Positions 1-64,000 of a stretch of DNA of 64,000 nucleotides are shown piece by piece. Origin of the DNA: an uncultured Aquimarina sp. (GTDB lineage Bacteria > Bacteroidota > Bacteroidia > Flavobacteriales > Flavobacteriaceae). The notes under the pieces were generated by a model that made no database searches, was not told where the DNA came from, and saw only the letters and a program-made list of their open reading frames with translations. The translations under genes were made by a program, and so were the position numbers. The stretch spans positions 62,001 to 126,000 of the forward strand of contig NZ_CANLOZ010000002.1 in the NCBI RefSeq assembly GCF_947492965.1, given 5' to 3'. How positions within the stretch are numbered: position 1 is the first letter of the stretch; each line of letters starts with the position of its first letter.

Positions 1-1
1 A

Positions 2-430
2 GTTTTTGTAAGAGGAGGAGCATTTATACCCATGGTTGCTACCGTACAAAACACAGAATCGTATAATACAAAAGAGTTGACTTTACATTATTACTACGAT
101 GCGACTGTTAAAAAGAGCAGTGATATTTTATATGATGATGATGGAAGTACACCGAATGCCTATGAAAAAGGTAAATATGAGCTTTTAAGGTTTAAAAGTT
201 CTACTACCGATACTACACTTTTAATGAACTTTACTGCAGAAACAGGAGCTAATTTTGAAAAAACTAAAAGAAGCATCTCTTTAGTGATTCATAACATCTC
301 AAAAGCTCCAGAATCTATTCTTATTGGCGATCAAGCCACAGAATTTGATTGGAATGAAGAAAAGGGTCTAATAACTATAGAATTTGAATGGAATTCAAAT
401 CTTGATCAAAATTTAAAAATACAATTTTAG
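2..430 (+). CDS. C-terminal end of a glycoside hydrolase family 31 (alpha-glucosidase-like) protein, 5' truncated by window edge
   Basis: An open frame runs in from the left edge and reads VFVRGGAFIPMV before the first internal Met at position 32, so the true start lies outside the window. The RGGAFIP stretch and the later YDDDGSTPNAYEKGKY segment are typical of the C-terminal beta-sandwich region (DUF5110-like) that follows the GH31 barrel. About 143 residues are visible, and neither the catalytic Asp residues nor any signal peptide can be inspected. The family hydrolyses alpha-linked glucosides or related sugars, usually in the periplasm or at the surface in Bacteroidota. Substrate cannot be inferred from this fragment. 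The family call is fairly secure; the exact enzyme is not. Confidence 0.75.
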   Translation, partial: VFVRGGAFIPMVATVQNTESYNTKELTLHYYYDATVKKSSDILYDDDGSTPNAYEKGKYELLRFKSSTTDTTLLMNFTAETGANFEKTKRSISLVIHNISKAPESILIGDQATEFDWNEEKGLITIEFEWNSNLDQNLKIQF

Positions 431-477
431 TTAGTTTATATTCTTTATATTCAACTCTGTTCTATAAAAATAGGTAG

Positions 478-867
478 ATGGGGAAATATAAAGATGCCGA
501 ATGGTATATAAAAAACAGCAAAGAGCTTACACAAAAGTATGGTGATATTCCACCACCATGGATATATGCACCTAATATTCATCCGTATAGTATTGGATGG
601 AGAATGGGTGGAGGAGAAACACATATGATAATTTTAGATGAATGGTTGGATGAACAAGATTTATCTTTTGATGAACGTGTAACTTATCTAAAAAAATATC
701 CAGTTCCTGCGAGATGGTACTCATGGATCATACATTTTTTATGGGAAGTTGATTCCTATAAATTCGAAATACCTGATTATATTCCATATTTTGAAAAACT
801 TGAAGAACTAGGTTTTAAGAATACAAAAGATTTTCACAAGGATTTTAGTAGAGAAGATTTAGACTAA
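478..867 (+). CDS. Conserved hypothetical protein, 129 aa
   Basis: I do not recognise the family. The protein is soluble, rich in Trp, Tyr and Pro, and shows no signal peptide or membrane segment. A central GWRMGGGE segment (about residues 40-47), followed by a region with many acidic residues and WYSWIIHFLW, looks like a compact globular fold. The gene starts 47 nt after the GH31 stop and ends 19 nt before the AraC-type regulator, all on the plus strand. It could be co-transcribed with the regulator. No function is proposed. Confidence 0.7.
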   Translation: MGKYKDAEWYIKNSKELTQKYGDIPPPWIYAPNIHPYSIGWRMGGGETHMIILDEWLDEQDLSFDERVTYLKKYPVPARWYSWIIHFLWEVDSYKFEIPDYIPYFEKLEELGFKNTKDFHKDFSREDLD

Positions 868-886
868 AAAGTGGACAATAAATACT

Positions 887-1813
887 ATGGAATTTGATTC
901 AGAACAGTTTCTAAAGAAAGAATATATTCAGAGAATTAATTTGGCGCTCGAGTATATTGATCATAATCTTGATAAAGAGTTGTCATTAGATATTATTTCA
1001 AATGTAGCTTCATATTCGTCATTTCATTTTCATCGTATTTTTAAAGCGATCATAGGTGAAACCTTAAACTCCTACATCGGTAGAAGACGTTTAGAAAAAA
1101 TAGCTTCTATCTTAATGCATAAAGAAACAGTAAGTATAACCGAAGTAGCTTTTCAGTTTGGTTTTAGTGGTAATTCTTCACTAACTAAAGCGTTCAAAAA
1201 GTTTTATGGAGTAAGTCCAAGTGAGTTTAGAAAACGGCTTCCCAATAAGTTTAGCAAGATTGGCAAAGTGAAAAGCAAGAATGGAAAAGAAGAGCTGTTG
1301 TTTGAGCAATACATTTGCAACATAACTAATCACTTAAAATGGATTGAGATGAATACAAAAATTGAGATTAAAGAATTACCAGATTTACATTTTGCTAGCA
1401 TTACACATATTGGAGTAGAAGGTATCGAAAATACTTTTGAAAGACTCTTTAAATGGGGAAGATCTAATGGCATTATGAATGAGAAAGACTCTAAAGTTGC
1501 GAGGGTATTTCACGATAGTTTCAAGGTTACATCACCAGATAAAGTGCGAATGAGTATTTCTCTATTATTGGATCGTAAAATTAAGTCTGAAGGAGAAATA
1601 CAACCACTTACTATTGTTGGAGGAAGAAGTATTGTAGCGAGTATGGAAATTAAGCCAAGTGATTTTGAGAAATCTTGGAGTAGTTTATTTGTTTGGATGA
1701 ATGATCAAGGGTATACAAAATCAGAGAAAACTCCTTTCGAAATATATCATAATGATTTTAGAGAACATCCAGAAGGAAAGTTTTTGGTAGATTTTTATAT
1801 TCCGATATTATAG
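887..1813 (+). CDS. AraC family transcriptional regulator with GyrI-like effector-binding domain
   Basis: Residues about 10-115 form an N-terminal AraC-type double helix-turn-helix: IISNVASYSSFHFHRIFKAI is the first motif, and ITEVAFQFGFSGNSSLTKAF with FKKFYGVSPSEFRK is the second. Residues about 155-308 resemble the GyrI-like small-molecule-binding domain (AraC_E_bind), ending in the usual DFYIPI. This domain order, DNA binding first and effector domain second, is that of the Rob/SoxS-like GyrI regulators that respond to hydrophobic compounds or drugs. The length of 308 aa is normal. The protein is cytoplasmic. Its target is not evident; the hypothetical gene 19 nt upstream is the closest candidate. 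Confidence 0.9.
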   Translation: MEFDSEQFLKKEYIQRINLALEYIDHNLDKELSLDIISNVASYSSFHFHRIFKAIIGETLNSYIGRRRLEKIASILMHKETVSITEVAFQFGFSGNSSLTKAFKKFYGVSPSEFRKRLPNKFSKIGKVKSKNGKEELLFEQYICNITNHLKWIEMNTKIEIKELPDLHFASITHIGVEGIENTFERLFKWGRSNGIMNEKDSKVARVFHDSFKVTSPDKVRMSISLLLDRKIKSEGEIQPLTIVGGRSIVASMEIKPSDFEKSWSSLFVWMNDQGYTKSEKTPFEIYHNDFREHPEGKFLVDFYIPIL

Positions 1814-1870
1814 TCTAATTATTAAACAATATTGTTTTATTCGATGTTGTTTTTAGTACTACTAAAGGAT

Positions 1871-2443
1871 TTAGTTCATCATTGAATATTTTCTATAATT
1901 ACGAGTAGATAGATATTCCTTTTTGAGATTTCTTAAGAATGTAATTACCTCCTCTTTTTGAGGGTAGTTTTCCTTTAAAGGATCCATAAACTCTTCATCA
2001 TTTACTGTTAATGCGATGTACCATGTACCACTTCTGGTGGTGTAAATATCTTCCATTATCGGGCCATGATCATATCTTGATAGTACTCCGTCAATTACCA
2101 TTGGAGCTAAATTTACCATATTGGAAGTTCTTTCAACTTCGTAAAAAGAAAAGTAAAATTCTTTTTCATCTATTTTAAAAGGAACATTCCATTGGACATT
2201 TAGATCATTTAATTTGAATTTTGCATTTACGAACTTATAAAACTCATTGGCGTCTTTAGGGTCTTCAAAAATAAAAGCACCTCTTTTAGGAAGTTGTTTT
2301 TTAAATTTTTTACCTGTAGTGACCTTATAATCCTCAATTCTTGGAGCAATTTTCGTTGGAAAACAAGAGTTACACAATAGCAATAATAAAAGTCCAAAAA
2401 TTAGAGTTCTCATTGTCTTAATTTTATTTTTTTTGATTATCAA
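1871..2443 (-). CDS. Hypothetical lipoprotein
   Basis: The N-terminus has a hydrophobic stretch ending in LLLLCNSC, a plausible lipobox with Cys as the lipidated residue, so this is probably an exported lipoprotein of about 165 mature residues. A second Met at codon 11 (position 2413) sits immediately before the hydrophobic core (MRTLIFGLLL) and is an equally good start. I do not recognise the mature domain. It is convergent with the AraC gene (58 nt apart) and divergent from the YdeI-like gene. Confidence 0.75.
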   Translation of the reverse strand: MIIKKNKIKTMRTLIFGLLLLLLCNSCFPTKIAPRIEDYKVTTGKKFKKQLPKRGAFIFEDPKDANEFYKFVNAKFKLNDLNVQWNVPFKIDEKEFYFSFYEVERTSNMVNLAPMVIDGVLSRYDHGPIMEDIYTTRSGTWYIALTVNDEEFMDPLKENYPQKEEVITFLRNLKKEYLSTRNYRKYSMMN

Positions 2444-2534
2444 GTTTTATACCATAGTTTTCTTATATGTAAAAAGATATAAGTATATTGAAGTTAATCA
2501 ATGAATTATGTGAAAGTTTGAATCAAAAAGAGGT

Positions 2535-3128
2535 ATGCAGTACAATACATCAGTAGAAGAATTTATCTCAAAAAAGCCAGAGTGGGTGAAGAGCTTGCAA
2601 TTGCTTAGATCCATTATGCTAACTACCGAAATGGAAGAAACTATTAAATGGGGAGTCCCTACGTATACGATCAATGGTAAAAATATTGTTGGCATAAGTG
2701 CTTTTAAGTCTTATGTCGGAATATGGTTTCATCAGGGAGTTTTTCTGAAGGATCCCTTTAATCAGCTAATAAATGCACAAGAAGGAAAAACAAAAGGTCT
2801 AAGACAATGGAGGTTTAGTTCTTTTGATGAAATAAACAAAGATCAGGTATTAGCATATGTGTTAGAGGCAATACAGAATCAAAAAGAAGGTAAGGAAATA
2901 ACTATCGAAAGATCTTCTACGGAAATAGAAATGCCAGATCGATTGAAAACGGAGTTAGAGCAGAATAAAGAACTAAAACTAAACTTTGATAAGCTAACAC
3001 CCTTTAAGCAAAAAGAGTATATGGAATATATTTCTACAGCTAAAAGAGATGCTACCAAAGACGCTAGATTACAAAAAATAATACCAATGATTTTAAAAGG
3101 CATTGGCCTGAATGATAAGTATAGATAA
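2535..3128 (+). CDS. YdeI/OmdA family protein (DUF1801 plus bacteriocin-protection-like domain)
   Basis: Residues about 10-115 match the DUF1801 (YdhG-like) fold, with EETIKWGVPTYTINGKNIVGISAFK and a later GVFLKDP; residues about 135-195 carry the YdeI C-terminal segment (LTPFKQKEYMEYISTAKRDATKDARL). The length of 197 aa is normal for the family. YdeI homologues are soluble; the E. coli member has been linked to antimicrobial-peptide tolerance, but the biochemical activity is not settled. The gene is monocistronic here, and its stop lies 13 nt from the convergent stop of the secreted dehydrogenase-like gene. Confidence 0.85.
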   Translation: MQYNTSVEEFISKKPEWVKSLQLLRSIMLTTEMEETIKWGVPTYTINGKNIVGISAFKSYVGIWFHQGVFLKDPFNQLINAQEGKTKGLRQWRFSSFDEINKDQVLAYVLEAIQNQKEGKEITIERSSTEIEMPDRLKTELEQNKELKLNFDKLTPFKQKEYMEYISTAKRDATKDARLQKIIPMILKGIGLNDKYR

Positions 3129-3141
3129 TCTTTTTTTTAAC

Positions 3142-5679
3142 TTATCTCTTAATGATTTTTAGAGTTTTCTTGTCCTTTATGGTAAGAAAGTACATTCCGG
3201 TTTTTCTTGTAGAAATATCCAAGGAACTACTAAATCCTTCTCCTATAATTTTTCCAGTAATATCTGTAAGAATCCAATCAGTTTTTTCTGGAAGTTCTAC
3301 AATACCAGTGGTAGGATTAGGATAAAGATACACTTGCTCTTCTTGTATATCCGGAGTGCTTAACACGCTATCTGATATCCATTGAGCAGTATTATTAGCA
3401 TTATTTGCACCTGCAATAGAGAAATTACCTCCTGCGAATAATGTATCGGTATCATTAGTATTGGAGGCAAAACTTAGCGTGTTTATTTTTACATTAACAC
3501 CAACATTAGTATTTGTTCCTAGTGCTTGCCATCCATCAGTTTCACTCCATCGAGCAATATTATTAACGATAATACTAGTAGAGTTATCAATATTGGCGGT
3601 ATCAAAAGCACCTCCTACATATACATGAGTTCCATCGTGGATTAGCGTATTTACAATATTATTTACGCCATTATCCAAACTAGACCAACTAGATGAGGTT
3701 TTGTTCCATCTGGCAATACGATTTACGGTTTGTCCACCCGCAATAGAGAAGTTCCCTCCAATAAAAATATCATTCCCTGAAATTGCGATCGCTTCTACAA
3801 ATCCGCTCGTTCCTGTTCCAAGAGTACCCCAATTGCTTCCATTCCAAGTGGCAATTCGATTAGCGGTCATATCACCGGCTTCATCAAAATTTCCACCAAC
3901 ATACAATATCCCATCCGTGTCTACAGCTAGAGATCGTACTTCATTATTAGTTCCTGAAACTGAGGAAGTGTTATCTGTTAGAGCTGACCATGAGGCACCG
4001 TTCCAAGAAGCAATATTTCTCACTGTAGTACCATCCACAGTTTCAAAAACACCACCTGCATAAACAAGGTTGTTATCTATTTCTATGGCCGCAACAGTAC
4101 CATCGATCCCAGAACCTAAAGCCGACCAAGAAGTTCCATTCCACATAGCAATATTATTTGCAGCAATACCGCCAATTTCGGTAAAACTACCTCCTGCATA
4201 TAAGTTGCCATTTGCAGCAATTTTAAGAGTATTAATCGTGCCGTTTGCACCGGTACTCAATGTTCTCCATCCAGAAGATTCATTCCAAACAGCAATATTA
4301 TTAGCGTTTATGTTTCCGGCTTCAGTAAAAGTACCACCATGATATACATCTCCGTTGGTATCCGTTGCTATTGCTTGCACTATTCCATTTGGTATTCCTT
4401 GGTTAAGAGGATTCCATTCTCCTATACCATTTACAGCAGTTCCTGATGGGGTAGAGGTACCATCCACAAGCTTATATAATTGTGCATTACTTCCGTAATC
4501 ACTAAAGTAGAGTTCTCCGTTTTTATCGACTCCAAAGGATGAGACAAACTCTCCAGAAGTATTAAATAGTAATGTGCTGCTTGCATCTCCGGTAGATGGA
4601 TTATAGTCTAAGACCCAAACTCTTCCGCTTACATAATCTCCGAAAATATATTTTGAGCTAATATCTGGGCTAAGACTTGTTATTTCGGAACCTCTATACA
4701 CATATCCACCTGTTATTGATCTATCTCCCTGATTTCTATTATAAAAGTGTACAGGGAATTCCGTAGGTCCTGAAATAGTAACACTACTATTGGCTACAGA
4801 ATTAGCTTCGAAACGACTCCAACCATAGTTTTTACCATTTTCTATAAGATTCACCTCTTCAAAAGCACCTTGTCCTACATCAGCACCCCATAATCTTCCT
4901 GTAACATCGTCAAAAGAGAATTTCCAGGTGTTCCTTATTCCGTATGCATATATTTCGTCTAATCCATTTACTCCTACAAAAGGATTATCGCTTGGTATTT
5001 CATAATTTCCATTAGGTAAATCAGGATTGGTTTCAACAGTATTATTTCCATCTAAGTCTACATCAATTCGTAAGATACTACCGAAAACAGTATTTTTATT
5101 CTGTCCATTTCCTTCAGGATCATTTCCACCGCCACCATCTCCAATAGAAATGTATAGATATCCATCAGGACCAAATTCGATTTTACCACCATTGTGATTA
5201 CTATTATTTTGGTTTTTATCGAACTGAAAAATAACTAATTCACTATTGGGATCTACAAAATTAGGGTTTGTAGGGCTGACTGTAAATCTAGAGAGTACCA
5301 TTCTAACAGTAATTCCTGAAACTGGACTATCAGTGGTATAGTATGTATAAAAATATCCATTGGTGTCATAATCTGGATGAAATGCTAATCCTAAAAGACC
5401 CACTTCTTGTCCATCTCTAAATCGAACACGATCAGTAATATTTAAAAAAGTATCAACTTCACTCTCTAGTACATTACTTCTTCTTGGAAATACCTTAATT
5501 CGTCCTCTCTGTTCTAGAATAAACATTCTGTCGGTTCCATCTCTTGGAGACTGAATTTCTACCGGAAATTCAAAATCGATATTTGGAAAAGCATTTTCAT
5601 AAGTGATCTGTGCTGTTCCTATTAAGGTAAAGGACAATAAAAAAAATAGGAAAACAATTGGAGTAGTTAGTGTTTTCAT
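3142..5679 (-). CDS. Secreted PQQ-dependent sugar dehydrogenase-like protein with beta-propeller-type repeats and T9SS sorting domain
   Basis: A signal peptide (ending near FTLIGTAQ) precedes a glucose/sorbosone dehydrogenase domain at about residues 30-405, with the hallmark HNGGKIEFGPDGYLYISIGDG and IYAYGIRNTWKFSFD segments. Residues about 415-770 hold about eight repeats of roughly 45 residues built on YAGGxFxxAGGxxANxIAxWNG, a propeller-like extension reminiscent of Rax2-type repeats. The last about 75 residues (VYLYPNPTTGIVEL to LKIIKR) are a type A sorting domain, so the protein should cross the outer membrane by T9SS and be anchored or released. PQQ-dependent oxidation of aldose sugars is known for the family; substrate and activity here are inferred. 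It is convergent with the YdeI gene. Confidence 0.87.
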   Translation of the reverse strand: MKTLTTPIVFLFFLLSFTLIGTAQITYENAFPNIDFEFPVEIQSPRDGTDRMFILEQRGRIKVFPRRSNVLESEVDTFLNITDRVRFRDGQEVGLLGLAFHPDYDTNGYFYTYYTTDSPVSGITVRMVLSRFTVSPTNPNFVDPNSELVIFQFDKNQNNSNHNGGKIEFGPDGYLYISIGDGGGGNDPEGNGQNKNTVFGSILRIDVDLDGNNTVETNPDLPNGNYEIPSDNPFVGVNGLDEIYAYGIRNTWKFSFDDVTGRLWGADVGQGAFEEVNLIENGKNYGWSRFEANSVANSSVTISGPTEFPVHFYNRNQGDRSITGGYVYRGSEITSLSPDISSKYIFGDYVSGRVWVLDYNPSTGDASSTLLFNTSGEFVSSFGVDKNGELYFSDYGSNAQLYKLVDGTSTPSGTAVNGIGEWNPLNQGIPNGIVQAIATDTNGDVYHGGTFTEAGNINANNIAVWNESSGWRTLSTGANGTINTLKIAANGNLYAGGSFTEIGGIAANNIAMWNGTSWSALGSGIDGTVAAIEIDNNLVYAGGVFETVDGTTVRNIASWNGASWSALTDNTSSVSGTNNEVRSLAVDTDGILYVGGNFDEAGDMTANRIATWNGSNWGTLGTGTSGFVEAIAISGNDIFIGGNFSIAGGQTVNRIARWNKTSSSWSSLDNGVNNIVNTLIHDGTHVYVGGAFDTANIDNSTSIIVNNIARWSETDGWQALGTNTNVGVNVKINTLSFASNTNDTDTLFAGGNFSIAGANNANNTAQWISDSVLSTPDIQEEQVYLYPNPTTGIVELPEKTDWILTDITGKIIGEGFSSSLDISTRKTGMYFLTIKDKKTLKIIKR

Positions 5680-5751
5680 TTGAAGAGTTTTAAGACTTGT
5701 GGTTTTAATTCAACGAAAACAATAACCGTTTAGTATAGCATGAGTATACTT

Positions 5752-6411
5752 TTACAAATGTTTAGCTAACCAATCTTTAAATTGATAAAAATTTTGTGGT
5801 GCTACACCATGACCCACAGGAAATTCATTTAGTGTTGTTTGTATTCCTAGTTCATTTAGTTTAACAGGAGCTTTTCTTGCCCAATCGATAGGAATTACTT
5901 GGTCTACACTACCATGAGAACAATAAATATTTAGATTTGAAAAATCCTGATTTTCGTAATTTTCTTTAAGAATATCTTCATTTAAATATCCACTTAGCGC
6001 AATTACATTTTTTACTTTATTAGGATATGATAATGCAACTGAATAACTGAGTATGGTTCCCTGACTAAAACCTAATAATGTTACATTGCTGGCATCTAAT
6101 TGGTAAGCTTCAATAGCTTCATCGATAAAGTTTGCAATCTTATCACGAGATTCTATTGCCTGTGCATCATCACTGAATTTTCCTTGAGCGGCGTCAAAAT
6201 AAATAGCATACCAAGCATTTCCATATGGTTGCAAAGGATAAGGAGCTCTTACAGAGATGATACATAATTCTTGTTGTAGTTCCGGTGCAAAAGAAAATAA
6301 ATCATTTTCATCACTACCATATCCGTGAAACATAAATAAAACAGGAGTTTTATCACTTTTAATAGTTGGAGTTTTAATGATGTGATGTAATGAAAGTGTC
6401 TTAGTTTGCAT
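5752..6411 (-). CDS. Phospholipase/carboxylesterase family alpha/beta hydrolase
   Basis: This compact 219-aa serine esterase has the nucleophile elbow GFSQGT (about residues 115-120), an acid residue in HGSVDQVIP and a catalytic His in VGHGVAPQ. HGYGSDENDLF supplies the oxyanion region. The family (YpfH, acyl-protein-thioesterase-like) hydrolyses short acyl esters in the cytoplasm. No signal peptide is present. Its stop lies about 70 nt beyond the start of the secreted dehydrogenase gene on the same strand, so co-transcription is possible. Natural substrate unknown. Confidence 0.9.
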   Translation of the reverse strand: MQTKTLSLHHIIKTPTIKSDKTPVLFMFHGYGSDENDLFSFAPELQQELCIISVRAPYPLQPYGNAWYAIYFDAAQGKFSDDAQAIESRDKIANFIDEAIEAYQLDASNVTLLGFSQGTILSYSVALSYPNKVKNVIALSGYLNEDILKENYENQDFSNLNIYCSHGSVDQVIPIDWARKAPVKLNELGIQTTLNEFPVGHGVAPQNFYQFKDWLAKHL

Positions 6412-6449
6412 ATTGCTAATTTTTTATGTCAGTCTGGGCTTTTCGAAGT

Positions 6450-7256
6450 CTATTTTAATTGTAAATGAATATGGTCATCATGTCTTACCGCTTGACACCC
6501 GTGAAATCTTATTTTAGGATTTGTTAGATGTAGTCTGTTTTTTAGATGAGGTTCGATAAAAATTTTACCAACTTTCTTTTCATTTACGCTTGCCAAAATT
6601 AAATCTTTTGTGGCGGTTTCAGAAAGTTTCAATTGATTATTTACAAAACCAAATGTTACGTACTTGGTAAAGTCATATTGCCAATATCCTTTTTTCTTAC
6701 ATCTATGAGTTTGATCAATTTCATTGCCAACAGGATTTACAAAAGCACCATATCCAAATAAGGAAGGTTTTTTATTAGTTAGTTGATTGTCTACATCTTT
6801 ATAAATGAATGAAATATCTATTTTTTTTCCATCATTGTGACTAAGATGAGGAAGCAAAGGGAATTTATCTATAAATGGAAAATTAGCATCTAGATATACC
6901 AATTTGATATTAGGGTGCTTTAAATGTACTTTTTTAGCAATTGCTTGTATGGAAAGATTTAAATCGGGAGTAACATAATTTCTATTGGATAGTACAGTAA
7001 AAAATGAACAAGCTTCTATGTGCTCTGTATTCTTAATTTTCTCTCTACCAAATAGTGGAGCTAAGTAAGGAACTAAAATAAAAGTACATATCATATAGGT
7101 TAAAAAGAATATACTGTACTTCTGTATTCTGTATCCTTTATCTTTTTTTATAAAAAGTATTTCTATAATCAAATAGATGATACCTCCAATTTGGGTGAGT
7201 AGTGTTAATAAAAGAGCTGATAGAAATTTCCCTAGGATTAATAATATTTTATTCAT
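6450..7256 (-). CDS. Membrane-anchored LAS-type (MepA/D-Ala-D-Ala peptidase-like) metallopeptidase candidate
   Basis: Two N-terminal membrane segments (about residues 8-34 and 48-68) are followed by a periplasmic-looking domain. This domain contains HNDGKKID, which fits the LAS zinc motif HxxGxxxD, and near the C-terminus HGCQAVRHDDHIHLQ, which resembles the HDHxH end of M74/M15 murein peptidases. The zinc-ligand pattern suggests a peptidoglycan-cleaving enzyme held at the inner membrane. Overall similarity to named families is weak, so this is inferred from motif spacing. It starts 38 nt upstream of the esterase gene and may be transcribed with it. Confidence 0.55.
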   Translation of the reverse strand: MNKILLILGKFLSALLLTLLTQIGGIIYLIIEILFIKKDKGYRIQKYSIFFLTYMICTFILVPYLAPLFGREKIKNTEHIEACSFFTVLSNRNYVTPDLNLSIQAIAKKVHLKHPNIKLVYLDANFPFIDKFPLLPHLSHNDGKKIDISFIYKDVDNQLTNKKPSLFGYGAFVNPVGNEIDQTHRCKKKGYWQYDFTKYVTFGFVNNQLKLSETATKDLILASVNEKKVGKIFIEPHLKNRLHLTNPKIRFHGCQAVRHDDHIHLQLK

Positions 7257-7824
7257 TAAATAATGTAGCTTTATTCTTACTAATGCAAATTGTGTTTAAG
7301 TGTTTATATTGTTGAAATTCAATATTTAATACTTAGTACGTAACGATTTCACTCTTTTTTGTTATATAAAAGTCGCTTTATTTTTCGATTAAATGTTAAT
7401 AATGTCGATGAAATACATTTACAATTGTTAAATATGTGTTAAAACAATAGTTTTGTTATGGTTTAACCGTAATCTTAACATAGATTTAAGAAATTTTCGA
7501 TGCTCGACGTTTTTATAAACTTATGATATGATTAAATGTATTTATTTAAAAATTAAGTATTTATATTGCTTTTAAACAATCTAAACGTTCTTTGTCAATG
7601 TACTATTATTTAGTTAACTGGATTAGTAAAAAATTATTATTGATCATATAAATTATAGTTATCGACTATATCAGGCTACTTAACGTATGTAATTTGTGCT
7701 TCGTCGATTAGCGATGTGTTTTAAAGGATTTCTGGATAATTTTGAGTCTATACGTTAACTATTTCGAAATAACTAAAGTGTAACTAATAACCTTAAATCT
7801 TATAATATTTTAACCCTAAATCTT
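7257..7824. other. 568-nt AT-rich intergenic region between divergent genes
   Basis: I see no gene here on either strand. Just before the start at 7825 is a direct repeat, AACCTTAAATCTTAT (7789-7803) and AACCCTAAATCTTAT (7812-7826), 23 nt apart; the second copy overlaps the start codon. The rest shows no recognisable promoter box matching TAnnTTTG. Confidence 0.6.
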
Positions 7825-8178
7825 ATGAAAAAAATTACTCTTTTATTAATACTATGTATTTGTTCTAGTTTTATTCAAACTGAGGATAGTTATAAAATGA
7901 CTGTCACTAAGATAGCAGATGCGTATAATGCTAATGATGCAGATCAGATATTTGGATTGTTTTCTCCCGAACTTCAATCTTCATTCACATTAGATAAAGT
8001 AAAAACTTTTATCACAGATAACCATAATAAAAAAGGTAAAATGGGATCCTCTTCATTTTTAATGGATGACGAAGGTACTAAACATTATTTAATGGAATTC
8101 GATAATTCTTCTACCATATTGATATTAGGATTATCTACCGATAATAAAATCACTCAACTAGCACTAGAGGAATACTAA
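7825..8178 (+). CDS. Small exported protein, DUF3887/NTF2-like, paralogue of the 10704-11051 product
   Basis: The 117-aa product has a signal peptide (MKKITLLLILCICSSFIQ) and a mature domain of about 97 residues. Its opening, YNANDADQIFGLFSPELQSSFTLDKVKTF, matches YNASDAQKIFDQFSADLQASYPLDKLKAF in the gene at 10704, so the two are paralogues. The pattern of an N-terminal helix pair and later strands fits the DUF3887 or NTF2-like group often found attached to periplasmic hydrolases. No catalytic residues are apparent. It heads a plus-strand run with the PilJ-domain gene (28 nt) and the porin gene. Confidence 0.75.
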   Translation: MKKITLLLILCICSSFIQTEDSYKMTVTKIADAYNANDADQIFGLFSPELQSSFTLDKVKTFITDNHNKKGKMGSSSFLMDDEGTKHYLMEFDNSSTILILGLSTDNKITQLALEEY

Positions 8179-8206
8179 AATTAATCTCAATTTTAAAAAT
8201 TAAACA

Positions 8207-9076
8207 ATGAAAAATAGTTTTACATTTAAATTTATGATATTATTCCTATCTATTGGAATTGGAATATCTAGCACGAGTTCGATATGTGCACAACAAAATA
8301 TGAAATATGGAATGTTAACTTTTAATAAAGCGGTTAATATTTCTGGAAAACAAAGAATGTTAAGCCAAAAAATGGCAAAATCATACCTCTATCTGGTCGA
8401 AAATCCTAGCGATGCCAAAGTTAAGAGAGACCTTTTAACTAGTAAAATCATTTTTGAAAAACAAAATGGTATCATTAGACAAAATTCTGGATATAAATTA
8501 ACGAAAGATAGACTTACTAAAGTAGATAAAATCTGGATTGAATTTAAAAAGCTTATCGAGAGTACACCAAATTATGATAATGCTAAGAAAATCATTGATC
8601 TAAATACAGATCTGTTAAAAGCTACAAATGATGTAGTATCAGCAGTTATTGTAGAATCAAAAGGTGCTAATAAAAGTGATGATAATCTGTTAGAGGATGA
8701 AGGTCTAGGAGAATCTGATTTAGAGCTTAAAAAAATGATCAATATGGCAGGTAGACAGCGTATGTTATCTCAGCGATTGGCATTATATTATTTTGCAAAT
8801 CAAACTACTCTAAAGACTAAAAATTCGGAGTCTATGCTTAGTAACGTTTTTAACGAAATAGATGGAGCTATCACGATGTTGTTGATTTCAAATTTTAATA
8901 ATGAAAAGATTGATGAGAAATTAGGAGTTGCCATGACCAAGTGGGAGAATGTAAAAAACAATAAAGAGAAATTGATGAATCAAGGTTTTAAGCCTTCTGA
9001 GATGTATCAAATTAGTAACGATTTAACAAAGGCTTTCAATGCAGTAACTGGATTATATGAAAAAGTAAAAATATAA
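8207..9076 (+). CDS. Exported protein with two PilJ/NarX-like (type IV pili methyl-accepting transducer N-terminal) domains
   Basis: A signal peptide ends near SSICAQ. Two copies of the PilJ signature follow: KAVNISGKQRMLSQKMAKS at about residues 41-59 and NMAGRQRMLSQRLALYYF at about 179-196. This helix is the P-box type motif that binds nitrate or nitrite in NarX/NarQ sensor domains. The protein has no kinase, HAMP, methyl-accepting or further membrane segment, so it appears to be a free periplasmic tandem ligand-binding protein of 289 aa. It lies between a small exported protein and a porin, which suggests a role in sensing or binding a small ligand taken up by that porin. Ligand is inferred only. 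Confidence 0.8.
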   Translation: MKNSFTFKFMILFLSIGIGISSTSSICAQQNMKYGMLTFNKAVNISGKQRMLSQKMAKSYLYLVENPSDAKVKRDLLTSKIIFEKQNGIIRQNSGYKLTKDRLTKVDKIWIEFKKLIESTPNYDNAKKIIDLNTDLLKATNDVVSAVIVESKGANKSDDNLLEDEGLGESDLELKKMINMAGRQRMLSQRLALYYFANQTTLKTKNSESMLSNVFNEIDGAITMLLISNFNNEKIDEKLGVAMTKWENVKNNKEKLMNQGFKPSEMYQISNDLTKAFNAVTGLYEKVKI

Positions 9077-9111
9077 TTACTAGATTAAGTCAGGTTTAAA
9101 ACGGGGAAAAT

Positions 9112-9149
9112 TGCGTATTTTAATCAAGTGTTAAATACGCATTTTTTTT
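9112..9149 (+). terminator. Rho-independent terminator after the PilJ-domain gene
   Basis: A 9-bp perfect stem, TGCGTATTT (9112-9120) with AAATACGCA (9133-9141), is followed by eight T. It separates the PilJ-domain gene from the porin gene, so the porin may have its own promoter or be attenuated. Confidence 0.85.
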
Positions 9150-9185
9150 ACCAATATTTCAAATTAACTCAAAAAACCACTTAAA

Positions 9186-10499
9186 ATGAAAAAAACTTTA
9201 CAACTAGTGATTTGTACTTTTTTATTATGTATTAGTACTGTTACGTCACAAGAATTAAGTATAGATGCAGACATAAGGCCACGAGCAGAATATTTGCGAG
9301 GTTTTGGTAATCTTGTTCCTTCTGGAGTGGATGCTGCTATTTTTGTTCAACAACGTTCTCGATTAAAATTTGGATATACTGCAGATAAATTTGCTGCTTA
9401 TGTGAGTGTTCAGGACGTTAGTGTATGGGGAGATACGCCGCAGATTGCTGCTGCCGATAGTAATAATAGTTTCTCACTGGCACAAGCCTGGATAGATTTT
9501 AAATTTGGAAAAGGATGGTCTACAAAACTAGGAAGACAGGCACTATCATACGATGATCAAAGAATCTTAGGAGGTTTAGATTGGGCAATGCAAGGAAGAT
9601 TTCATGATGCAGCTTTAGTGCGCTATAAAAATGATAACGGTTTTAAATTAGATCTTGGATTCTCTTTTAACCAGAATGGTCTTAGTAGAATAAACACCTT
9701 ATTTGATCCTAATAATGATGGAGATGCCAGAGCAGTGTTTGATTATAAAGGCATGGCATACGCTTGGTTGCATAAAGACTGGGCTAAATTCTCTGGAAGT
9801 TTCTTGTTTGTAAATAATTCTTACCAGAACCTTGATCCTTCGGATGGACAAACACCAATCGATGGAACAGTAAATAGACAGACTTTTGGGACACATTTCG
9901 TAGCTAAACCAGCAAAAGGATTAAAAATTGCTGTAAACTTATATGGACAAACAGGAAAATTTACAGAAACTGTGGATTTATCTGCCTACAATGCAGCGCT
10001 TGAAGTAACTTATAAACCAGGTAAAACCCTATTTGGTCTTGGAGGAGAAATCTTAAGTGGTGATGATAATGGAGGAACTGATGGAGAAATTAAATCGTTC
10101 TTCCCAATTTTTGGAACCAACCATAAGTTTAATGGATATATGGATTATTTCTTTGTTGGAAATCATGCTAATAGTGTAGGATTACAAGATTTATATGCTA
10201 AAGCGGTTATCAAGACAGGAAAAACAAATAGTTTTTTAGCTAAACTTCATTATTTTTCTGCTGCTGAGGACATTGCTGGAACAGATGATAAGTATTTAGG
10301 TACAGAATTGGATCTGGTATTTACTCAAAAAATATTATCATTTGCTACCTTAAAGATCGGATATTCTCAGATGTTTGCAGGAGACAGTATGGAGGTGCTT
10401 AAAGGTGTTACAGATTCAAGCGGTTTGCAAAACTGGGGATGGGCAATGTTAGTTGTAAAACCAAATTTCTTAAAATGGAGTCCTAAACCAGCAGAATAG
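9186..10499 (+). CDS. Alginate-export-like outer membrane beta-barrel porin
   Basis: A signal peptide (ending VTSQ) precedes an approximately 415-residue barrel rich in alternating hydrophobic strands. The opening ELSIDADIRPRAEYL and QQRSRLKFGYTADKFAAYVSVQDVSVWG, with KLGRQALSYDDQRILGGLDWAMQGRFHDA, are typical of the alginate_exp porin group (pfam 13372-like). Despite the family name, most such proteins in Bacteroidota are not alginate exporters and act as general or anion porins. It sits downstream of the tandem PilJ protein and upstream of a second small exported protein. Outer-membrane location is likely; the solute is unknown. Confidence 0.8.
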   Translation: MKKTLQLVICTFLLCISTVTSQELSIDADIRPRAEYLRGFGNLVPSGVDAAIFVQQRSRLKFGYTADKFAAYVSVQDVSVWGDTPQIAAADSNNSFSLAQAWIDFKFGKGWSTKLGRQALSYDDQRILGGLDWAMQGRFHDAALVRYKNDNGFKLDLGFSFNQNGLSRINTLFDPNNDGDARAVFDYKGMAYAWLHKDWAKFSGSFLFVNNSYQNLDPSDGQTPIDGTVNRQTFGTHFVAKPAKGLKIAVNLYGQTGKFTETVDLSAYNAALEVTYKPGKTLFGLGGEILSGDDNGGTDGEIKSFFPIFGTNHKFNGYMDYFFVGNHANSVGLQDLYAKAVIKTGKTNSFLAKLHYFSAAEDIAGTDDKYLGTELDLVFTQKILSFATLKIGYSQMFAGDSMEVLKGVTDSSGLQNWGWAMLVVKPNFLKWSPKPAE

Positions 10500-10521
10500 T
10501 TGCTTATCAATAGAATTTTAA

Positions 10522-10551
10522 AAAAACTGAGAAATCAATTTCTCAGTTTTT
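10522..10551 (+). terminator. Rho-independent terminator after the porin gene
   Basis: A 13-bp stem, AAAAACTGAGAAA (10522-10534) with TTTCTCAGTTTTT (10539-10551), encloses loop TCAA, and the T run continues to 10554. It lies 22 nt past the porin stop. Confidence 0.9.
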
Positions 10552-10703
10552 TTTATGAATTTCATAAAGATTGTCAGCTTTTTGTTTATAAAATTAGATT
10601 ATTCTTATTTGTAATATACGTATTAATACTTACTTTTGGTTTTGAATTGTGGAATATTCCCTTTTTCGACTCCCTTTTAAAACCTAATTAAGTAGATCGT
10701 ACC

Positions 10704-11051
10704 ATGAAAAAACTTATTTTTATTTGTTTGTTGTTTTGTTTTCAAATTACAGTAGCACAAACAGATGCAGATTATGAAAACACTTTGAAAAATATTATAA
10801 CCTCTTATAATGCTAGTGATGCTCAAAAAATTTTCGATCAATTTTCTGCAGATTTACAAGCAAGTTATCCACTAGATAAGTTAAAAGCATTTTTAACAAA
10901 AACACTAGAAGATCAGGGTAAGTTTTCTGAGTTTGATTTTATGGATAAAGATGGGGGCCATCGTTATCTAATACAATCAGAAAGTGATTCAATTATTTTG
11001 GTAATAGAACTATCTCCAGATTTAAAACTCACCAAGTTTACAACGGAATAA
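10704..11051 (+). CDS. Small exported protein, DUF3887/NTF2-like, paralogue of the 7825-8178 product
   Basis: The 115-aa product has a signal peptide (MKKLIFICLLFCFQITVAQ) and a domain that aligns over its whole length with the product at 7825: YNASDAQKIFDQFSADL, YPLDKLKAFL and the ending LSPDLKLTKF versus LSTDNKITQL. The two copies bracket the PilJ-domain and porin genes. A strong terminator lies upstream, so it is probably transcribed separately, from the 150-nt gap after that terminator. Function unknown. Confidence 0.72.
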   Translation: MKKLIFICLLFCFQITVAQTDADYENTLKNIITSYNASDAQKIFDQFSADLQASYPLDKLKAFLTKTLEDQGKFSEFDFMDKDGGHRYLIQSESDSIILVIELSPDLKLTKFTTE

Positions 11052-11067
11052 TTTATAACTTTTGTAA

Positions 11068-11397
11068 TTATTTAATAGAAGAGAACCATTGTTGGAATTG
11101 TTTGCCAACCAAAGGAACAGTTTTTTGTTCTTCTTTTACTGCGGTAATAATACCATAAAACCATATTACGAATATAAAAACATAAAATGATGAGGAGATG
11201 AGCCATGAATCAAAAATACTTACTAAAGCTCCAAGTAAATAAAATCCAATATTGATACCTAATGCTTGTCTAATATGGAAATAAGCAAAAGTATTTTTAT
11301 CTTCTTGATTTATAAAAAAGGCAATGATCGTTCCTATTAAAGTTAGGTAGGCTACAACGGCAGCTGTTTTACCTTGTTTTGCGTAATCTGATTCCAT
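11068..11397 (-). CDS. DUF4870/Tic20-like small membrane protein
   Basis: The 109-aa product has three predicted membrane segments (about residues 12-29, 46-66 and 69-87) separated by the segment NQEDKNTFAYFHIRQALGIN. The conserved H-x-R-Q-A-L pattern just before the second helix is the hallmark of the DUF4870/Tic20-like group. Members are inner-membrane proteins of unknown role. The gene is on the same strand as the dihydroorotase-like gene and follows it by 16 nt, so it is probably the last gene of that operon. Confidence 0.75.
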   Translation of the reverse strand: MESDYAKQGKTAAVVAYLTLIGTIIAFFINQEDKNTFAYFHIRQALGINIGFYLLGALVSIFDSWLISSSFYVFIFVIWFYGIITAVKEEQKTVPLVGKQFQQWFSSIK

Positions 11398-11413
11398 AAT
11401 TTGCTTAGTATTA

Positions 11414-12664
11414 TTATATGATTCCTTTTCCGTTAGAAATTACTCCATAAACATTCCCAGTAATTTCTTTTCCCATAAAAGCACTGTTTTTGGAAGTAGA
11501 AAATACATGATCTAATGAAAAAGTAGTAGTTCCTTTGGGGTTAAATAGTGATAAGTTCGCTTTATTTCCTTTATCGATAGAAATGTTTTCTACTTTAAAT
11601 ACATCTCTTCCACTCGTCAATACATTTATAGTTTGTTCTAGACTTAAAATACTATTTAAAATTCCGAAAGTACTTTCTAAGCCAATGGTACCGTACTTAG
11701 CATTATCGAATTCTACTTTTTTATGCTCAATATCTATAGGTTGATGATCACTAGTAACCATATCAATCGTTCCATCCTTGATACCTTCAAGCAATGCTTC
11801 TATATCTTTTTGTGTTCTTAAAGGAGGCAGTACTTTATAGTTGGTGTCAAAACTACTTAACTCCTGATCGGTAAGATATAAATGATGTACCGAAACACTA
11901 CAAGTAACTTGTAATCCTTTTGCTTTTGCCTCTCTTATGAGCTGTACTGATTTTGCTGTAGAAATGGTAGGAATGTGCAATTTACCGCCAGTATATTCCA
12001 GTAAAAACAAATCTCTCGAAATTTGTAATTCTTCTGCAAGCGCTGGAATCCCCTTTAATCCCAAAAGTGTACTTTGTTCCTCCTCGTGTACCATTCCTTT
12101 TCCTGCTATGCTATTATCCTGAGGATAGGAAAGTACTAAACCATCAAAGTTTTGAGCATATAATAAGGCGATCTTAAGTAAATTCGGATTTTGAATAGCT
12201 TTTTTATAATCACCAAAAGCAATAGCTCCTGCTTGCTGCATATCATATAACTCTGCGAGATCTACACCTTCAGACTTTACTGTTAATGCTCCAATAGGGT
12301 ATAAGCTTACAGCATTTTGCAATGATTTTCCTTTTAAAAAACCAACAGAAGCACTTGTATCTGTAATAGGTAATGTGTTAGGGTTTAATGCAATTCCGGT
12401 AAACCCACTTTTTGCCGCAACAAAAAGTCCATTTTCTATAGTTTCACGCTCCTCATAACCAGGCTCACCATAACTCACACTGCTATCAAACCACCCTTTA
12501 GAAACATGAAGATTATGTAGTTTAATTTCCTCTACATCTTCTGAAACTTCTAATAAAGCATCTATATCTTTTATGATTCCATTTTCAATGAGAATATCTA
12601 CTGTTTGATTATGAAAAGGAGAGGAGGGATCAATAACAGTAGCAGCCTTTAATAAGAAATTCAT
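11414..12664 (-). CDS. Dihydroorotase-like protein lacking the metal-binding His residues (probable non-catalytic homologue)
   Basis: The fold and length (416 aa from the chosen start) match the PyrC/amidohydrolase family, which closes the pyrimidine ring in UMP synthesis. The metal ligands are missing. The usual DxHxH..PG is FDSSVSYGEPG, with both His replaced by Ser; the position of the HaE motif reads YPQDN; and the HxSt segment reads IPTISTA. Of the TDHAPH signature only SDHQP remains. Loss at several ligand sites argues for a structural or regulatory homologue rather than an active enzyme. The start at 12664 is chosen because its ATG overlaps the TGA of the upstream BatA gene (12661-12664), a classic coupling signal; an upstream extension is less likely. 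Confidence 0.82.
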   Translation of the reverse strand: MNFLLKAATVIDPSSPFHNQTVDILIENGIIKDIDALLEVSEDVEEIKLHNLHVSKGWFDSSVSYGEPGYEERETIENGLFVAAKSGFTGIALNPNTLPITDTSASVGFLKGKSLQNAVSLYPIGALTVKSEGVDLAELYDMQQAGAIAFGDYKKAIQNPNLLKIALLYAQNFDGLVLSYPQDNSIAGKGMVHEEEQSTLLGLKGIPALAEELQISRDLFLLEYTGGKLHIPTISTAKSVQLIREAKAKGLQVTCSVSVHHLYLTDQELSSFDTNYKVLPPLRTQKDIEALLEGIKDGTIDMVTSDHQPIDIEHKKVEFDNAKYGTIGLESTFGILNSILSLEQTINVLTSGRDVFKVENISIDKGNKANLSLFNPKGTTTFSLDHVFSTSKNSAFMGKEITGNVYGVISNGKGII

Positions 12665-14586
12665 TTGAGATATTTTAGTAATAAGATTTCGATTAATAAG
12701 AAAATCAAGGCAAAAATAATAAACCATTTCCAAAGTTCGTGAATACTGGTTTCTTCTTTTATTTCTTCAAATAGATTAGAAACCGAGTCACTAACTTGAT
12801 ACGAAGAATTTGTGGATAGGTTATAATATTGTAAATGACTCTCTTGATTATTATAATTATAACTTACATGTTGAATAATATTTTCCTTGTCTTTAAGCGC
12901 ATAAATACCTGCCTTCGAAGGAACATCTTCAGTAGTAATTTTTACTTTAGAACTAAAACTTTGCTGCAAAGGAATACTACTTTCTTTATCTGATTGTAAA
13001 GATAAAATACCATCCTGACCTAGAGAAATAGGAACATCATAGGTGTTCGTTTGACCAATGATATAGGAAATATCCGGTAACTTTAAACTTTGCTTACCAA
13101 TGTTATACAACGTAGGTACAATTAGTGGTGAATTCTGGAAATTGGAATTCTCATCATTCAATGAAGCTGTAAACACATACAACGCATTTGTTTTATACAG
13201 GAAAGGCGCTTTGTCTTCAAATGAAATGATAGTATTATTTGGAGAAGCTTGATAATAGGTGTTAACTTTTGGATACTGAAAATTAGTTACGGGTTTATCA
13301 AATACTCCTTTATACAGTGGATGAGAGAAGTTAATTCCGGTTATTTTCTTTTCTTGTGTTTTCAGAGAAAGAAAACTCTCCGCAGAAAAACTATTAATCA
13401 ATTGTTGATAAGAAGCTAAGTTACCATCTGTTGCCGGAATAAAACAAATACTTCCGCCTTGATCTGTAAACTGTTTAAGTGTATTTATTAAAGAAATAGG
13501 TATTTGTTTTAGTTCATTAATGACAACAAGATTGGCATTACTAATATCATTATAATTAAGTTCATTGAAAGGAGTACTGATCAACGAAAATTCATCTTTT
13601 GTATAAATGTTTTTTAGAAAAGCATCCTTGGCTTCATTGATCGCAACTACTTTTATCTTTTCTGGGGTATTAATCGTAAAGTATCTATAGTTATCAAAGG
13701 TTAGTGCAGGATCCTCGATCATCACACGTCCGTTGATTTTAGTATTTTCATCTATCTTAAATTCCGTACGAGCAGTACCATTGGCATTTATTGGAATCGT
13801 TGTTTTTGCAAGAAGCTTGGTGTCATTATATAAAGCGACTGCAACATTATCGGGTTTTTTGTCAGCATTACTTAGAAGAGCATTAAGAACAAGCTCATTA
13901 TTTTGGTTACGATTAACGTATAAGCTATCAATAGCTATGTTTTGTTGTGTTACGGGTTTGAGTTGAACAAGATTTGTTTTAATAGATGAATCGGAAGGTA
14001 TATCAAAATTCTCATCTTTTTGCTGAAAATCAGACACCATAATCATTCGTTTCAATGTTTCTGGAGCATTTCCGAGCAGTTCCTTTCCCTTCAGATAAGC
14101 AGCAGTATAAGAGATTTGGTTAGAAGTATACTCTAATTGCAAAAGATCATTGAGGATGTCTTTTTTGTTTACTTGTCTAAATGTTTCTGTATTGGTAAAG
14201 ACGGATACGGTTTCATCTTCTGCTAAAGAACTTAATAATTCTTGTACAGCGCGTTGTAACAAAGCGCCTTTTGCGCCTTTTGCTTGCATGCTAAAGGAGT
14301 TGTCTAAATAAATCGCAACTTCACTCTTTTTATTCACAATTTCTTCAGAAGCTAGAAATGGTTGTGCAAAAGCAAGAATAATAGCAGCGAAGATAAGTAA
14401 CCGTGTAATTAGCGTAAGCCATTTTTTGATTTGGGAACTCTTACGAGTTTGTATCGTAACTGCTTTTAAAAACTGAACATTGGTAAAAGGTACTTTCTGA
14501 AAACGTCTTAACTGAAATAAATGAACTATGATAGGGATAACAAGCGCAAATAAAGCATAAAGGAATTCTGGGTTTTTAAATTGCAT
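12661..14586 (-). CDS. BatA-domain protein with von Willebrand A-like domain
   Basis: The N-terminus (FKNPEFLYALFALVIPIIVHLFQLRRFQKVPFTN) is the aerotolerance-regulator BatA domain with two membrane helices (about residues 8-25 and 58-78). A vWA-like domain follows, with MIDAS-type DNSFSM near residue 90. A large periplasmic region comes next, and the protein ends in a single hydrophobic helix (WFIIFALIFLLIEILLL). The length of 641 aa is normal. The family is widespread in Bacteroidota and often lies next to dihydroorotase-like genes. Here its TGA overlaps the ATG of that gene by four bases. Function in envelope stress or oxygen tolerance is known only loosely. Confidence 0.87.
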   Translation of the reverse strand: MQFKNPEFLYALFALVIPIIVHLFQLRRFQKVPFTNVQFLKAVTIQTRKSSQIKKWLTLITRLLIFAAIILAFAQPFLASEEIVNKKSEVAIYLDNSFSMQAKGAKGALLQRAVQELLSSLAEDETVSVFTNTETFRQVNKKDILNDLLQLEYTSNQISYTAAYLKGKELLGNAPETLKRMIMVSDFQQKDENFDIPSDSSIKTNLVQLKPVTQQNIAIDSLYVNRNQNNELVLNALLSNADKKPDNVAVALYNDTKLLAKTTIPINANGTARTEFKIDENTKINGRVMIEDPALTFDNYRYFTINTPEKIKVVAINEAKDAFLKNIYTKDEFSLISTPFNELNYNDISNANLVVINELKQIPISLINTLKQFTDQGGSICFIPATDGNLASYQQLINSFSAESFLSLKTQEKKITGINFSHPLYKGVFDKPVTNFQYPKVNTYYQASPNNTIISFEDKAPFLYKTNALYVFTASLNDENSNFQNSPLIVPTLYNIGKQSLKLPDISYIIGQTNTYDVPISLGQDGILSLQSDKESSIPLQQSFSSKVKITTEDVPSKAGIYALKDKENIIQHVSYNYNNQESHLQYYNLSTNSSYQVSDSVSNLFEEIKEETSIHELWKWFIIFALIFLLIEILLLKYLK

Positions 14587-14716
14587 TCGCGAGTAACGTT
14601 TGTCAAATATACTATAAGATTTGATATTGACGGTTTAGGGTTAACTAATTTTTAGGTAAGATAATTCCTTAATCTGATTTTATACTTTAAAATTTTAAAA
14701 ATATTGTTGTAAAATA

Positions 14717-14744
14717 AAAAAGCGGAAGAATCCTTCCGCTTTTT
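14717..14744 (-). terminator. Bidirectional rho-independent terminator after the 14767-15288 gene
   Basis: A 12-bp stem, AAAAAGCGGAAG (14717-14728) with CTTCCGCTTTTT (14733-14744), encloses loop AATC. A/T runs on both sides make it usable from either strand; on the minus strand it ends the outer-membrane protein gene. Confidence 0.87.
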
Positions 14745-14766
14745 CCAATCTTTAAATTAGGAAATG

Positions 14767-15288
14767 TTATAAGAAATAATACCCGACAGAAAGTTGAAAC
14801 GTACCATTCTTAACATCATTGTTTTCTACTACATCAGTAAAACCATAATTATATCTTGCTTGCGCAAAGAATTTTCCAAATTCTACCCCAGCACCTGCAG
14901 CCACACTTAGGTCAAAACTTTTGGTTTCGAACGCTTCAGGATATTCATCGTTTACCAATATTCCGAATTGTGGTCCCGCTTCAAAACTTAAGAACTTCAA
15001 AAACTTATATTTTACTAAAATAGGAACGTTTACATAGTCTATATCTAAGTCATCGGAACCTTGGGCAGAATAGATGATTTCTGGTTGTAATGCAAATTTA
15101 CCAGGTAATCCTATTTGAGCAGCAACTCCAATATGATATCCAGTTCTGGCATCAAAATTCGAATTAGCGTCATCTCCATTGATTGTAGATAAGTTAATTC
15201 CTCCCTTAACTCCCAACTTTAAACGTTGTGCGTTGGAAATCGAAGTAAAACCAATAAGCATTATTGCTAATAAAAATAGTTTTTTCAT
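14767..15288 (-). CDS. Outer membrane beta-barrel (porin family, OMP_b-brl) protein
   Basis: A signal peptide (MKKLFLLAIMLIGFTSISNAQ) precedes about 150 residues of short amphipathic strands. LGVKGGINLSTINGDD near the start, LQPEIIYSAQGS in the middle and the C-terminal LSVGYYFL with terminal aromatic pattern are typical of the eight-stranded OMP_b-brl_2 family. Such proteins are small outer-membrane barrels with no assigned transport role. The gene is monocistronic with a clear terminator. Confidence 0.87.
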   Translation of the reverse strand: MKKLFLLAIMLIGFTSISNAQRLKLGVKGGINLSTINGDDANSNFDARTGYHIGVAAQIGLPGKFALQPEIIYSAQGSDDLDIDYVNVPILVKYKFLKFLSFEAGPQFGILVNDEYPEAFETKSFDLSVAAGAGVEFGKFFAQARYNYGFTDVVENNDVKNGTFQLSVGYYFL

Positions 15289-15429
15289 GAGTTAAATTGT
15301 TTGTTTGTTCAATTCAAATATAGAAACTTAAAGATTAAAAAAAGTTAAATAGTTTCTATAATTAGAAAGGCCTTGATCCTGAAATCAATCGAGAAATATT
15401 TTTACATAGATATATCTATCCTAAGGTTG

Positions 15430-15437
15430 TATCTTCG
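15430..15437 (+). promoter_or_regulatory. Putative -7 box for the FAD oxidoreductase gene
   Basis: TATCTTCG differs from the Bacteroidota -7 consensus TAnnTTTG at one base and lies 25 nt before the TTG start at 15462. No clear TTTG is seen at the -33 position. Its location supports a short leader and the TTG start. Confidence 0.4.
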
Positions 15438-15461
15438 CAAAAAACTAAATATCATATCTCT

Positions 15462-17018
15462 TTGCAATACGAATTTAGCATACAAGTATTACCTGAAGTA
15501 GCTGGAAATCCTGATTTGTTAAAAAAACAGGTTTCAATACAAAACAACATACCTATTGAAGATATCAGACATGTGCAGATCCTAAAACGATCGATAGATG
15601 CACGTCAACGGGTGATTAAGGTAAATCTAAAGATAAGGGTTTATGTAAATGAAAAATTTACAGAAGAACCTATTTTATTACCAGATTATCCGGATGTATC
15701 TAATGCTGCAGAAGTAGTAATTATCGGAGCTGGTCCAGCAGGATTATTTGCTGCGTTAAAATGCATAGAACTAGGATATAAACCCATTGTTATAGAAAGG
15801 GGTAAAGATGTACGAAGTAGGAGAAGGGATCTGAAAGCAATTAATCGGGATCATATAGTACATGAAGATTCTAACTATTGTTTTGGAGAAGGAGGTGCAG
15901 GAACCTATAGCGATGGTAAATTGTACACAAGATCTAAAAAAAGAGGTGACGTCAATCGAATTTTACGGCTTTTAGTCGGTTTTGGAGCTACGGATCAGAT
16001 TCTTGTCGAAGCGCATCCACATATTGGTACAAACAAATTACCAGGAATCATTGCGGCGATAAGAAATAAGATTATAGATCATGGTGGCAAGGTACTTTTC
16101 GAAACAAGAGTAACAGATTTAAAAATTCTACATAACGAAATACGAGGTGTTATTACACACAATGGAGATATTATAGATGCCAAAAAAGTCATTTTGGCTA
16201 CTGGACATTCTGCTCGTGATATTTTTGAATTATTATATCGCAAAAAAGTTGAAATAGAAGCAAAGCCTTTTGCTTTAGGAGTGCGAGTGGAACACTCACA
16301 ACAGTTGATTGATCAGATACAATATAAATGTCCTACTCGTGGTCCTTTTCTTCCGCCATCTCCATATAGTATTGTAAAACAAGTAGGAGGAAGAGGAATG
16401 TATTCATTTTGTATGTGTCCAGGAGGTGTTATTGCTCCTTGTGCGACCAGTCCTGGCGAAGTAGTTACGAATGGATGGTCACCATCTAAAAGGGATCAAC
16501 CTACCTCTAATAGTGGTATTGTGGTTGAACTTCGATTGGAGGATTTTAAAGATTTTTCGGAGTATGGTCCTTTAGCAGGAATGTATTTTCAAAAAAGAAT
16601 AGAACAACAAGCATGGCATTTAGCTGGAGAAACGCAGAAGGTACCTGCTCAACGATTAGTAGATCTTACAAACGGAAGCGTATCCACTGATTTACCTGAA
16701 ACTTCTTATAAGCCAGGTTTAAGTTCTATAGATATGAGTGAAGTGTTTCCACAATTTATTTATGAAACGCTAAAAGAAGGTTTTAAGGCTTTCGATAAAA
16801 GTATGCGAGGTTATCTAACAAATGAAGCAGTTGCACATGCTCCCGAATCCAGAACATCATCGCCTGTTAGGATTCCTAGAGATAGAAAGACGCTAGAGCA
16901 TACTCAAATAAAAGGTCTGTATCCTTGTGGAGAAGGAGCTGGATATGCTGGTGGAATTATTTCTGCAGCTATAGATGGAGAAAAGTGTGCGGAAGCCTGC
17001 GTTGCTAGTTTATCTTAA
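15462..17018 (+). CDS. NAD(P)/FAD-dependent oxidoreductase, COG2509 family
   Basis: An N-terminal domain of about 80 residues precedes a Rossmann motif, VVIIGAGPAGLFAALKCIELG (about residues 86-106). A second cluster, FGEGGAGTYSDGKLYTR, and the C-terminal GLYPCGEGAGYAGGIISAAIDG complete the FAD-binding fold. The family is soluble and common in Bacteria, with no established substrate. I keep the TTG start at 15462: no in-frame ATG occurs upstream, the protein then begins where homologues begin, and a -7-like box lies 25 nt upstream. The stop codon overlaps that of the convergent histidine kinase (TTAA at 15015+2000, i.e. 17015-17018). Confidence 0.85.
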   Translation: MQYEFSIQVLPEVAGNPDLLKKQVSIQNNIPIEDIRHVQILKRSIDARQRVIKVNLKIRVYVNEKFTEEPILLPDYPDVSNAAEVVIIGAGPAGLFAALKCIELGYKPIVIERGKDVRSRRRDLKAINRDHIVHEDSNYCFGEGGAGTYSDGKLYTRSKKRGDVNRILRLLVGFGATDQILVEAHPHIGTNKLPGIIAAIRNKIIDHGGKVLFETRVTDLKILHNEIRGVITHNGDIIDAKKVILATGHSARDIFELLYRKKVEIEAKPFALGVRVEHSQQLIDQIQYKCPTRGPFLPPSPYSIVKQVGGRGMYSFCMCPGGVIAPCATSPGEVVTNGWSPSKRDQPTSNSGIVVELRLEDFKDFSEYGPLAGMYFQKRIEQQAWHLAGETQKVPAQRLVDLTNGSVSTDLPETSYKPGLSSIDMSEVFPQFIYETLKEGFKAFDKSMRGYLTNEAVAHAPESRTSSPVRIPRDRKTLEHTQIKGLYPCGEGAGYAGGIISAAIDGEKCAEACVASLS

Positions 17019-18232
17019 CTTTCTATTTGCTTTTTGATAGAAAAATCAAAAATTGTTTGAATACCTAAAGTAGATTGTACCTTAATACGCCCTCCTAAGG
17101 ATTCTACTAGTTTTTTAACAGTAGAAAGACCAATACCATTACCTTTATTTCCACTTCGATCTGTACCGTTGGCAGTAGTGAATAAATCAAAAATGGTATT
17201 TATTTTGTCATTAGGAATTCCCATACCATTATCAACTACTTTAAAATAATAGAACATTTTATCTTCACAATGTTTGATGTCTATTAGAATATGATCTTTA
17301 TCATTATACTTTATACTATTGCCAATAAGATTGAAGAATATTTGTTTCAGAGCAGACTTATTACATTCTAAAGTAGGATTAGACTCTGGAAAATTAATGG
17401 TACAATCCGGTTTAATACTTAATAATTCTGCTATTTCTTTTAATAAATGATTTAGTTTGAATAATTCTGGTTTATGTTGTGCAAGGCTGTCACTTTCATA
17501 ATGGTCGAGTACATCATTGATATAATCACTCATCGTAAACGAAGACTGTTTGATATATTCAAAATACTCTGAAGTTTCCTGATCTAGATCATTCGCTAAT
17601 TTTAGTTTTAACAGATCCGATGTGGTAATTACATTAGCTAAAGGCATTTTAAGATCATGAGATATTACTCTTGCAAAATCTTTTAAAGATTCATTTCGCT
17701 TTCTGAGTTTATTCTCTATTTTTTCTAGGTCTTTGTTCTTTTTATTGAGTTCAAAGAGAATCACCACCTGATGAGCTAATGATTTTAGTGCTTCCAATTG
17801 TTTATTGGTAAGTTCTTTAGGTTTACTATCGATAACACATAAAGTTCCTAACGCGAAACCATTTTTATCTATTAATGGAACCCCTGCATAAAAGATTATA
17901 GTTCCGTTTAATGTATATGGATTATCCTTGAAACGAGAATCCTTTCTAGCATCAGTTATAATTAAAGGAGTTTCAGGTTGTAAGATAGAATGTGCACAAA
18001 AAGAATGATCTCTATGTATTTCTTTAGTATTAAAATTATGTGCAGACTTGAACCATTCTCGATCTGAATCGACAAGGGAAATGAGCGCTATTTCAGTATC
18101 ACAAAGATAGGCTGCAAGTGTTGTGATTTCATCAAATTCATTTTCAGGTTCTGTATCCAGTATATCTAATGAATGTAAAGCCTCAATTCTAAAATCTTCA
18201 TTTATGGGGAGTCCGGGTATAATCATCTTCAT
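17015..18232 (-). CDS. GAF-domain sensor histidine kinase
   Basis: The order is GAF domain (about residues 15-160 of the longest frame), a short coiled coil, HisKA with the H-box FARVISHDLKMPLAN (His about 200 from the ATG at 18256), and HATPase_c with DNGMGIP and GNGIGLSTVKKLVES. There is no membrane segment or signal peptide, so it senses a cytoplasmic signal. Several Met codons compete; I place the start at 18232 because family members begin only a few residues before the NExxRxxAL segment. The ATG at 18256 is the longest option. No response regulator is adjacent. The gene is convergent with the FAD oxidoreductase. Confidence 0.88.
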   Translation of the reverse strand: MKMIIPGLPINEDFRIEALHSLDILDTEPENEFDEITTLAAYLCDTEIALISLVDSDREWFKSAHNFNTKEIHRDHSFCAHSILQPETPLIITDARKDSRFKDNPYTLNGTIIFYAGVPLIDKNGFALGTLCVIDSKPKELTNKQLEALKSLAHQVVILFELNKKNKDLEKIENKLRKRNESLKDFARVISHDLKMPLANVITTSDLLKLKLANDLDQETSEYFEYIKQSSFTMSDYINDVLDHYESDSLAQHKPELFKLNHLLKEIAELLSIKPDCTINFPESNPTLECNKSALKQIFFNLIGNSIKYNDKDHILIDIKHCEDKMFYYFKVVDNGMGIPNDKINTIFDLFTTANGTDRSGNKGNGIGLSTVKKLVESLGGRIKVQSTLGIQTIFDFSIKKQIES

Positions 18233-18256
18233 CAAGAATTGCCTTGTGTGAAACAA

Positions 18257-18574
18257 TTCTTAATAAAATTAACAAAAAAATATTAAAAATTAAGATTTAC
18301 CAATGTGTATTCGACCAAACGTTAATAAAAAATTATAATCTAATTCTTTTTTATTTAAGTTCAAGAAAATCTTGTGTAGAGTTTTATTATATTCTTGGTT
18401 TAATGTTTTAATAAACAATATCTTAAAAAAGAGATTGGTTTAGGACGTAACAATCCATAAAATAGAGCAAGGAGTTGTAAGTTAATTTCATGACTGCGTA
18501 AATTTTATTAAAGCAAAATGTATTATGGTAACTTCTTTGAGAACTTTAGGAGAAGGTTTTAGGATTATTCTAAA
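18257..18574. other. 318-nt AT-rich intergenic region
   Basis: Nothing gene-like is seen on either strand. It probably holds the promoter of the histidine kinase and the 3' end of the gene at 18575, but no box matching the consensus could be picked out with confidence. Confidence 0.5.
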
Positions 18575-19348
18575 CTAAAATTTTTCAAAAACACCCAATC
18601 CAAATAATGCATAGTCATATTTTACTGGATCAGATGGGTCTAATAATCGTAAGTTATTATCGAGGAGACGCAATGCTTTGGCATCATTTTGCTTTCTGCT
18701 GATTAGATGTAATTTTCTAGCGACATTACCAGAGTGGACATCCAATGGACAAGAAAGTTGAGAAGGAGAAATATTTTTCCAGATACCTAAATCTACACCA
18801 GCTCCCGCCTCTCTAACCATCCACCTAAAAAACATATTGATTCTTTTAGCTGCAGAATTTTTATGTGGGTCACTAACGTGTTTTTCAGTTCTTGGTAAAT
18901 GTGGGAGACTAAAAAATTCCTTTTTAAAGTAGTGAATAGCATCTTGTAAAAATTCTTCCTGAGCGTATTGCTTAAAGAATCCTTCCATATCACCATATTT
19001 TGTATAGAGGTGTTTTAATGCTTTGATAAAATATAGAAGATCTTTGTCATTAAAAGTTCTATGTACAAAACCTTCTAAATTTTCTAAATCAGTATTTGAG
19101 TGATTCATTACGAAATCATAAGGAGAGTTTCCTAGCATTTCCATTAACCGATGTGCATTAGTGAGAATGCTTTTACGATTTCCCCAAGAAATAGTAGCCG
19201 TTAGAAAACCAGCTATTTCAATATCTTCTTTCTGAGTAAAAAGATGTGGTATTTGTACAGGATCTGTTTCTATAAACTTTGGCTGTTCATAGAAGGCAGC
19301 TTTTTCATCAAGAAATTCTTTAAGTTCTTTTTGGTTTAATTTCTTCAC
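18575..19348 (-). CDS. TIGR02757 (DUF2400) family protein
   Basis: The 257-aa product matches the TIGR02757 family throughout: ETDPVQIPHLFTQKEDIEIAGFLTATISWGNR near the start, FFRWMVREAGAGVDLGIWK in the middle, and CPLDVHSGNVARKLHLISRKQ toward the end. The family is nearly universal in Bacteroidota. Its helical fold and conserved D-H-S-G motif resemble helix-hairpin-helix DNA glycosylases, although no activity has been shown. The gene is soluble, with no signal peptide, and sits 41 nt after the start of the LolD-like gene in the same direction. Confidence 0.88.
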   Translation of the reverse strand: MKKLNQKELKEFLDEKAAFYEQPKFIETDPVQIPHLFTQKEDIEIAGFLTATISWGNRKSILTNAHRLMEMLGNSPYDFVMNHSNTDLENLEGFVHRTFNDKDLLYFIKALKHLYTKYGDMEGFFKQYAQEEFLQDAIHYFKKEFFSLPHLPRTEKHVSDPHKNSAAKRINMFFRWMVREAGAGVDLGIWKNISPSQLSCPLDVHSGNVARKLHLISRKQNDAKALRLLDNNLRLLDPSDPVKYDYALFGLGVFEKF

Positions 19349-19389
19349 AAGATCTTAGATCAAATTGCTATTCCAAAAGCAAAGGAAGG

Positions 19390-20058
19390 TTAGGATTTAT
19401 CAACTATTTTACCATCTACCATAACCAACTTTCTGTCTGCCATATCAGCAAGTTCTTCATTATGAGTTACGATCACAAAGGTCTGTCCGTATTCATCCCT
19501 AAGTTTAAAGAATAGTTTATGAAGGTTTTCTGCTGATTCACTATCCAGATTTCCAGAAGGCTCATCTGCGAAGATAACTTTTGGGTTGTTTATTAATGAT
19601 CTGGCTACTGCAACTCGTTGCTGTTCTCCTCCTGATAGTTCACTGGGTTTGTGATCACATCGATGTGACAATCCTAAAAAACCTAAAAGCTCTTTAGCCC
19701 TTTTTTCGGCTTCATCTTTAGGTACTTTTTTTATAAATGCAGGAATACATACATTCTCTAAGGCTGTAAATTCTGGTAGTAATTGATGAAATTGAAAAAT
19801 AAAACCAAGTTGTTCGTTTCGGAATTTTGATAATTGTTTTTCCGATAAAAAATTGATGATATTGTTGTTAATAGATAAATCACTTCCTTTTACTTCAGAG
19901 GCTCTATCTAAGGTTCCTAATATTTGTAATAAGGTAGTTTTTCCTGCTCCAGAAGCACCAACTATAGAAACAACTTCTCCTTCTTTGATATGAAGATCTA
20001 CACCTTTTAATACATGTAAATCACCATAATTCTTATGAATATTTTTGGCTTTTATCAT
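19390..20058 (-). CDS. LolD/MacB-type ABC transporter ATP-binding protein
   Basis: The 222-aa ATPase has Walker [11 protein letters not shown]-loop [10 protein letters not shown], signature [15 protein letters not shown], Walker [13 protein letters not shown] and the switch His in VTHNEEL. This matches the LolD/MacB/FtsE group whose partners are FtsX-type permeases that move lipoproteins or peptides out of the inner membrane. No permease gene is adjacent, so the partner must lie elsewhere, as is common for lolD in Bacteroidota. It is upstream of, and may be co-transcribed with, the TIGR02757 gene. Confidence 0.85.
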
Positions 20059-20113
20059 CAGTTCAATTTGTACAGATGGTGAAATTAGTTAAATATCCTA
20101 AAAATCGCCAAAA

Positions 20114-22546
20114 TTATCCCTTAAAAGAACCTTTTAAATTATTAACATCAAGAAAATAAACCACTCTTAAAGAAAGTGTATGTTGTATAGGTTGCGCAAA
20201 TAGATTATCCAAACTTTCTGAATAATTTATTGTAGAAAGTTGATCTTGATTAAAAATTTGATTTCTGTAGAGTAGGGTAGCTTCACTTCCTGGAGCGAAT
20301 CTCCAACTAAAACTTAGATCAAGATTCCAAATATTAAAATTGGTATTAGGATCATTGTCAGAAGTGTCATATTCAATTTGTGTTCTACCACCGTTATCAT
20401 TTAAGACATAAAAAACATTTTCGGAATAATCAGCCGTACTCCAAAAATTTCTAAAACGTAGATTGATGGCTTTATAAGGATCAAAATTATAACTAGCACT
20501 TAATGAGTTTTCGATAGTAGTAATGTCTCTTTGTCCTAAAAACACATCGGTATCATTATTATCAATATATCCAAAATTTCTTTTGCGAATAGAATAGTCA
20601 GTAGTCCAAATCATTAATAATTTATCCGAAAAACGATATCGCGGAGAAAGATTCATACTGTAGGTTTGTTGATTATCCTCGAACCAATTTCGATGGAAAA
20701 GACGGACATCATACGCGAATTTTTTTCGATAATCTGACGATACCCACATATTTACTCCCAGGTTTTCACTGAAGGTCACAAATCTTCCATCTACGCGAGG
20801 TTCAAAATAATCATCTGTATCTGAATCATAAATGGTAAACCCACCAAAAGCAAAACGCTCGCGAGTAACAAAAAACCAATCTACTCCGAGAGAGTTTGAT
20901 GTCTGAACACTCGGATCATATAATCTTCGGTGCCTGGCAAAAAGATTAATCCTGTAGTTATTAAACACTTTTGTTGGTTCAAAAATTTGATAAGAAGTAC
21001 TTATTCTAAAGCTGTTAAAATTATTTCTAAAATTCACACCTAAATCATTGATATCAAATGTGGTGTTCGCAAGATCATGCCCAAAACCATATCTCCATTT
21101 TCCTTTGATACGATCAAAATCTAGTTCTGATCTAAATCCAGCAATATTATCTCCAGGAAGATTCACCTGACTCACAATGGATCTACCTGTTAACCGATAT
21201 GAATTTGCTTTATTCGCTAAATTCCACACCAGTCCAGTTACATTGGCATCTCTAAAATCACTTCCGTTTCTGGTGACATTGGTATTAATGAGTGATAATG
21301 AAGAATTTTGATTAAACTGTTGGTCTAGCACAAAGATATTGTAGTTTGCTAAAGGTTCTACTACCTTAGATCGCTGTTCTCCGGTTATAGTATCCGTAAT
21401 TCGTACTTCTGTTTTTTCGGTAATAGCATTAAAAAAACCAATACCTAGATTGTCTTTGGTTCTTCCTGATATTTTCAATGCATTTAAAAGATTCACTTTT
21501 GTAGGAGCATCTTCGGCAACTTCATTCTCATTTAGATCTTCATCAGAAACAAAACCAGTAGGTCCGTTACCAACCCTTCTAGAAAAGAAAATTCTTCCTT
21601 TATTAAATAATTCGGTTCCTTCTGTAAAAAATTGCCTATTCTCTCCGAATGTTTGCTCAAAAGGCCCCAAATTTAATCGAACTTCGTCAAATGCTGCTTG
21701 ACCAAAATCAGGTATCAAAGTAGCATCTAGAGTGAAACTATCACTTAAACCATATTTTACATCAACGCCTGCACTAAAATCAGTTTCTGTTTCCCCATCT
21801 GTACTAGAAACCAAACCTTGCACAAAAGGAAAAAAAGTAAGTCTGACAGGTGGATTGATATTTTTAACTCCTTTTACAATTCCGTTGTATTGCGTACGCT
21901 GTCCAACTTCATTATCAATAAAATTCCAGGAGTGGGTTTCATTTCTGTTTTGGAAGCGTCTAAAAAAGTTAATACTCCAATCCTGCACCTCCACTTCTGG
22001 GAAACGTAAGGCATTATAAGGAATTTTAAACTCAGCATACCACCCTTTATCATCATAGGAAATTTTGGCACTAAAAACTACATTGTAACTAAAATCTTCA
22101 TTAAACTGATCAGCTCTAGCATCTCCAATCGTTCCGGCGCTCGTTATAAAGAATCGGGTTTCATTAATCCCGTCATTGTAGGTGTTTATCGAAATATTAA
22201 AAAAATCTGCTTGTGCAAAAACATTGTCTCTCTGACTAAACTGTTTTAAGATTTTATCTGGTTGATCATCATATAAATAGGCAGCAAAATATACAGCTTT
22301 ATCGTCATAAGCCATTTTTACTTCGGTTCTTACATTATCGGGTATAGTTCCTTCATTTCCAGGTTGCCACATCTTGAAGTCTCCAGATGGCTCTATATTT
22401 TGCCAAACATCGTCATTTAAAATACCGTCAATTTTTGGGGGAGTAGATATTCTATGGGCAGTAATTTGTTTTTTTTCTTGACCAAATAAGTAAAAGGCAT
22501 GCAATAAAATTAGCACACTGAAGATAGGGCGTATGTTTCTTTCCAT
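20114..22546 (-). CDS. DUF5916 outer membrane protein with N-terminal CBM9-like domain
   Basis: A signal peptide (ending YLFGQ) precedes a family-9 carbohydrate-binding-like domain at about residues 28-215 (PPKIDGILNDDVWQNIEPSGDFKMWQPG and VYFAAYLYDDQPD). The remaining about 590 residues are strand-rich and aromatic-rich and end in LSLRVVYFLD, as expected of an outer-membrane barrel. DUF5916 proteins are common in marine Bacteroidota; a ligand is not known. The length of 810 aa is typical. It is divergent from msrA and ends 55 nt before the LolD-like start on the same strand. Confidence 0.87.
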   Translation of the reverse strand: MERNIRPIFSVLILLHAFYLFGQEKKQITAHRISTPPKIDGILNDDVWQNIEPSGDFKMWQPGNEGTIPDNVRTEVKMAYDDKAVYFAAYLYDDQPDKILKQFSQRDNVFAQADFFNISINTYNDGINETRFFITSAGTIGDARADQFNEDFSYNVVFSAKISYDDKGWYAEFKIPYNALRFPEVEVQDWSINFFRRFQNRNETHSWNFIDNEVGQRTQYNGIVKGVKNINPPVRLTFFPFVQGLVSSTDGETETDFSAGVDVKYGLSDSFTLDATLIPDFGQAAFDEVRLNLGPFEQTFGENRQFFTEGTELFNKGRIFFSRRVGNGPTGFVSDEDLNENEVAEDAPTKVNLLNALKISGRTKDNLGIGFFNAITEKTEVRITDTITGEQRSKVVEPLANYNIFVLDQQFNQNSSLSLINTNVTRNGSDFRDANVTGLVWNLANKANSYRLTGRSIVSQVNLPGDNIAGFRSELDFDRIKGKWRYGFGHDLANTTFDINDLGVNFRNNFNSFRISTSYQIFEPTKVFNNYRINLFARHRRLYDPSVQTSNSLGVDWFFVTRERFAFGGFTIYDSDTDDYFEPRVDGRFVTFSENLGVNMWVSSDYRKKFAYDVRLFHRNWFEDNQQTYSMNLSPRYRFSDKLLMIWTTDYSIRKRNFGYIDNNDTDVFLGQRDITTIENSLSASYNFDPYKAINLRFRNFWSTADYSENVFYVLNDNGGRTQIEYDTSDNDPNTNFNIWNLDLSFSWRFAPGSEATLLYRNQIFNQDQLSTINYSESLDNLFAQPIQHTLSLRVVYFLDVNNLKGSFKG

Positions 22547-22693
22547 ATTTTGTAAAAAAATCCTTACTTTTTTGACTTATTTGCAAAACTATGCTTTACA
22601 GATAAATGACATACTAATGAAAAGTTAAAAAGCGTCATAGCTGTTTACTATATATGTACATTCGTTCAACAATACTTATTTTTTAACAATATT

Positions 22694-23236
22694 ATGGGAA
22701 ATAATAACTTACATACAGCTGTTTTTGCTGGTGGTTGCTTTTGGTGTACTGAGGCTGTTTTTCAACGTTTGCAAGGAGTGGAAAAAGTTATTTCTGGATA
22801 TACAGGAGGAACTATTAAAAACCCAGCTTATCGCGAAATTACTACAGGAAGAACTGGTCATGCCGAAGCTATAAAAATTGAATTCGATGCTGATCAGATT
22901 ACTTTTTGGGAGTTATTAGAAGTTTTTTTTGCAACTCATGATCCTACTACACTAAATAGACAAGGTGCCGATCGAGGTACACAATACAGGAGTGCTATTT
23001 TTTATGAAAATGAAGAACAAAACAAGCTAGCACAACAAATGATAGATTATTTAAATGCTGAAGGTGTTTTTGATAATCCAATTGTTACCGAAATAACTCC
23101 GCTTGGCCCATTTTATAATGCAGAAGAGTATCATCAGAATTATTATAATCAAAATAGTGAACAAGGTTATTGCCAGTTTGTGATTAATCCCAAACTAAGT
23201 AAATTACAAAACACTTTTAAGAGTAAATTGAAATAA
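22694..23236 (+). CDS. msrA: Peptide-methionine (S)-S-oxide reductase MsrA
   Basis: The protein carries the MsrA active-site motif GGCFWCTEAVF at about residues 12-22, with the nucleophilic Cys in FWC, followed by GYTGGTIKNPAYREITTGRTGHAEAI, and the conserved DPTTLNRQGADRGTQYRSAIFY. It reduces S-methionine sulfoxide in oxidised proteins with thioredoxin. The length of 180 aa is normal, the MsrB domain is absent, and there is no signal peptide, so it acts in the cytoplasm. A TACATTCG box at 22658-22665 is a weak candidate -7 element. Confidence 0.95.
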   Translation: MGNNNLHTAVFAGGCFWCTEAVFQRLQGVEKVISGYTGGTIKNPAYREITTGRTGHAEAIKIEFDADQITFWELLEVFFATHDPTTLNRQGADRGTQYRSAIFYENEEQNKLAQQMIDYLNAEGVFDNPIVTEITPLGPFYNAEEYHQNYYNQNSEQGYCQFVINPKLSKLQNTFKSKLK

Positions 23237-23411
23237 GAGAAAAATTAGTACGGATACCATATAACAAGTTAGAAGAATATAATATAAAAGTTACTGATGA
23301 TACGCGGTGTACAAAAACAAAATTCAGTAACCACACATCTGGATTTAGAGGACAGTTTGATAAAATAGAAACAAGAACAGAATTTTTGAGATGAATAACC
23401 GCCGATTTGGC

Positions 23412-23477
23412 ATACTATTATTTTGGAATGCTATTTGCTTTATTTTGTGTAAATTAAAGAACCCAAAATAATAGTAT
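23412..23477 (+). repeat. 15-bp perfect inverted repeat directly upstream of a start codon
   Basis: ATACTATTATTTTGG (23412-23426) is the exact reverse complement of CCAAAATAATAGTAT (23463-23477), with 36 nt between. The right arm ends one base before the ATG at 23478. In RNA this would form a long stem ending at the start codon. No terminator-like T run follows. Confidence 0.7.
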
Positions 23478-23780
23478 ATGACAGAAAACAAAACAAAAAA
23501 GTTAGCACTTAGTATCTTATTTGATGCCATTGGAATGCTATCTTACATTTTTCCTCCTTTTACCGAGATAATAGACATTGCTTGGGCTCCTTTAGCAGGA
23601 TGGTTAATGACTAAAATGTACAAAGGTAAAGTAGGGAAGGCTGCAGGATTTTTTACCTTGATTGAAGAAGGTTTTCCAGGATTGGATTTTATTCCGACAT
23701 TTACGTTGATGTGGATTTATACATATGTTGTGAAAAAAGAAAAAGTTAAAGGAGACGTAATGGAGGTAGACCCTTCTTAG
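23478..23780 (+). CDS. Small hydrophobic hypothetical protein, 100 aa
   Basis: I do not recognise a named family. The protein has hydrophobic stretches at about residues 8-26 (LALSILFDAIGMLSYIFPP) and 68-86 (DFIPTFTLMWIYTYVVKK), separated by a basic, Gly-rich stretch. A small inner-membrane protein is likely. The start is immediately preceded by one arm of a 15-bp inverted repeat. Its stop overlaps the stop of the convergent gene at 23777. Confidence 0.7.
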   Translation: MTENKTKKLALSILFDAIGMLSYIFPPFTEIIDIAWAPLAGWLMTKMYKGKVGKAAGFFTLIEEGFPGLDFIPTFTLMWIYTYVVKKEKVKGDVMEVDPS

Positions 23781-24301
23781 TCTTTCAAAAACTTAGCAAA
23801 TCCCATTCTACGAAGCATTTTTTTTTCGAACCACCAGAAGAATTTGAATTGACCAAATAGCCACCCGACTATTAGTAAAATTACTTGGTATATTGGGAAT
23901 ATTAAGAAAATTCTTAAAGGCCAGTAGATCCATCCATTGGTTGTTTCCTTGCTCAAGCCTATCAAAGATAAAATCGGATCAGATATTCTAGCCGAGGTAG
24001 AACCAGTAATTGCAAAAGCAATAAAGATGGCTATAAGTTCCCAGCGATACGTAACATTCCATCTAGTTTCTAAAGCTTTGAATAGTTTTAGTGTTATTAC
24101 CAATAGAACTATAAAAAGTAGTAAAGATATTACAGAAATAGTAATAATAAAAAGTTCCTTGTCTTCTGATAACGTAAAGAAATTGGAGATGATTCCTCTT
24201 GCCAAAAGGAATGAAGAGAATAATAAACTTACGACTCCTAGTACGGGAAAAATTAATTGCCAGTTAGCCTGAATTTCCCAGCGATCTTTGAATTTTTGCA
24301 T
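23777..24301 (-). CDS. DUF6787-like membrane protein
   Basis: Four hydrophobic helices are evident in 174 aa (about residues 16-38, 48-72, 86-106 and 126-152). The opening FKDRWEIQANWQLIFPVLG and closing FKFFWWFEKKMLRRMGF are characteristic of a family I associate with DUF6787, restricted to Bacteroidota. Inner-membrane location is inferred. The TAA overlaps the TAG of the convergent 100-aa gene. No function is known. Confidence 0.72.
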   Translation of the reverse strand: MQKFKDRWEIQANWQLIFPVLGVVSLLFSSFLLARGIISNFFTLSEDKELFIITISVISLLLFIVLLVITLKLFKALETRWNVTYRWELIAIFIAFAITGSTSARISDPILSLIGLSKETTNGWIYWPLRIFLIFPIYQVILLIVGWLFGQFKFFWWFEKKMLRRMGFAKFLKD

Positions 24302-24340
24302 AGCACAAAAATACGATTTAAACTCTCTACGCCAAAACCT

Positions 24341-24763
24341 TTATCCTCTACTTACAAAAAAACGTTGGTTATATCGCTGTTCAAAAAACAAGAAGTAATT
24401 GTAGAGTAAATAGTTTACTTCGTATCCGTAATCGATATGTTGCTCGTAGTTTATTTGTTGGATATATAAATTGGGATTAAAACGCTGTGGTTGTATCACT
24501 CTTTGGTTGTATTCGATTACGTATTGACGATTTCTAATTTCCAAAAATTGTTGATTATAATACCCTCTCGGTCTCTGAGTAACTAACCAAGTATTAAATC
24601 CTGGTTCTATAATAATAATTTCATATTCTAGGTCGTCATTTGCAATTCGCAACGTATCCGAAGTCTTATTATTGGTAGCAGTGGTATCAAGACTTCTTTC
24701 CTTAGTTGTAGCACAACTATATATAAATAAGGAGAGGATACTCACATAAATAATATTTTTCAT
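24341..24763 (-). CDS. DUF6146-like lipoprotein
   Basis: From the ATG at 24763 the product begins MKNIIYVSILSLFIYSCATTK, a lipoprotein signal with lipobox FIYSC; a longer frame from 24787 adds eight residues that would weaken the signal. The mature part contains LEYEIIIIEPGFNTWL, then alternating Tyr/Asn/Gln-rich segments ending in LLYNYFLFFEQRYNQRF, as in the flavobacterial DUF6146 family. Membrane-anchored; function unknown. It is 39 nt from the DUF6787-like start on the same strand. Confidence 0.72.
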   Translation of the reverse strand: MKNIIYVSILSLFIYSCATTKERSLDTTATNNKTSDTLRIANDDLEYEIIIIEPGFNTWLVTQRPRGYYNQQFLEIRNRQYVIEYNQRVIQPQRFNPNLYIQQINYEQHIDYGYEVNYLLYNYFLFFEQRYNQRFFVSRG

Positions 24764-24911
24764 CTTTCCCATAGTTAAAAAGTACAAAAAGTTAACTAAA
24801 AAGCTTTTGTATTTAACATTTTTGTGAATTTAGCCTGCCTCATACTATAAACCAAAAAAGAGTTTAGAACTTATCTAAACTCCTTTTAATTATATGAAAA
24901 TTATATTCTTT

Positions 24912-25550
24912 TTATTTTCCAAAAAGACCACCAAGTAATCCTCCGATTCCACCTTTCTTTTGACCACCACCTAGCACCATACCAGCGACATCATCTAAAA
25001 TACTGCCATCTCCATCAGCATCTAAGAAAGATTCAATTAAAGATTGTTGTTGTGATCCTTGACCTCCACCAAGCATCCCACCGAGCATACTTGATAATCC
25101 ATTAGCATCAGAAACATTATTTTGAGCAGCTTGTTTTCCTAAAACTCCCATAAGAATTGGGGCAGCAACTTTAAGAATTTGTCCAACAGAACCTGCATCA
25201 ATACCAGACTTTTGACTTAAAGCGTTTTCTACAGCAGGTTGTTTACCACCTAAAATGTGACCTAAAATTCCCGCACCATCATTCGTTACACTTTCTTCAA
25301 CACCACCTTCAAACAAACCTCCAAGGTTATCTAAGATATTGCCTCCAGAGTGCTTTCCTGATAAGGCACCTAATAAACCAGAAGCTCCTTCTGGAGTAGA
25401 TGCGTTTTTTTGCATTGCACCCATTAACACAGGCATAGCCATACTAAGTAAGTTTCCAGTTTTATCGGCAGATTGCCCAGTTTGATTACTTACTCCGCTA
25501 ATAATTTGTTTTCCGATTGGACTATTTAAAAGATCTAAAATTCCAGACAT
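24912..25550 (-). CDS. DUF937 domain-containing protein
   Basis: The 212-aa product opens with MSGILDLLNSPIGKQIISGVS and has repeated MPVLMGAMQKNA / APILMGVLGKQA segments (about residues 37-50 and 135-148), the DUF937 pattern. Gly-rich linkers and the C-terminal GGIGGLLGGLFGK are usual. An aspartate run, LDADGDGSILDD, resembles a calcium-binding loop. No signal peptide is seen. The family includes YidB; its role is not defined. It lies downstream of serA on the same strand behind a terminator. Confidence 0.88.
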   Translation of the reverse strand: MSGILDLLNSPIGKQIISGVSNQTGQSADKTGNLLSMAMPVLMGAMQKNASTPEGASGLLGALSGKHSGGNILDNLGGLFEGGVEESVTNDGAGILGHILGGKQPAVENALSQKSGIDAGSVGQILKVAAPILMGVLGKQAAQNNVSDANGLSSMLGGMLGGGQGSQQQSLIESFLDADGDGSILDDVAGMVLGGGQKKGGIGGLLGGLFGK

Positions 25551-25672
25551 GATTTATATATTTTTATTATGTGTTCTAAAGTTACATTTTTTATCAGTAA
25601 GATCAGAGAATAGGCTTGTGTTTATTTCAGTAAATAATAGACGAAAGGTGTTTTTCGACGATGAACAACAAA

Positions 25673-25703
25673 AAACACCTTTATAGCAAGTATAAAGGTG
25701 TTT
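25673..25703 (-). terminator. Rho-independent terminator after serA
   Basis: A 13-bp perfect stem, AAACACCTTTATA (25673-25685) with TATAAAGGTGTTT (25691-25703), encloses a 5-nt loop. Read on the minus strand it is followed by a T run and lies 25 nt past the serA stop. A third related segment, AAAGGTGTTTTT (25644-25655), can also pair with the arm at 25671-25682. Confidence 0.8.
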
Positions 25704-25728
25704 CTGTCAAGATTTTATCGTAAGTATA

Positions 25729-26679
25729 TTATTTCAGAATAGAGATGATCTGATCTGCTAGTTCTTGTCCTATTCTGTCTTGTGCTTCTCCTGTTGCAGC
25801 GCCGATATGCGGAGTTAATGAAATTTTATTATTCATTAATACCTTTATTGCTGGTTTAGGTTCATTTTCGAATACATCCAATCCCGCAAAACTTAATTTA
25901 CCTTTTTCTAGAGCATCAACCAAAGCAACCTCATCAATTACTCCACCACGTGCAGCATTAATTAATCCAGCACCATCTTTCATCTGAGCTATTTCATTCT
26001 TACCTATAACATATTCTTCTTGTGCGGGAACATGTAGTGTTAAGAAATCTGCATTTTTAAGCACTTCTTCTTTAGATACTGTTTTCAGTTTAAAGTTTGC
26101 AGATTGTCCGTCGAAAAATTCTAGAGGGATATCCACTTCTTCAATAAATGGATCAAAAGCTACTACTTTCATTCCAACTCCAATAGCAATTTTGGCAGTA
26201 GCCTGACCAATACGACCGATACCAATAACACCCAGCGTTTTTCCTCTAAGTTCGATACCACCTGCATATGCTTTTTTAAGGTTTTTAAATTTACTATCTC
26301 CTTCTAAAGGCATATTTCTATTAGCATCATGTAAAAAACGAACACTTCCGTATAAGTGCGCGAATACAAGTTCAGCAACCGAACCAGAAGACGCAGCTGG
26401 AGTATTAATTACATGTAATCCTTTTTCGCGTGCATAAGCAACATCGATATTATCCATACCAACACCACCACGACCAATGATTTTTAAAGAACTACAATTA
26501 TCAATAATATCCGTTCTTACTTTGGTAGCACTACGAACTAATAATACATTAATTTCATTGTCATTTATGTAATCTACTAATTGATCTTGTGCAACTGTGG
26601 TAGTTTGCACTTCGAATCCAGCTTTTTCAAGGGCATCAATACCACTTTGTGATACACCATCATTTGCTAATACTTTCAT
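25729..26679 (-). CDS. serA: D-3-phosphoglycerate dehydrogenase
   Basis: This NAD-dependent 2-hydroxyacid dehydrogenase of 316 aa oxidises 3-phosphoglycerate, the first step of serine synthesis. The Rossmann motif GVIGIGRIGQATAKIA lies at about residues 149-164; the active-site Arg is in NAARGGVIDE, and His in LTPHIGAAT. The protein lacks a C-terminal ACT domain, which is the short type common in Bacteroidota. It follows serC by 74 nt on the same strand, which fixes the pathway assignment. Confidence 0.93.
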   Translation of the reverse strand: MKVLANDGVSQSGIDALEKAGFEVQTTTVAQDQLVDYINDNEINVLLVRSATKVRTDIIDNCSSLKIIGRGGVGMDNIDVAYAREKGLHVINTPAASSGSVAELVFAHLYGSVRFLHDANRNMPLEGDSKFKNLKKAYAGGIELRGKTLGVIGIGRIGQATAKIAIGVGMKVVAFDPFIEEVDIPLEFFDGQSANFKLKTVSKEEVLKNADFLTLHVPAQEEYVIGKNEIAQMKDGAGLINAARGGVIDEVALVDALEKGKLSFAGLDVFENEPKPAIKVLMNNKISLTPHIGAATGEAQDRIGQELADQIISILK

Positions 26680-26753
26680 TGTAAAGGTTTGATTTTTTAA
26701 GTTTTTAGTTCTTATTTAAGAATTTAGCTTTTAATTACTATGAGCTTATTCCG

Positions 26754-27818
26754 TTATGCTTTTCTTTCTAAATCACTCATAACATCTACTAAAGCAGCGA
26801 CACTTTCCATGCTCATTGCGTTGTACATACTTGCTCTGTAACCACCAACGCTTCGATGTCCATTAACTCCATTGATACCTGCTTCTTTCCACATTGCATC
26901 AAAGGTTTCTTTTAGATTTCCTTCTACTAGAGAGAAAGTTGCATTCATAGTTGATCTATCTTCTTCTTTTGCAAAACCTTTGAATAAAGGATTTAAGTCA
27001 ATTTCCGAATAGATAAGTTTTGCCTTCTTCTCATTCTCTTCTTCGATAGTAGCAATACCACCAAGTTTCTTTAACCATCTTAGTGTAAGCATAGAAGTGT
27101 AAACAGCAAATACAGGAGGTGTATTAAACATACTTCCTTTACTGATATGCACATTATAGTCTAACATCGAAGGAATTTGTCTTTCTACTTTACCCAGTAT
27201 ATCTTCTTTGATTACTACTAAAGTAGTACCAGCAGGTCCCATGTTTTTTTGTGCACCTGCATAAATCAAGCTAAATTGAGAGAAGTCTAATTGTCTGGAG
27301 AAAATGTCACTACTCATATCACAAATTAGAGGAGCATCAGTTGTAGGAAACTCTTTTATCTGAGTACCAAAAATAGTATTGTTACTTGTACAATGTAGAT
27401 AGTCTAATCCTTTTGGAATATCATATCCCTTAGGGATGTAATTGTAGTTAGCATCTTTAGAAGAAGCAACTTCTATTACTTCTCCAAATATTTTAGCTTC
27501 TTTAATAGCCTTATCACTCCAGCTACCTGTGTTGATGTATCCTGCTTTTGATTGTAATAAATTGTAAGCGGTCATCAAGAACTGAGTACTAGCACCTCCT
27601 TGTAGAAAAAGTACTTTATAGCCTTTGCCTTCTAAGCCCAGTAATTCTAGTGCTAAACTTCGGGCTTCTTCCATTACATCAACAAAATCCTTGCTACGAT
27701 GTGAAATCTCCAAAATGGATAACCCAGAGTTGTTAAAATCCAATACCGCTTGGGATGCTTCTTGAAATACTTCTTGTGGTAAAATACAAGGTCCTGCGCT
27801 AAAGTTGTGCTTTTTCAT
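26754..27818 (-). CDS. serC: Phosphoserine aminotransferase
   Basis: The 354-aa PLP enzyme begins KKHNFSAGPCILPQEVF, the SerC N-terminal signature, and has the PLP-lysine segment YAGAQKNMGPAGTT near residue 195 and the ending HRSVGGYRASMYNAMSMESV. It transaminates 3-phosphohydroxypyruvate with glutamate, giving phosphoserine; the enzyme also acts in the PLP pathway in some bacteria. It is upstream of serA. The order acyl-CoA reductase, serC, serA on one strand is conserved in flavobacteria. Confidence 0.95.
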   Translation of the reverse strand: MKKHNFSAGPCILPQEVFQEASQAVLDFNNSGLSILEISHRSKDFVDVMEEARSLALELLGLEGKGYKVLFLQGGASTQFLMTAYNLLQSKAGYINTGSWSDKAIKEAKIFGEVIEVASSKDANYNYIPKGYDIPKGLDYLHCTSNNTIFGTQIKEFPTTDAPLICDMSSDIFSRQLDFSQFSLIYAGAQKNMGPAGTTLVVIKEDILGKVERQIPSMLDYNVHISKGSMFNTPPVFAVYTSMLTLRWLKKLGGIATIEEENEKKAKLIYSEIDLNPLFKGFAKEEDRSTMNATFSLVEGNLKETFDAMWKEAGINGVNGHRSVGGYRASMYNAMSMESVAALVDVMSDLERKA

Positions 27819-27944
27819 CAGTAGTTTTTATAATTTTTAATAGTTACTTTTCTTGTTATTTTCTGGTTGTCTAAACCAGTTCGAAAAAACACCACAAAGG
27901 TGCTAATAATCTAAAACAAATGCATTGTCAAAATGATAAATTAT

Positions 27945-29006
27945 TTAGCTAATTGTTGTTAAAAATTCAATAACATCAATATTATCTGCGTAATCTGATA
28001 GAGAAGGGGATTGTGTGTTGCCAAAATCGATACTCTCGTCAGAGAACTGATCGCTTACGATACATTGTATTTCTTCTTTATCTGATTCAAATTTTCTTTC
28101 TAGCTCTTCTTTTGAGGAATATGTTTCATAAAATAGGGTAGCTATTGGTGAGCTATAACTTTCATCTTCTTTTAGCATCAGAAAACCATTTTCGAGCAAT
28201 TTAAAACTACTCATTAGGTATACGGCTTTGTTATAATCATAATTATTGGCGTATTTGGCCCCTTTGATTATATCATTAAACTCGTATATCGATTTAAAGA
28301 ATAAATCAAAATCATAATTCGATGGTACCATTACTTTAGATACACTTCTACACCCTAAACCATAATATCTAAAAATGTCATTACCAAGTGCTGCTAGTTG
28401 CTCCTTAGTTTCATTACCTGTTAATACAGCTACAGAATTTCGGTTTTTACGAATAATGTTAGGTTTATTACCGAAATAATGTTCAAAATAACGAGCTGTA
28501 TTATTACTTCCCGTAGCTATTATAGCGTCAAAATCTTTAATTCTATCATCGGTAAAAGAAATGTAGTCTTTTAACTCGGGTTGAATTGAAATCAAATAAG
28601 AAGCGAGATAGGGAAGAAGTTGATTGTCATTAGATGATTGTTTGGCAATTACCTTATGTCCACTAATTACTACAGAAATAAAATCATGAAAACCTACCAA
28701 TGGAATGTTTCCAGCCATGATAATTCCAACTGTTTTTGTCGATACTTTATCTAGGTTGTAAGGTGATAACCATTTTTCAAGATTTTCTTTGGTTAATAAC
28801 GTACTCCACTGTTCTAAAGAAAATAAAATGTTTTCTTCTGTAAACCAACCATTATGATTCTTAGCAGATACTATTTTTTGGATCATTCCATCAAAAAAAT
28901 CCTCATTATGTTTAACGCTACTAATCTTCTCATAACCAGTGTTTTTGAATTGACTCAAGAACTTTCCTAGTTCAGAAAAAGCGATAATTCGGTCATTTAA
29001 TACCAT
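27945..29006 (-). CDS. LuxC-like acyl-CoA reductase
   Basis: The 353-aa product belongs to the LuxC/acyl-CoA reductase family (aldehyde-dehydrogenase-like fold): GIIMAGNIPLVGFHDFISVVISGH near residues 92-115, FDAIIATGSNNTARYFEHYFG, and GNDIFRYYGLGCRSVSKVMVPSNYD, where the Cys of GLGCRSV is the expected nucleophile. Full LuxC proteins are about 480 aa; this shorter form is typical of Bacteroidota. Reduction of an acyl-CoA or acyl-thioester with NADPH is known for the family, but the physiological role near serC/serA is not. It is divergent from the ferredoxin gene (66 nt). Confidence 0.87.
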   Translation of the reverse strand: MVLNDRIIAFSELGKFLSQFKNTGYEKISSVKHNEDFFDGMIQKIVSAKNHNGWFTEENILFSLEQWSTLLTKENLEKWLSPYNLDKVSTKTVGIIMAGNIPLVGFHDFISVVISGHKVIAKQSSNDNQLLPYLASYLISIQPELKDYISFTDDRIKDFDAIIATGSNNTARYFEHYFGNKPNIIRKNRNSVAVLTGNETKEQLAALGNDIFRYYGLGCRSVSKVMVPSNYDFDLFFKSIYEFNDIIKGAKYANNYDYNKAVYLMSSFKLLENGFLMLKEDESYSSPIATLFYETYSSKEELERKFESDKEEIQCIVSDQFSDESIDFGNTQSPSLSDYADNIDVIEFLTTIS

Positions 29007-29012
29007 TTGTAA

Positions 29013-29044
29013 TTTGTTTATAACTAGTTTACGAGTTATTTTTG
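29013..29044 (+). promoter_or_regulatory. Promoter of the ferredoxin gene
   Basis: TTTG (29013-29016) is separated by 20 nt from TATTTTTG (29037-29044), an exact match to the Bacteroidota TTTG-N19-21-TAnnTTTG pattern. The start codon at 29073 follows by 28 nt. Confidence 0.75.
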
Positions 29045-29049
29045 TGTTG

Positions 29050-29079
29050 CAAATTTAGAATAAAAAAGAGCTATGGCAA
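29050..29079 (-). promoter_or_regulatory. Promoter of the LuxC-like gene
   Basis: On the minus strand TTG (29077-29079) is followed after 19 nt by TAAATTTG (29050-29057), matching the -7 consensus. The transcript would start near 29043, 37 nt before the ATG. The -33 element overlaps the ferredoxin start codon, so the two divergent promoters are interleaved. Confidence 0.65.
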
Positions 29080-29423
29080 TTATAATAACAGATGAATGTA
29101 TAAACTGTGGTGCTTGTGAGCCTGAATGCCCTAACACTGCAATTTATGAAGGTGCGGATGATTGGCGATATGCTGATGGTACGGATTTAGAAGGAGATGT
29201 TGTACTTCCTGGAGGAAAAGCTGTGAATGCAGATGAAGCTCAGGAACCAGTAAGTGATGAGATTTATTATATCGTTCCTGATAAATGTACAGAGTGTAAA
29301 GGTTTTCATGAAGAACCTCAATGTGCTGCAGTATGTCCTGTAGATTGTTGTGTTCCTGATGAAGATATCGTTGAAACTGAAGAGTTTTTATTACAGAAAC
29401 AAGCTTTTATGCACAAAGAATAA
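29073..29423 (+). CDS. 4Fe-4S dicluster ferredoxin
   Basis: The first cluster motif is [12 protein letters not shown] (residues 8-19). The second is [18 protein letters not shown] at about 73-90, with the extended spacing and extra Cys residues (VDCCVPD) of the bacterial 2[4Fe-4S] Alvin-type ferredoxins. An insertion of about 50 acidic residues separates the two. The protein is a small cytoplasmic electron carrier of 116 aa. Its promoter is clear, it ends in a strong terminator, and it is divergent from the LuxC-like reductase, to which it might supply electrons (inference). Confidence 0.93.
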
Positions 29424-29447
29424 TCAAGTAGTATTATTAAGATAATG

Positions 29448-29475
29448 AAAAACCTGTCTCTTTAGACAGGTTTTT
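29448..29475 (+). terminator. Rho-independent terminator after the ferredoxin gene
   Basis: A 12-bp stem, AAAAACCTGTCT (29448-29459) with AGACAGGTTTTT (29464-29475), encloses loop CTTT, and the T run continues to 29477. Confidence 0.93.
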
Positions 29476-29541
29476 TTGTACACATTTTTTAAAATTTACT
29501 ATTTTCGTCAAGAATTTAACCTCAAATCCAAACCTAGAATT

Positions 29542-30156
29542 ATGAAAAAAATACTATTATTTACACTTTTTATGGCTTTAACAGCTACTTCTTTTGGACA
29601 ATACAGATGGGAAGTTTCTGGAGGACCAACTTTTTCTAAACTTAATCTTGATAATCTTGATACTGAAGTTGGAACTGGTTTTTATCTAAATGCTGGATAC
29701 GGATATCTCATGGGGGTAAGAGCTAAAACGAGTTTCGTTTTTTCTTTAGATCTTGTTCAGCGTTCTAGTGAAATTCAGGGGTTAGGTGATGCTAAAACAT
29801 TGCAGGTTGGTTTTAATCCTAAATTTAGATATTTATTCGGTAGAGGAAAAGATCGCTTTAGAGCCTTTGTAAATGTGGGACCCTCATTTAGATTAAATAC
29901 TAATTTCGAAATTTCTGGCGTAGAATTAGAATCTGAAGCTTATGAACAATTGGTAATAGGAGGTGTCTATGGAGCTGGTTTTTCTCAAATGATAGGAGAG
30001 ATGTTTGATATCTTTTTTGAAGCTGGTGTGATGAATGATTTTACTGATAACTTAAAAGATGATGACCTTCAGATTATAAATACTGGAGGCAGTAAGTTTT
30101 TTGATTTTTATGCAAGAGTCGGTGTTCGTTTTAGAATATACGATGCAAGAAGATAA
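29542..30156 (+). CDS. Outer membrane beta-barrel protein
   Basis: From the ATG at 29542 the product begins with a good signal peptide (MKKILLFTLFMALTATSFGQ); the longer frame from 29476 would run through the terminator and is rejected. About 185 mature residues form alternating strands, with YLNAGYGYLMGVRAKTSFVF and the ending FFDFYARVGVRFRIY as expected for an OMP_b-brl barrel. It belongs to the same broad class as the gene at 14767, with no clear close relation. A strong terminator follows. Confidence 0.83.
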   Translation: MKKILLFTLFMALTATSFGQYRWEVSGGPTFSKLNLDNLDTEVGTGFYLNAGYGYLMGVRAKTSFVFSLDLVQRSSEIQGLGDAKTLQVGFNPKFRYLFGRGKDRFRAFVNVGPSFRLNTNFEISGVELESEAYEQLVIGGVYGAGFSQMIGEMFDIFFEAGVMNDFTDNLKDDDLQIINTGGSKFFDFYARVGVRFRIYDARR

Positions 30157-30177
30157 GAACATTAGATAAAAGTAAAG

Positions 30178-30200
30178 ATCCCGCTTCGGCGGGATTTTTT
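30178..30200 (+). terminator. Rho-independent terminator with TTCG tetraloop
   Basis: ATCCCGC (30178-30184), loop TTCG, GCGGGAT (30189-30195), then a T run to 30200. It ends the outer-membrane protein gene. Confidence 0.93.
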
Positions 30201-30259
30201 ATGCGATCAGTTTAATTTTTTGTAAATTAGATACTTATAAATACTTTAAGAATACTAAT

Positions 30260-31135
30260 ATGCCAAATTGGGGATACATAGCTATTATTATTCTTGCGTG
30301 CTATATCGTAGCTAGTATTGCTTTATATTATTTGCAAGAATACTTCATTTTTAAACCAGAAAAGTTAGATAAAGATTTTCAGTTTCATTACAATAATCAG
30401 ATTGTCGAAGAATATAATTTAGAAACTAGAGATGGAGCTATTATAAATGGACTTCATTTTAAAGTTGAAAATCCTAAAGGAGTTGTTTTATATTTAAAAG
30501 GAAACTCTAAAAGTATCAAAGGTTGGGGTAAATTCGCTGTCGATTTTACGAGGCATCGATACGATGTTTGTATGTTAGATTACAGAGGATTTGGAAAAAG
30601 TACAGGAAGACGTTCTTTTAAAGCACTAAAAAGAGATTTGCAATTTGTTTATAACAAGCTAAAAGAACAGGTAGATGAAAAATATATCATTTTATATGGA
30701 CGTTCTATGGGATCTGGTTTCGCAGCGAAATTAGCTTCTATTAATAATCCAAAGATGTTGATACTAGATGCACCGTACTATAGTTTAAGTAAAGTAGCTG
30801 CTAAATATATACCATTTATGCCTGTCTCTTTGATTATGAGATATCCAATTCCTACTTATAAATGGTTAAAGTATGTTAATTGCCCAATTCATATTATCCA
30901 TGGAACACACGATAGATTAATTCCTTTTAAATCCAGTATCAAACTTTCTAAAATTAAACCAAAACTAACCCGATTATATACAGTAATTGGTGGTGGACAT
31001 AAGAATCTTAATAATTTTGAATCGTACCATAAAATGTTAGGGGAGATTATTAATTCTAAAATGAGAAAAATCAATCTTTCTAACACTAGTATTGGTGTAC
31101 AACATGCCAAAAAAGGAGTTAATGTCCAAGCTTAA
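30260..31135 (+). CDS. Membrane-anchored alpha/beta hydrolase (BEM46/ABHD13-like), first of a tandem pair
   Basis: One N-terminal membrane helix (about residues 5-27) precedes an alpha/beta hydrolase domain. The nucleophile elbow is GRSMGSG, the acid is in HGTHDRLIP and the His is in GGGHKNL. The oxyanion-side motif that is usually HGN is KGN here (LYLKGNSKS), unlike the downstream paralogue, which keeps HGN. The family is anchored in the membrane facing the periplasm or cytoplasm, with poorly known substrates. The two genes overlap and are clearly duplicated (EYFIFKPEKL versus HKIIFQPEKL). Confidence 0.85.
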   Translation: MPNWGYIAIIILACYIVASIALYYLQEYFIFKPEKLDKDFQFHYNNQIVEEYNLETRDGAIINGLHFKVENPKGVVLYLKGNSKSIKGWGKFAVDFTRHRYDVCMLDYRGFGKSTGRRSFKALKRDLQFVYNKLKEQVDEKYIILYGRSMGSGFAAKLASINNPKMLILDAPYYSLSKVAAKYIPFMPVSLIMRYPIPTYKWLKYVNCPIHIIHGTHDRLIPFKSSIKLSKIKPKLTRLYTVIGGGHKNLNNFESYHKMLGEIINSKMRKINLSNTSIGVQHAKKGVNVQA

Positions 31136-31925
31136 AAAGATTTTGTTTTGGATAGTATCTGTATATCTACTGATTATTGTTCTGTTATACTTTTTTCAGC
31201 ATAAAATTATTTTTCAACCAGAAAAACTTTCTTTGAATTATCAATATCGGTTTGATCATGATTTTGAGGAATTCTTTATCACTGCAGAAGATAATTTAAA
31301 GCTAAATGGATTACATTTTAAAACCAAAAATCCAAAAGGTGTGATTCTCTATTTTCATGGTAATCGTGGTAGTTTAAAAAGATGGGGAAAGGTTGCTACT
31401 TTTTTTGTAGAGAAACAATATGACGTAGTTATTATGGATTATCGTGGATACGGTAAGAATCATGAAACTATAACAGAGCAACTACTATATGCTGATGCAC
31501 AATTGTTTTATAACTATGCAAAAAATCAATATTCTGAAGACAAGATTATCATTTATGGTCGTTCGTTGGGTACTGGAATTGCAACCAAAATAGCAGCACA
31601 AAATCAACCTGGTAATTTAATTTTGGAAACCCCATTTAGTTCCATGGAGGATGTAACTTCGTATTGGTTTCCAATATTTCCAGTAAATGCTCTTTTAAAA
31701 TTTAAATTTCCATCAGATCAGTTCATTAAGAGTGTTACTTGTAATATTACCATTTATCATGGTACAAAGGATAGGGTAGTACCATTTTCATCAGGGGAAA
31801 AATTATTTAAGAGTATTATATCTTCCCAGAAAAATATGATTGTAATTGAAGGAGGGGCACATAATAATCTTAATGAATTTGAATTGTATCAAAGTACAAT
31901 TGACAATGTTTTGAGAACCTTTTAA
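31122..31925 (+). CDS. Membrane-anchored alpha/beta hydrolase (BEM46/ABHD13-like), second of a tandem pair
   Basis: The start is set at 31122 because AAGGAG lies just upstream (within AAAAAAGGAGTTA), giving a 14-base overlap with the preceding gene; ATGs at 31092 and 31104 are alternatives. The product has a single N-terminal helix (about residues 5-24), LYFHGNRGS as the oxyanion motif, GRSLGTG as nucleophile elbow, HGTKDRVVP for the acid and GGAHNNL for the His. All three catalytic elements are intact. Function as a lipase/esterase or deacylase is inferred. Translation is probably coupled to the upstream paralogue. Confidence 0.85.
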   Translation: MSKLKKILFWIVSVYLLIIVLLYFFQHKIIFQPEKLSLNYQYRFDHDFEEFFITAEDNLKLNGLHFKTKNPKGVILYFHGNRGSLKRWGKVATFFVEKQYDVVIMDYRGYGKNHETITEQLLYADAQLFYNYAKNQYSEDKIIIYGRSLGTGIATKIAAQNQPGNLILETPFSSMEDVTSYWFPIFPVNALLKFKFPSDQFIKSVTCNITIYHGTKDRVVPFSSGEKLFKSIISSQKNMIVIEGGAHNNLNEFELYQSTIDNVLRTF

Positions 31926-31935
31926 GCATACTATT

Positions 31936-31974
31936 AAAAAGGTCACCTTAAATGATCTAATCATTAAGGTGACC
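31936..31974 (-). terminator. Terminator after the first TonB-dependent receptor (minus strand)
   Basis: GGTCACCTTAAATGA (31941-31955) pairs with TCATTAAGGTGACC (31961-31974), with one bulged A and a 5-nt loop. On the minus strand this is followed by a run of five T (31936-31940). It sits 10 nt past the receptor stop. Confidence 0.8.
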
Positions 31975-31983
31975 AAAGTTATT

Positions 31984-34599
31984 TTAAAAATTAAAGTCTA
32001 ATCTAGCATAATAGTAAGCTCCACTGAATCCCATTTGTACTGCATCCCAATATCCACCAGCTTCAGTTAAATCATCTTGTTGGTCTGGATATTCATTGGT
32101 GATATTATTTCCTCCAATGGTAAGCTTTAGTTGTTCGGTAAGTTCATAACCTAATGTTAGATCAGCTGTTATTTTAGCACCGTATACATCATCATTATCA
32201 TCAAAATCTACCAATGTAATTTCACTAAATCTGGTTAAACCAAGACCCGCATTAAATTTTTCCGTATTGTAATTCAGATTTAAAGCAAATTTACTTCTTG
32301 GTGCTGAAGCCAGTAAAAATCCTTGTTCTCTTTTTCCAAAGAATATATCTGGATCTAAATCGGTATTTACAGCAGTGATATACATATTATTTACGTTTCC
32401 TGCTAGTAGTGCTGATAATGTCCCAAAAGTATAGTTTGACTTCCAGGATAAGACAACATCCATACCCACGGTTTCGGTATCAACTCCATTTGCAAAAAAC
32501 TGAGCTTCATTTACATTATCAATATCAGTGGCTTCAAAAGTACCTGTAAGTACGATACGATCCTTGATATCTATGTAATATCCATCTACAGTAGCTGAAA
32601 AATCACCAAGCTTAGCAGTAACTCCAACCGAAGCATTTACCGAAGTTTCTTCTTTTAATCGATCAATTCTAAAAGAAGCAGTAACCGGACTATTGTTAGG
32701 AGATAATAGTGTTTCTGAAGCTACACCTCCTTGGAAATCTGTAAATCTAAGATTATAATAAATCTGTGCCAATGATGGAGCGCGGAATCCAGAACTAACT
32801 GAACCTCTAAAATTGATATTCTCAGTTGCTTTTACTCTTAAAGCAAGCTTCCCATTTATGGTACTTCCAAAATCACTATAGTTCTCAAATCTTGCGGCTC
32901 CAGCCAAAAGAAATGCATCTGTAATATCCAATTCTGCATCTGCATAAAGAGATAGATTGGATCTAGATCGATCTACTTCGTTTGCAGGACTGTACCCAGG
33001 AAATCCTTGTGATCCTCCAGGTCTAGGTTGACCACTATCGGGATCAATAGGTTGTGTTTGAGTGGCAGGATCTATTATAGGTAATCCATTCGTGTCATAA
33101 GTCGCATAAGAACCTTCTTCTCCTGCAAAAATGATAAAATTCTCAGTTCTATACTCAGCACCTAAGGCAATATTCAAACCTTTTGATACTTTTGGATAGT
33201 ATTTAGAAAAATCTAAATTAAGTGTATTTTGACTTAAGCTATGTCCTCCTGCATCAAATTCTGTTGGTGAGTTTTCTTCCAAGGAGGCATTTAAAGTTCC
33301 TTCTATGAAGTAATGGAAATTGTTTTTTCCCCAGGTATTGCTAAGATCAATTTTCCAACCATTATTAGTTTCTGTTCTAATACCTGCCGAAACAGAATTG
33401 TCAATAATATTTGAAGTAATTCTTGGCGTAAAGCCATTTGGATAAATTTCGGTGACCACGCGTTCACCACCGTTTCTGGTAAAAGCAAATGCATCGGTAT
33501 CTCTGTAGTTTCTACCTCCAAAAGCATATAATTCTGTTTTATCGGATAATGGGATATTTGCATTAGCAAAGAAATTAAAACCATCGATTGCAGCTTCTCC
33601 GAAACCTCGTCTAAAATCAAATCCAGGTCTAAGTGTTTTATTCTTACTTAAGTATTCTGTGGTAAAGTTGATATAACCCTTATCTCCAATACCTACTCCA
33701 TAATTAGCAGTTACCTTTACCGATCCTCCATCAAAATCCTTATCTTCTCCTATGCGATTTCCATCGTTTTCTGTATCTAATCGATTTCCATCAGTATTTG
33801 GGGTTCCTTCAGGAAAATCTCCTTTAGCATTTGTGTTATAAGCTCCGTAGCTAATACTTCCACTAAGTTTATCTATATTATCTTTAAGTACGATATTGAT
33901 CACACCGGCGATGGCATCGGATCCATATTGTGCCGCTGCACCATCTCTTAAAATTTCAATTCTTTTGATGGATGTGGCAGGAATCGTATTAAGATCAGTA
34001 CCAGAGTTTCCTCTTCCTCTTGTACCAAAAATATTAATAAGTGAGGAAGAGTGCCTTCTTTTTCCATTAATAAGAACCAGAGTTTGGTCAGGACCTAAAC
34101 CTCTTAAACTAGCAGGATCAATATGATCTGCACCATCAGAACCTGATTGTTTGTTGGCGTTAAAAGAAGGCGCTGAATATTGTAGTAATTCATTGATTTC
34201 TATTTTACCGCTTTTAGTAACAATATCTTGCATATCAATAATATCAACGGCAACAGGAGTATCTGTAGCGGTTCTTTTAGGGCTTCTGGAACCAACAACT
34301 ACAATAGTACTTAAAGCTTCTCCTTCTAATAAGGTAATATCTATTTTTTCTTGGTTGCTTACGGAAATTTCTTGAGTCTGAAACCCTACAAAACTAAATA
34401 CCAATACGGCATTTTCATCTACTGCGATGGTGTAATTACCATTATCATCTGTGGTAGTACCCTTGTCAGAACCTTTTTCTAAAATATTAACAAAGGGTAT
34501 GGGGGTACCCGAAACATCAGTAACTGTTCCAGTAATAATTTTTTGGCTAAAAGTCATGCCAGTGATTAGCCCAAATAAAATAAGAGTGAGTTTTTTCAT
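31984..34599 (-). CDS. TonB-dependent receptor, 871 aa
   Basis: A signal peptide (ending GMTFSQ) precedes a carboxypeptidase-regulatory-like domain (about residues 20-95, GTVTDVSGTPIPFVNILEKG to VLVFSFVGFQTQ). The plug follows (about residues 105-235, TDTPVAVDIIDMQDIV to GSDAIAGVINIVLKDN), then a 22-strand barrel ending YARLDFNF. It takes up a substrate across the outer membrane using TonB. No SusD partner lies next to it. It is a tandem paralogue of the 974-aa receptor upstream on the same strand. Substrate is unknown; the PL7 lyases 4 kb away make an alginate-derived product possible but unproven. Confidence 0.92.
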   Translation of the reverse strand: MKKLTLILFGLITGMTFSQKIITGTVTDVSGTPIPFVNILEKGSDKGTTTDDNGNYTIAVDENAVLVFSFVGFQTQEISVSNQEKIDITLLEGEALSTIVVVGSRSPKRTATDTPVAVDIIDMQDIVTKSGKIEINELLQYSAPSFNANKQSGSDGADHIDPASLRGLGPDQTLVLINGKRRHSSSLINIFGTRGRGNSGTDLNTIPATSIKRIEILRDGAAAQYGSDAIAGVINIVLKDNIDKLSGSISYGAYNTNAKGDFPEGTPNTDGNRLDTENDGNRIGEDKDFDGGSVKVTANYGVGIGDKGYINFTTEYLSKNKTLRPGFDFRRGFGEAAIDGFNFFANANIPLSDKTELYAFGGRNYRDTDAFAFTRNGGERVVTEIYPNGFTPRITSNIIDNSVSAGIRTETNNGWKIDLSNTWGKNNFHYFIEGTLNASLEENSPTEFDAGGHSLSQNTLNLDFSKYYPKVSKGLNIALGAEYRTENFIIFAGEEGSYATYDTNGLPIIDPATQTQPIDPDSGQPRPGGSQGFPGYSPANEVDRSRSNLSLYADAELDITDAFLLAGAARFENYSDFGSTINGKLALRVKATENINFRGSVSSGFRAPSLAQIYYNLRFTDFQGGVASETLLSPNNSPVTASFRIDRLKEETSVNASVGVTAKLGDFSATVDGYYIDIKDRIVLTGTFEATDIDNVNEAQFFANGVDTETVGMDVVLSWKSNYTFGTLSALLAGNVNNMYITAVNTDLDPDIFFGKREQGFLLASAPRSKFALNLNYNTEKFNAGLGLTRFSEITLVDFDDNDDVYGAKITADLTLGYELTEQLKLTIGGNNITNEYPDQQDDLTEAGGYWDAVQMGFSGAYYYARLDFNF

Positions 34600-34691
34600 G
34601 TAAGTGTATTTAGATTAGTATTATGAATTTTCATGTGTTTACAAATTGTTCAAAAGAAATAATCCAGATAATTTTATTACTGAAGTAAATG

Positions 34692-34723
34692 AAAACCTTA
34701 GAGAAAAATTTCTCTAAGGTTTT
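34692..34723 (-). terminator. Terminator after the 974-aa TonB-dependent receptor
   Basis: A 15-bp perfect stem, AAAACCTTAGAGAAA (34692-34706) with TTTCTCTAAGGTTTT (34709-34723), is flanked by A/T runs. It separates the two receptors, so each is likely its own transcription unit. Confidence 0.88.
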
Positions 34724-34777
34724 TAAAATTATAGGTATTCAAAATTTATCAATAAGAGATAGATTTTTGAACACGAT

Positions 34778-37702
34778 TTAGAATTTATAATTCAAAGACA
34801 AATTGAACAGGGTTCCAAGCTGACTGAAGTGATAACCATCATATGACATTTGTGAATATCTTCCGTTAAATGTAATAAGGTTAAAAGCTGTTTTCTCAGC
34901 ATCTGGATCATTTAATACAGCATCTCCTGTGGGAGTTAATGATTTAAATTCCCATTCTGGTAGTACATTTAAAATGTTATTAATGTTTAGTGCTACTGTA
35001 ATATTATCTGTAGCGTTATAATTAATACCAAGATCTGTAACTATTTTTGTTTTAAATTCAACGCTTAAATCAGAACCACCATCACTATCAGCAGGATCAC
35101 CACCTACTAAAGATTCTAGATCCTGTAATCCTTGATTTCTAAATTTAGTTGGACCGAATAGCGTATTATTTAAAGAGAAATTAAATTTTCCAATATCATA
35201 GTTAGCACCAAGAATGGCTTTAAATTCTGGACGCGAAGTAAAGAATAGCGCTTCTTGGGTATCATTTACAACGGATTGACCTGCATCAGCTACCAATGTT
35301 GGGTTGTTTACAGCACCATCTCTTTCATTTTGAATCACGTAATTTCCCGATAAACTAAAATTAAGTTTTCCAGGACCAATACCGATATTTCTATAATTAG
35401 CAACAACGTCGATTCCAGAAGTTCTGGTATCGATTGCATTTACAAAGAAACTAACATCAGATAGATTATTATTTTGTAATACGTCATCCAATGGTGTATT
35501 TCCTGCATCTGTAGCTCCAATTTCGGTACTCAGAACTATACGATCATCCACTTGTATGTTATAATAATCTACAGTTACATTGATGTTCTTATTGATCTTT
35601 GCGCCGAAACCTATGGTAAAGTTTGTAGACTCCTCAGCATCTAATTGAGGGATTGATAAAAGTCTGGCTTGCGGAGAAACATTATTAATTAATCCTCCAA
35701 CCTGAATTCCCTGACCTGGAATGAAACTGAATTGAGCTCTCTGTGTATAAATTTGATGTAGCGTAGGAGCTCGGAAACCTGTAGATAAAGATGCTCTTAC
35801 TGTAAATTTATCTTCTAAGAACTTATAACGACTACTAATTTTCCAAACAAAGGCTTCTCCAAAATCACTATAGTCCTCTAAACGAATTGTTCCATTTACC
35901 AAGAAATCTTCAGTAATATCAGCAGAGATGTCGAGATATCCACCAAAGTTATAACGGTTAAATTTTCCAGAATTTTCAGGTCTGTTTCCCGCAAAAGAAT
36001 CGGCTCCACCACCATCATAAGAAGCAAGATCTCCTTCAATAATTTCGAATGTTTCTGTTCTAAATTCTGCTCCAACACCAATACTAATTTGATCAGTAAT
36101 GAGTTTAGCAATATCTATATTACCTACACTATGTGTAAACTTTGTTCCTCCTGGATCAAAGGATATCGGACTATTTTCTTGATATAATTCAGATCCTTCC
36201 GTGATTTCTCCTGGATCTACAACTCCGTTATCGTTTGCATCCACCCAAGTTGATGGTGATAAAACAGAATTACGGTTATGAGAATTATTTACGCTATAAT
36301 CTTGAGAATTACCTCCAGTAGTGTAGCTTAGATCAAAGTTCCAACCATTCTTTTTGGTTTTAAATCCTATAGTAGCATTGTAATCATTTAAATCTCCTTC
36401 GAATGTTGGAAGATATCCTATATATTCTCCATTAGAACCATTTGGAAAGAAATCATTAAGGTAAGAGAAGAAGTCAACACCATCTACATCATCTGGGTTG
36501 AATGCTTCTGCACGTCTCCAATAGGGAGTTCTATAATTCGCAAAACTGTTTACCTTTTTATATACATAGGCAGCATTCATATATATATTAGTGTTCTCAT
36601 TAATGTCATACCCTCCATTCACTAAGAATTTTGCAGCAGATGTTTCGGGAGATCCATTGATATTTCCAGCATCAGGAAACTGACTTAAAAAGTTGTCTAC
36701 AGAAGTTCGTCCTAAGGTATTTCCAATAGCTATATTTGCCGCGTCTGGTTTAGGGGTTCCATCAGGAAGATTTGGATCTACAAATACAAAATCATTAAAT
36801 TCTCCATCAGCATCAACTGTTCCCGGACGATTGGCTAAGTTTACTTTAGAAAAATCTACAGTATAATTAAAAAAGCCTTTATTATCTCCGATAGTAGCTC
36901 CATTATTTAAACTGATACCGATCGTTTCTCCATCTCCTTCGGATGTTATACCGGTTCTTAAAGTAGCAGAACCATCATTAGGATTGTCTTTTAGAATAAT
37001 ATTCATAACTCCTGCAATCGCATCCGAACCATATTGTGCAGAAGCACCGTCCCTTAATATTTCTACTCGTTTAATTGCATCTGTTGGTATTGCAGAAATA
37101 TCAGAACCTGTTTCTCCTCGACCAGGAGAAGTCTGAGTATATAAAAGAGCACTCAGGTTTTTACGCTTTCCGTTGATAAGAATCAATGTCCTACTTGGTC
37201 CCATATTTCTTATTTCATAAGGGTCTAATAATGAAGTTGCATCGTTAACTGGAGTTTGAACCGTGTTAAATGATGGAATCTTATATTGGAGGGCTTTGTC
37301 AAAAGTTACCTGACCAGTAGATGCTAGCTCTTTAGATGCTAAAACATCAATAGGTAATGATGAAGTAGTGTTACTTCTTGGCAATGCTCGAGAACCAACT
37401 AGCAATACTTCGTCTAATTCAGAACCACTGGATAAAGTTACATTAATAGTAGACTGGTTGTTTATGGGCACTTCTTTAGATCCAAAACCTACGAAACTAT
37501 AAACTAAAACCCCGTCAGGATTTACTTCTATAGTGTAAGTTCCATTAAAATCAGTAATGACCCCATTGTTTGTTCCTTTTTCAAGGATGTTAACTCCAGG
37601 TAAGGGAGTGCCATCTGTATCGGTTACAGTACCTGTTACTTGAAGTTGAGAAAAAGAAATGCTGGCATACAGCATCCCTAAGATGAGTGTGAGCTTTTTC
37701 AT
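34778..37702 (-). CDS. TonB-dependent receptor, 974 aa
   Basis: The architecture matches the 871-aa paralogue: signal peptide (ending ASISFSQ), carboxypeptidase-regulatory-like domain (about 20-100), plug (about 110-245, with SSLPIDVLASKELA and YGSDAIAGVMNIILKDNP), then barrel ending LFNLSLNYKF. The barrel is about 100 residues longer, with extra loops. Members lacking SusD include siderophore, peptide and some sugar transporters. The gene is divergent from the alginate lyase pair (678 nt). Substrate unknown. Confidence 0.92.
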   Translation of the reverse strand: MKKLTLILGMLYASISFSQLQVTGTVTDTDGTPLPGVNILEKGTNNGVITDFNGTYTIEVNPDGVLVYSFVGFGSKEVPINNQSTINVTLSSGSELDEVLLVGSRALPRSNTTSSLPIDVLASKELASTGQVTFDKALQYKIPSFNTVQTPVNDATSLLDPYEIRNMGPSRTLILINGKRKNLSALLYTQTSPGRGETGSDISAIPTDAIKRVEILRDGASAQYGSDAIAGVMNIILKDNPNDGSATLRTGITSEGDGETIGISLNNGATIGDNKGFFNYTVDFSKVNLANRPGTVDADGEFNDFVFVDPNLPDGTPKPDAANIAIGNTLGRTSVDNFLSQFPDAGNINGSPETSAAKFLVNGGYDINENTNIYMNAAYVYKKVNSFANYRTPYWRRAEAFNPDDVDGVDFFSYLNDFFPNGSNGEYIGYLPTFEGDLNDYNATIGFKTKKNGWNFDLSYTTGGNSQDYSVNNSHNRNSVLSPSTWVDANDNGVVDPGEITEGSELYQENSPISFDPGGTKFTHSVGNIDIAKLITDQISIGVGAEFRTETFEIIEGDLASYDGGGADSFAGNRPENSGKFNRYNFGGYLDISADITEDFLVNGTIRLEDYSDFGEAFVWKISSRYKFLEDKFTVRASLSTGFRAPTLHQIYTQRAQFSFIPGQGIQVGGLINNVSPQARLLSIPQLDAEESTNFTIGFGAKINKNINVTVDYYNIQVDDRIVLSTEIGATDAGNTPLDDVLQNNNLSDVSFFVNAIDTRTSGIDVVANYRNIGIGPGKLNFSLSGNYVIQNERDGAVNNPTLVADAGQSVVNDTQEALFFTSRPEFKAILGANYDIGKFNFSLNNTLFGPTKFRNQGLQDLESLVGGDPADSDGGSDLSVEFKTKIVTDLGINYNATDNITVALNINNILNVLPEWEFKSLTPTGDAVLNDPDAEKTAFNLITFNGRYSQMSYDGYHFSQLGTLFNLSLNYKF

Positions 37703-38380
37703 GTAAATAATAATTAAATTGGTAAAAATAAAGATAGTAATAAATCAATATTAACAAAGGATATCGCCTTTAATTAAATTTTTTTTAGGGGGATTTTTTC
37801 TCTTCCAATTTCTCTGAGATAGGTTAAATAGATAAATCTTTAATTTTTTAAGTTTTATTTAGAATTAATACTAGTTTTTAGCAGTTTATTTTTAGATTTT
37901 GGTTTTTTGATTTGTTAATAAAAACATTATAAAAATTAGTACAAATCTGGATTTACAGGAAAGAAAAGTTAGTGAAAGAACAGTGATTTTAAAGATTAGT
38001 TGTTTACTGTTTTATTTTTTGGAGTTTTTTTAAACAATATGTACAAACGAATACTATCTGAATAATTACGAATACTATTTTTTAGCACGCATATAGATGT
38101 TACGGTTAAAACTTTAATAAAGTACTTGTTATTTTCACTTTCAAAACCTGATTATAGGTTTTGGCGATTAAGTACCTACTGTTTTGTTTATTTTAACAAA
38201 GTATCTGAGGTATGTTAATCTTTTAATAATAAAGGGAATTTTCCCATTTTAAATTAGGAATACTTCTTTTCTGGAGGGTATTATTGCAAATAAATTGGTT
38301 GACCAATTACGATATTGGATAACCAATTTATTTTTATTTATAATTTAAAAACGTAAACATTTTAAAAACAATCATTTACA
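37703..38380. other. 678-nt intergenic region between divergent receptor and alginate lyase genes
   Basis: AT-rich and without a gene on either strand. Its right end holds the operator pair at 38295-38326 and a TATTATTG box at 38279-38286 that resembles a -7 element. No clear -33 box or operator copy was found on the receptor side. Confidence 0.6.
38295..38326 (+). promoter_or_regulatory. Operator pair upstream of the first PL7 lyase
   Basis: Two imperfect palindromes, TTGGTTGACCAA (38295-38306) and TTGGATAACCAA (38315-38326), lie 20 bp apart from start to start. They follow a TATTATTG -7-like box (38279-38286), so they would cover the start of the transcript and suit a repressor. An equivalent pair with the same spacing precedes the second lyase. 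Confidence 0.75.
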
Positions 38381-40327
38381 ATGAAACTAACATTTATTAT
38401 TAGAAAAAGGTCTCTTTTTTCGTTATTTATTGCAATATTATTTTTTCCAATAGTAAGCTGTACAAATGAAGAATTTGACAGCGAGCTACTGGAAACTATT
38501 AAAGGTGATTCGGAAATTAAGGTTTCCATACCAATTCAAAACCCTGGATTCGAACTTGGAGAAGTTAATTGGGGAGATTCTGAAAATTATGCTATCTCAA
38601 GTGATAGAAATTCAGGGATAAAATCCGGAAAAGTAACGAGTTCATCTGGCAAAATAGAACAAACGGTTGATGTAAGTCAAAATACAGACTATATCCTTAA
38701 AGCTTGGGTTAACGGAGATGGCGAACTTTCTGTAGGTGGACAATCAATTGATTTTGATACAAACGATTTTGAAGAGATTGCTATTAACTTTAACAGTGGT
38801 AGTAATTCTTCAGTGACTATATTAGGAATAAGAAATAGTGGAGATGTCCGTTTTGATGATTTTACACTTAAAAGTACTTTGATAGATGGGCCAGTAGCTA
38901 CAGGTCAGATAGTACCAATTAGTATTTCTGCCAATGGAAATCAAATTGGATATGGACCAGAAAATACGGTTGATGGTATCGTTGAAAATACGGAATCAAG
39001 ATGGTCATCCAATGGGTATAAAGGTAAATATATTACCTATGATTTAGGTGCTATTAAAACAGTATCAAGTTTAAAAATAGCTTGGTTTAAAGGAGATGAA
39101 AGAGAAGCATATTTTCAAATTAGAGTGGGTAATTCTACATCTTCTTTACAAACTGTATATAATGCAAAAACTACGGGAAGTAGTGGGGCAACAGAAGGGT
39201 TAGAAACTTTTGATTTTGATGATGTTGACGCTAGATACGTAAGAATATCTAGTTTTGGTAATTCTAAAAATAGCTGGAATAGTATTATTGAAACGGAAAT
39301 TTATGGAAAAGAAGAGGACGGAAACGATGATACAATTCCTCCTGGACCAGTATCGGAGTTAAATGCGGTAGCTAGAAATGGTTCTGTAGTTTTAAATTGG
39401 AATAATCCTCAAGATTCTGATTTCAATAGTGTACGAATTACTTATGATGGTGGTGAGGTAATTTCTTTTGGAGAAAGTGCTACGATTAATAACTTGAGTA
39501 ACGGCACTTCTTATTCATTTACTGTAGTCGCGGTAGATAATTCTGGTAATGTTTCTGCCAGTAAAGTTATAAATGCAACACCGCAAGGTCCACCACCAGG
39601 AGGCTCAGCAGCTAGTATTATCGGACCAGGATGGAAATTAAATGGATTTTCTGGTTTTCTAGCAATTGGTAGTAGTGATAATGGATTGGATTATGCAGAT
39701 AATGCAAGTAAAAATGAAAGTCACTTTTTCTTTGAGAAAGATGGATATGCAGCATTTAGGTGTTATCCAGGGAATCCAACATCTGGAGGATCTAGTAACC
39801 CGCGATCTGAGTTAAGAGAAGTGATAAACGGTGGAGATGGTTATTGGAACGGGAATACAAATACTGAGCATTCTATGAAGTGGAGATTTAAAGTAGAAAA
39901 TTTACCGCCTTCTGGGAAATTAGCTTTTGGTCAAATCCATGAAAGAGACGATTTTTATGATGATGTTATAAGAGTTCAAGTGCAAGGAGATGCAGGACAG
40001 AGTTCAGGAGAAGTGGATTTGAGAATACTTGGATATGTAACAGAAAAAGTTGAGGATCGTGAAGGAAGAACAATTGATTTTGATATGCGTTTGGATACTG
40101 AGTATTATTTTGAACTAACCATGAGTAATGGAGTTGTTACTTTATATAACCTAGATAATAATGGAAATCGAATTGAAGAGTTATTTCAATCTATAGATAT
40201 CGGTAATGCTAATGAAAACTATTTTAAAGCTGGTTGTTATTTACAATCTACAAGTAGTAGTCATGATGGGTCTAGCGATTACGGTCAGGTATTGGTCAAA
40301 GATTTATTAGTATCACCAGATAACTAA
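38381..40327 (+). CDS. PL7 alginate lyase lipoprotein with carbohydrate-binding and fibronectin III domains
   Basis: The lipoprotein signal has lipobox PIVSC (Cys about residue 27). After it come a jelly-roll carbohydrate-binding-like domain (about 50-165), an F5/8 type C/CBM32-like domain (about 175-310), a fibronectin III domain (about 320-400) and a PL7 catalytic domain (about 405-648). All three PL7 signatures are present: PRSELREV near 473, FGQIHE near 516 and YFKAGCYLQS near 613. These supply the catalytic Arg, Gln, His and Tyr. PL7 enzymes cleave alginate by beta-elimination; QIH rather than QVH tends to mark guluronate or mixed-block preference (known trend). Outer-membrane, surface-exposed location is inferred. 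Confidence 0.92.
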   Translation: MKLTFIIRKRSLFSLFIAILFFPIVSCTNEEFDSELLETIKGDSEIKVSIPIQNPGFELGEVNWGDSENYAISSDRNSGIKSGKVTSSSGKIEQTVDVSQNTDYILKAWVNGDGELSVGGQSIDFDTNDFEEIAINFNSGSNSSVTILGIRNSGDVRFDDFTLKSTLIDGPVATGQIVPISISANGNQIGYGPENTVDGIVENTESRWSSNGYKGKYITYDLGAIKTVSSLKIAWFKGDEREAYFQIRVGNSTSSLQTVYNAKTTGSSGATEGLETFDFDDVDARYVRISSFGNSKNSWNSIIETEIYGKEEDGNDDTIPPGPVSELNAVARNGSVVLNWNNPQDSDFNSVRITYDGGEVISFGESATINNLSNGTSYSFTVVAVDNSGNVSASKVINATPQGPPPGGSAASIIGPGWKLNGFSGFLAIGSSDNGLDYADNASKNESHFFFEKDGYAAFRCYPGNPTSGGSSNPRSELREVINGGDGYWNGNTNTEHSMKWRFKVENLPPSGKLAFGQIHERDDFYDDVIRVQVQGDAGQSSGEVDLRILGYVTEKVEDREGRTIDFDMRLDTEYYFELTMSNGVVTLYNLDNNGNRIEELFQSIDIGNANENYFKAGCYLQSTSSSHDGSSDYGQVLVKDLLVSPDN

Positions 40328-40496
40328 TTTTATTTATGGTGCTCTTTCCCTTTTTTGTTGATTGTTTTAATCTTACGCGATAAGTGTGGCAATATGATAT
40401 TATGTTTTTTGTTTCGTAAAATATGTACACATGGTATTTATTTAGTTAATATTTTAGTAATACTTAAAATAAGTTATATATTTTTTTACGAAATCG

Positions 40497-40527
40497 TTTG
40501 AGTTGGTATAATTATTCGCTAATATTG
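40497..40527 (+). promoter_or_regulatory. Promoter of the second PL7 lyase
   Basis: TTTG (40497-40500) is separated by 19 nt from TAATATTG (40520-40527), one mismatch from TAnnTTTG. The transcript would start near 40534, five bases before the first operator. Confidence 0.6.
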
Positions 40528-40538
40528 CAATAACTAAA

Positions 40539-40570
40539 TTGGTTGACCAATTATTTTTTTGGGTAACCAA
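40539..40570 (+). promoter_or_regulatory. Operator pair upstream of the second PL7 lyase
   Basis: TTGGTTGACCAA (40539-40550) and TTGGGTAACCAA (40559-40570) repeat the arrangement before the first lyase: same first box, same 20-bp spacing, similar second box. The shared consensus is TTGGNTRACCAA. Confidence 0.8.
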
Positions 40571-40611
40571 AATTTTAACACAAATTCTATCAACAATTCA
40601 AAACAATCATT

Positions 40612-41970
40612 ATGAAAACATTTTGTGAAAAAAGGGAAGTGTATCATTTACACTATTTGTTTAGATCTTTACTAGTTTTTATGCTAGTGTTAACAGGAGT
40701 TTCTTGCGAGAATGAGGAATTCATTGATGCTGATGATTCGCTTATCAAAGATGAGGGATTAGATACTAAAGCTACTCCAGTAGTAGGGAAGATTTATACA
40801 ATAAAAAACTTGAATAATGGACGCACTCTTGATATTGCTGGAAAAAGCAATAATAATGGCGCGAATTTACAGGTTTGGGGAACAGATGCTAATACTTCTG
40901 GAACTCACAGACAATGGGAGATACTATCAGTTGGCAATGGTTATGTAAGATTCAAAGGTGTAGATAGCGGTAAATCATTAGAAGTTGCAGGAGGAAGTAA
41001 CTCTAATGGAGCTAACGTGCAACAATGGGCTTATCAAGGAACAACGCATCAACAATGGCAAATTATTTCTGTAGGAAATGGATATTTTAGAATTAAAAGT
41101 AGAGATAGTGGAAAAAGCTTAAGAGTTACTGGTAGTTCTAATGGTAGTAATGTAGATCAGTATGCATATAACGGATCAAATAATCAGAAATGGTTTTTTA
41201 CGGAAGTTGGAGGTACAATAGATCCACCGCCACCGCCTCCTCCAGGAAATACAGCAGCAGCAATTATTGGAAATGGATGGAAGCTTAATGGTTTTAGTGG
41301 TAATCTAAATGTAGGAAGCAACGATAATGGATTGAATTATGCAGATAATGCCAGTAAAGCAGAAAGTCATTTCTTTTTTGAGAAGGATGGATTTGCAGCT
41401 TTTAGATGTTATCCTGGTAATCCAACATCTGGAGGATCTTCTAATCCAAGATCAGAACTTAGAGAAGTCATAAATGGAGGAGACAATTATTGGAATGGTA
41501 ATACAAATACAGAACATTCTATGAAATGGAGATTTAAAATAGAAGATTTACCACCGTCTGGTAAATTAGCTTTTGGTCAGATTCACGAACGTGATGATTT
41601 CTATGATGATGTAATTAGGGTTCAAGTACAAGGAAGTTCTGGACAAAATTCTGGGTCAGTGGATTTAAGAATTTTGGGATATGTAACCGAAGAGATTGAA
41701 GGAAGCGGAAGAACTATCAATTTTAATATGCAGATGGATACTGAGTATTATTTCGAGTTAACTATGAGGAATGGTGTGGTTAGGCTGTACAATTTAAATA
41801 ACAATGGTAATAGAATAGAGGAACTATTTGAATCTGTTGATATTGGAAATGCTAATGAAAATTATTTTAAAGCAGGTTGTTATTTGCAATCTACTAGTAG
41901 TAGTCATGAAAGTTCTAATGTATATGGTCAAGTACTAATTAGAGACTTGGTTGTATCTCCTGATAACTAA
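40612..41970 (+). CDS. PL7 alginate lyase lipoprotein with ricin-type (CBM13-like) lectin domain
   Basis: The lipoprotein signal has lipobox GVSC. A ricin-B-like beta-trefoil spans about residues 55-198, shown by three repeats such as YTIKNLNNGRTLDIAG, RFKGVDSGKSLEVAG and RIKSRDSGKSLRVTG with QQW/QKW ends. A proline linker leads to a PL7 domain (about 210-452) that is nearly identical in its core to that of the upstream lyase: PRSELREV near 279, FGQIHE near 321, YFKAGCYLQS near 418. The catalytic domain is thus duplicated while the binding modules differ. Alginate depolymerisation at the cell surface is inferred. It has its own promoter and operators. Confidence 0.92.
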   Translation: MKTFCEKREVYHLHYLFRSLLVFMLVLTGVSCENEEFIDADDSLIKDEGLDTKATPVVGKIYTIKNLNNGRTLDIAGKSNNNGANLQVWGTDANTSGTHRQWEILSVGNGYVRFKGVDSGKSLEVAGGSNSNGANVQQWAYQGTTHQQWQIISVGNGYFRIKSRDSGKSLRVTGSSNGSNVDQYAYNGSNNQKWFFTEVGGTIDPPPPPPPGNTAAAIIGNGWKLNGFSGNLNVGSNDNGLNYADNASKAESHFFFEKDGFAAFRCYPGNPTSGGSSNPRSELREVINGGDNYWNGNTNTEHSMKWRFKIEDLPPSGKLAFGQIHERDDFYDDVIRVQVQGSSGQNSGSVDLRILGYVTEEIEGSGRTINFNMQMDTEYYFELTMRNGVVRLYNLNNNGNRIEELFESVDIGNANENYFKAGCYLQSTSSSHESSNVYGQVLIRDLVVSPDN

Positions 41971-41990
41971 GGTAAAGATTAAGACTAAAA

Positions 41991-42026
41991 AAAAGATCGT
42001 CTAAATATTAATTTAGGCGATCTTTT
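41991..42026. terminator. Bidirectional rho-independent terminator between lyase and 42053 gene
   Basis: AAAAGATCGTCTAAAT (41991-42006) pairs with ATTTAGGCGATCTTTT (42011-42026), with a single T-G wobble and loop ATTA. A/T runs on both sides serve both convergent genes. Confidence 0.88.
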
Positions 42027-42052
42027 TATATTTATGATTTCTGAATAATAAT

Positions 42053-42604
42053 TTATTTCAGTTTATAGCTTGTAGATACAATAGAATCGGATGCAGAATC
42101 ATAAGTCTCTAAAATCAGGTTTTTCGCATCGTCAAAATGCCCTAAACAATTATTGTCTTTTGCAAAATTCACCAAATAATAACCGTTAGATAAGGGACGA
42201 GCTTTCAACATTTTTTCTCCGTTTTCGTCAATTATTGTAAAGATGTAACCAGAACCATTTGGAATACTACTATATAATTTCTCAGAGGATGTCTTACCCG
42301 CATTTTTTATCGAAACGGTCTGAGGAGAATATACAGCAGTTCTATTTGTATCCTCATCTTCTTCATCTGGATTCAATTTTAGTTCACTCTTTTTAGTAAT
42401 TATCTGTTGCTCGGTAATAACTTTTTCTTCTCCATTAGCACCTTTTATACGTATCGTTTTTGTGACAATTTCTTCAGAAGAGTTTTCTTTGGGTTTAGTT
42501 TCTGCAGTTTCTTCTTTTTTCTCCTTTTTATCTTCAGATTGTGTGTATCCAATAAAAACTGAAAATAAAAGTATCAATAATGTTACTTTCTTATATACTT
42601 TCAT
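42053..42604 (-). CDS. Exported hypothetical protein
   Basis: A signal peptide (ending FIGYTQ) precedes a Lys/Glu-rich, low-complexity stretch (about residues 24-50) and a mature domain of about 130 residues with no family I recognise. The segment NGSGYIFTIIDENGEKML and the end TYDSASDSIVSTSYKLK suggest a beta-rich exported protein. It is monocistronic and convergent with the second lyase. Function unknown. Confidence 0.75.
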   Translation of the reverse strand: MKVYKKVTLLILLFSVFIGYTQSEDKKEKKEETAETKPKENSSEEIVTKTIRIKGANGEEKVITEQQIITKKSELKLNPDEEDEDTNRTAVYSPQTVSIKNAGKTSSEKLYSSIPNGSGYIFTIIDENGEKMLKARPLSNGYYLVNFAKDNNCLGHFDDAKNLILETYDSASDSIVSTSYKLK

Positions 42605-42738
42605 AGGTTAATCATTTAGTGAGTTAAAAATACAAAAAGTTCAAAACTTTTGATTACCGTATTTTTTATTAAAAATTTCGCTTTGGCGTTAGTAGCTATT
42701 ATTTCACGATTATTTTGTGAGAATCTATTTCTTTAGTA

Positions 42739-42771
42739 TTTGTTTACTATGCTTTAATACCATTATCTTTG
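42739..42771 (+). promoter_or_regulatory. Promoter of ychF
   Basis: TTTG (42739-42742) and TATCTTTG (42764-42771), 21 nt apart, match the Bacteroidota vegetative pattern exactly. The start codon at 42821 is about 43 nt past the expected transcript start. Confidence 0.8.
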
Positions 42772-42820
42772 CACACTTAAAAATTTGAACAAATACTTTT
42801 GTTCCTAGATAACGAAAAAT

Positions 42821-43915
42821 ATGAAAGCAGGAATAGTTGGATTACCTAACGTTGGGAAATCAACACTTTTTAATTGTTTGTCTAATGCAAAAGCACAAAG
42901 TGCTAATTTCCCTTTTTGTACTATAGAACCTAATATTGGAGTTGTAAATGTACCAGATCCAAGACTAAAAAAGCTTGAAGAGCTTGTCAATCCGGAAAAA
43001 GTGATACCAGCTACTGTAGAGATTGTAGATATTGCTGGATTGGTAAAAGGAGCAAGTAAAGGTGAAGGTCTAGGGAATCAGTTTTTAGGAAACATTAGAG
43101 AAACGGATGCTATAATTCATGTACTTCGTTGTTTTGATAATGATAATATTGTACACGTTGATGGTTCAATAGACCCTATAAGAGATAAAGAAACTATAGA
43201 TATAGAGTTACAGCTAAAGGACTTAGAAACTTTAGAAAAGAAATTAGATAAAATAAAGCGTGCTGCAAAAACAGGTAATAAAGAGGCGCAAAAGGAAGAG
43301 TCTGTTCTTTTAGCATTAAAAGAAGGTTTAGAAGAAGGTAAATCTGTACGAGCTGTAGATGTTTCTGAAGATGATCATCTAGCGTATGTAAAACCTTTAC
43401 AGTTTATAACTGATAAACCAGTATTATATGTTTGTAATGTCGATGAAGGAGCTGCAGTAGAGGGTAATGATCACGTAAAACGTGTAAAAGAAGCAGTGGC
43501 TTCTGAAAATGCTGAAGTAATTATTCTCGCAGTAGGAACAGAAGCGGATATCACAGAACTCGAAGATTACGAAGAAAGACAAATGTTTCTTCAAGATATG
43601 GGATTAGAAGAGCCTGGATCTTCTGTTTTAATTAGAGCAGCTTATAAATTACTAAATCAACAGACTTATTTTACTGCAGGTGTTAAAGAAGTAAGAGCTT
43701 GGACAATTCCAATAGGAGCTACTGCACCACAAGCGGCAGGAGTAATTCATACTGATTTCGAAAAAGGATTTATTCGTGCTGAAGTAATTAAATATGAAGA
43801 TTATGTATCTTTTGGTAGCGAAGCTAAGGTAAAAGAGGCTGGAAAATTAGGGATAGAAGGTAAAGGATATGTGGTAAACGATGGAGATGTTATGCATTTT
43901 CTATTTAATGTATAG
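42821..43915 (+). CDS. ychF: Redox-regulated ATPase YchF (Obg-like GTPase family)
   Basis: The P-loop [12 protein letters not shown] opens the protein, followed by switch [22 protein letters not shown], and NVDE takes the place of the usual NKxD, which explains the ATP preference of this branch. An alpha-helical coiled insertion (about residues 130-200) and a C-terminal TGS domain (about 280-364, ending [10 protein letters not shown]) follow. YchF binds the ribosome and modulates stress tolerance. The length of 364 aa is normal. A strong promoter and terminator make it a single-gene unit. Confidence 0.96.
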
Positions 43916-43948
43916 TTACATACTAAAACAAACAAAATAACCTTAATG

Positions 43949-43977
43949 AACCTCTTAGAAATTCTAAGAGGTTTTTT
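43949..43977 (+). terminator. Rho-independent terminator after ychF
   Basis: AACCTCTTAG (43949-43958) pairs with CTAAGAGGTT (43964-43973), followed by a T run to 43977. Confidence 0.9.
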
Positions 43978-44042
43978 GTTGGACATCGTAATTCTATAAA
44001 TCACTTTCAGAATTTAAAAACTATTGATTCTAATATTGCACC

Positions 44043-44942
44043 ATGCAAAAATCTAAACAAGTTTCTATTGGTATCATCCTAGCAATAATTGGAGTAGTAC
44101 TTTTTTCCGCGAAAGCGGTAATGGTAAAAATGGCGTATAAGTATCAGATTAGTTCAGAACATCTATTATTGTTTAGAATGTCTTTTTCTTTACCTATTTA
44201 TTTAGCAATAGCTGTATTCTCAAAAACCAATAATCCAGAGAAAATAAAAAAGTCAGATTATATGTGGATCTTATTTTTTGGTTTTGTGGGCTATTATTTG
44301 GCGAGTTATTTTGACTTTTTAGGATTACAATATATCAAAGCGGGTTTAGAGCGTATTATTTTATTTATATACCCAACATTAGTATTGGTGATATCAAGAA
44401 TTTTTCTAAAAAAGAAAATTTCTAAAAAACAATTAGTAGCTATTGGAATTACTTATATTGGTGTTATTATTACATTCTGGCAGGAACTTCAATTGGATAC
44501 TCCTAATATTCATTTAGGGATTTTTCTTATTTTTTTAAGTGCATTAACATATGCTACATATCTTGTTGGAAGCGGTTGGTTGATACCTAAATTTGGTGTT
44601 GTAGTTTTTACTTCATACGCAATGATTGTTTCATCATTTTGTATTATAACCCAATACCTGCTTTTTGATAGGGGAGATGTTACCAGTTATCCAGGAGAAG
44701 TATATGTTTTAGGTATTTTCATGGCATTTTTTGCTACCGTTGTGCCTTCATATCTTATTTCGGCGGCAATTAGTCGCTTAGGAGCATCGAATGTTGCTAT
44801 TATAGGAAGTTTAGGTCCTGTTTCTACAATTTTACTTGCATTTTTTATATTGGATGAGAACCTTTCTATATTACAGATTTTAGGTGCTACAATTGTAATT
44901 TTTGGAATTTATTTTACAACAAAAAAAGCAAAAAGCTCCTAG
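44043..44942 (+). CDS. EamA/DMT family transporter
   Basis: Ten hydrophobic helices are arranged as two EamA repeats (about residues 8-145 and 155-293), with the typical GLQYIKAGLERIILFIYPTLVLVIS in the first and AISRLGASNVAIIGSLGPVSTILLA in the second. The family exports amino acids or small metabolites from the cytoplasm. The length of 299 aa is normal. Substrate cannot be assigned. A TAATATTG box lies just six bases before the start codon, so if real the message is nearly leaderless (weak support). Confidence 0.9.
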   Translation: MQKSKQVSIGIILAIIGVVLFSAKAVMVKMAYKYQISSEHLLLFRMSFSLPIYLAIAVFSKTNNPEKIKKSDYMWILFFGFVGYYLASYFDFLGLQYIKAGLERIILFIYPTLVLVISRIFLKKKISKKQLVAIGITYIGVIITFWQELQLDTPNIHLGIFLIFLSALTYATYLVGSGWLIPKFGVVVFTSYAMIVSSFCIITQYLLFDRGDVTSYPGEVYVLGIFMAFFATVVPSYLISAAISRLGASNVAIIGSLGPVSTILLAFFILDENLSILQILGATIVIFGIYFTTKKAKSS

Positions 44943-45088
44943 TCGTTATGAATTTATTTTTAATCTTAACAGCATAAAATCGCTAAACTTTATTCTTTTT
45001 TTAGTAAATTAACAAAGAAGAACGATCGTTTCTTTAAGTGCATCGGGAATATGTGGAGAAGCAATCATTTATCAAAAACTAACTAATT

Positions 45089-47278
45089 TTGAGGGGAAGG
45101 TCATTATTTTTTATCCTTTTATGGACTATTCCATGGTTCTCGTATTGTCAGGAAGAATCGAAATTTCCTGTTAATGATAGTTTACAATTTCTAATAGACA
45201 CATCCAATAATTTAACTTTTGAGTATAAAGTCAAAGAATCGCTCGAGTACGCCATAAAAGCTGCTAATTATGCTCATGAATTAAATAATGATCACTATAA
45301 ATCTGAAGCCTACTATCTTATGGCTTACAATTATCAAATAATTGTGGATTATAAAAATGCTGAAGAATATTATAGAAAGTCATTGCATTACGCAGAAAAA
45401 GCAGGTGATTCATTGTTAATTCTATGGAATAATAATGGATTGGGAAATGTTTTTTCGGATGGCTATAAAGATTTAGAAGCATCGTTGGTGTATTATGATA
45501 AAGCCACTGATTTAGGTAAGCGATTAAATAAACCTGAGGAGTATATGACTCCTATCATTAATTTAGCTTGGACTTATGTGGATGCTAAAGAATTTGATAA
45601 AGCTATTCCTTATATCGAAGAAGCCAATAAATTAGTAGTGGAAAATCGTGATATCGAAGGTTATTGTGAAGTGTATTATCTTAAAGGCAGGCTAGCTTTA
45701 AGTCAGAATGACTTTGAAAAGTCTGAAAAATTTTTCCAAGAAGCACTCAATATAGCAGAAAGGCATAATATGTTATTGGAAGAATCCTATATATATGAAG
45801 CTAGAGCAGAGATGTATGCTAAAAAAGGTGAATTAGGTAAAGCCTATGAAGATATCAAACGGTTTCAAGAATATAGAGATAAAGTTTACAATAAAGAAAA
45901 ACTTAAACAAATAGAAATCGCAAGAGTAAGTTTTAATGTAGATGAATATGAAAGAGAATTACAAATAGCGAAAACAGAGAAAGAATATCAATCTCAACTT
46001 GCTAAGAACAATAGAACTCTTAATATTATTGCTGTTATTGGATTGATCTTTTTATTTGGGACTGCATTTTTCTTTTACGTTAGTTATAGGTCTAAGAAAA
46101 ATTTAAGTGATGTATTAAAAGATAAAAATGTACAACTTATAGAAGCTAAGGCAGAGGCTGAAAAACTTACTCAAGTAAAATCACAGTTTATTTCTACAGT
46201 AAGTCATGAGTTAAGAACACCATTATACGGTGTGGTTGGTATCACCTCATTATTATTAGAAGATAAAGATGTTTTAGATAGGCATAAAAAGTTATTAGGT
46301 TCTTTAAAGTTTTCGGGAGATTATCTTCTAAATCTAATTAACAACGTACTTCAAATAAGTAAAATAGAATCTAATAAAGTAAAATTAGCTAAGACACCTA
46401 CCAATCTTTTCAAACTATCACAAAACCTACTCAATTCATTTGAATATCAAGCAAAAAGTAAAGGTAATGAACTTATTTTAGAAGTACCTAACGAACTTCC
46501 AGAGTCCTTAAATGTAGATTCTTTGAGGTTATCAGAGATTTTAATAAACCTCATTGGTAATGCCTCGAAATTTACTGAAAATGGGAAGATTTGGTTACGT
46601 ATTATTTTATTAAGTAAGAAAGAAAACTCGATTCATATCAGATATGAAGTAGAAGATAACGGTGTGGGTATTCCAGATGATAAAAAGGATTTTGTTTTTG
46701 AGAAATTTTCACAGGTAGATCGGGAATCTAATAATGTAGAAGGTACTGGGCTTGGGCTATCTATTGTAAAAAACCTTTTGGAAATGATGGATAGTAGCGT
46801 ACATCTAGAAAGCAATGAAGGAAGAGGTACAAAGTTTTATTTTGATCTTACTCTAGAAATTTTAGAAGAAGGAGAGGAGCTTACTAATAATGAAATGAAC
46901 AATGGAAAAGCCAAAGTGTACCGTAGAATATTGGTTGCAGAAGATAATAAGATTAATCAAATAGTTACTAAAAACTTATTAAGTCTAATTGGATATGATT
47001 GTGTCATTGTAGAAAATGGCTTTAATGCCATTCAAATGGTAAAGAAAGAAGATTTTGATTTAATACTTATGGATTTAAATATGCCTTACTTAAATGGTTC
47101 TGAGGCTACCAAACGAATACGAGAATTTGATCAGAAAACTCCTATCATCGCACTTACTGCTGCAGAATTAGGAGAAGTAAAAGAGGATTGTTTAGAAATA
47201 GGTATGAATGATTTAATTAATAAACCTCTTAATAAAAATGATTTAAGAGATATTATTGTTAAAAATTTACTGCCTTAA
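45089..47278 (+). CDS. TPR-containing hybrid sensor histidine kinase/response regulator
   Basis: A signal peptide (RSLFFILLWTIPWFSYCQ) precedes TPR repeats over about residues 50-270, a membrane helix (about 311-330), a coiled segment, HisKA with VSHELRTPLYG (His 373), HATPase_c with DNGVGIP and GTGLGLSIVKNLLEM, and a receiver domain with phospho-acceptor Asp near 662 (LILMDLNMP). The TPRs should lie in the periplasm. I choose the TTG at 45089: an in-frame TAA lies at 45080 and the first in-frame ATG would delete the signal peptide. No output partner is adjacent. Signal and targets unknown. Confidence 0.88.
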   Translation: MRGRSLFFILLWTIPWFSYCQEESKFPVNDSLQFLIDTSNNLTFEYKVKESLEYAIKAANYAHELNNDHYKSEAYYLMAYNYQIIVDYKNAEEYYRKSLHYAEKAGDSLLILWNNNGLGNVFSDGYKDLEASLVYYDKATDLGKRLNKPEEYMTPIINLAWTYVDAKEFDKAIPYIEEANKLVVENRDIEGYCEVYYLKGRLALSQNDFEKSEKFFQEALNIAERHNMLLEESYIYEARAEMYAKKGELGKAYEDIKRFQEYRDKVYNKEKLKQIEIARVSFNVDEYERELQIAKTEKEYQSQLAKNNRTLNIIAVIGLIFLFGTAFFFYVSYRSKKNLSDVLKDKNVQLIEAKAEAEKLTQVKSQFISTVSHELRTPLYGVVGITSLLLEDKDVLDRHKKLLGSLKFSGDYLLNLINNVLQISKIESNKVKLAKTPTNLFKLSQNLLNSFEYQAKSKGNELILEVPNELPESLNVDSLRLSEILINLIGNASKFTENGKIWLRIILLSKKENSIHIRYEVEDNGVGIPDDKKDFVFEKFSQVDRESNNVEGTGLGLSIVKNLLEMMDSSVHLESNEGRGTKFYFDLTLEILEEGEELTNNEMNNGKAKVYRRILVAEDNKINQIVTKNLLSLIGYDCVIVENGFNAIQMVKKEDFDLILMDLNMPYLNGSEATKRIREFDQKTPIIALTAAELGEVKEDCLEIGMNDLINKPLNKNDLRDIIVKNLLP

Positions 47279-47498
47279 TCATAAAAAACGTGAGATAGAA
47301 TAAGAGCATTATACTATTGATAAAAAAATATTTTAGAGGTTTCGATAATTGTTATTTTGTTTCGGTTTGATCAAAATGACTTTTGATTAAAGTCGAATAA
47401 TTAATTTTAGATAATTACTTTCACTTTATTTCAACTAGTAAAAATTAATATAGTTGAATTTTTATTTTACTTATGACAAATATGGTAAAGTAAGCAGG

Positions 47499-47984
47499 TT
47501 AATAATCTAGTATTAGTAATAGTCTATTTCTATTTTTTTTGTCTTTTTGTATAATTTTCTTATAGGTTAATAAAAATTCTTCTAGTATTTCTTGATGTAA
47601 AGTTTTTTCTAAACTTTCTAAAAGGTTTTTCTTAGTGAGTTTTACAAGTTCTAGTGGTGCATATTTTGTTCTGTAGTAATAGGTTGTAAATGGGTTAAGT
47701 TTGTTAATTCCCCTTTTGGTTTCTTTATAAATATGAATCCAATCATTGCAACCTTCAAACTCACAAAAGTTACCATTTGGTAAAATGGTAAATCCAAAAG
47801 GATCAATTTCTGATTCTTCATATAAATGGGTAGTCATTATTTTTTTTATTTGACTAGATCTTAAAGGACTTTTGGTATAAAACATTAATATTTCCATTCT
47901 TTGTAAAAGGTCAAAGACCTCTATTTTTTGCATACCTTCAAAATTACGCATGACTTTATATAAAAGTTGTTGTTCTTGTTTCAT
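47499..47984 (-). CDS. Hypothetical protein downstream of the C39 exporter
   Basis: I do not recognise the family. The 161-aa product is soluble, with no signal peptide or membrane helix, and is rich in Lys, Leu and Glu, with a predominantly helical appearance and a central NFCEFEGCNDWIHIYKE segment holding two Cys. It is the last gene on the minus strand after the ABC exporter, 140 nt away and beyond an imperfect hairpin. It could belong to the secretion cluster (for example an immunity or regulatory protein), but nothing in its sequence shows this. Confidence 0.6.
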   Translation of the reverse strand: MKQEQQLLYKVMRNFEGMQKIEVFDLLQRMEILMFYTKSPLRSSQIKKIMTTHLYEESEIDPFGFTILPNGNFCEFEGCNDWIHIYKETKRGINKLNPFTTYYYRTKYAPLELVKLTKKNLLESLEKTLHQEILEEFLLTYKKIIQKDKKNRNRLLLILDY

Positions 47985-48071
47985 AGTTATTATATAAAGG
48001 TTAATCTATATAAAATATCACATTAGTGCTGTAAACAGATCTGTCAGGTTTTGTAAAACTATATTAGTATT

Positions 48072-48113
48072 CGAAAGGTTCACATACCAAGACAAGTTTG
48101 GTATTAACCTTCG
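48072..48113 (-). repeat. Imperfect hairpin after the C39 exporter gene
   Basis: CGAAAGGTT (48072-48080), ATACCAA (48084-48090), 7-nt loop, TTGGTAT (48098-48104), AACCTTCG (48106-48113): two stacked stem segments with small bulges, 12 nt past the exporter stop. No T run follows on the minus strand, so it looks like a stabilising or processing structure more than a terminator. Confidence 0.6.
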
Positions 48114-48124
48114 GAGTCTTGTTT

Positions 48125-50317
48125 CTAATATAAACTTTGTAGTGATATATTCTTATGAAGTTCGTTCCAAAAATCGCTGTAAAAATTTTCAGATCTTAGT
48201 AATTCTTGGTGTGTTCCAGATATGCTTGTTTGTCCATTTTCTATTACACAAATTTGATCTGCTATTTTTGGTAATGAATGCAATCGATGCGAGATAAAAA
48301 TGATTCCAATTTTATCCTTGATATCTTGTAAAAGTTTTAATGAGAATTGCTCCGTTTTTCTGTCCATAGCGGATGTATATTCATCGAGTATTAATAATTG
48401 AGGCTTTTTATATAGAACACGAGCTAACGCTATGATCTGTTTTTGACCTCCAGAAAGATTGATTCCATCTTCTCCTAAAATCGTAGTATATCCCTGTGGG
48501 AATTGTGCAATATAGATATCCAAACCATATGCCTCACAAAATTTTATAATATTTTCTGGTGTGTCTTCATTACCTAAAATAATATTGTCTAATACGGTAC
48601 CATTGAATATCTCTATATCTTGCTCAATAACACCGATTATATTTCTCCATGAATCTAATCGAATTTGATCGAGAGAATATGTATCATTTATAACGATATC
48701 TCCGTGTTCTGGATGATAGAATTTCTGGATTATCTGTCCCAATGTACTTTTACCACTACCACTTTCCCCTACAATAGCAATACATTCTCCTTTTGATATT
48801 TTTAGTGAAATATTTTGAAACAAAGGACTTCTTCCAGCAAAACGAAATCGTACATCTTGGATAGACAAGGACTCAAAATTGTGTAAGTGAATATTTCCAT
48901 CTTTTTCTTTTTCTATCGATGCAAATTCATACATTCTGTTAAAAGCAACTTTAGCTTCATTTAAAGGAATAGCTATTAACGCTATATTGGCTACAGATGG
49001 TAATAGCGAGCCAGCAACTCCAAGAATAGCCATTAATTCTCCTATTTGTAAGGTGTTGTAGTACACACTTAAAGTTGTATAGCTTAGAATTGCTATAAGG
49101 AAAAATACACTAAATGCATTAGAAAATAATGACAATCGGATATGAATTTTGCCTAAATCAAAAACACAATCTTGATAATGTCCATAGATTAGTTTGTTTA
49201 ATTTCTGAAACAAGGTTTGTTTATTATTGTTTTTGATGGTTGCAATACCATTCATAGTGGAAATATAATTACTCTGACTATTTGCTCTGGATTGCATTAC
49301 CTCTTTTTGGGAATTTATGATTTTAGTATTAAAACTATAGATAAGAATAAAATACAACGGAAGACTAACAGAAGCAATGAGCCCCACTTGCCACGAATAA
49401 TAAAACAAGAAGCCAAGAGAAACAATGGAAACCAAAATGTTAACTACAAAATTATTGGCAACTAGCTGAATCACTTCTTGTACCCGTTGGGTATCATTAA
49501 GCCTAGAAACCAATTCTCCTATTTTCCTAGTATCAAAAAATGGTTTGGGTAATTGTAATAAAGCTCCATAAAAATCATTAATGATTCTATTGTTAAAATC
49601 CTTACTTTGTCTTAGTAAAAAATAAGATCTTAAAACAGTAAATCCACTTTTTACCAGTAACAAAAATGTAACCAAGGCAATTCCTGTGATCAATTTTGTA
49701 TAGTCTTTGGTAGGTAAAATGTCATCGATTAGTTTTTGAGAAAAAACTGCCATAACCATACCTAATATTGCAGTTAATAACCCTAAGACAGCACTAAAAG
49801 CTAAAAGATTATAATCTTCTTTTAGCAATCTTATAAACCAAGCTTTTTTAGCTGTTTTATGTTGTTCTTGTTTTACAAAAGATGTGTTAGGCTCTAATGT
49901 TAGACAAGTTTTTGACTTCCAGATATTTTCTAATTCATCTTTAGTATAATAAAGGATTCCTTTTGCAGGATCACCAATTATAAACTTGTTATCTCTTGTA
50001 CCATAGCATACAACATAATGCTGTAATCTATTATCTATAGTTACATGAAGAATCACTGGGGATGGATGGTCTATTAATGCTTGTATATCTGCCTCGCAAC
50101 CTTGTGCAGTAAATCCTAATTGATTGGCACTTTGATATAATCCTAACAGGGTAGTACCCTGTTTGGTAGTACCACTTAGCTCTCTGAGTTTTTCTAGAGA
50201 GTGATCACCCTGATAAAACCGAATCAAAGATAATAGACAAGCTACTCCACAATCACTCTGATCATGTTGTAAGACCAATGTCTTCTCTAACTGTTTTTCT
50301 GTAAATTTTACTTGCAT
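48125..50317 (-). CDS. C39-peptidase-containing ABC exporter (bacteriocin/GG-peptide secretion)
   Basis: The domain order is a C39 Cys protease (about residues 8-140; DQSDCGVACL with nucleophile Cys, His in QHYVVCYG, Asp in IGDPAKG), a six-helix ABC transmembrane domain (about 165-460), and an ATPase (Walker A GESGSGKST, signature LSGGQKQIIALAR, Walker B LLILDEYTSAMD). Such PCAT transporters cut the leader after a double-Gly motif and export the peptide. The start at 50317 (MQVKFTEKQ) is chosen because it begins at the conserved C39 N-terminus; the frame extends upstream to 50374 without homologous sequence. The two GG peptides at 52320 and 52515 are the likely cargo. No HlyD-type partner lies in the window. 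Confidence 0.93.
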   Translation of the reverse strand: MQVKFTEKQLEKTLVLQHDQSDCGVACLLSLIRFYQGDHSLEKLRELSGTTKQGTTLLGLYQSANQLGFTAQGCEADIQALIDHPSPVILHVTIDNRLQHYVVCYGTRDNKFIIGDPAKGILYYTKDELENIWKSKTCLTLEPNTSFVKQEQHKTAKKAWFIRLLKEDYNLLAFSAVLGLLTAILGMVMAVFSQKLIDDILPTKDYTKLITGIALVTFLLLVKSGFTVLRSYFLLRQSKDFNNRIINDFYGALLQLPKPFFDTRKIGELVSRLNDTQRVQEVIQLVANNFVVNILVSIVSLGFLFYYSWQVGLIASVSLPLYFILIYSFNTKIINSQKEVMQSRANSQSNYISTMNGIATIKNNNKQTLFQKLNKLIYGHYQDCVFDLGKIHIRLSLFSNAFSVFFLIAILSYTTLSVYYNTLQIGELMAILGVAGSLLPSVANIALIAIPLNEAKVAFNRMYEFASIEKEKDGNIHLHNFESLSIQDVRFRFAGRSPLFQNISLKISKGECIAIVGESGSGKSTLGQIIQKFYHPEHGDIVINDTYSLDQIRLDSWRNIIGVIEQDIEIFNGTVLDNIILGNEDTPENIIKFCEAYGLDIYIAQFPQGYTTILGEDGINLSGGQKQIIALARVLYKKPQLLILDEYTSAMDRKTEQFSLKLLQDIKDKIGIIFISHRLHSLPKIADQICVIENGQTSISGTHQELLRSENFYSDFWNELHKNISLQSLY

Positions 50318-50418
50318 AATTTTTGTTTTTCGACACTGATAAAGTGCATAATACCATTTTAAAGTGTAAACCAAAATGGAAAAAATTGTGTCCTATAAGT
50401 TATTTGTGTGCTTATACT

Positions 50419-50949
50419 TTAATGGTTTGTTTTTGTAGATAAAAGAGCCAATAGTTTTTCCGATTTTACTTGTCCTTTTTGTCGTTTTACTAATTGTTGA
50501 TTCTGATCATATATTAAAAGATAAGGAACTGAAGTAGCGTCAAAACGTTTGGCAAAATCATTTCGTGGATCAGATAAGAAAGTAATGTAATCATAAGTAT
50601 GTAATTTATATTGTATAGAAAAATGAAGTATCTGTTCTGGATCCTCGTCAGATACAAAAATGAGTTGTGTATTTTTAAAAGAAGCCACATGCTGTTCTAT
50701 CATAGTAGCTTCATGTTGGCAATAATCACATCCACTATTAAAGTAGATAAAAACAGTTGCCTTATCTGGATCTAAGTGATCCCTTGTAAAAGATTGTTTT
50801 TCTAGTGTCTGAAAAGAAAATTCAGGAATATGTTGCAAAGTTGTTTTAACTTCGGATTTATACTGTATTTTAGCATACATTTTATATCCTAAAAAGCATA
50901 ACAACCCAAGCCCGAAAACAACAATGGTTGTTTTTAGAAATGTTTTCAT
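50419..50949 (-). CDS. Membrane-anchored thioredoxin-like protein with CDYC motif
   Basis: One N-terminal hydrophobic helix (about residues 7-26) anchors a thioredoxin-fold domain (about 40-170). The active site is CDYC in VFIYFNSGCDYCQHEATMIE, and the cis-Pro loop is SVPYLLI. The arrangement matches TlpA/redoxin-type extracytoplasmic proteins that oxidise, isomerise or reduce disulfides. It lies between the membrane protein and C39 exporter genes of the peptide cluster. Because both GG peptides have a conserved Cys pair, I infer it may shape their disulfide bond. Confidence 0.82.
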   Translation of the reverse strand: MKTFLKTTIVVFGLGLLCFLGYKMYAKIQYKSEVKTTLQHIPEFSFQTLEKQSFTRDHLDPDKATVFIYFNSGCDYCQHEATMIEQHVASFKNTQLIFVSDEDPEQILHFSIQYKLHTYDYITFLSDPRNDFAKRFDATSVPYLLIYDQNQQLVKRQKGQVKSEKLLALLSTKTNH

Positions 50950-50976
50950 CTGTTTATATTTTTATTGTTTTTTAAT

Positions 50977-51141
50977 GGTTAGATTACTGGATTGTTGGAT
51001 AGTTCGATGATTAGATTACAAGATAATTAGATGTTTGGATTCATTAGTTTTTCAATACTAATCACTCATAACTCATAATTCTGAATTCCCAATTCACATC
51101 TTTCTAACACCTAAAATCTAATCCCTAACACCTAACATCAG
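50977..51141 (-). repeat. Compound degenerate tandem array: 8-nt block then 7-nt block
   Basis: On the plus strand 50977-51040 reads as eight units of 8 nt with consensus NNTTRGAT (GGTTAGAT, TACTGGAT, TGTTGGAT, AGTTCGAT, GATTAGAT, TACAAGAT, AATTAGAT, GTTTGGAT). From about 51051 to 51141 it changes to 7-nt units (TTCAATA, CTAATCA, CTCATAA, CTCATAA, TTCTGAA, TTCCCAA, then ACACCTA-type units). The last unit overlaps the stop codon of the gene at 51138. It fills the spacer between the membrane protein gene and the thioredoxin-like gene. Confidence 0.82.
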
Positions 51142-51761
51142 CTTACATTAAGTGTAAAAAACATGACAGCTACTACCCAAATAAGTAGTGCAGATCCATA
51201 ACTACTGACTACAATTTTTAATGCTTTGTCTTTGGTAACTTTGATTTGCTTACTTAATAACCAAGCTAGTGTAATCCAATAAAACAGTTCGAATAGGTTC
51301 AGCGTCTGGAAAGGATAGACAAACCAGGTTTCTAATCCTTCTTGTCCTACTAGTGCAAGTGCTGACAATGGGTAAAAGCTTTGCACATCTTCTAGCGTAT
51401 AGTCTTGCTGGAAAGCAAACCAACTTATTTTTATAATAGATACAACTACAAAGATAAATTCTGCTTTGGTAACGATGTTGAATAGCTTTTTGAAAGAGAT
51501 ATTTTTATCAAAGAAAAATGTACCCATCCACAAAACACTGCTGATTACACTAATCTTTATCAATAATAAAACAGGTAATAATGCATAAGAAATCCATTGC
51601 CATTTTTTATTAAAGCTTATAATATGCTGTATTTGATCATTGGATAACTGTTCTGATAAAGAATCATATAATAAGGCATCCGAATTTAAGACCCATTGGC
51701 TCAAAAAAGTCAATAAGAGTGTGATTCCTACCAATAGTAGAAACGTATATATATTTTTCAT
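51138..51761 (-). CDS. Polytopic membrane protein of the peptide-export cluster
   Basis: The 207-aa product has about five hydrophobic helices (about residues 4-22, 57-82, 97-113, 153-170 and 182-204) and no recognised domain. The last helix and its short C-terminal tail (FFTLNVS) end at a stop lying inside the tandem repeat array. Proteins of similar size and topology are often found beside C39 exporters in Bacteroidota, and an immunity or accessory role is possible; this is inference from position. It is followed by the thioredoxin-like gene. Confidence 0.72.
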   Translation of the reverse strand: MKNIYTFLLLVGITLLLTFLSQWVLNSDALLYDSLSEQLSNDQIQHIISFNKKWQWISYALLPVLLLIKISVISSVLWMGTFFFDKNISFKKLFNIVTKAEFIFVVVSIIKISWFAFQQDYTLEDVQSFYPLSALALVGQEGLETWFVYPFQTLNLFELFYWITLAWLLSKQIKVTKDKALKIVVSSYGSALLIWVVAVMFFTLNVS

Positions 51762-51923
51762 CTGTTCTTTATTTTTTAATTAGGATCCAATGGAATCTAC
51801 CATTGAATTTTAGTTGGATATTATATATTTTATAGAAATTCACAAAAGATTATTATGAATCCGATAAAATAGTAAATATGAAATGTATTTATATCTGCAA
51901 TTTTATATGACTACGAGTAAGCA

Positions 51924-52082
51924 TCATTTACTTTTTATTGGTTTTACAAGAAATATCATGGTAACTCCAAATAATAGATAAAGTCCTCCTTTTATAAATT
52001 TATGTGGCGAAATAATATCTACTAGATCAGCAAGAATTAGCATTAATGCAGTGATTAAGGAAAATAAAATAATCTTCTTCAA
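51924..52082 (-). CDS. Small membrane protein, about 52 aa, TTG start overlapping the upstream stop
   Basis: A TTG at 52082-52080 overlaps the TGA (52081-52079) of the 63-aa gene, and the frame runs to TGA at 51926-51924. The product opens KKIILFSLITALMLILADLV, then IISPHKFIKGG and LYLLFGVTMIFLVKPIKSK: two hydrophobic helices joined by a short basic loop. This is not an ATG frame; an internal ATG at codon 14 is the alternative. The 4-base stop/start overlap supports translational coupling. A role as a small immunity-type protein next to GG peptides is plausible but unproven. Confidence 0.5.
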   Translation of the reverse strand: MKKIILFSLITALMLILADLVDIISPHKFIKGGLYLLFGVTMIFLVKPIKSK

Positions 52083-52270
52083 TTCTTTCTCAGTTTTTTC
52101 ACCAATTCAAATACAATATAACACACATAAAAGATGATGACTAGATACTGTATCCAATGATCTTCGAAGCTTTTATTTTCACTCTTATATAATTGATAAC
52201 TTGCTCTACTTACTATAAAAAGTAATATTAGTTGATAAAATAGAAACGGAATTAGCTTTTCTTTTTTCAT
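52079..52270 (-). CDS. Small membrane protein, 63 aa
   Basis: The product has two hydrophobic stretches (residues about 7-24 and 40-56) flanked by Lys-rich ends (MKKEKL and KKLRKN), the pattern of a two-helix inner-membrane protein. It lies directly downstream of two GG-leader peptide genes (49 nt) and is coupled to the 52-aa frame after it. Small basic two-helix proteins in this position are typical candidates for immunity to a bacteriocin, but no family is recognised. Confidence 0.6.
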   Translation of the reverse strand: MKKEKLIPFLFYQLILLFIVSRASYQLYKSENKSFEDHWIQYLVIIFYVCYIVFELVKKLRKN

Positions 52271-52319
52271 AAAAAAAATTTGACCTTCCCTTGTTTGAAA
52301 AGGGAAGGTAATTTACAAA

Positions 52320-52502
52320 TTAATGAGATGTTACATAATTATAACAAGATAAAATTGGAATAGCTCTACCAAATATTCTAGCAACTCCATTAGATATAGG
52401 CATGAATATAGCTGCACCACAGGTTAATCCTGCTATAAATGCATCTTCTGTCTCTCCTGATCCTGATATACTCTGTAATTTGTTTATACTTAATTTTTTC
52501 AT
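52320..52502 (-). CDS. GG-leader-type secreted peptide precursor B (bacteriocin-like)
   Basis: The 60-aa product has a short leader, MKKLSINKLQSISGSG, with a G-S-G processing site (a variant of the double-Gly motif, cut expected after Gly16). The core is about 44 residues, hydrophobic and Gly/Ala/Ile-rich (AFIAGLTCGAAIFMPISNGV), with Cys at 28 and 53, exactly 25 residues apart, as in peptide A next to it. Hydrophobic core, leader and C39 exporter support a class II-like bacteriocin or signalling peptide. It starts 12 nt after the stop of peptide A. No known family is identified. Confidence 0.78.
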   Translation of the reverse strand: MKKLSINKLQSISGSGETEDAFIAGLTCGAAIFMPISNGVARIFGRAIPILSCYNYVTSH

Positions 52503-52514
52503 TGTATATTTTTT

Positions 52515-52697
52515 TTAATTTTCATTCGTTCTTTCATCGCTTAATAAACAAGCACTGACTCCCAATAAAGCAACTGGTCCTATAACTGCAAAACCTAGTA
52601 CAGCTGTTGCCAATCCAAAACCACACGCAAATGCTGCTCCTGGTGAAACATCTCCACCTTGAAGATTTTCCATTGTATTTAATTCTAAATTTCTCAT
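52515..52697 (-). CDS. GG-leader secreted peptide precursor A (bacteriocin-like)
   Basis: The 60-aa product has leader MRNLELNTMENLQGG, a textbook double-Gly leader (cut expected after Gly15) with the LxxLxxM/L pattern. The core is 45 residues, rich in Gly, Ala, Val and Leu (AAFACGFGLATAVLGFAVIG), with Cys at 25 and 50, then an acidic tail DERTNEN. It shares the 25-residue Cys spacing and the AxxCG start with peptide B. Together they look like a two-peptide system exported and trimmed by the C39 transporter at 48125. The precursor class is inferred. Confidence 0.85.
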   Translation of the reverse strand: MRNLELNTMENLQGGDVSPGAAFACGFGLATAVLGFAVIGPVALLGVSACLLSDERTNEN

Positions 52698-52777
52698 AAA
52701 ATATAATTTTAATTTTAGTACCTACTCTATGATTAAAGGCTTTTCGGTTTCCGCCTTGTCCGTTGCGCAACGGTTTA

Positions 52778-52917
52778 TTTTAGATTTTTAGATTGTTCGA
52801 TCTTTGGATGATTAGATTATTAGCTTTTCAATAGTAATCACTCATCATTTCTAATTCTTAACTCCTTAACTTCCGCCATCCGTCCTCTGTCTCCCAGCAC
52901 CTAACCCCTAACATCCT
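52778..52917 (-). repeat. Compound degenerate tandem array (8-nt then 7-nt units) upstream of peptide A
   Basis: Plus strand 52778-52825 reads as six 8-nt units (TTTTAGAT twice, TGTTCGAT, CTTTGGAT, GATTAGAT, TATTAGCT). From 52827 the period is 7 nt for thirteen units (TTCAATA, GTAATCA, CTCATCA, TTTCTAA, TTCTTAA, CTCCTTA, ACTTCCG, CCATCCG, TCCTCTG, TCTCCCA, GCACCTA, ACCCCTA, ACATCCT). The first array at 50977-51141 has the same order and similar units at the switch (TTCAATA, NTAATCA, CTCATNA). Confidence 0.85.
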
Positions 52918-52964
52918 TACCACTCATTTTTCATTTATTATTTGGGTTTTCAGGTATCATTTTT

Positions 52965-53069
52965 CTCACTACTCACTACTCTGTACTCACTTCTCAATAC
53001 TCACCACTTTCACCTCACACCTCACACCCGACATCCAACTTCTAAAACCTCATACCTAGTACCTAACCC
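52965..53069 (-). repeat. Heptad tandem array abutting the sigma factor stop codon
   Basis: Fifteen uninterrupted 7-nt units on the plus strand, every one beginning with C: CTCACTA twice, CTCTGTA, CTCACTT, CTCAATA, CTCACCA, CTTTCAC, CTCACAC twice, CCGACAT, CCAACTT, CTAAAAC, CTCATAC, CTAGTAC, CTAACCC. The last unit contains the stop codon (TAG on the minus strand) of the ECF sigma factor gene. A 47-nt stretch without a repeat register (52918-52964) separates it from the preceding array. Confidence 0.87.
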
Positions 53070-53635
53070 ACCACCAACTCTACATATACAGGATCATTTT
53101 GTATCATTTGGGTTAATCGTTCTTTATGAATATGTTTTTTTTTGCGAGTGTAGCCTTCTGATAGTCCGAAGCGACTAGCGATTTCCTTCATACTTTTTCC
53201 TTCAAAAAATAATTGCAGTAGTTGTTTACTTTGGCTACTTAATCGTGTAAAATGTTTATAAAACAGGTCCTGTTCATCGGCTCTTGTTATTTGTTCTATA
53301 ACAGATTCCGAAGGATCTAATGTATAGTTTTCATGAAGTTCCTGAAATGCTAATATGTGCTGTCTACGCCACTGGTTTCTCCATTTGTTTTTGCAAATCC
53401 CAATAAAATAGGTGTGAATAGAGGACTCCAAAGAAGCCAAGCTACCAGAGCGAGCTTTGTGATATAACAATACCATCGCTTCCTGAAAAATATCTTCTAC
53501 ATCTTCGATAGTACCTTGATAGCGTAGAATATACTTTTTTACCGCTGGTAAGTCTTTTTTATAAAATGATTTTAGCACTTGGTGATCCCCTGTGATAATC
53601 CCTGCTATGATATGTTTGTTTGTTGTTGAGTTCAT
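53063..53635 (-). CDS. ECF-type RNA polymerase sigma-70 factor
   Basis: The 190-aa product has sigma region 2 (about residues 20-90, TIEDVEDIFQEAMVLLYHKA and GICKNKWRNQWRR) and region 4 (about 130-180, LSSQSKQLLQLFFEGKSMKEIASRFG with LSEGYTRKKKHIHKERL, a helix-turn-helix). Linker and length are normal. No anti-sigma factor is adjacent. It is the promoter-proximal gene of the minus-strand run carrying the GG peptides and exporter, separated from them by the tandem arrays. I infer that it may drive the cluster, but a promoter site could not be read. Confidence 0.88.
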   Translation of the reverse strand: MNSTTNKHIIAGIITGDHQVLKSFYKKDLPAVKKYILRYQGTIEDVEDIFQEAMVLLYHKARSGSLASLESSIHTYFIGICKNKWRNQWRRQHILAFQELHENYTLDPSESVIEQITRADEQDLFYKHFTRLSSQSKQLLQLFFEGKSMKEIASRFGLSEGYTRKKKHIHKERLTQMIQNDPVYVELVVG

Positions 53636-54143
53636 GTTTTCCTATACTTTGTTTGTCACACCAATTCTTTCAGAGTGTTTTTTCATACTCCGAGTGACAT
53701 TATGTTGTTGTGTTTATGTAATTGTATGTTGTACCACATGCGAATGCATCCTATTTCTATGTTACTTTCCTAGGTACTATTCACTTTTTCATTTATACTG
53801 TTACATTTTTATATACCCCATCTGCCTAAGGGGTGTACCCCATGGCTAACTGTTTTTAAGGATTGAATTACTATTTATAAGAATCGTTTTACTGGGTATC
53901 ACCCTTGTAGCAAGCACTTCTAAGGATCGATTTGATATTTATAAGCGGTATTCGATGGCTTATAAGTCTCGATGTACGGGTTATCAACCCTATTTCTTGG
54001 GGTTCGTACTAGTAATCTAATCCTTCGAAATAGTATGTTGATCCTTCGAAGTGCTCATAGGAGGGGTAACAACTATTGATATCTTCCTTATGAGTAGTAT
54101 GGCAAGTGATTTATTGGCTAACTCACCAGCGCTATGTATGGTG
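53636..54143. other. 508-nt gene-free region with repeated short hairpin elements
   Basis: Nothing coding is convincing on either strand. It holds two imperfect copies of a 25-nt element, TAAGGATTGAATTACTATTT followed by ATAAG (53857-53881) and its variant at 53921-53945, and three short inverted repeats: GGGGTGTACCCC (53830-53841), GGGTATCACCC (53894-53904) and GGGTTATCAACCC (53978-53990). TCCTTCGAA occurs at 54021-54029 and 54042-54050. The pattern suggests regulatory or decayed mobile repeats upstream of the sigma factor gene. Confidence 0.6.
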
Positions 54144-54629
54144 TTAAGAGGTTGTATCCGTGGTATCAATACTGGATGTCGTCTTATTAAACAACACCTT
54201 CATATCTTCATATACCGATTTGGCACCCGGTTCATTTTCACCGGCTAGATAACGACTCATGCGATAAAAGCTTAGCGCATTGGTATAATTATCATGATCT
54301 AAGAGGGTTTTGGTATCTACCAGTTGTTGGGTTAGATTTTCTAGGAGTTGTACTCTGTTTTCTACTTGTGTACGTGCCAGGTAGTCTTTGTCAAACTCTT
54401 CTTTGTCGATAAAACTAGGAATCCAATTAGGATGTTGCTCCATATAGTTTTTGGCTTTGTCTACAATTAGTTTGTTCTGATTGGCAATACGCCCGTATTG
54501 TCTGCGCTGATCAGGAGTAAGGTTTACTGTTTTACCAGTAAGTATCTGGCGAATACCCAGTAAATGCCCATCTAGCTGAGTTAATTCTTCTTCTGTAAAG
54601 CTAATGCTTATTAAATTTTCTAATGCCAT
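54144..54629 (-). CDS. Conserved hypothetical helical protein
   Basis: The 161-aa product is soluble, with no signal peptide. It begins MALENLISISFTEEELTQLD and contains TVNLTPDQRRQYGRIANQNK, then helical, charged sequence. I recall related sequences in several Bacteroidota genomes but no assigned function. The sequence suggests a helical bundle. It lies just upstream of the sigma factor gene on the same strand, after a 508-nt gap, and divergent from the TPR/AraC-type regulator. Confidence 0.68.
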   Translation of the reverse strand: MALENLISISFTEEELTQLDGHLLGIRQILTGKTVNLTPDQRRQYGRIANQNKLIVDKAKNYMEQHPNWIPSFIDKEEFDKDYLARTQVENRVQLLENLTQQLVDTKTLLDHDNYTNALSFYRMSRYLAGENEPGAKSVYEDMKVLFNKTTSSIDTTDTTS

Positions 54630-54777
54630 GAATGTTATTGTTTTTAGCGATTACGTAAATACGTAATGTTCTTTTTTTGTTTTATATTACTTTTGCAAAA
54701 GTTTAAAATAATTTGATCGTTTTGATCGAGACAAATATATATTGGAGATTTATGTTAGTGCAAGAAGAGATGATCGC

Positions 54778-54812
54778 AATTCATGAATTCTTAAGTGATA
54801 ATTCATGAATTC
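54778..54812 (+). promoter_or_regulatory. Two copies of the palindrome AATTCATGAATTC upstream of the TPR/HTH regulator
   Basis: AATTCATGAATTC occurs at 54778-54790 and again at 54800-54812, 22 bp apart; each contains the 12-bp perfect palindrome AATTCATGAATT. The 17-nt segment AAGTGATAATTCATGAA (54793-54809) recurs exactly at 56660-56676, upstream of the peptide gene at 56759. The regulator start is at 54897. Confidence 0.72.
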
Positions 54813-54896
54813 AGATTGGGTTAATACTCTACTGCTAATATTTAAGTAACTGAAAAAGAAGTGTTTGTTTTGGTAAACGGGATTTTTTAATTTATT

Positions 54897-56636
54897 ATGA
54901 TAACCAAAATCTACAATAAGCAACTAAATACTTTATACATGAGGTTTCTAACGTTTATCTTAATCATATTTCTCAGTACGGTACCTTCTCAAGTATTAAG
55001 TCAGACTGAAAACTTTATTATTACTGATTCTCTGAAGCAAAAAAGCTTTGATGATTTAGAAAAAAGCTTCTTTACAAGTTTAAAAGATTCCATTAGTTCT
55101 CAGGCTTATGCGTTAACTATTATTTCTAAAGGAAAAACAGAAAAAGATACGATACAAATTCTTAAAGGGTATTCATTTTTATCATACCTTAATTCTTCTA
55201 AAAAAATATATCTTTCTTACGCTGATAGTATCATAAAAATTGCTAAAAATACAAACAACTCTGGATATTTAAGTTTGGGATATTCTAATAAAGCAGAATA
55301 TTACTTTAATAAAAGAAATTATCAAAAATCTTTAGATAATTACTTGATTGCAAAAAAATATATCAGTAGAGGAGTAAGAATGGATCTTATTATTGATACT
55401 AATATAGGGTTATTAAAAAGTAGATTAGGTCAACATAATGATGCTTTGGAAATCTTTAAAAAATTTTGGAATAAATCTTTAAAAGAGAACTATAAAGAGA
55501 CTGATCCAGATAATTATCTAAAAAGTTTGTTTTCATTGGCATATACTTATAATAGAGTAAAAAAATATGATTCAGCATCTTATTATAATAAATTGGGTTT
55601 AAATGAATCATTGAATCTAAAAAACAAATTTGAATATTATCATTTTGTATTAAGCGAAGCTGTAAACGACTTCGATCTACAAAAATATTCAATTTCCAAT
55701 GATAGTATTCAGGAAGTTTTACATAATATTCATCATTTGGATAAGGCTAACCAAATTGTAGTTTATTTCTACAAGGGAAAAGTATCTTTAAAACTAAAAA
55801 AATATGAAGAAGCAGTTCAAAACTTTAAGCGAGTCGATTCCTTATATAATGAAATACATGATTTAATTCCTGAGGCAAGAGAAGCTTATGTATATTTAAT
55901 ACAACACTATAAAAAAAATAAGGATAGTAAAAATCAGTTATATTTTATAGAACAGTTACTCAGTGTGGATAGTATTTTAAATACTAATTATAGATATCTG
56001 AGTAAAAAGATTAATAAAGAATATGATACTCCTCAATTGATAGAGGATAAGAAACTTATAATTAAAGGATTAGAAAATAAAAACAAAAGCTTCTCTGTAG
56101 GGATATATTTAGTTTCATTACTTTTTTTAATTAGTTTATTTGGTTTGGGTTATTATTTTATTAGACAGAAAAAATTACAAAAACGTTTTCAAAAGATAAT
56201 TTCTCAAAAAGAAGAACAAAAGCAGAATGCTAAGTCTATTGTTAAAGATTCTAATAAGTCTATAGGTATTTCAGCGGAAGTGATAGATACTATTTTAGAA
56301 ATGCTTGAAAAATTTGAAGCTAAAGAAGAATACCTACAAAAGAAAACTACTATTAATGCATTATCAAAAAAGTTCAATACCAATCCTAATTATTTATCTA
56401 AAGTAATTAACACATATAAGAAAAAGAGTTTTAGTAATTATATAAACGAACTTCGAATTAATTATGTTATTAAAAAACTAAAAACGGATACCAAGTTTAG
56501 AAAATACACCATGAAAGCGATTGCAACTGAGATAGGGTTTAATACGACTGAGGCCTTTTCTAGGTCGTTTCATAAGCAGGTTGGGTTGTATCCTTCTTAT
56601 TTTATAAAAGAATTAGAAAAACAGGAGGGGTTGTAA
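54897..56636 (+). CDS. TPR-repeat membrane protein with C-terminal AraC-type helix-turn-helix
   Basis: A signal sequence or membrane anchor (RFLTFILIIFLSTVPSQVLSQ, after an ATG at 54897 or 54939) precedes TPR-like repeats (about residues 60-350), one membrane helix (about 400-420, GIYLVSLLFLISLFGLGYYFI), a coiled Lys/Gln-rich linker, and an AraC-type HTH (about 475-575: INALSKKFNTNPNYLSKVIN and KYTMKAIATEIGFNTTEAFSRSFHKQVG). This is the Bacteroidota one-component architecture in which a periplasmic TPR sensor is joined to a DNA-binding domain. It precedes the Ser/Thr-rich peptide gene by 122 nt and shares an upstream palindrome with it, so it is a candidate activator. Confidence 0.87.
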   Translation: MITKIYNKQLNTLYMRFLTFILIIFLSTVPSQVLSQTENFIITDSLKQKSFDDLEKSFFTSLKDSISSQAYALTIISKGKTEKDTIQILKGYSFLSYLNSSKKIYLSYADSIIKIAKNTNNSGYLSLGYSNKAEYYFNKRNYQKSLDNYLIAKKYISRGVRMDLIIDTNIGLLKSRLGQHNDALEIFKKFWNKSLKENYKETDPDNYLKSLFSLAYTYNRVKKYDSASYYNKLGLNESLNLKNKFEYYHFVLSEAVNDFDLQKYSISNDSIQEVLHNIHHLDKANQIVVYFYKGKVSLKLKKYEEAVQNFKRVDSLYNEIHDLIPEAREAYVYLIQHYKKNKDSKNQLYFIEQLLSVDSILNTNYRYLSKKINKEYDTPQLIEDKKLIIKGLENKNKSFSVGIYLVSLLFLISLFGLGYYFIRQKKLQKRFQKIISQKEEQKQNAKSIVKDSNKSIGISAEVIDTILEMLEKFEAKEEYLQKKTTINALSKKFNTNPNYLSKVINTYKKKSFSNYINELRINYVIKKLKTDTKFRKYTMKAIATEIGFNTTEAFSRSFHKQVGLYPSYFIKELEKQEGL

Positions 56637-56659
56637 TTATCAGTAATTAAGTGTTTTAC

Positions 56660-56676
56660 AAGTGATAATTCATGAA
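56660..56676 (+). promoter_or_regulatory. Candidate operator upstream of the lanthipeptide-like precursor
   Basis: The 17-nt AAGTGATAATTCATGAA is identical to a segment at 54793-54809. Its palindromic part (AATTCATGAA) ends about 48 nt before the -7 box at 56725, near position -55, which suits an activator. Confidence 0.65.
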
Positions 56677-56724
56677 AACAGACTAGTTGTTATAGATTGC
56701 TGATTTTTTTTTAATCAATATTTA

Positions 56725-56732
56725 TATCTTTG
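56725..56732 (+). promoter_or_regulatory. -7 box of the peptide precursor gene
   Basis: TATCTTTG matches TAnnTTTG exactly and lies 26 nt before the start codon at 56759. No TTTG is found at the expected -33 site; only a T-run (56704-56712) lies there, consistent with activator dependence. Confidence 0.65.
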
Positions 56733-56758
56733 AATCATTAATAACAAATTGAAAGGGA

Positions 56759-56944
56759 ATGAAAAATACAAAGTTAGATCTTCAAAAATTTACAGTAGCT
56801 AGATTAGACAACATGAATGCTATAAAAGGAGGTAGTAATAATACATCTACAACATCTACAGATGAGGATAGTCTTCCAACTGAAACATCTTTAGCAAGTT
56901 TACAATCAAGTTTACAGTGTATAATTACAAGAAACAACGAATAA
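56759..56944 (+). CDS. Lanthipeptide-like (GG-leader) natural product precursor
   Basis: The 61-aa product has leader KLDLQKFTVARLDNMNAIKGG, which fits the Bacteroidota LxLxKxxVxxL..M..IKGG class I lanthipeptide/GG-natural-product leader, with processing after Gly25. The 36-residue core (SNNTSTTSTDEDSLPTETSL and onwards) has fifteen Ser/Thr and one Cys at 54. Many Ser/Thr and few Cys is seen in some Bacteroidota RiPPs. No LanB, LanC, radical SAM or grasp-type enzyme lies in the window, so the modification system must be elsewhere, or absent. A weak AAAGGG precedes the ATG, and a terminator follows. Confidence 0.78.
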   Translation: MKNTKLDLQKFTVARLDNMNAIKGGSNNTSTTSTDEDSLPTETSLASLQSSLQCIITRNNE

Positions 56945-56976
56945 GAATTAGTGTTTATTGTAAAAACATGACCAAG

Positions 56977-57007
56977 ATTCCGTTGCTTAACTGTAGCGGA
57001 ATTTTTT
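56977..57007 (+). terminator. Rho-independent terminator after the peptide precursor
   Basis: ATTCCGTTGC (56977-56986) pairs with GTAGCGGAAT (56993-57002), including two wobble pairs, around loop TTAACT, and a T run follows to 57007. The peptide gene is thus a single-gene unit. Confidence 0.82.
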
Positions 57008-57041
57008 GTTTCCATAATTCTAGACTATTTCTGCCCCGAAT

Positions 57042-57896
57042 TTATAAATTTAGGACAAAGTCAACCGTTTTTTCGATAACCATGTTTGGTGCTTCCTTAT
57101 GTGGTGTATGACCTATATTGGGAATGATAAGAGATATGGATATTCCTTGCGTTTTTGTAATGATATTCGTTACCTGATCTAAAGTTCCATATTCATCTTT
57201 TTCTCCTTGAATTATAAGAGAAGGACAGGTGATATGTTTTAAGTAGTCTTCTATATTCCAGTTAGCGAAGGTAGGAGAGAGCCAGGTTTCTGTCCACATA
57301 CTAAAGACCGCATCTGTGTTTGAACCGTGATATTTGGTTAGTTTTTCTCTAAGGTTTGTGGTATCGTAAGCAAGTTTAGCTTCTCTTATTCCATCTAACG
57401 TTTCTTTTTCTACAAATACATGAGCGCCTTCGGTAATAATACCAGATATTCTATCTGGATATAATGATGCAGCTAATAAAGCAATGCTTCCTCCATCACT
57501 ATGACCAAATAGAATTATTTTATTGAGTTTTAAATGATCAATAAGTTGTAGTAAAGTATCAGCTTCTTTTTTTAAATAGTCTTGGGCTCTTTTATTCTCT
57601 GAAAACGGATCTGACTTGCCATATCCCTGACGATCATAAGATAGTACATTATAATCAGTTCTTTTTTTGATTTTTTCAGGAAAATCTCTCCATAGTTCTA
57701 TACATCCTAATGAATCGTGTAAGAATATTATGGTTGGTTTGGAAGTGTCTAAAGTTTCTGGATTGCAAGAAAGCCTTATACGATGTGTATTGATAAAAAT
57801 GTCCAAATGCAAAATTTGTAAGTAAATAATGATCAAAAATAGGTTAAAGTCTATACAAATTATATATTTTGCAAGATCAAAGTTGTAACACCTCAT
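57042..57896 (-). CDS. Alpha/beta fold hydrolase
   Basis: The oxyanion segment HDSLG, nucleophile elbow GHSDGG (Ser about residue 137), acid in GEKDEYGT and His in GHTPHKE give an intact catalytic set. The family includes esterases, haloperoxidases and lactonases; substrate is unknown. The only in-frame ATG upstream is at 57896, 37 nt from the divergent M61 gene. A minus-strand -7 box (TATTTTTG, 57834-57841) lies inside this frame, so I think the true start may be a TTG at 57812 or 57806, giving about 256 residues. Coordinates here use the ATG. Confidence 0.82.
   Translation of the reverse strand: MRCYNFDLAKYIICIDFNLFLIIIYLQILHLDIFINTHRIRLSCNPETLDTSKPTIIFLHDSLGCIELWRDFPEKIKKRTDYNVLSYDRQGYGKSDPFSENKRAQDYLKKEADTLLQLIDHLKLNKIILFGHSDGGSIALLAASLYPDRISGIITEGAHVFVEKETLDGIREAKLAYDTTNLREKLTKYHGSNTDAVFSMWTETWLSPTFANWNIEDYLKHITCPSLIIQGEKDEYGTLDQVTNIITKTQGISISLIIPNIGHTPHKEAPNMVIEKTVDFVLNL
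57834..57841 (-). promoter_or_regulatory. -7 box of the alpha/beta hydrolase gene
   Basis: TATTTTTG on the minus strand matches TAnnTTTG exactly. It lies downstream of the ATG at 57896 and 22 nt upstream of the TTG at 57812, which argues for the shorter start. Confidence 0.5.
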
Positions 57897-57904
57897 TATT
57901 TTTG
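57897..57904 (+). promoter_or_regulatory. -7 box of the M61 peptidase gene
   Basis: TATTTTTG (57897-57904) matches the consensus exactly and lies 29 nt before the ATG at 57934. TTTG at 57868-57871 is 25 nt upstream, a little far for a standard -33 element. Confidence 0.55.
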
Positions 57905-57933
57905 ACGTTTACCATAATAAATATTTAAAATAC

Positions 57934-59811
57934 ATGAAAAAAGTACTAGTTGCGGTCTCTACCAGTTTATTGTTAGTAGGATGTGGTTCTATGAATACAT
58001 CGAAAGATGTAGCTTCTAAAACACCTATAGTTGCGAAAGTTGATCTTACCGAAGTTACCGATGATAAAGTTCCTATGACTATTAATCCAGGTCGCTTTAC
58101 GCAAGATACAATAAACTATTTTTTACCTAAAGTAGTGCAGGGAACATATGCTGTTAGTGATTTTGGAAAGTTTATCGATAATTTCAGAGCTTTAGATTAT
58201 AATGGAGCGGAATTATCAACTAATAAGATTGATGATAATACTTGGCAAATTGCTAATGCTACACAATTAGATAAAATTGTGTATTTGGTAAACGATACCT
58301 ATGATATTGAAAATACAGGTGTTGGTACTCCTTTCTCGCCATCAGGTACTAATATAGAATCTGATAATTTTGTATTGAATTTACATGGGTTTATCGGTTA
58401 CTTTGATGTATTGAAGAATAATCAATATGCTATAGAAGTAAAAGCTCCGTCCGATATGCAAAGGACTTCTGCATTACCGAATGTAGGTACAGAAAAAAGT
58501 GAAGAGGGATCTATTACTACAGATAAGTATTTTGCTTCTCGGTATTTTGAAGTTACAGACAATCCAATGATGTATGGTAAATTAGATGTAGAAGAATTTG
58601 AAGTAGGAGGGATTAAAATTGTTTTAAGTGTATATTCTCCAAATAAAACATACTCGGCAGCAGGTATAAAAGAAACTGTTTTTAAAATGATGGAAGCCCA
58701 AAAGAAATATTTGGGAGATATTGATAGTACACCTAGATATGATATCTATTTGTATTTAGCTTCACAATCTCAATCTGCTCCTACAGGTTTTGGAGCGTTA
58801 GAGCACCATACTTCTACCGTAGTAGTGTTACCAGAGGCTATTCCTGAAGATGCTTTGGCATCTGCTATGATTGATGTGGTGTCTCATGAGTTTTTTCATA
58901 TCGTAACTCCCTTAAGTGTGCATTCCGAAGATGTTCATTATTTTGATTACAACAATCCTACTTTTTCTAAGCACTTATGGATGTATGAAGGAGTCACAGA
59001 ATATTTCGCAAGTGTTTTTCAGGTAAATCAAGATCTTGTTTCTGAAGAGGAGTTTTACACGAAAATGATGGGTAAAATAGATTCTGCAAGTTTGTTTGAT
59101 GATGCTATGAGTTTTACTGAAATGAGTGAAAACATATTGAATGAGCCTTATGCTAAGAACTATGCGAATGTATATGAAAAAGGAGCTTTAATAGGAATGT
59201 GTATTGATATTCTCATGCGTGAAGAAAGTGATGGAAATCGTGGGATCTTATCTCTTATGAAAGAACTTTCTTTAAAGTATGGTAAAAATAAACCGTTTGA
59301 AGATGATAAAATTATTGATGAAATAGTAGCGATGACCTATCCGTCTATAGAAAAGTTTTTAACCACCCATGTTATAGGAAAAACTCCTATTAACTATAAT
59401 GAGTTTTTTGAGAAAGTAGGACTTTCTATGGGAGTTAAGGATATCGAGACGGATTATGTAAGAAATGGCAATAATATTATTGTCGGTGGAGATCAGGATA
59501 AAGGGACTATATTTTTTACAGAGGATGTTGCAGAAAATAGTTTCTGGGCTACAAATGGAGTGAAACCGTTTGATGTTATAAAAGAGGTAAACGGAACTGC
59601 CTTAACATTAATAAATGCTAATTCTGTATTGCAAAATACACTACAATGGAAAGTGGGCGATGATGTAGAGGTAAAATTGGATAGAGGAGGCGAGGAAATT
59701 TTAATAAAGACAAAATTAACAAAGTCTTATACTAAAGGAAAAGCATTAAGTAGTCTTGAAAACCCAACAGAAAAACAATTAAAGCTTAGAGAAGCTTGGT
59801 TAAAAGGATAA
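57934..59811 (+). CDS. M61 family metallopeptidase lipoprotein with C-terminal PDZ domain
   Basis: The lipoprotein signal has lipobox LLVGC. After an N-terminal beta domain comes the gluzincin site SHEFFHIVTPLSVHSE (HExxH near residue 322) with the downstream glutamate in LWMYEGVTEYFA, the M61 pattern. A PDZ-like domain is near residues 535-600 (FWATNGVKPFDVIKEVNG). M61 enzymes remove N-terminal glycine or acidic residues from peptides. The length of 625 aa is normal. Periplasmic or outer-membrane attachment is inferred. Own promoter and terminator. Confidence 0.93.
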   Translation: MKKVLVAVSTSLLLVGCGSMNTSKDVASKTPIVAKVDLTEVTDDKVPMTINPGRFTQDTINYFLPKVVQGTYAVSDFGKFIDNFRALDYNGAELSTNKIDDNTWQIANATQLDKIVYLVNDTYDIENTGVGTPFSPSGTNIESDNFVLNLHGFIGYFDVLKNNQYAIEVKAPSDMQRTSALPNVGTEKSEEGSITTDKYFASRYFEVTDNPMMYGKLDVEEFEVGGIKIVLSVYSPNKTYSAAGIKETVFKMMEAQKKYLGDIDSTPRYDIYLYLASQSQSAPTGFGALEHHTSTVVVLPEAIPEDALASAMIDVVSHEFFHIVTPLSVHSEDVHYFDYNNPTFSKHLWMYEGVTEYFASVFQVNQDLVSEEEFYTKMMGKIDSASLFDDAMSFTEMSENILNEPYAKNYANVYEKGALIGMCIDILMREESDGNRGILSLMKELSLKYGKNKPFEDDKIIDEIVAMTYPSIEKFLTTHVIGKTPINYNEFFEKVGLSMGVKDIETDYVRNGNNIIVGGDQDKGTIFFTEDVAENSFWATNGVKPFDVIKEVNGTALTLINANSVLQNTLQWKVGDDVEVKLDRGGEEILIKTKLTKSYTKGKALSSLENPTEKQLKLREAWLKG

Positions 59812-59814
59812 TAA

Positions 59815-59847
59815 AAAAAGCGGGTCAATAAATAGGACCCGCTTTTT
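59815..59847. terminator. Bidirectional rho-independent terminator after the M61 peptidase gene
   Basis: AAAAAGCGGGTC (59815-59826) pairs with GACCCGCTTTTT (59836-59847) around a 9-nt loop. A/T runs on both sides make it usable by the convergent oxidoreductase gene too. Confidence 0.9.
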
Positions 59848-59867
59848 CTTTTCTATTTGCTAGTATG

Positions 59868-61592
59868 CTAAGAAAAACCATCAACACCAGCTGCCAAGCG
59901 ATCTCGTTTCACTTTTATCTTTTTTAGCATCCATTCTGGATATTGAGAATCGTCTTCGGCTTCATATATTTTTATTTCCTGTGATTCATCAGGGACCAAA
60001 AGATCATCTTGTCTACATTTTAATATTTTTGCGGCAGTTTCAACACCAGAGTACCCAGCTCCAGCTACCCCATGTGATAAAACACTCGCACCACATAAAT
60101 ATAAATTTTCTATTTCGCTTTTAGCTTTATAAGAAAATGGGCCTATTTGCCAAAAGCTCTTTTCCGTTCCGTAAACACAACCATTAGTAGAGTTTATATA
60201 GTATTCATTCGTAATAGGAGTTCCTAATTCTTTCTGTACGATCTTCTCTCGTACACCTGGGATTACTGTTTCTAAAGTGCGAATCATCTTTTCTGTTAAT
60301 TTAGCTTTAAAATTCAGATATGCTTTAGATCGTCTACGATCTTCATTTTTGAACTCGTTAAATGATTCGTGATTGATATAGGTAATAGCTTCAATCGTAT
60401 GATAGCGTCCATCAAAACTAATAGGATCTTTTAATGTAGTACAACTGATAAACATACCTGGGAAAGTATCTCCTTCTAATATGTTTATTTTTTGTGTATC
60501 CTCAAATAAAGTATCTAAATCTTCATGCTGCATTAACCAGATATTCCCAGAGTCTAAACCAGCTTTACGAACATCCATATCAACGGTTAGAAATAACATT
60601 AGTGAAGTACAGGAATACTTAGTTTTACCAAGACGTTTATTTAGTTTTTTACTAATATTTTCCTTTCCAATCAAGTCTATAAATGTCTTTTGTGGATCAG
60701 CATTAGAAATTACTTGTTTTGCTAATATTTTTTCTCCACTTTCTAATTGTACTCCAATAGCTCTTTTTTTTCTATTGCCTTCTAATAAAATTTTAGAAAC
60801 CTTTTTACTTGTTTGGATGTTACCATGATGCTTTTTTAAAGCTTTAGTCATTGCTTTTACCAATGCGCCACCGCCACCTACAGGATAGTAGCCTCCACTA
60901 GAATAATGCCCCATTACAGCAGCGTGTAATGGAAAGCTGGCTCTCGATGGCGGTAATCCGTGATCACCGATTTGTATATTAAGCACCGCTTTTAATAGAG
61001 GGCTTTTGATGTGTTTGTTAATTACTTTGCGTAAACTGAAAACACTATATTTACCCATGTTTTTTGTTCTAAAAGGAATAGTGATATGTTGCCAGAATCC
61101 TTTTACTTTAGGGATTAGTTGTAGTTCGTAGCTCACATCGCTTACTAACTTTAGATAAGAAGCAATTCCCTTTCGTTCTTCTGGAAACTGTTCGGATAAT
61201 ACTTCTTTTATATTATCATAACCTGCGGGCATATCAATACGATGTTTCCCGATCCAACAATGTTCATAAGCTTCGGGATTCATTCTAAAGAAAGAGACGT
61301 CGTTTGCTATACCTAATCCTCCATATAAATCGCTTGTAGATTCGCCTTTATTCAATAATCCTACATAATGTACGCCAGGAGTAAATCTGTATCCATTGAG
61401 ATAGAAACTATGACACCATCCACCAGGAACATCATGTTGTTCTAGAACTAAAACTTTTTGACCTGCACGTGCTAAACAAATAGCAGATGCAAGACCACCA
61501 GCGCCAGATCCAATAATTATTGTGTCGTATTGTTTTGGATCATTTTCGTTAGATTTTATCACTTCACCGTCTTTATCAATAGATTTAATCAC
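59868..61592 (-). CDS. Phytoene desaturase/retinol saturase-like NAD(P)/FAD oxidoreductase
   Basis: The Rossmann motif YDTIIIGSGAGGLASAICLA (about residues 22-41) is followed by VLVLEQHDVPGGWCHSF, the CrtI/RetSat-type FAD grip. The C-terminal NLYLCGASVLSHGVAGAGYSGVETAAKIL closes the FAD domain. The length of 574 aa and the segment RFTPGVHYVGLL point to the carotenoid isomerase/retinol saturase group rather than bacterial CrtI. It may act on a carotenoid or polyene lipid. No carotenoid genes are adjacent, so the substrate is not assigned. Convergent with the M61 gene. Confidence 0.85.
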   Translation of the reverse strand: MIKSIDKDGEVIKSNENDPKQYDTIIIGSGAGGLASAICLARAGQKVLVLEQHDVPGGWCHSFYLNGYRFTPGVHYVGLLNKGESTSDLYGGLGIANDVSFFRMNPEAYEHCWIGKHRIDMPAGYDNIKEVLSEQFPEERKGIASYLKLVSDVSYELQLIPKVKGFWQHITIPFRTKNMGKYSVFSLRKVINKHIKSPLLKAVLNIQIGDHGLPPSRASFPLHAAVMGHYSSGGYYPVGGGGALVKAMTKALKKHHGNIQTSKKVSKILLEGNRKKRAIGVQLESGEKILAKQVISNADPQKTFIDLIGKENISKKLNKRLGKTKYSCTSLMLFLTVDMDVRKAGLDSGNIWLMQHEDLDTLFEDTQKINILEGDTFPGMFISCTTLKDPISFDGRYHTIEAITYINHESFNEFKNEDRRRSKAYLNFKAKLTEKMIRTLETVIPGVREKIVQKELGTPITNEYYINSTNGCVYGTEKSFWQIGPFSYKAKSEIENLYLCGASVLSHGVAGAGYSGVETAAKILKCRQDDLLVPDESQEIKIYEAEDDSQYPEWMLKKIKVKRDRLAAGVDGFS

Positions 61593-61727
61593 CTTGATTA
61601 TGTATTTAGTTTTCCAGCATTTTTTGTTAAAGGTATCGTTTTTTTAGTTTAGTAAAGAATTATAATAGAAAGTATGCAAGATTTGCTAGTAGTCTATCGT
61701 AGAAATGTTTTGGTATATTGGTTATAG

Positions 61728-62186
61728 TTAAGCGTTATCAGAAGCTTCTACAAATACTTTCAATCTATCAAATACAGATCCCCAACCATTCATGAAGCCC
61801 ATTTTTTCTTGTTGCAGACAATATTCTTCAGTTTTATGAACTACATTAAATGTAAAATTTGTTTTTTCTCCATCCTTTTCAAATAGTGCTTGTAACTCTA
61901 CATCTTCTGTCATAGGTTTAAAATCTGCTGAAGAAATTATTTTCTCGTGAGTTATGATTTCTTTATAAATACCTTCAGATATAAACTCGCTGCCATCTGG
62001 CATTTCCATAGCATACTTCCAGGTACCATTTACTTTAAAGTTGTGTTCTATGACTTTTGTTTTCATACCCTTTGGTCCCCACCACTGAACAATATGTTCC
62101 GAATTGGTCCATGCTTCCCAGACAAGTTCAATAGGAGCATTAAAAGTTCTTTTTAATGATAATGTACGTTTGTTTAAATCACTCAT
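61728..62186 (-). CDS. AHSA1-type SRPBCC domain protein
   Basis: The start at 62186 (MSDLNKRTLSLKRTFNAPIELVWEAW) is chosen because its ATG overlaps the end of the ArsR gene by eight bases; an in-frame ATG 42 nt upstream adds residues unlike the family. The product of about 152 aa has the START-like fold with WTNSEHIVQWWGPKGMKTKV, a motif of the Activator of Hsp90 ATPase-like family, which in bacteria binds small hydrophobic ligands. It is co-transcribed with an ArsR regulator, a frequent pairing. Function and ligand unknown. Confidence 0.88.
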   Translation of the reverse strand: MSDLNKRTLSLKRTFNAPIELVWEAWTNSEHIVQWWGPKGMKTKVIEHNFKVNGTWKYAMEMPDGSEFISEGIYKEIITHEKIISSADFKPMTEDVELQALFEKDGEKTNFTFNVVHKTEEYCLQQEKMGFMNGWGSVFDRLKVFVEASDNA

Positions 62187-62508
62187 TGTTTTTGGTATTA
62201 GATTGTAGTTTATATAAATAGTCTTCAAAAGAGTCTAATCTGTCCTCCCATAAGTTTTTGTATTGTTCTATCCATAAGAATGCTGGTAACAAATTTTGTG
62301 GTTGTATAAGGCAGTAACGTTCTCTTCCTTTTTTGGAAATGGATATGATACCACATTCTTCCAGTATTTTTAGATGTTTAGAAATGGCAGGGCGACTTAC
62401 ATCAAATTTTTCTGCAATAGCATTTACGGATAAAGTTTGATTTGCTAGAATAGAAATTATATTTCTTCTAATGGGATCTGCTATTGCCTGAAAAACGTCT
62501 CTTCTCAT
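62179..62508 (-). CDS. ArsR family winged-helix transcriptional regulator
   Basis: The 109-aa product opens MRRDVFQAIADPIRRNIISIL and has the helix-turn-helix LSVNAIAEKFDVSRPAISKHL followed by LKILEECGIISISKKGRERYCLI, the ArsR wing. No Cys-rich metal site of the CadC or ArsR kind is visible, so it probably senses something other than a metal. Its promoter has a -7/-33 pair with two inverted repeats, and the gene is translationally linked to the AHSA1 gene, so it likely regulates itself and that gene. Confidence 0.93.
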   Translation of the reverse strand: MRRDVFQAIADPIRRNIISILANQTLSVNAIAEKFDVSRPAISKHLKILEECGIISISKKGRERYCLIQPQNLLPAFLWIEQYKNLWEDRLDSFEDYLYKLQSNTKNNE

Positions 62509-62515
62509 TTGAAAT

Positions 62516-62562
62516 GTAACTGAATGGTTACAAATTTAATTGTAACCGTTTGGTTACGCAAA
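62516..62562 (-). promoter_or_regulatory. Promoter and two ArsR-type operators
   Basis: On the minus strand TTTG (62559-62562) and TAAATTTG (62531-62538), 20 nt apart, match the vegetative pattern. One inverted repeat, GTAACCGTTTGGTTAC (62542-62557), lies wholly between -33 and -7. A second, GTAACTGAATGGTTAC (62516-62531), covers the transcript start. Together these fit autorepression by the ArsR protein. Confidence 0.82.
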
Positions 62563-62638
62563 TTTTTAACAGAGTTTTTAAAGTTTATAATTAGGTATAA
62601 AGATTATTGATTGTGATGTTGTTTAAATATATGGAAAA

Positions 62639-64000
<1,362 letters not shown>

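Follow-up and report, generated by a model that had tools for sequence, protein, structure and literature searches.

Two adjacent two-cysteine precursor genes in an uncultured Aquimarina: a candidate class II bacteriocin on bacteroidetocin-type machinery

Two adjacent short genes, A and B, in the window (the whole stretch of 64,000 nucleotides of DNA from an uncultured Aquimarina that was analysed) appear, with moderate confidence, to encode the precursors of a disulfide-closed class II bacteriocin, probably of the two-peptide kind, that would be made on machinery of the bacteroidetocin type. This interpretation, drawn from sequence comparison, is favoured by the content of the operon, by an oxidoreductase and exporter block conserved in related loci, by the two-cysteine GG-type precursors of those loci with their excess of GxxxG and their Pfam matches, by the membrane mini-ORFs found there, and by recurrence of the pair in a second genome.

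The precursor pair and its operon

Both frames are present as originally predicted, with 60 residues each on the minus strand and a pair of cysteines spaced 25 apart in each (Table 1). A comes first and is separated from B by 12 bp, and the two cores share 17% identity in alignment. Other parts of the prediction hold for A rather than for both: the AxxCG context at the first cysteine is found in A (AFACG) but not in B (GLTCG), the pattern common to the two being AxxxCG, and the leader of A ends in a double glycine while that of B ends in GSG, though the B orthologue in the locus L058 has a leader ending GG. The charge at pH 7 is −3.25 for A and −1.09 for B, and the calculated masses of the reduced cores are 4395.0 Da and 4691.4 Da respectively. 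Read from the sequence, B has one GxxxG (residues 25–29), whereas A has only GxxxA/AxxxG. No Pfam or NCBIfam family is matched above its cut-off by A or B, including Bacteriocin_IIc (PF10439) at its gathering cut-off, and the bacteriocin signal TIGR01847 lies just under the cut-off in B (14.5 versus 15.7 bits). The AlphaFold model of A is of low confidence (pLDDT 62).

Equal spacing alone is weak evidence, since it is expected by chance in 3% of cases if each core has two randomly placed cysteines, and in 5.5% for two random members of the family described below. That A and B are genes is better supported by their GG-type leaders, their position as the first genes of an exporter operon, the reappearance of the pair in L058 and the purifying selection on both cores.

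Table 1. Features of the locus, with positions in the window
Feature	Position	Strand	Characteristics
Precursor A	52515..52697	minus	60 aa; 15-aa leader ending GG; 45-aa core; Cys25/Cys50; Gly/Ala-rich, acidic
Precursor B	52320..52502	minus	60 aa; leader ending GSG; 44-aa core if cut after residue 16; Cys28/Cys53
63-aa two-segment membrane protein	52079..52270	minus	Candidate immunity protein; two hydrophobic segments; relative in L058 (E 7e-9)
52-aa two-segment membrane protein	51924..52082	minus	TTG start; second candidate immunity protein, weaker call; hydrophobic segments
207-aa multi-helix membrane protein	51138..51761	minus	Yip1/YknW-like below cut-offs (family comparison); model pLDDT 94.7
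176-aa membrane-anchored thiol oxidoreductase	50419..50949	minus	Thioredoxin fold; CDYC; Pfam AhpC-TSA 42.7 bits (cut-off 26)
749-aa C39 peptidase/ABC exporter	48125..50374	minus	Listed start TTG; PF03412 116.9 (22), ABC_membrane (PF00664) 114.5 (28), ABC_tran (PF00005) 104 (25), cut-offs in brackets
ECF sigma factor	53063..53635	minus	Probable regulator; TIGR02937 62.2 (cut-off 42.9)
Duplicated regulatory block	52710..54629		161-aa gene (minus strand), ECF sigma factor, long leader; ends 13 bp before A
TPR hybrid histidine kinase	45089..47278	plus	Receiver domain; 847 bp past the exporter gene

The two small membrane proteins after the precursors, here called hairpin proteins, are probably immunity proteins. 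No relative of the 52-aa protein was listed in a search confined to ORFs of at least 60 aa, in which one of similar size could be missed. The 207-aa protein, probably the counterpart of the bacteroidetocin TM protein, has four hydropathy segments over threshold, with a fifth seen only by eye on the sequence. The thiol oxidoreductase carries its CxxC at residue 74 and has one N-terminal hydrophobic segment, and the peptidase domain of the exporter begins near residue 32 with motifs that look intact; this protein matches TIGR01193 with an E-value of 1.3e-121, yet is under the cut-off of that family. Between the genes for the 207-aa protein and the oxidoreductase, 87 bases (51003–51089) have 76% similarity to a segment of the leader in the duplicated block.

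In the mechanism that we envisage, transcription would start from a promoter in the upstream block, probably through its ECF sigma factor. Judging from the leaders and the domain content of the exporter, its C39 domain would cut after GG in A or GSG in B and its ABC part would export the cores. The CxxC thiol oxidoreductase would join the two cysteines of each core and so close a helix-turn-helix hairpin, with the 207-aa membrane protein perhaps serving as an accessory needed for activity, by analogy with the bacteroidetocin TM protein in the available text of PMC6671954. Outside the cell A and B, as hydrophobic Gly/Ala-rich helices, may act together on the envelope of related Bacteroidota, and one or both of the hairpin proteins would give immunity.

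Relatives of the precursors and the wider family

Among 149 genomes of the family, the own genome included, A finds matches in four and B in two. L058, labelled uncultured Cellulophaga, contains orthologues of both that adjoin in the same order, each with a spacing of 25. Comparison with it gives dN 0.15 and dS 1.46 for the B core (dN/dS about 0.10) and dN 0.27 and dS 1.33 for the A core (about 0.20), ratios that are rough because dS is near saturation but plain in direction: both cores are under purifying selection. The B leader has diverged (dN 0.80), and A in L058 has no ATG at the expected place. Relatives of both precursors occupy the corresponding position in another genus (G071), but there the A frame is interrupted and B has no in-frame start, and both copies look decayed. 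In L043 an A-like peptide is accompanied by one without clear likeness to B; the relatives in L043 and L058 keep the spacing of 25.

Because so few genomes match A or B, the 207-aa protein was taken as an anchor. It finds matches in 14 of 397 genomes of the family (E up to 0.001), and its profile in 13 of 295 genomes of the class (E up to 1e-4). A contig search gave 83 stretches encoding a relative, the best 80 of which were kept (L024–L103); the loci come from Aquimarina, Flavobacterium, Tenacibaculum, Kordia, Capnocytophaga, Winogradskyella, Polaribacter, Pedobacter, Spirosoma, Fibrella and others. Among these best 80 of 83, an oxidoreductase lies 3′ of the anchor in 73, an exporter in 72 and both in 71. 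Two of the nine loci without both (L094, L096) end within 0.8 kb, and three (L070, L074, L079) have 6 kb with neither gene. All 73 oxidoreductase matches contain a CxxC, and both peptidase patterns sought are found in 64 of 73 exporter matches. Outside this set are six relatives of the 207-aa protein (L140, L141, L143–L146) for which no exporter or oxidoreductase relative was found within the 8.5–8.8 kb read, so this family of proteins may serve other purposes as well.

A strict scan of the best 80 of 83 loci, blind to cysteines, for GG-type ORFs in the 3 kb upstream of the anchor found 104 on the sense strand in 64 loci, 78 of them with exactly two core cysteines (59 of 80 loci), compared with 10 on the other strand, of which two had two cysteines. 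The remaining 26 sense ORFs have no cysteine (13), one (7) or three to five (6), and some of these are evidently not precursors at all. A wider scan for two-cysteine, Gly/Ala-rich cores gave 91 peptides in 64 of the 80 loci versus two on the other strand. Combining the scans with L078, two-cysteine, GG-type, Gly/Ala-rich precursors, single or paired, occur in 67 of the best 80 of 83 loci; five of the 13 without one (L024, L031, L068, L081, L101) start within 300 bases upstream of the anchor. A single precursor is found in 42 of the 59 loci of the strict scan, and two or more in the other 17 (24 of 64 in the wider scan), so two-peptide action would not be general. Mini-ORFs with a membrane segment are found in the interval from the last precursor to the anchor in 37 of 59 loci on the sense strand, versus 4 of 59 on the other. 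The products are diverse, as immunity proteins often are.

Usually one cysteine lies near each end of the core, mostly no more than 11 residues from the leader for the first and 14 from the C-terminus for the second, although distances of up to 23 and 34 respectively occur. The spacing itself ranges from 20 to 49 (to 48 in the strict scan), and no locus with several precursors repeats one, either in the strict scan (0 of 17) or in the wider scan (0 of 24); equal spacing is seen outside those counts in L058 (25/25) and in L097 and L119 (44/44). Equal spacing within a locus is thus rare and near chance, and spacing is inherited within a subfamily with no rule for the family, so that the stress that the original prediction laid on identical spacing finds no support.

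Between the cysteines the composition is 22% Gly and 21% Ala. GxxxG occurs there 150 times versus 115.7 expected (sd 8.5), a count not reached in any of 1000 shuffles, and Gly pairs at i+7 are likewise in excess (125 versus 104.1, sd 8.3), while small-xxx-small motifs between the cysteines are not (592 versus 581.5, sd 13.1; 205 of 1000 shuffles as high). Proline falls in the middle third of 52 of 82 cores. Such a composition would suit a pair of helices that flank a break and are closed by a disulfide. When 65 of 86 two-cysteine peptides were scanned with E up to 0.1, 20 matched Pfam Bacteriocin_IIc, 7 MccV, 8 the class IIb family TIGR03949 and two TIGR04149, all of them weak matches at that limit. 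Of ten members scanned with cut-offs, two passed that of PF10439 (30.0 and 28.0 versus 27.1).

An ordered pair class recurs in five loci (L045, L084, L085, L086, L091) with gaps of 9–19 bp. Against its models A scores 8.9 bits (shuffled decoys: 95th percentile 5.1, maximum 11.2) and B at best 3.0, and by these scores neither fits. Two Aquimarina loci (L025:4443-5803 and L026:4358-5717) have several further GG precursors between the two-cysteine precursors and the 207-aa gene; their cysteine pattern is another one, with spacings of 9, 9 and 3 in three of them.

A duplicated regulatory block upstream of A

The block upstream of A is 97.6% identical over 1927 bp to a stretch on contig 6 of the same genome (L104:5983-7907). 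The match extends from 13 bp before the start of A as far as the start codon of the 161-aa gene; outside it, similarity is confined to pieces of 68–80% in a TPR-AraC gene, a short intergenic stretch and a flanking gene of 159–161 aa, the flanking TPR-AraC and 160-aa genes being homologous but diverged at both places. At L104 the block is followed by a grasp-with-spasm cluster: two other GG-type precursors, an ATP-grasp protein (229.9 bits against a cut-off of 230) and a SPASM maturase (361.5 against 175). The simplest reading is a duplicated regulatory frame, or chassis, whose cargo has been exchanged and whose copies are alike through gene conversion or recent copying; the two gene clusters would then be under joint control.

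A further genus (G179) has two pairs of a TPR-AraC and a 161-aa gene (L152, L153), and in both the contig ends once the same 410 bases of the 161-aa gene have been read; a near-identical repeat that interrupted assembly would have this effect. In the window, a further GG-leader peptide of 61 aa with one cysteine follows the TPR-AraC gene (56759–56944); it is below the cut-offs for TIGR04149 and for the class I lanthipeptide leader.

Alternative explanations and known systems

Several findings weigh against the bacteriocin reading: the lack of Pfam or NCBIfam matches for A and B, of GxxxG in A and of a small-xxx-small excess, the poor fit to the pair class, the single precursors of most loci, the decay in G071, the missing ATG of A in L058, the low-confidence model of A and the presence of a sensor kinase nearby. 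That A and B are two independent single-peptide bacteriocins, each acting alone with its own immunity hairpin and sharing one exporter and oxidoreductase, is unlikely, though it deserves serious thought: it accounts for the 42 of 59 loci with one precursor (17 with two or more in the strict scan, 24 of 64 in the wider one), the low identity of the two cores, the two hairpin proteins after two precursors and the A-like peptide of L043. However, the two genes keep their adjacency and order in L058, as do their decayed copies in G071, and the ordered pair class with its short gaps recurs in five loci. The original prediction offered either two halves of a bacteriocin or a signalling pair. The former is the best reading, given the C39 exporter, the oxidoreductase, the bacteroidetocin-type membrane protein, the hairpins and the class II matches of relatives; the latter, with A and B as secreted pheromones sensed by the kinase, is improbable. 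Export by a GG leader serves pheromones too, the kinase gene lies 0.85 kb past the exporter gene, and upstream of A come genes for an ECF sigma factor and a TPR-AraC regulator. However, the kinase is encoded on the opposite strand and outside the chassis, past the 161-aa gene at its end, and among the ORFs of L104 none was seen at the matching place; hydrophobic two-cysteine cores, hairpin proteins and the bacteriocin and microcin matches of relatives point to weapons.

It is highly improbable that the pair are precursors of an enzymatically modified RiPP. Their leaders are like those of Bacteroidota RiPPs, as the two TIGR04149 matches among 65 relatives (E up to 0.1) suggest, and a grasp-with-spasm cluster has the same upstream block, but no radical SAM, lanthipeptide, YcaO or ATP-grasp enzyme is found among the ORFs from 47.5 to 54.6 kb. 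That A and B are chance or dead frames is barely credible: equal spacing alone could be due to chance, and the G071 copies are decayed, yet both cores are under purifying selection and keep their place at the head of an exporter operon.

Among known systems the bacteriocin reading of A and B leads most directly to the bacteroidetocins, which were tested in gut Bacteroidales. According to the available text of Coyne et al. 2019 (PMC6671954), the peptide gene lies in a region that also encodes a 5-TM protein, a thiol oxidoreductase and a C39-ABC exporter; activity is weakened when the gene for the peptide, the TM protein or the oxidoreductase is deleted, and the bacteroidetocins form a proposed class IIf, of which Bd-A kills Bacteroidota with BamA as target. 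The operon described here has in common with them a GG-type leader of 15–16 aa (ending GSG in B), a small cysteine-containing core, a TM protein that is probably the counterpart of theirs, the oxidoreductase and the exporter. Bacteroidetocins A and B, as far as that text goes, are four-cysteine peptides of net positive charge with a single precursor and no evident immunity gene, whereas the present precursors have two cysteines, are acidic and Gly/Ala-rich, and come as two genes at the front followed by hairpin proteins; the four cysteines and basic core of the bacteroidetocin A/B type are absent from both. Neither the TM protein nor the oxidoreductase of the bacteroidetocins confers immunity, and producers are self-sensitive according to the same text, which also counts against the bacteriocin reading.

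The 207-aa profile finds the TM gene of L147 (G562) with an E-value of 9.9e-14, and the machinery around A and B is thus probably of the bacteroidetocin kind, the comparison being with the TM protein of L147. The order at L147:3486-7171 (TM gene, 60-aa peptide, oxidoreductase, exporter) is the described bacteroidetocin layout, and the peptide has a 15-aa GG leader, Lys after the GG, four cysteines and, by count, a net positive charge.

Thermophilin 13, of class IIb, shares with A and B two structural genes (thmA/thmB), an ABC transporter and thiol-disulfide oxidoreductases, and ThmA has two cysteines (Cys6/Cys53) and several GxxxG (PMC10059821, available text). It differs in being Gram-positive, in having two cysteines in ThmA only, in its pheromone and two-component control, and in having a CAAX protease in place of the 207-aa protein. 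Of the marks of class IIb, A and B show two adjacent, different precursors but not GxxxG in both, A being without it. A GG leader and Gly-rich core link Bacteriocin_IIc (PF10439), TIGR03949 and MccV to the relatives, with A and B themselves unmatched. YknW of the Bacillus YknWXYZ system for SDP efflux is weakly similar to the 207-aa protein (20.7 bits, far under the cut-off of 110 for NF052650), and both are linked to a peptide toxin, YknW by the available text of PMC4887032; no YknXYZ partner was found among window ORFs with a family match. Yip1-type proteins occur in leaderless and circular bacteriocin clusters, where the part of PMC11580447 available offers a guess of immunity or transport, which makes the accessory role proposed above for the 207-aa protein a tentative one.

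Within the literature as available, two-cysteine precursors of the A/B type were not found described, although the 19 peptides of figure 8 of PMC6671954 may include some. The suggestion of a new family thus stands in so far as the precursors match no curated family, while the machinery and the precursor type (GG leader, at least two cysteines) are those of bacteroidetocins as of 2019, whose wider set accepted relatives with at least two cysteines in the text available.

More tentatively, and with some doubt, we propose that Bacteroidota may hold a large, mostly unrecognised class of two-cysteine, Gly-rich bacteriocins, often two-peptide, on bacteroidetocin machinery and, unlike the bacteroidetocins, with dedicated hairpin immunity proteins, the upstream block serving in this genome as a portable chassis for a bacteriocin or a grasp-with-spasm RiPP. 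If so, the bacteroidetocin system would extend beyond single four-cysteine peptides and be found in many Flavobacteriia of the environment, as well as in some Cytophagales and Chitinophagaceae, would have a link in design with class IIb peptides of Gram-positive bacteria and with those of the microcin V kind, and would gain candidate immunity genes, which known bacteroidetocins lack. The proposal for A and B can be tested with synthetic peptides. Four-cysteine precursors, some with a Pro-rich C-terminal end, also precede the same machinery at L150:1903-3306 and L151:1490-1660.
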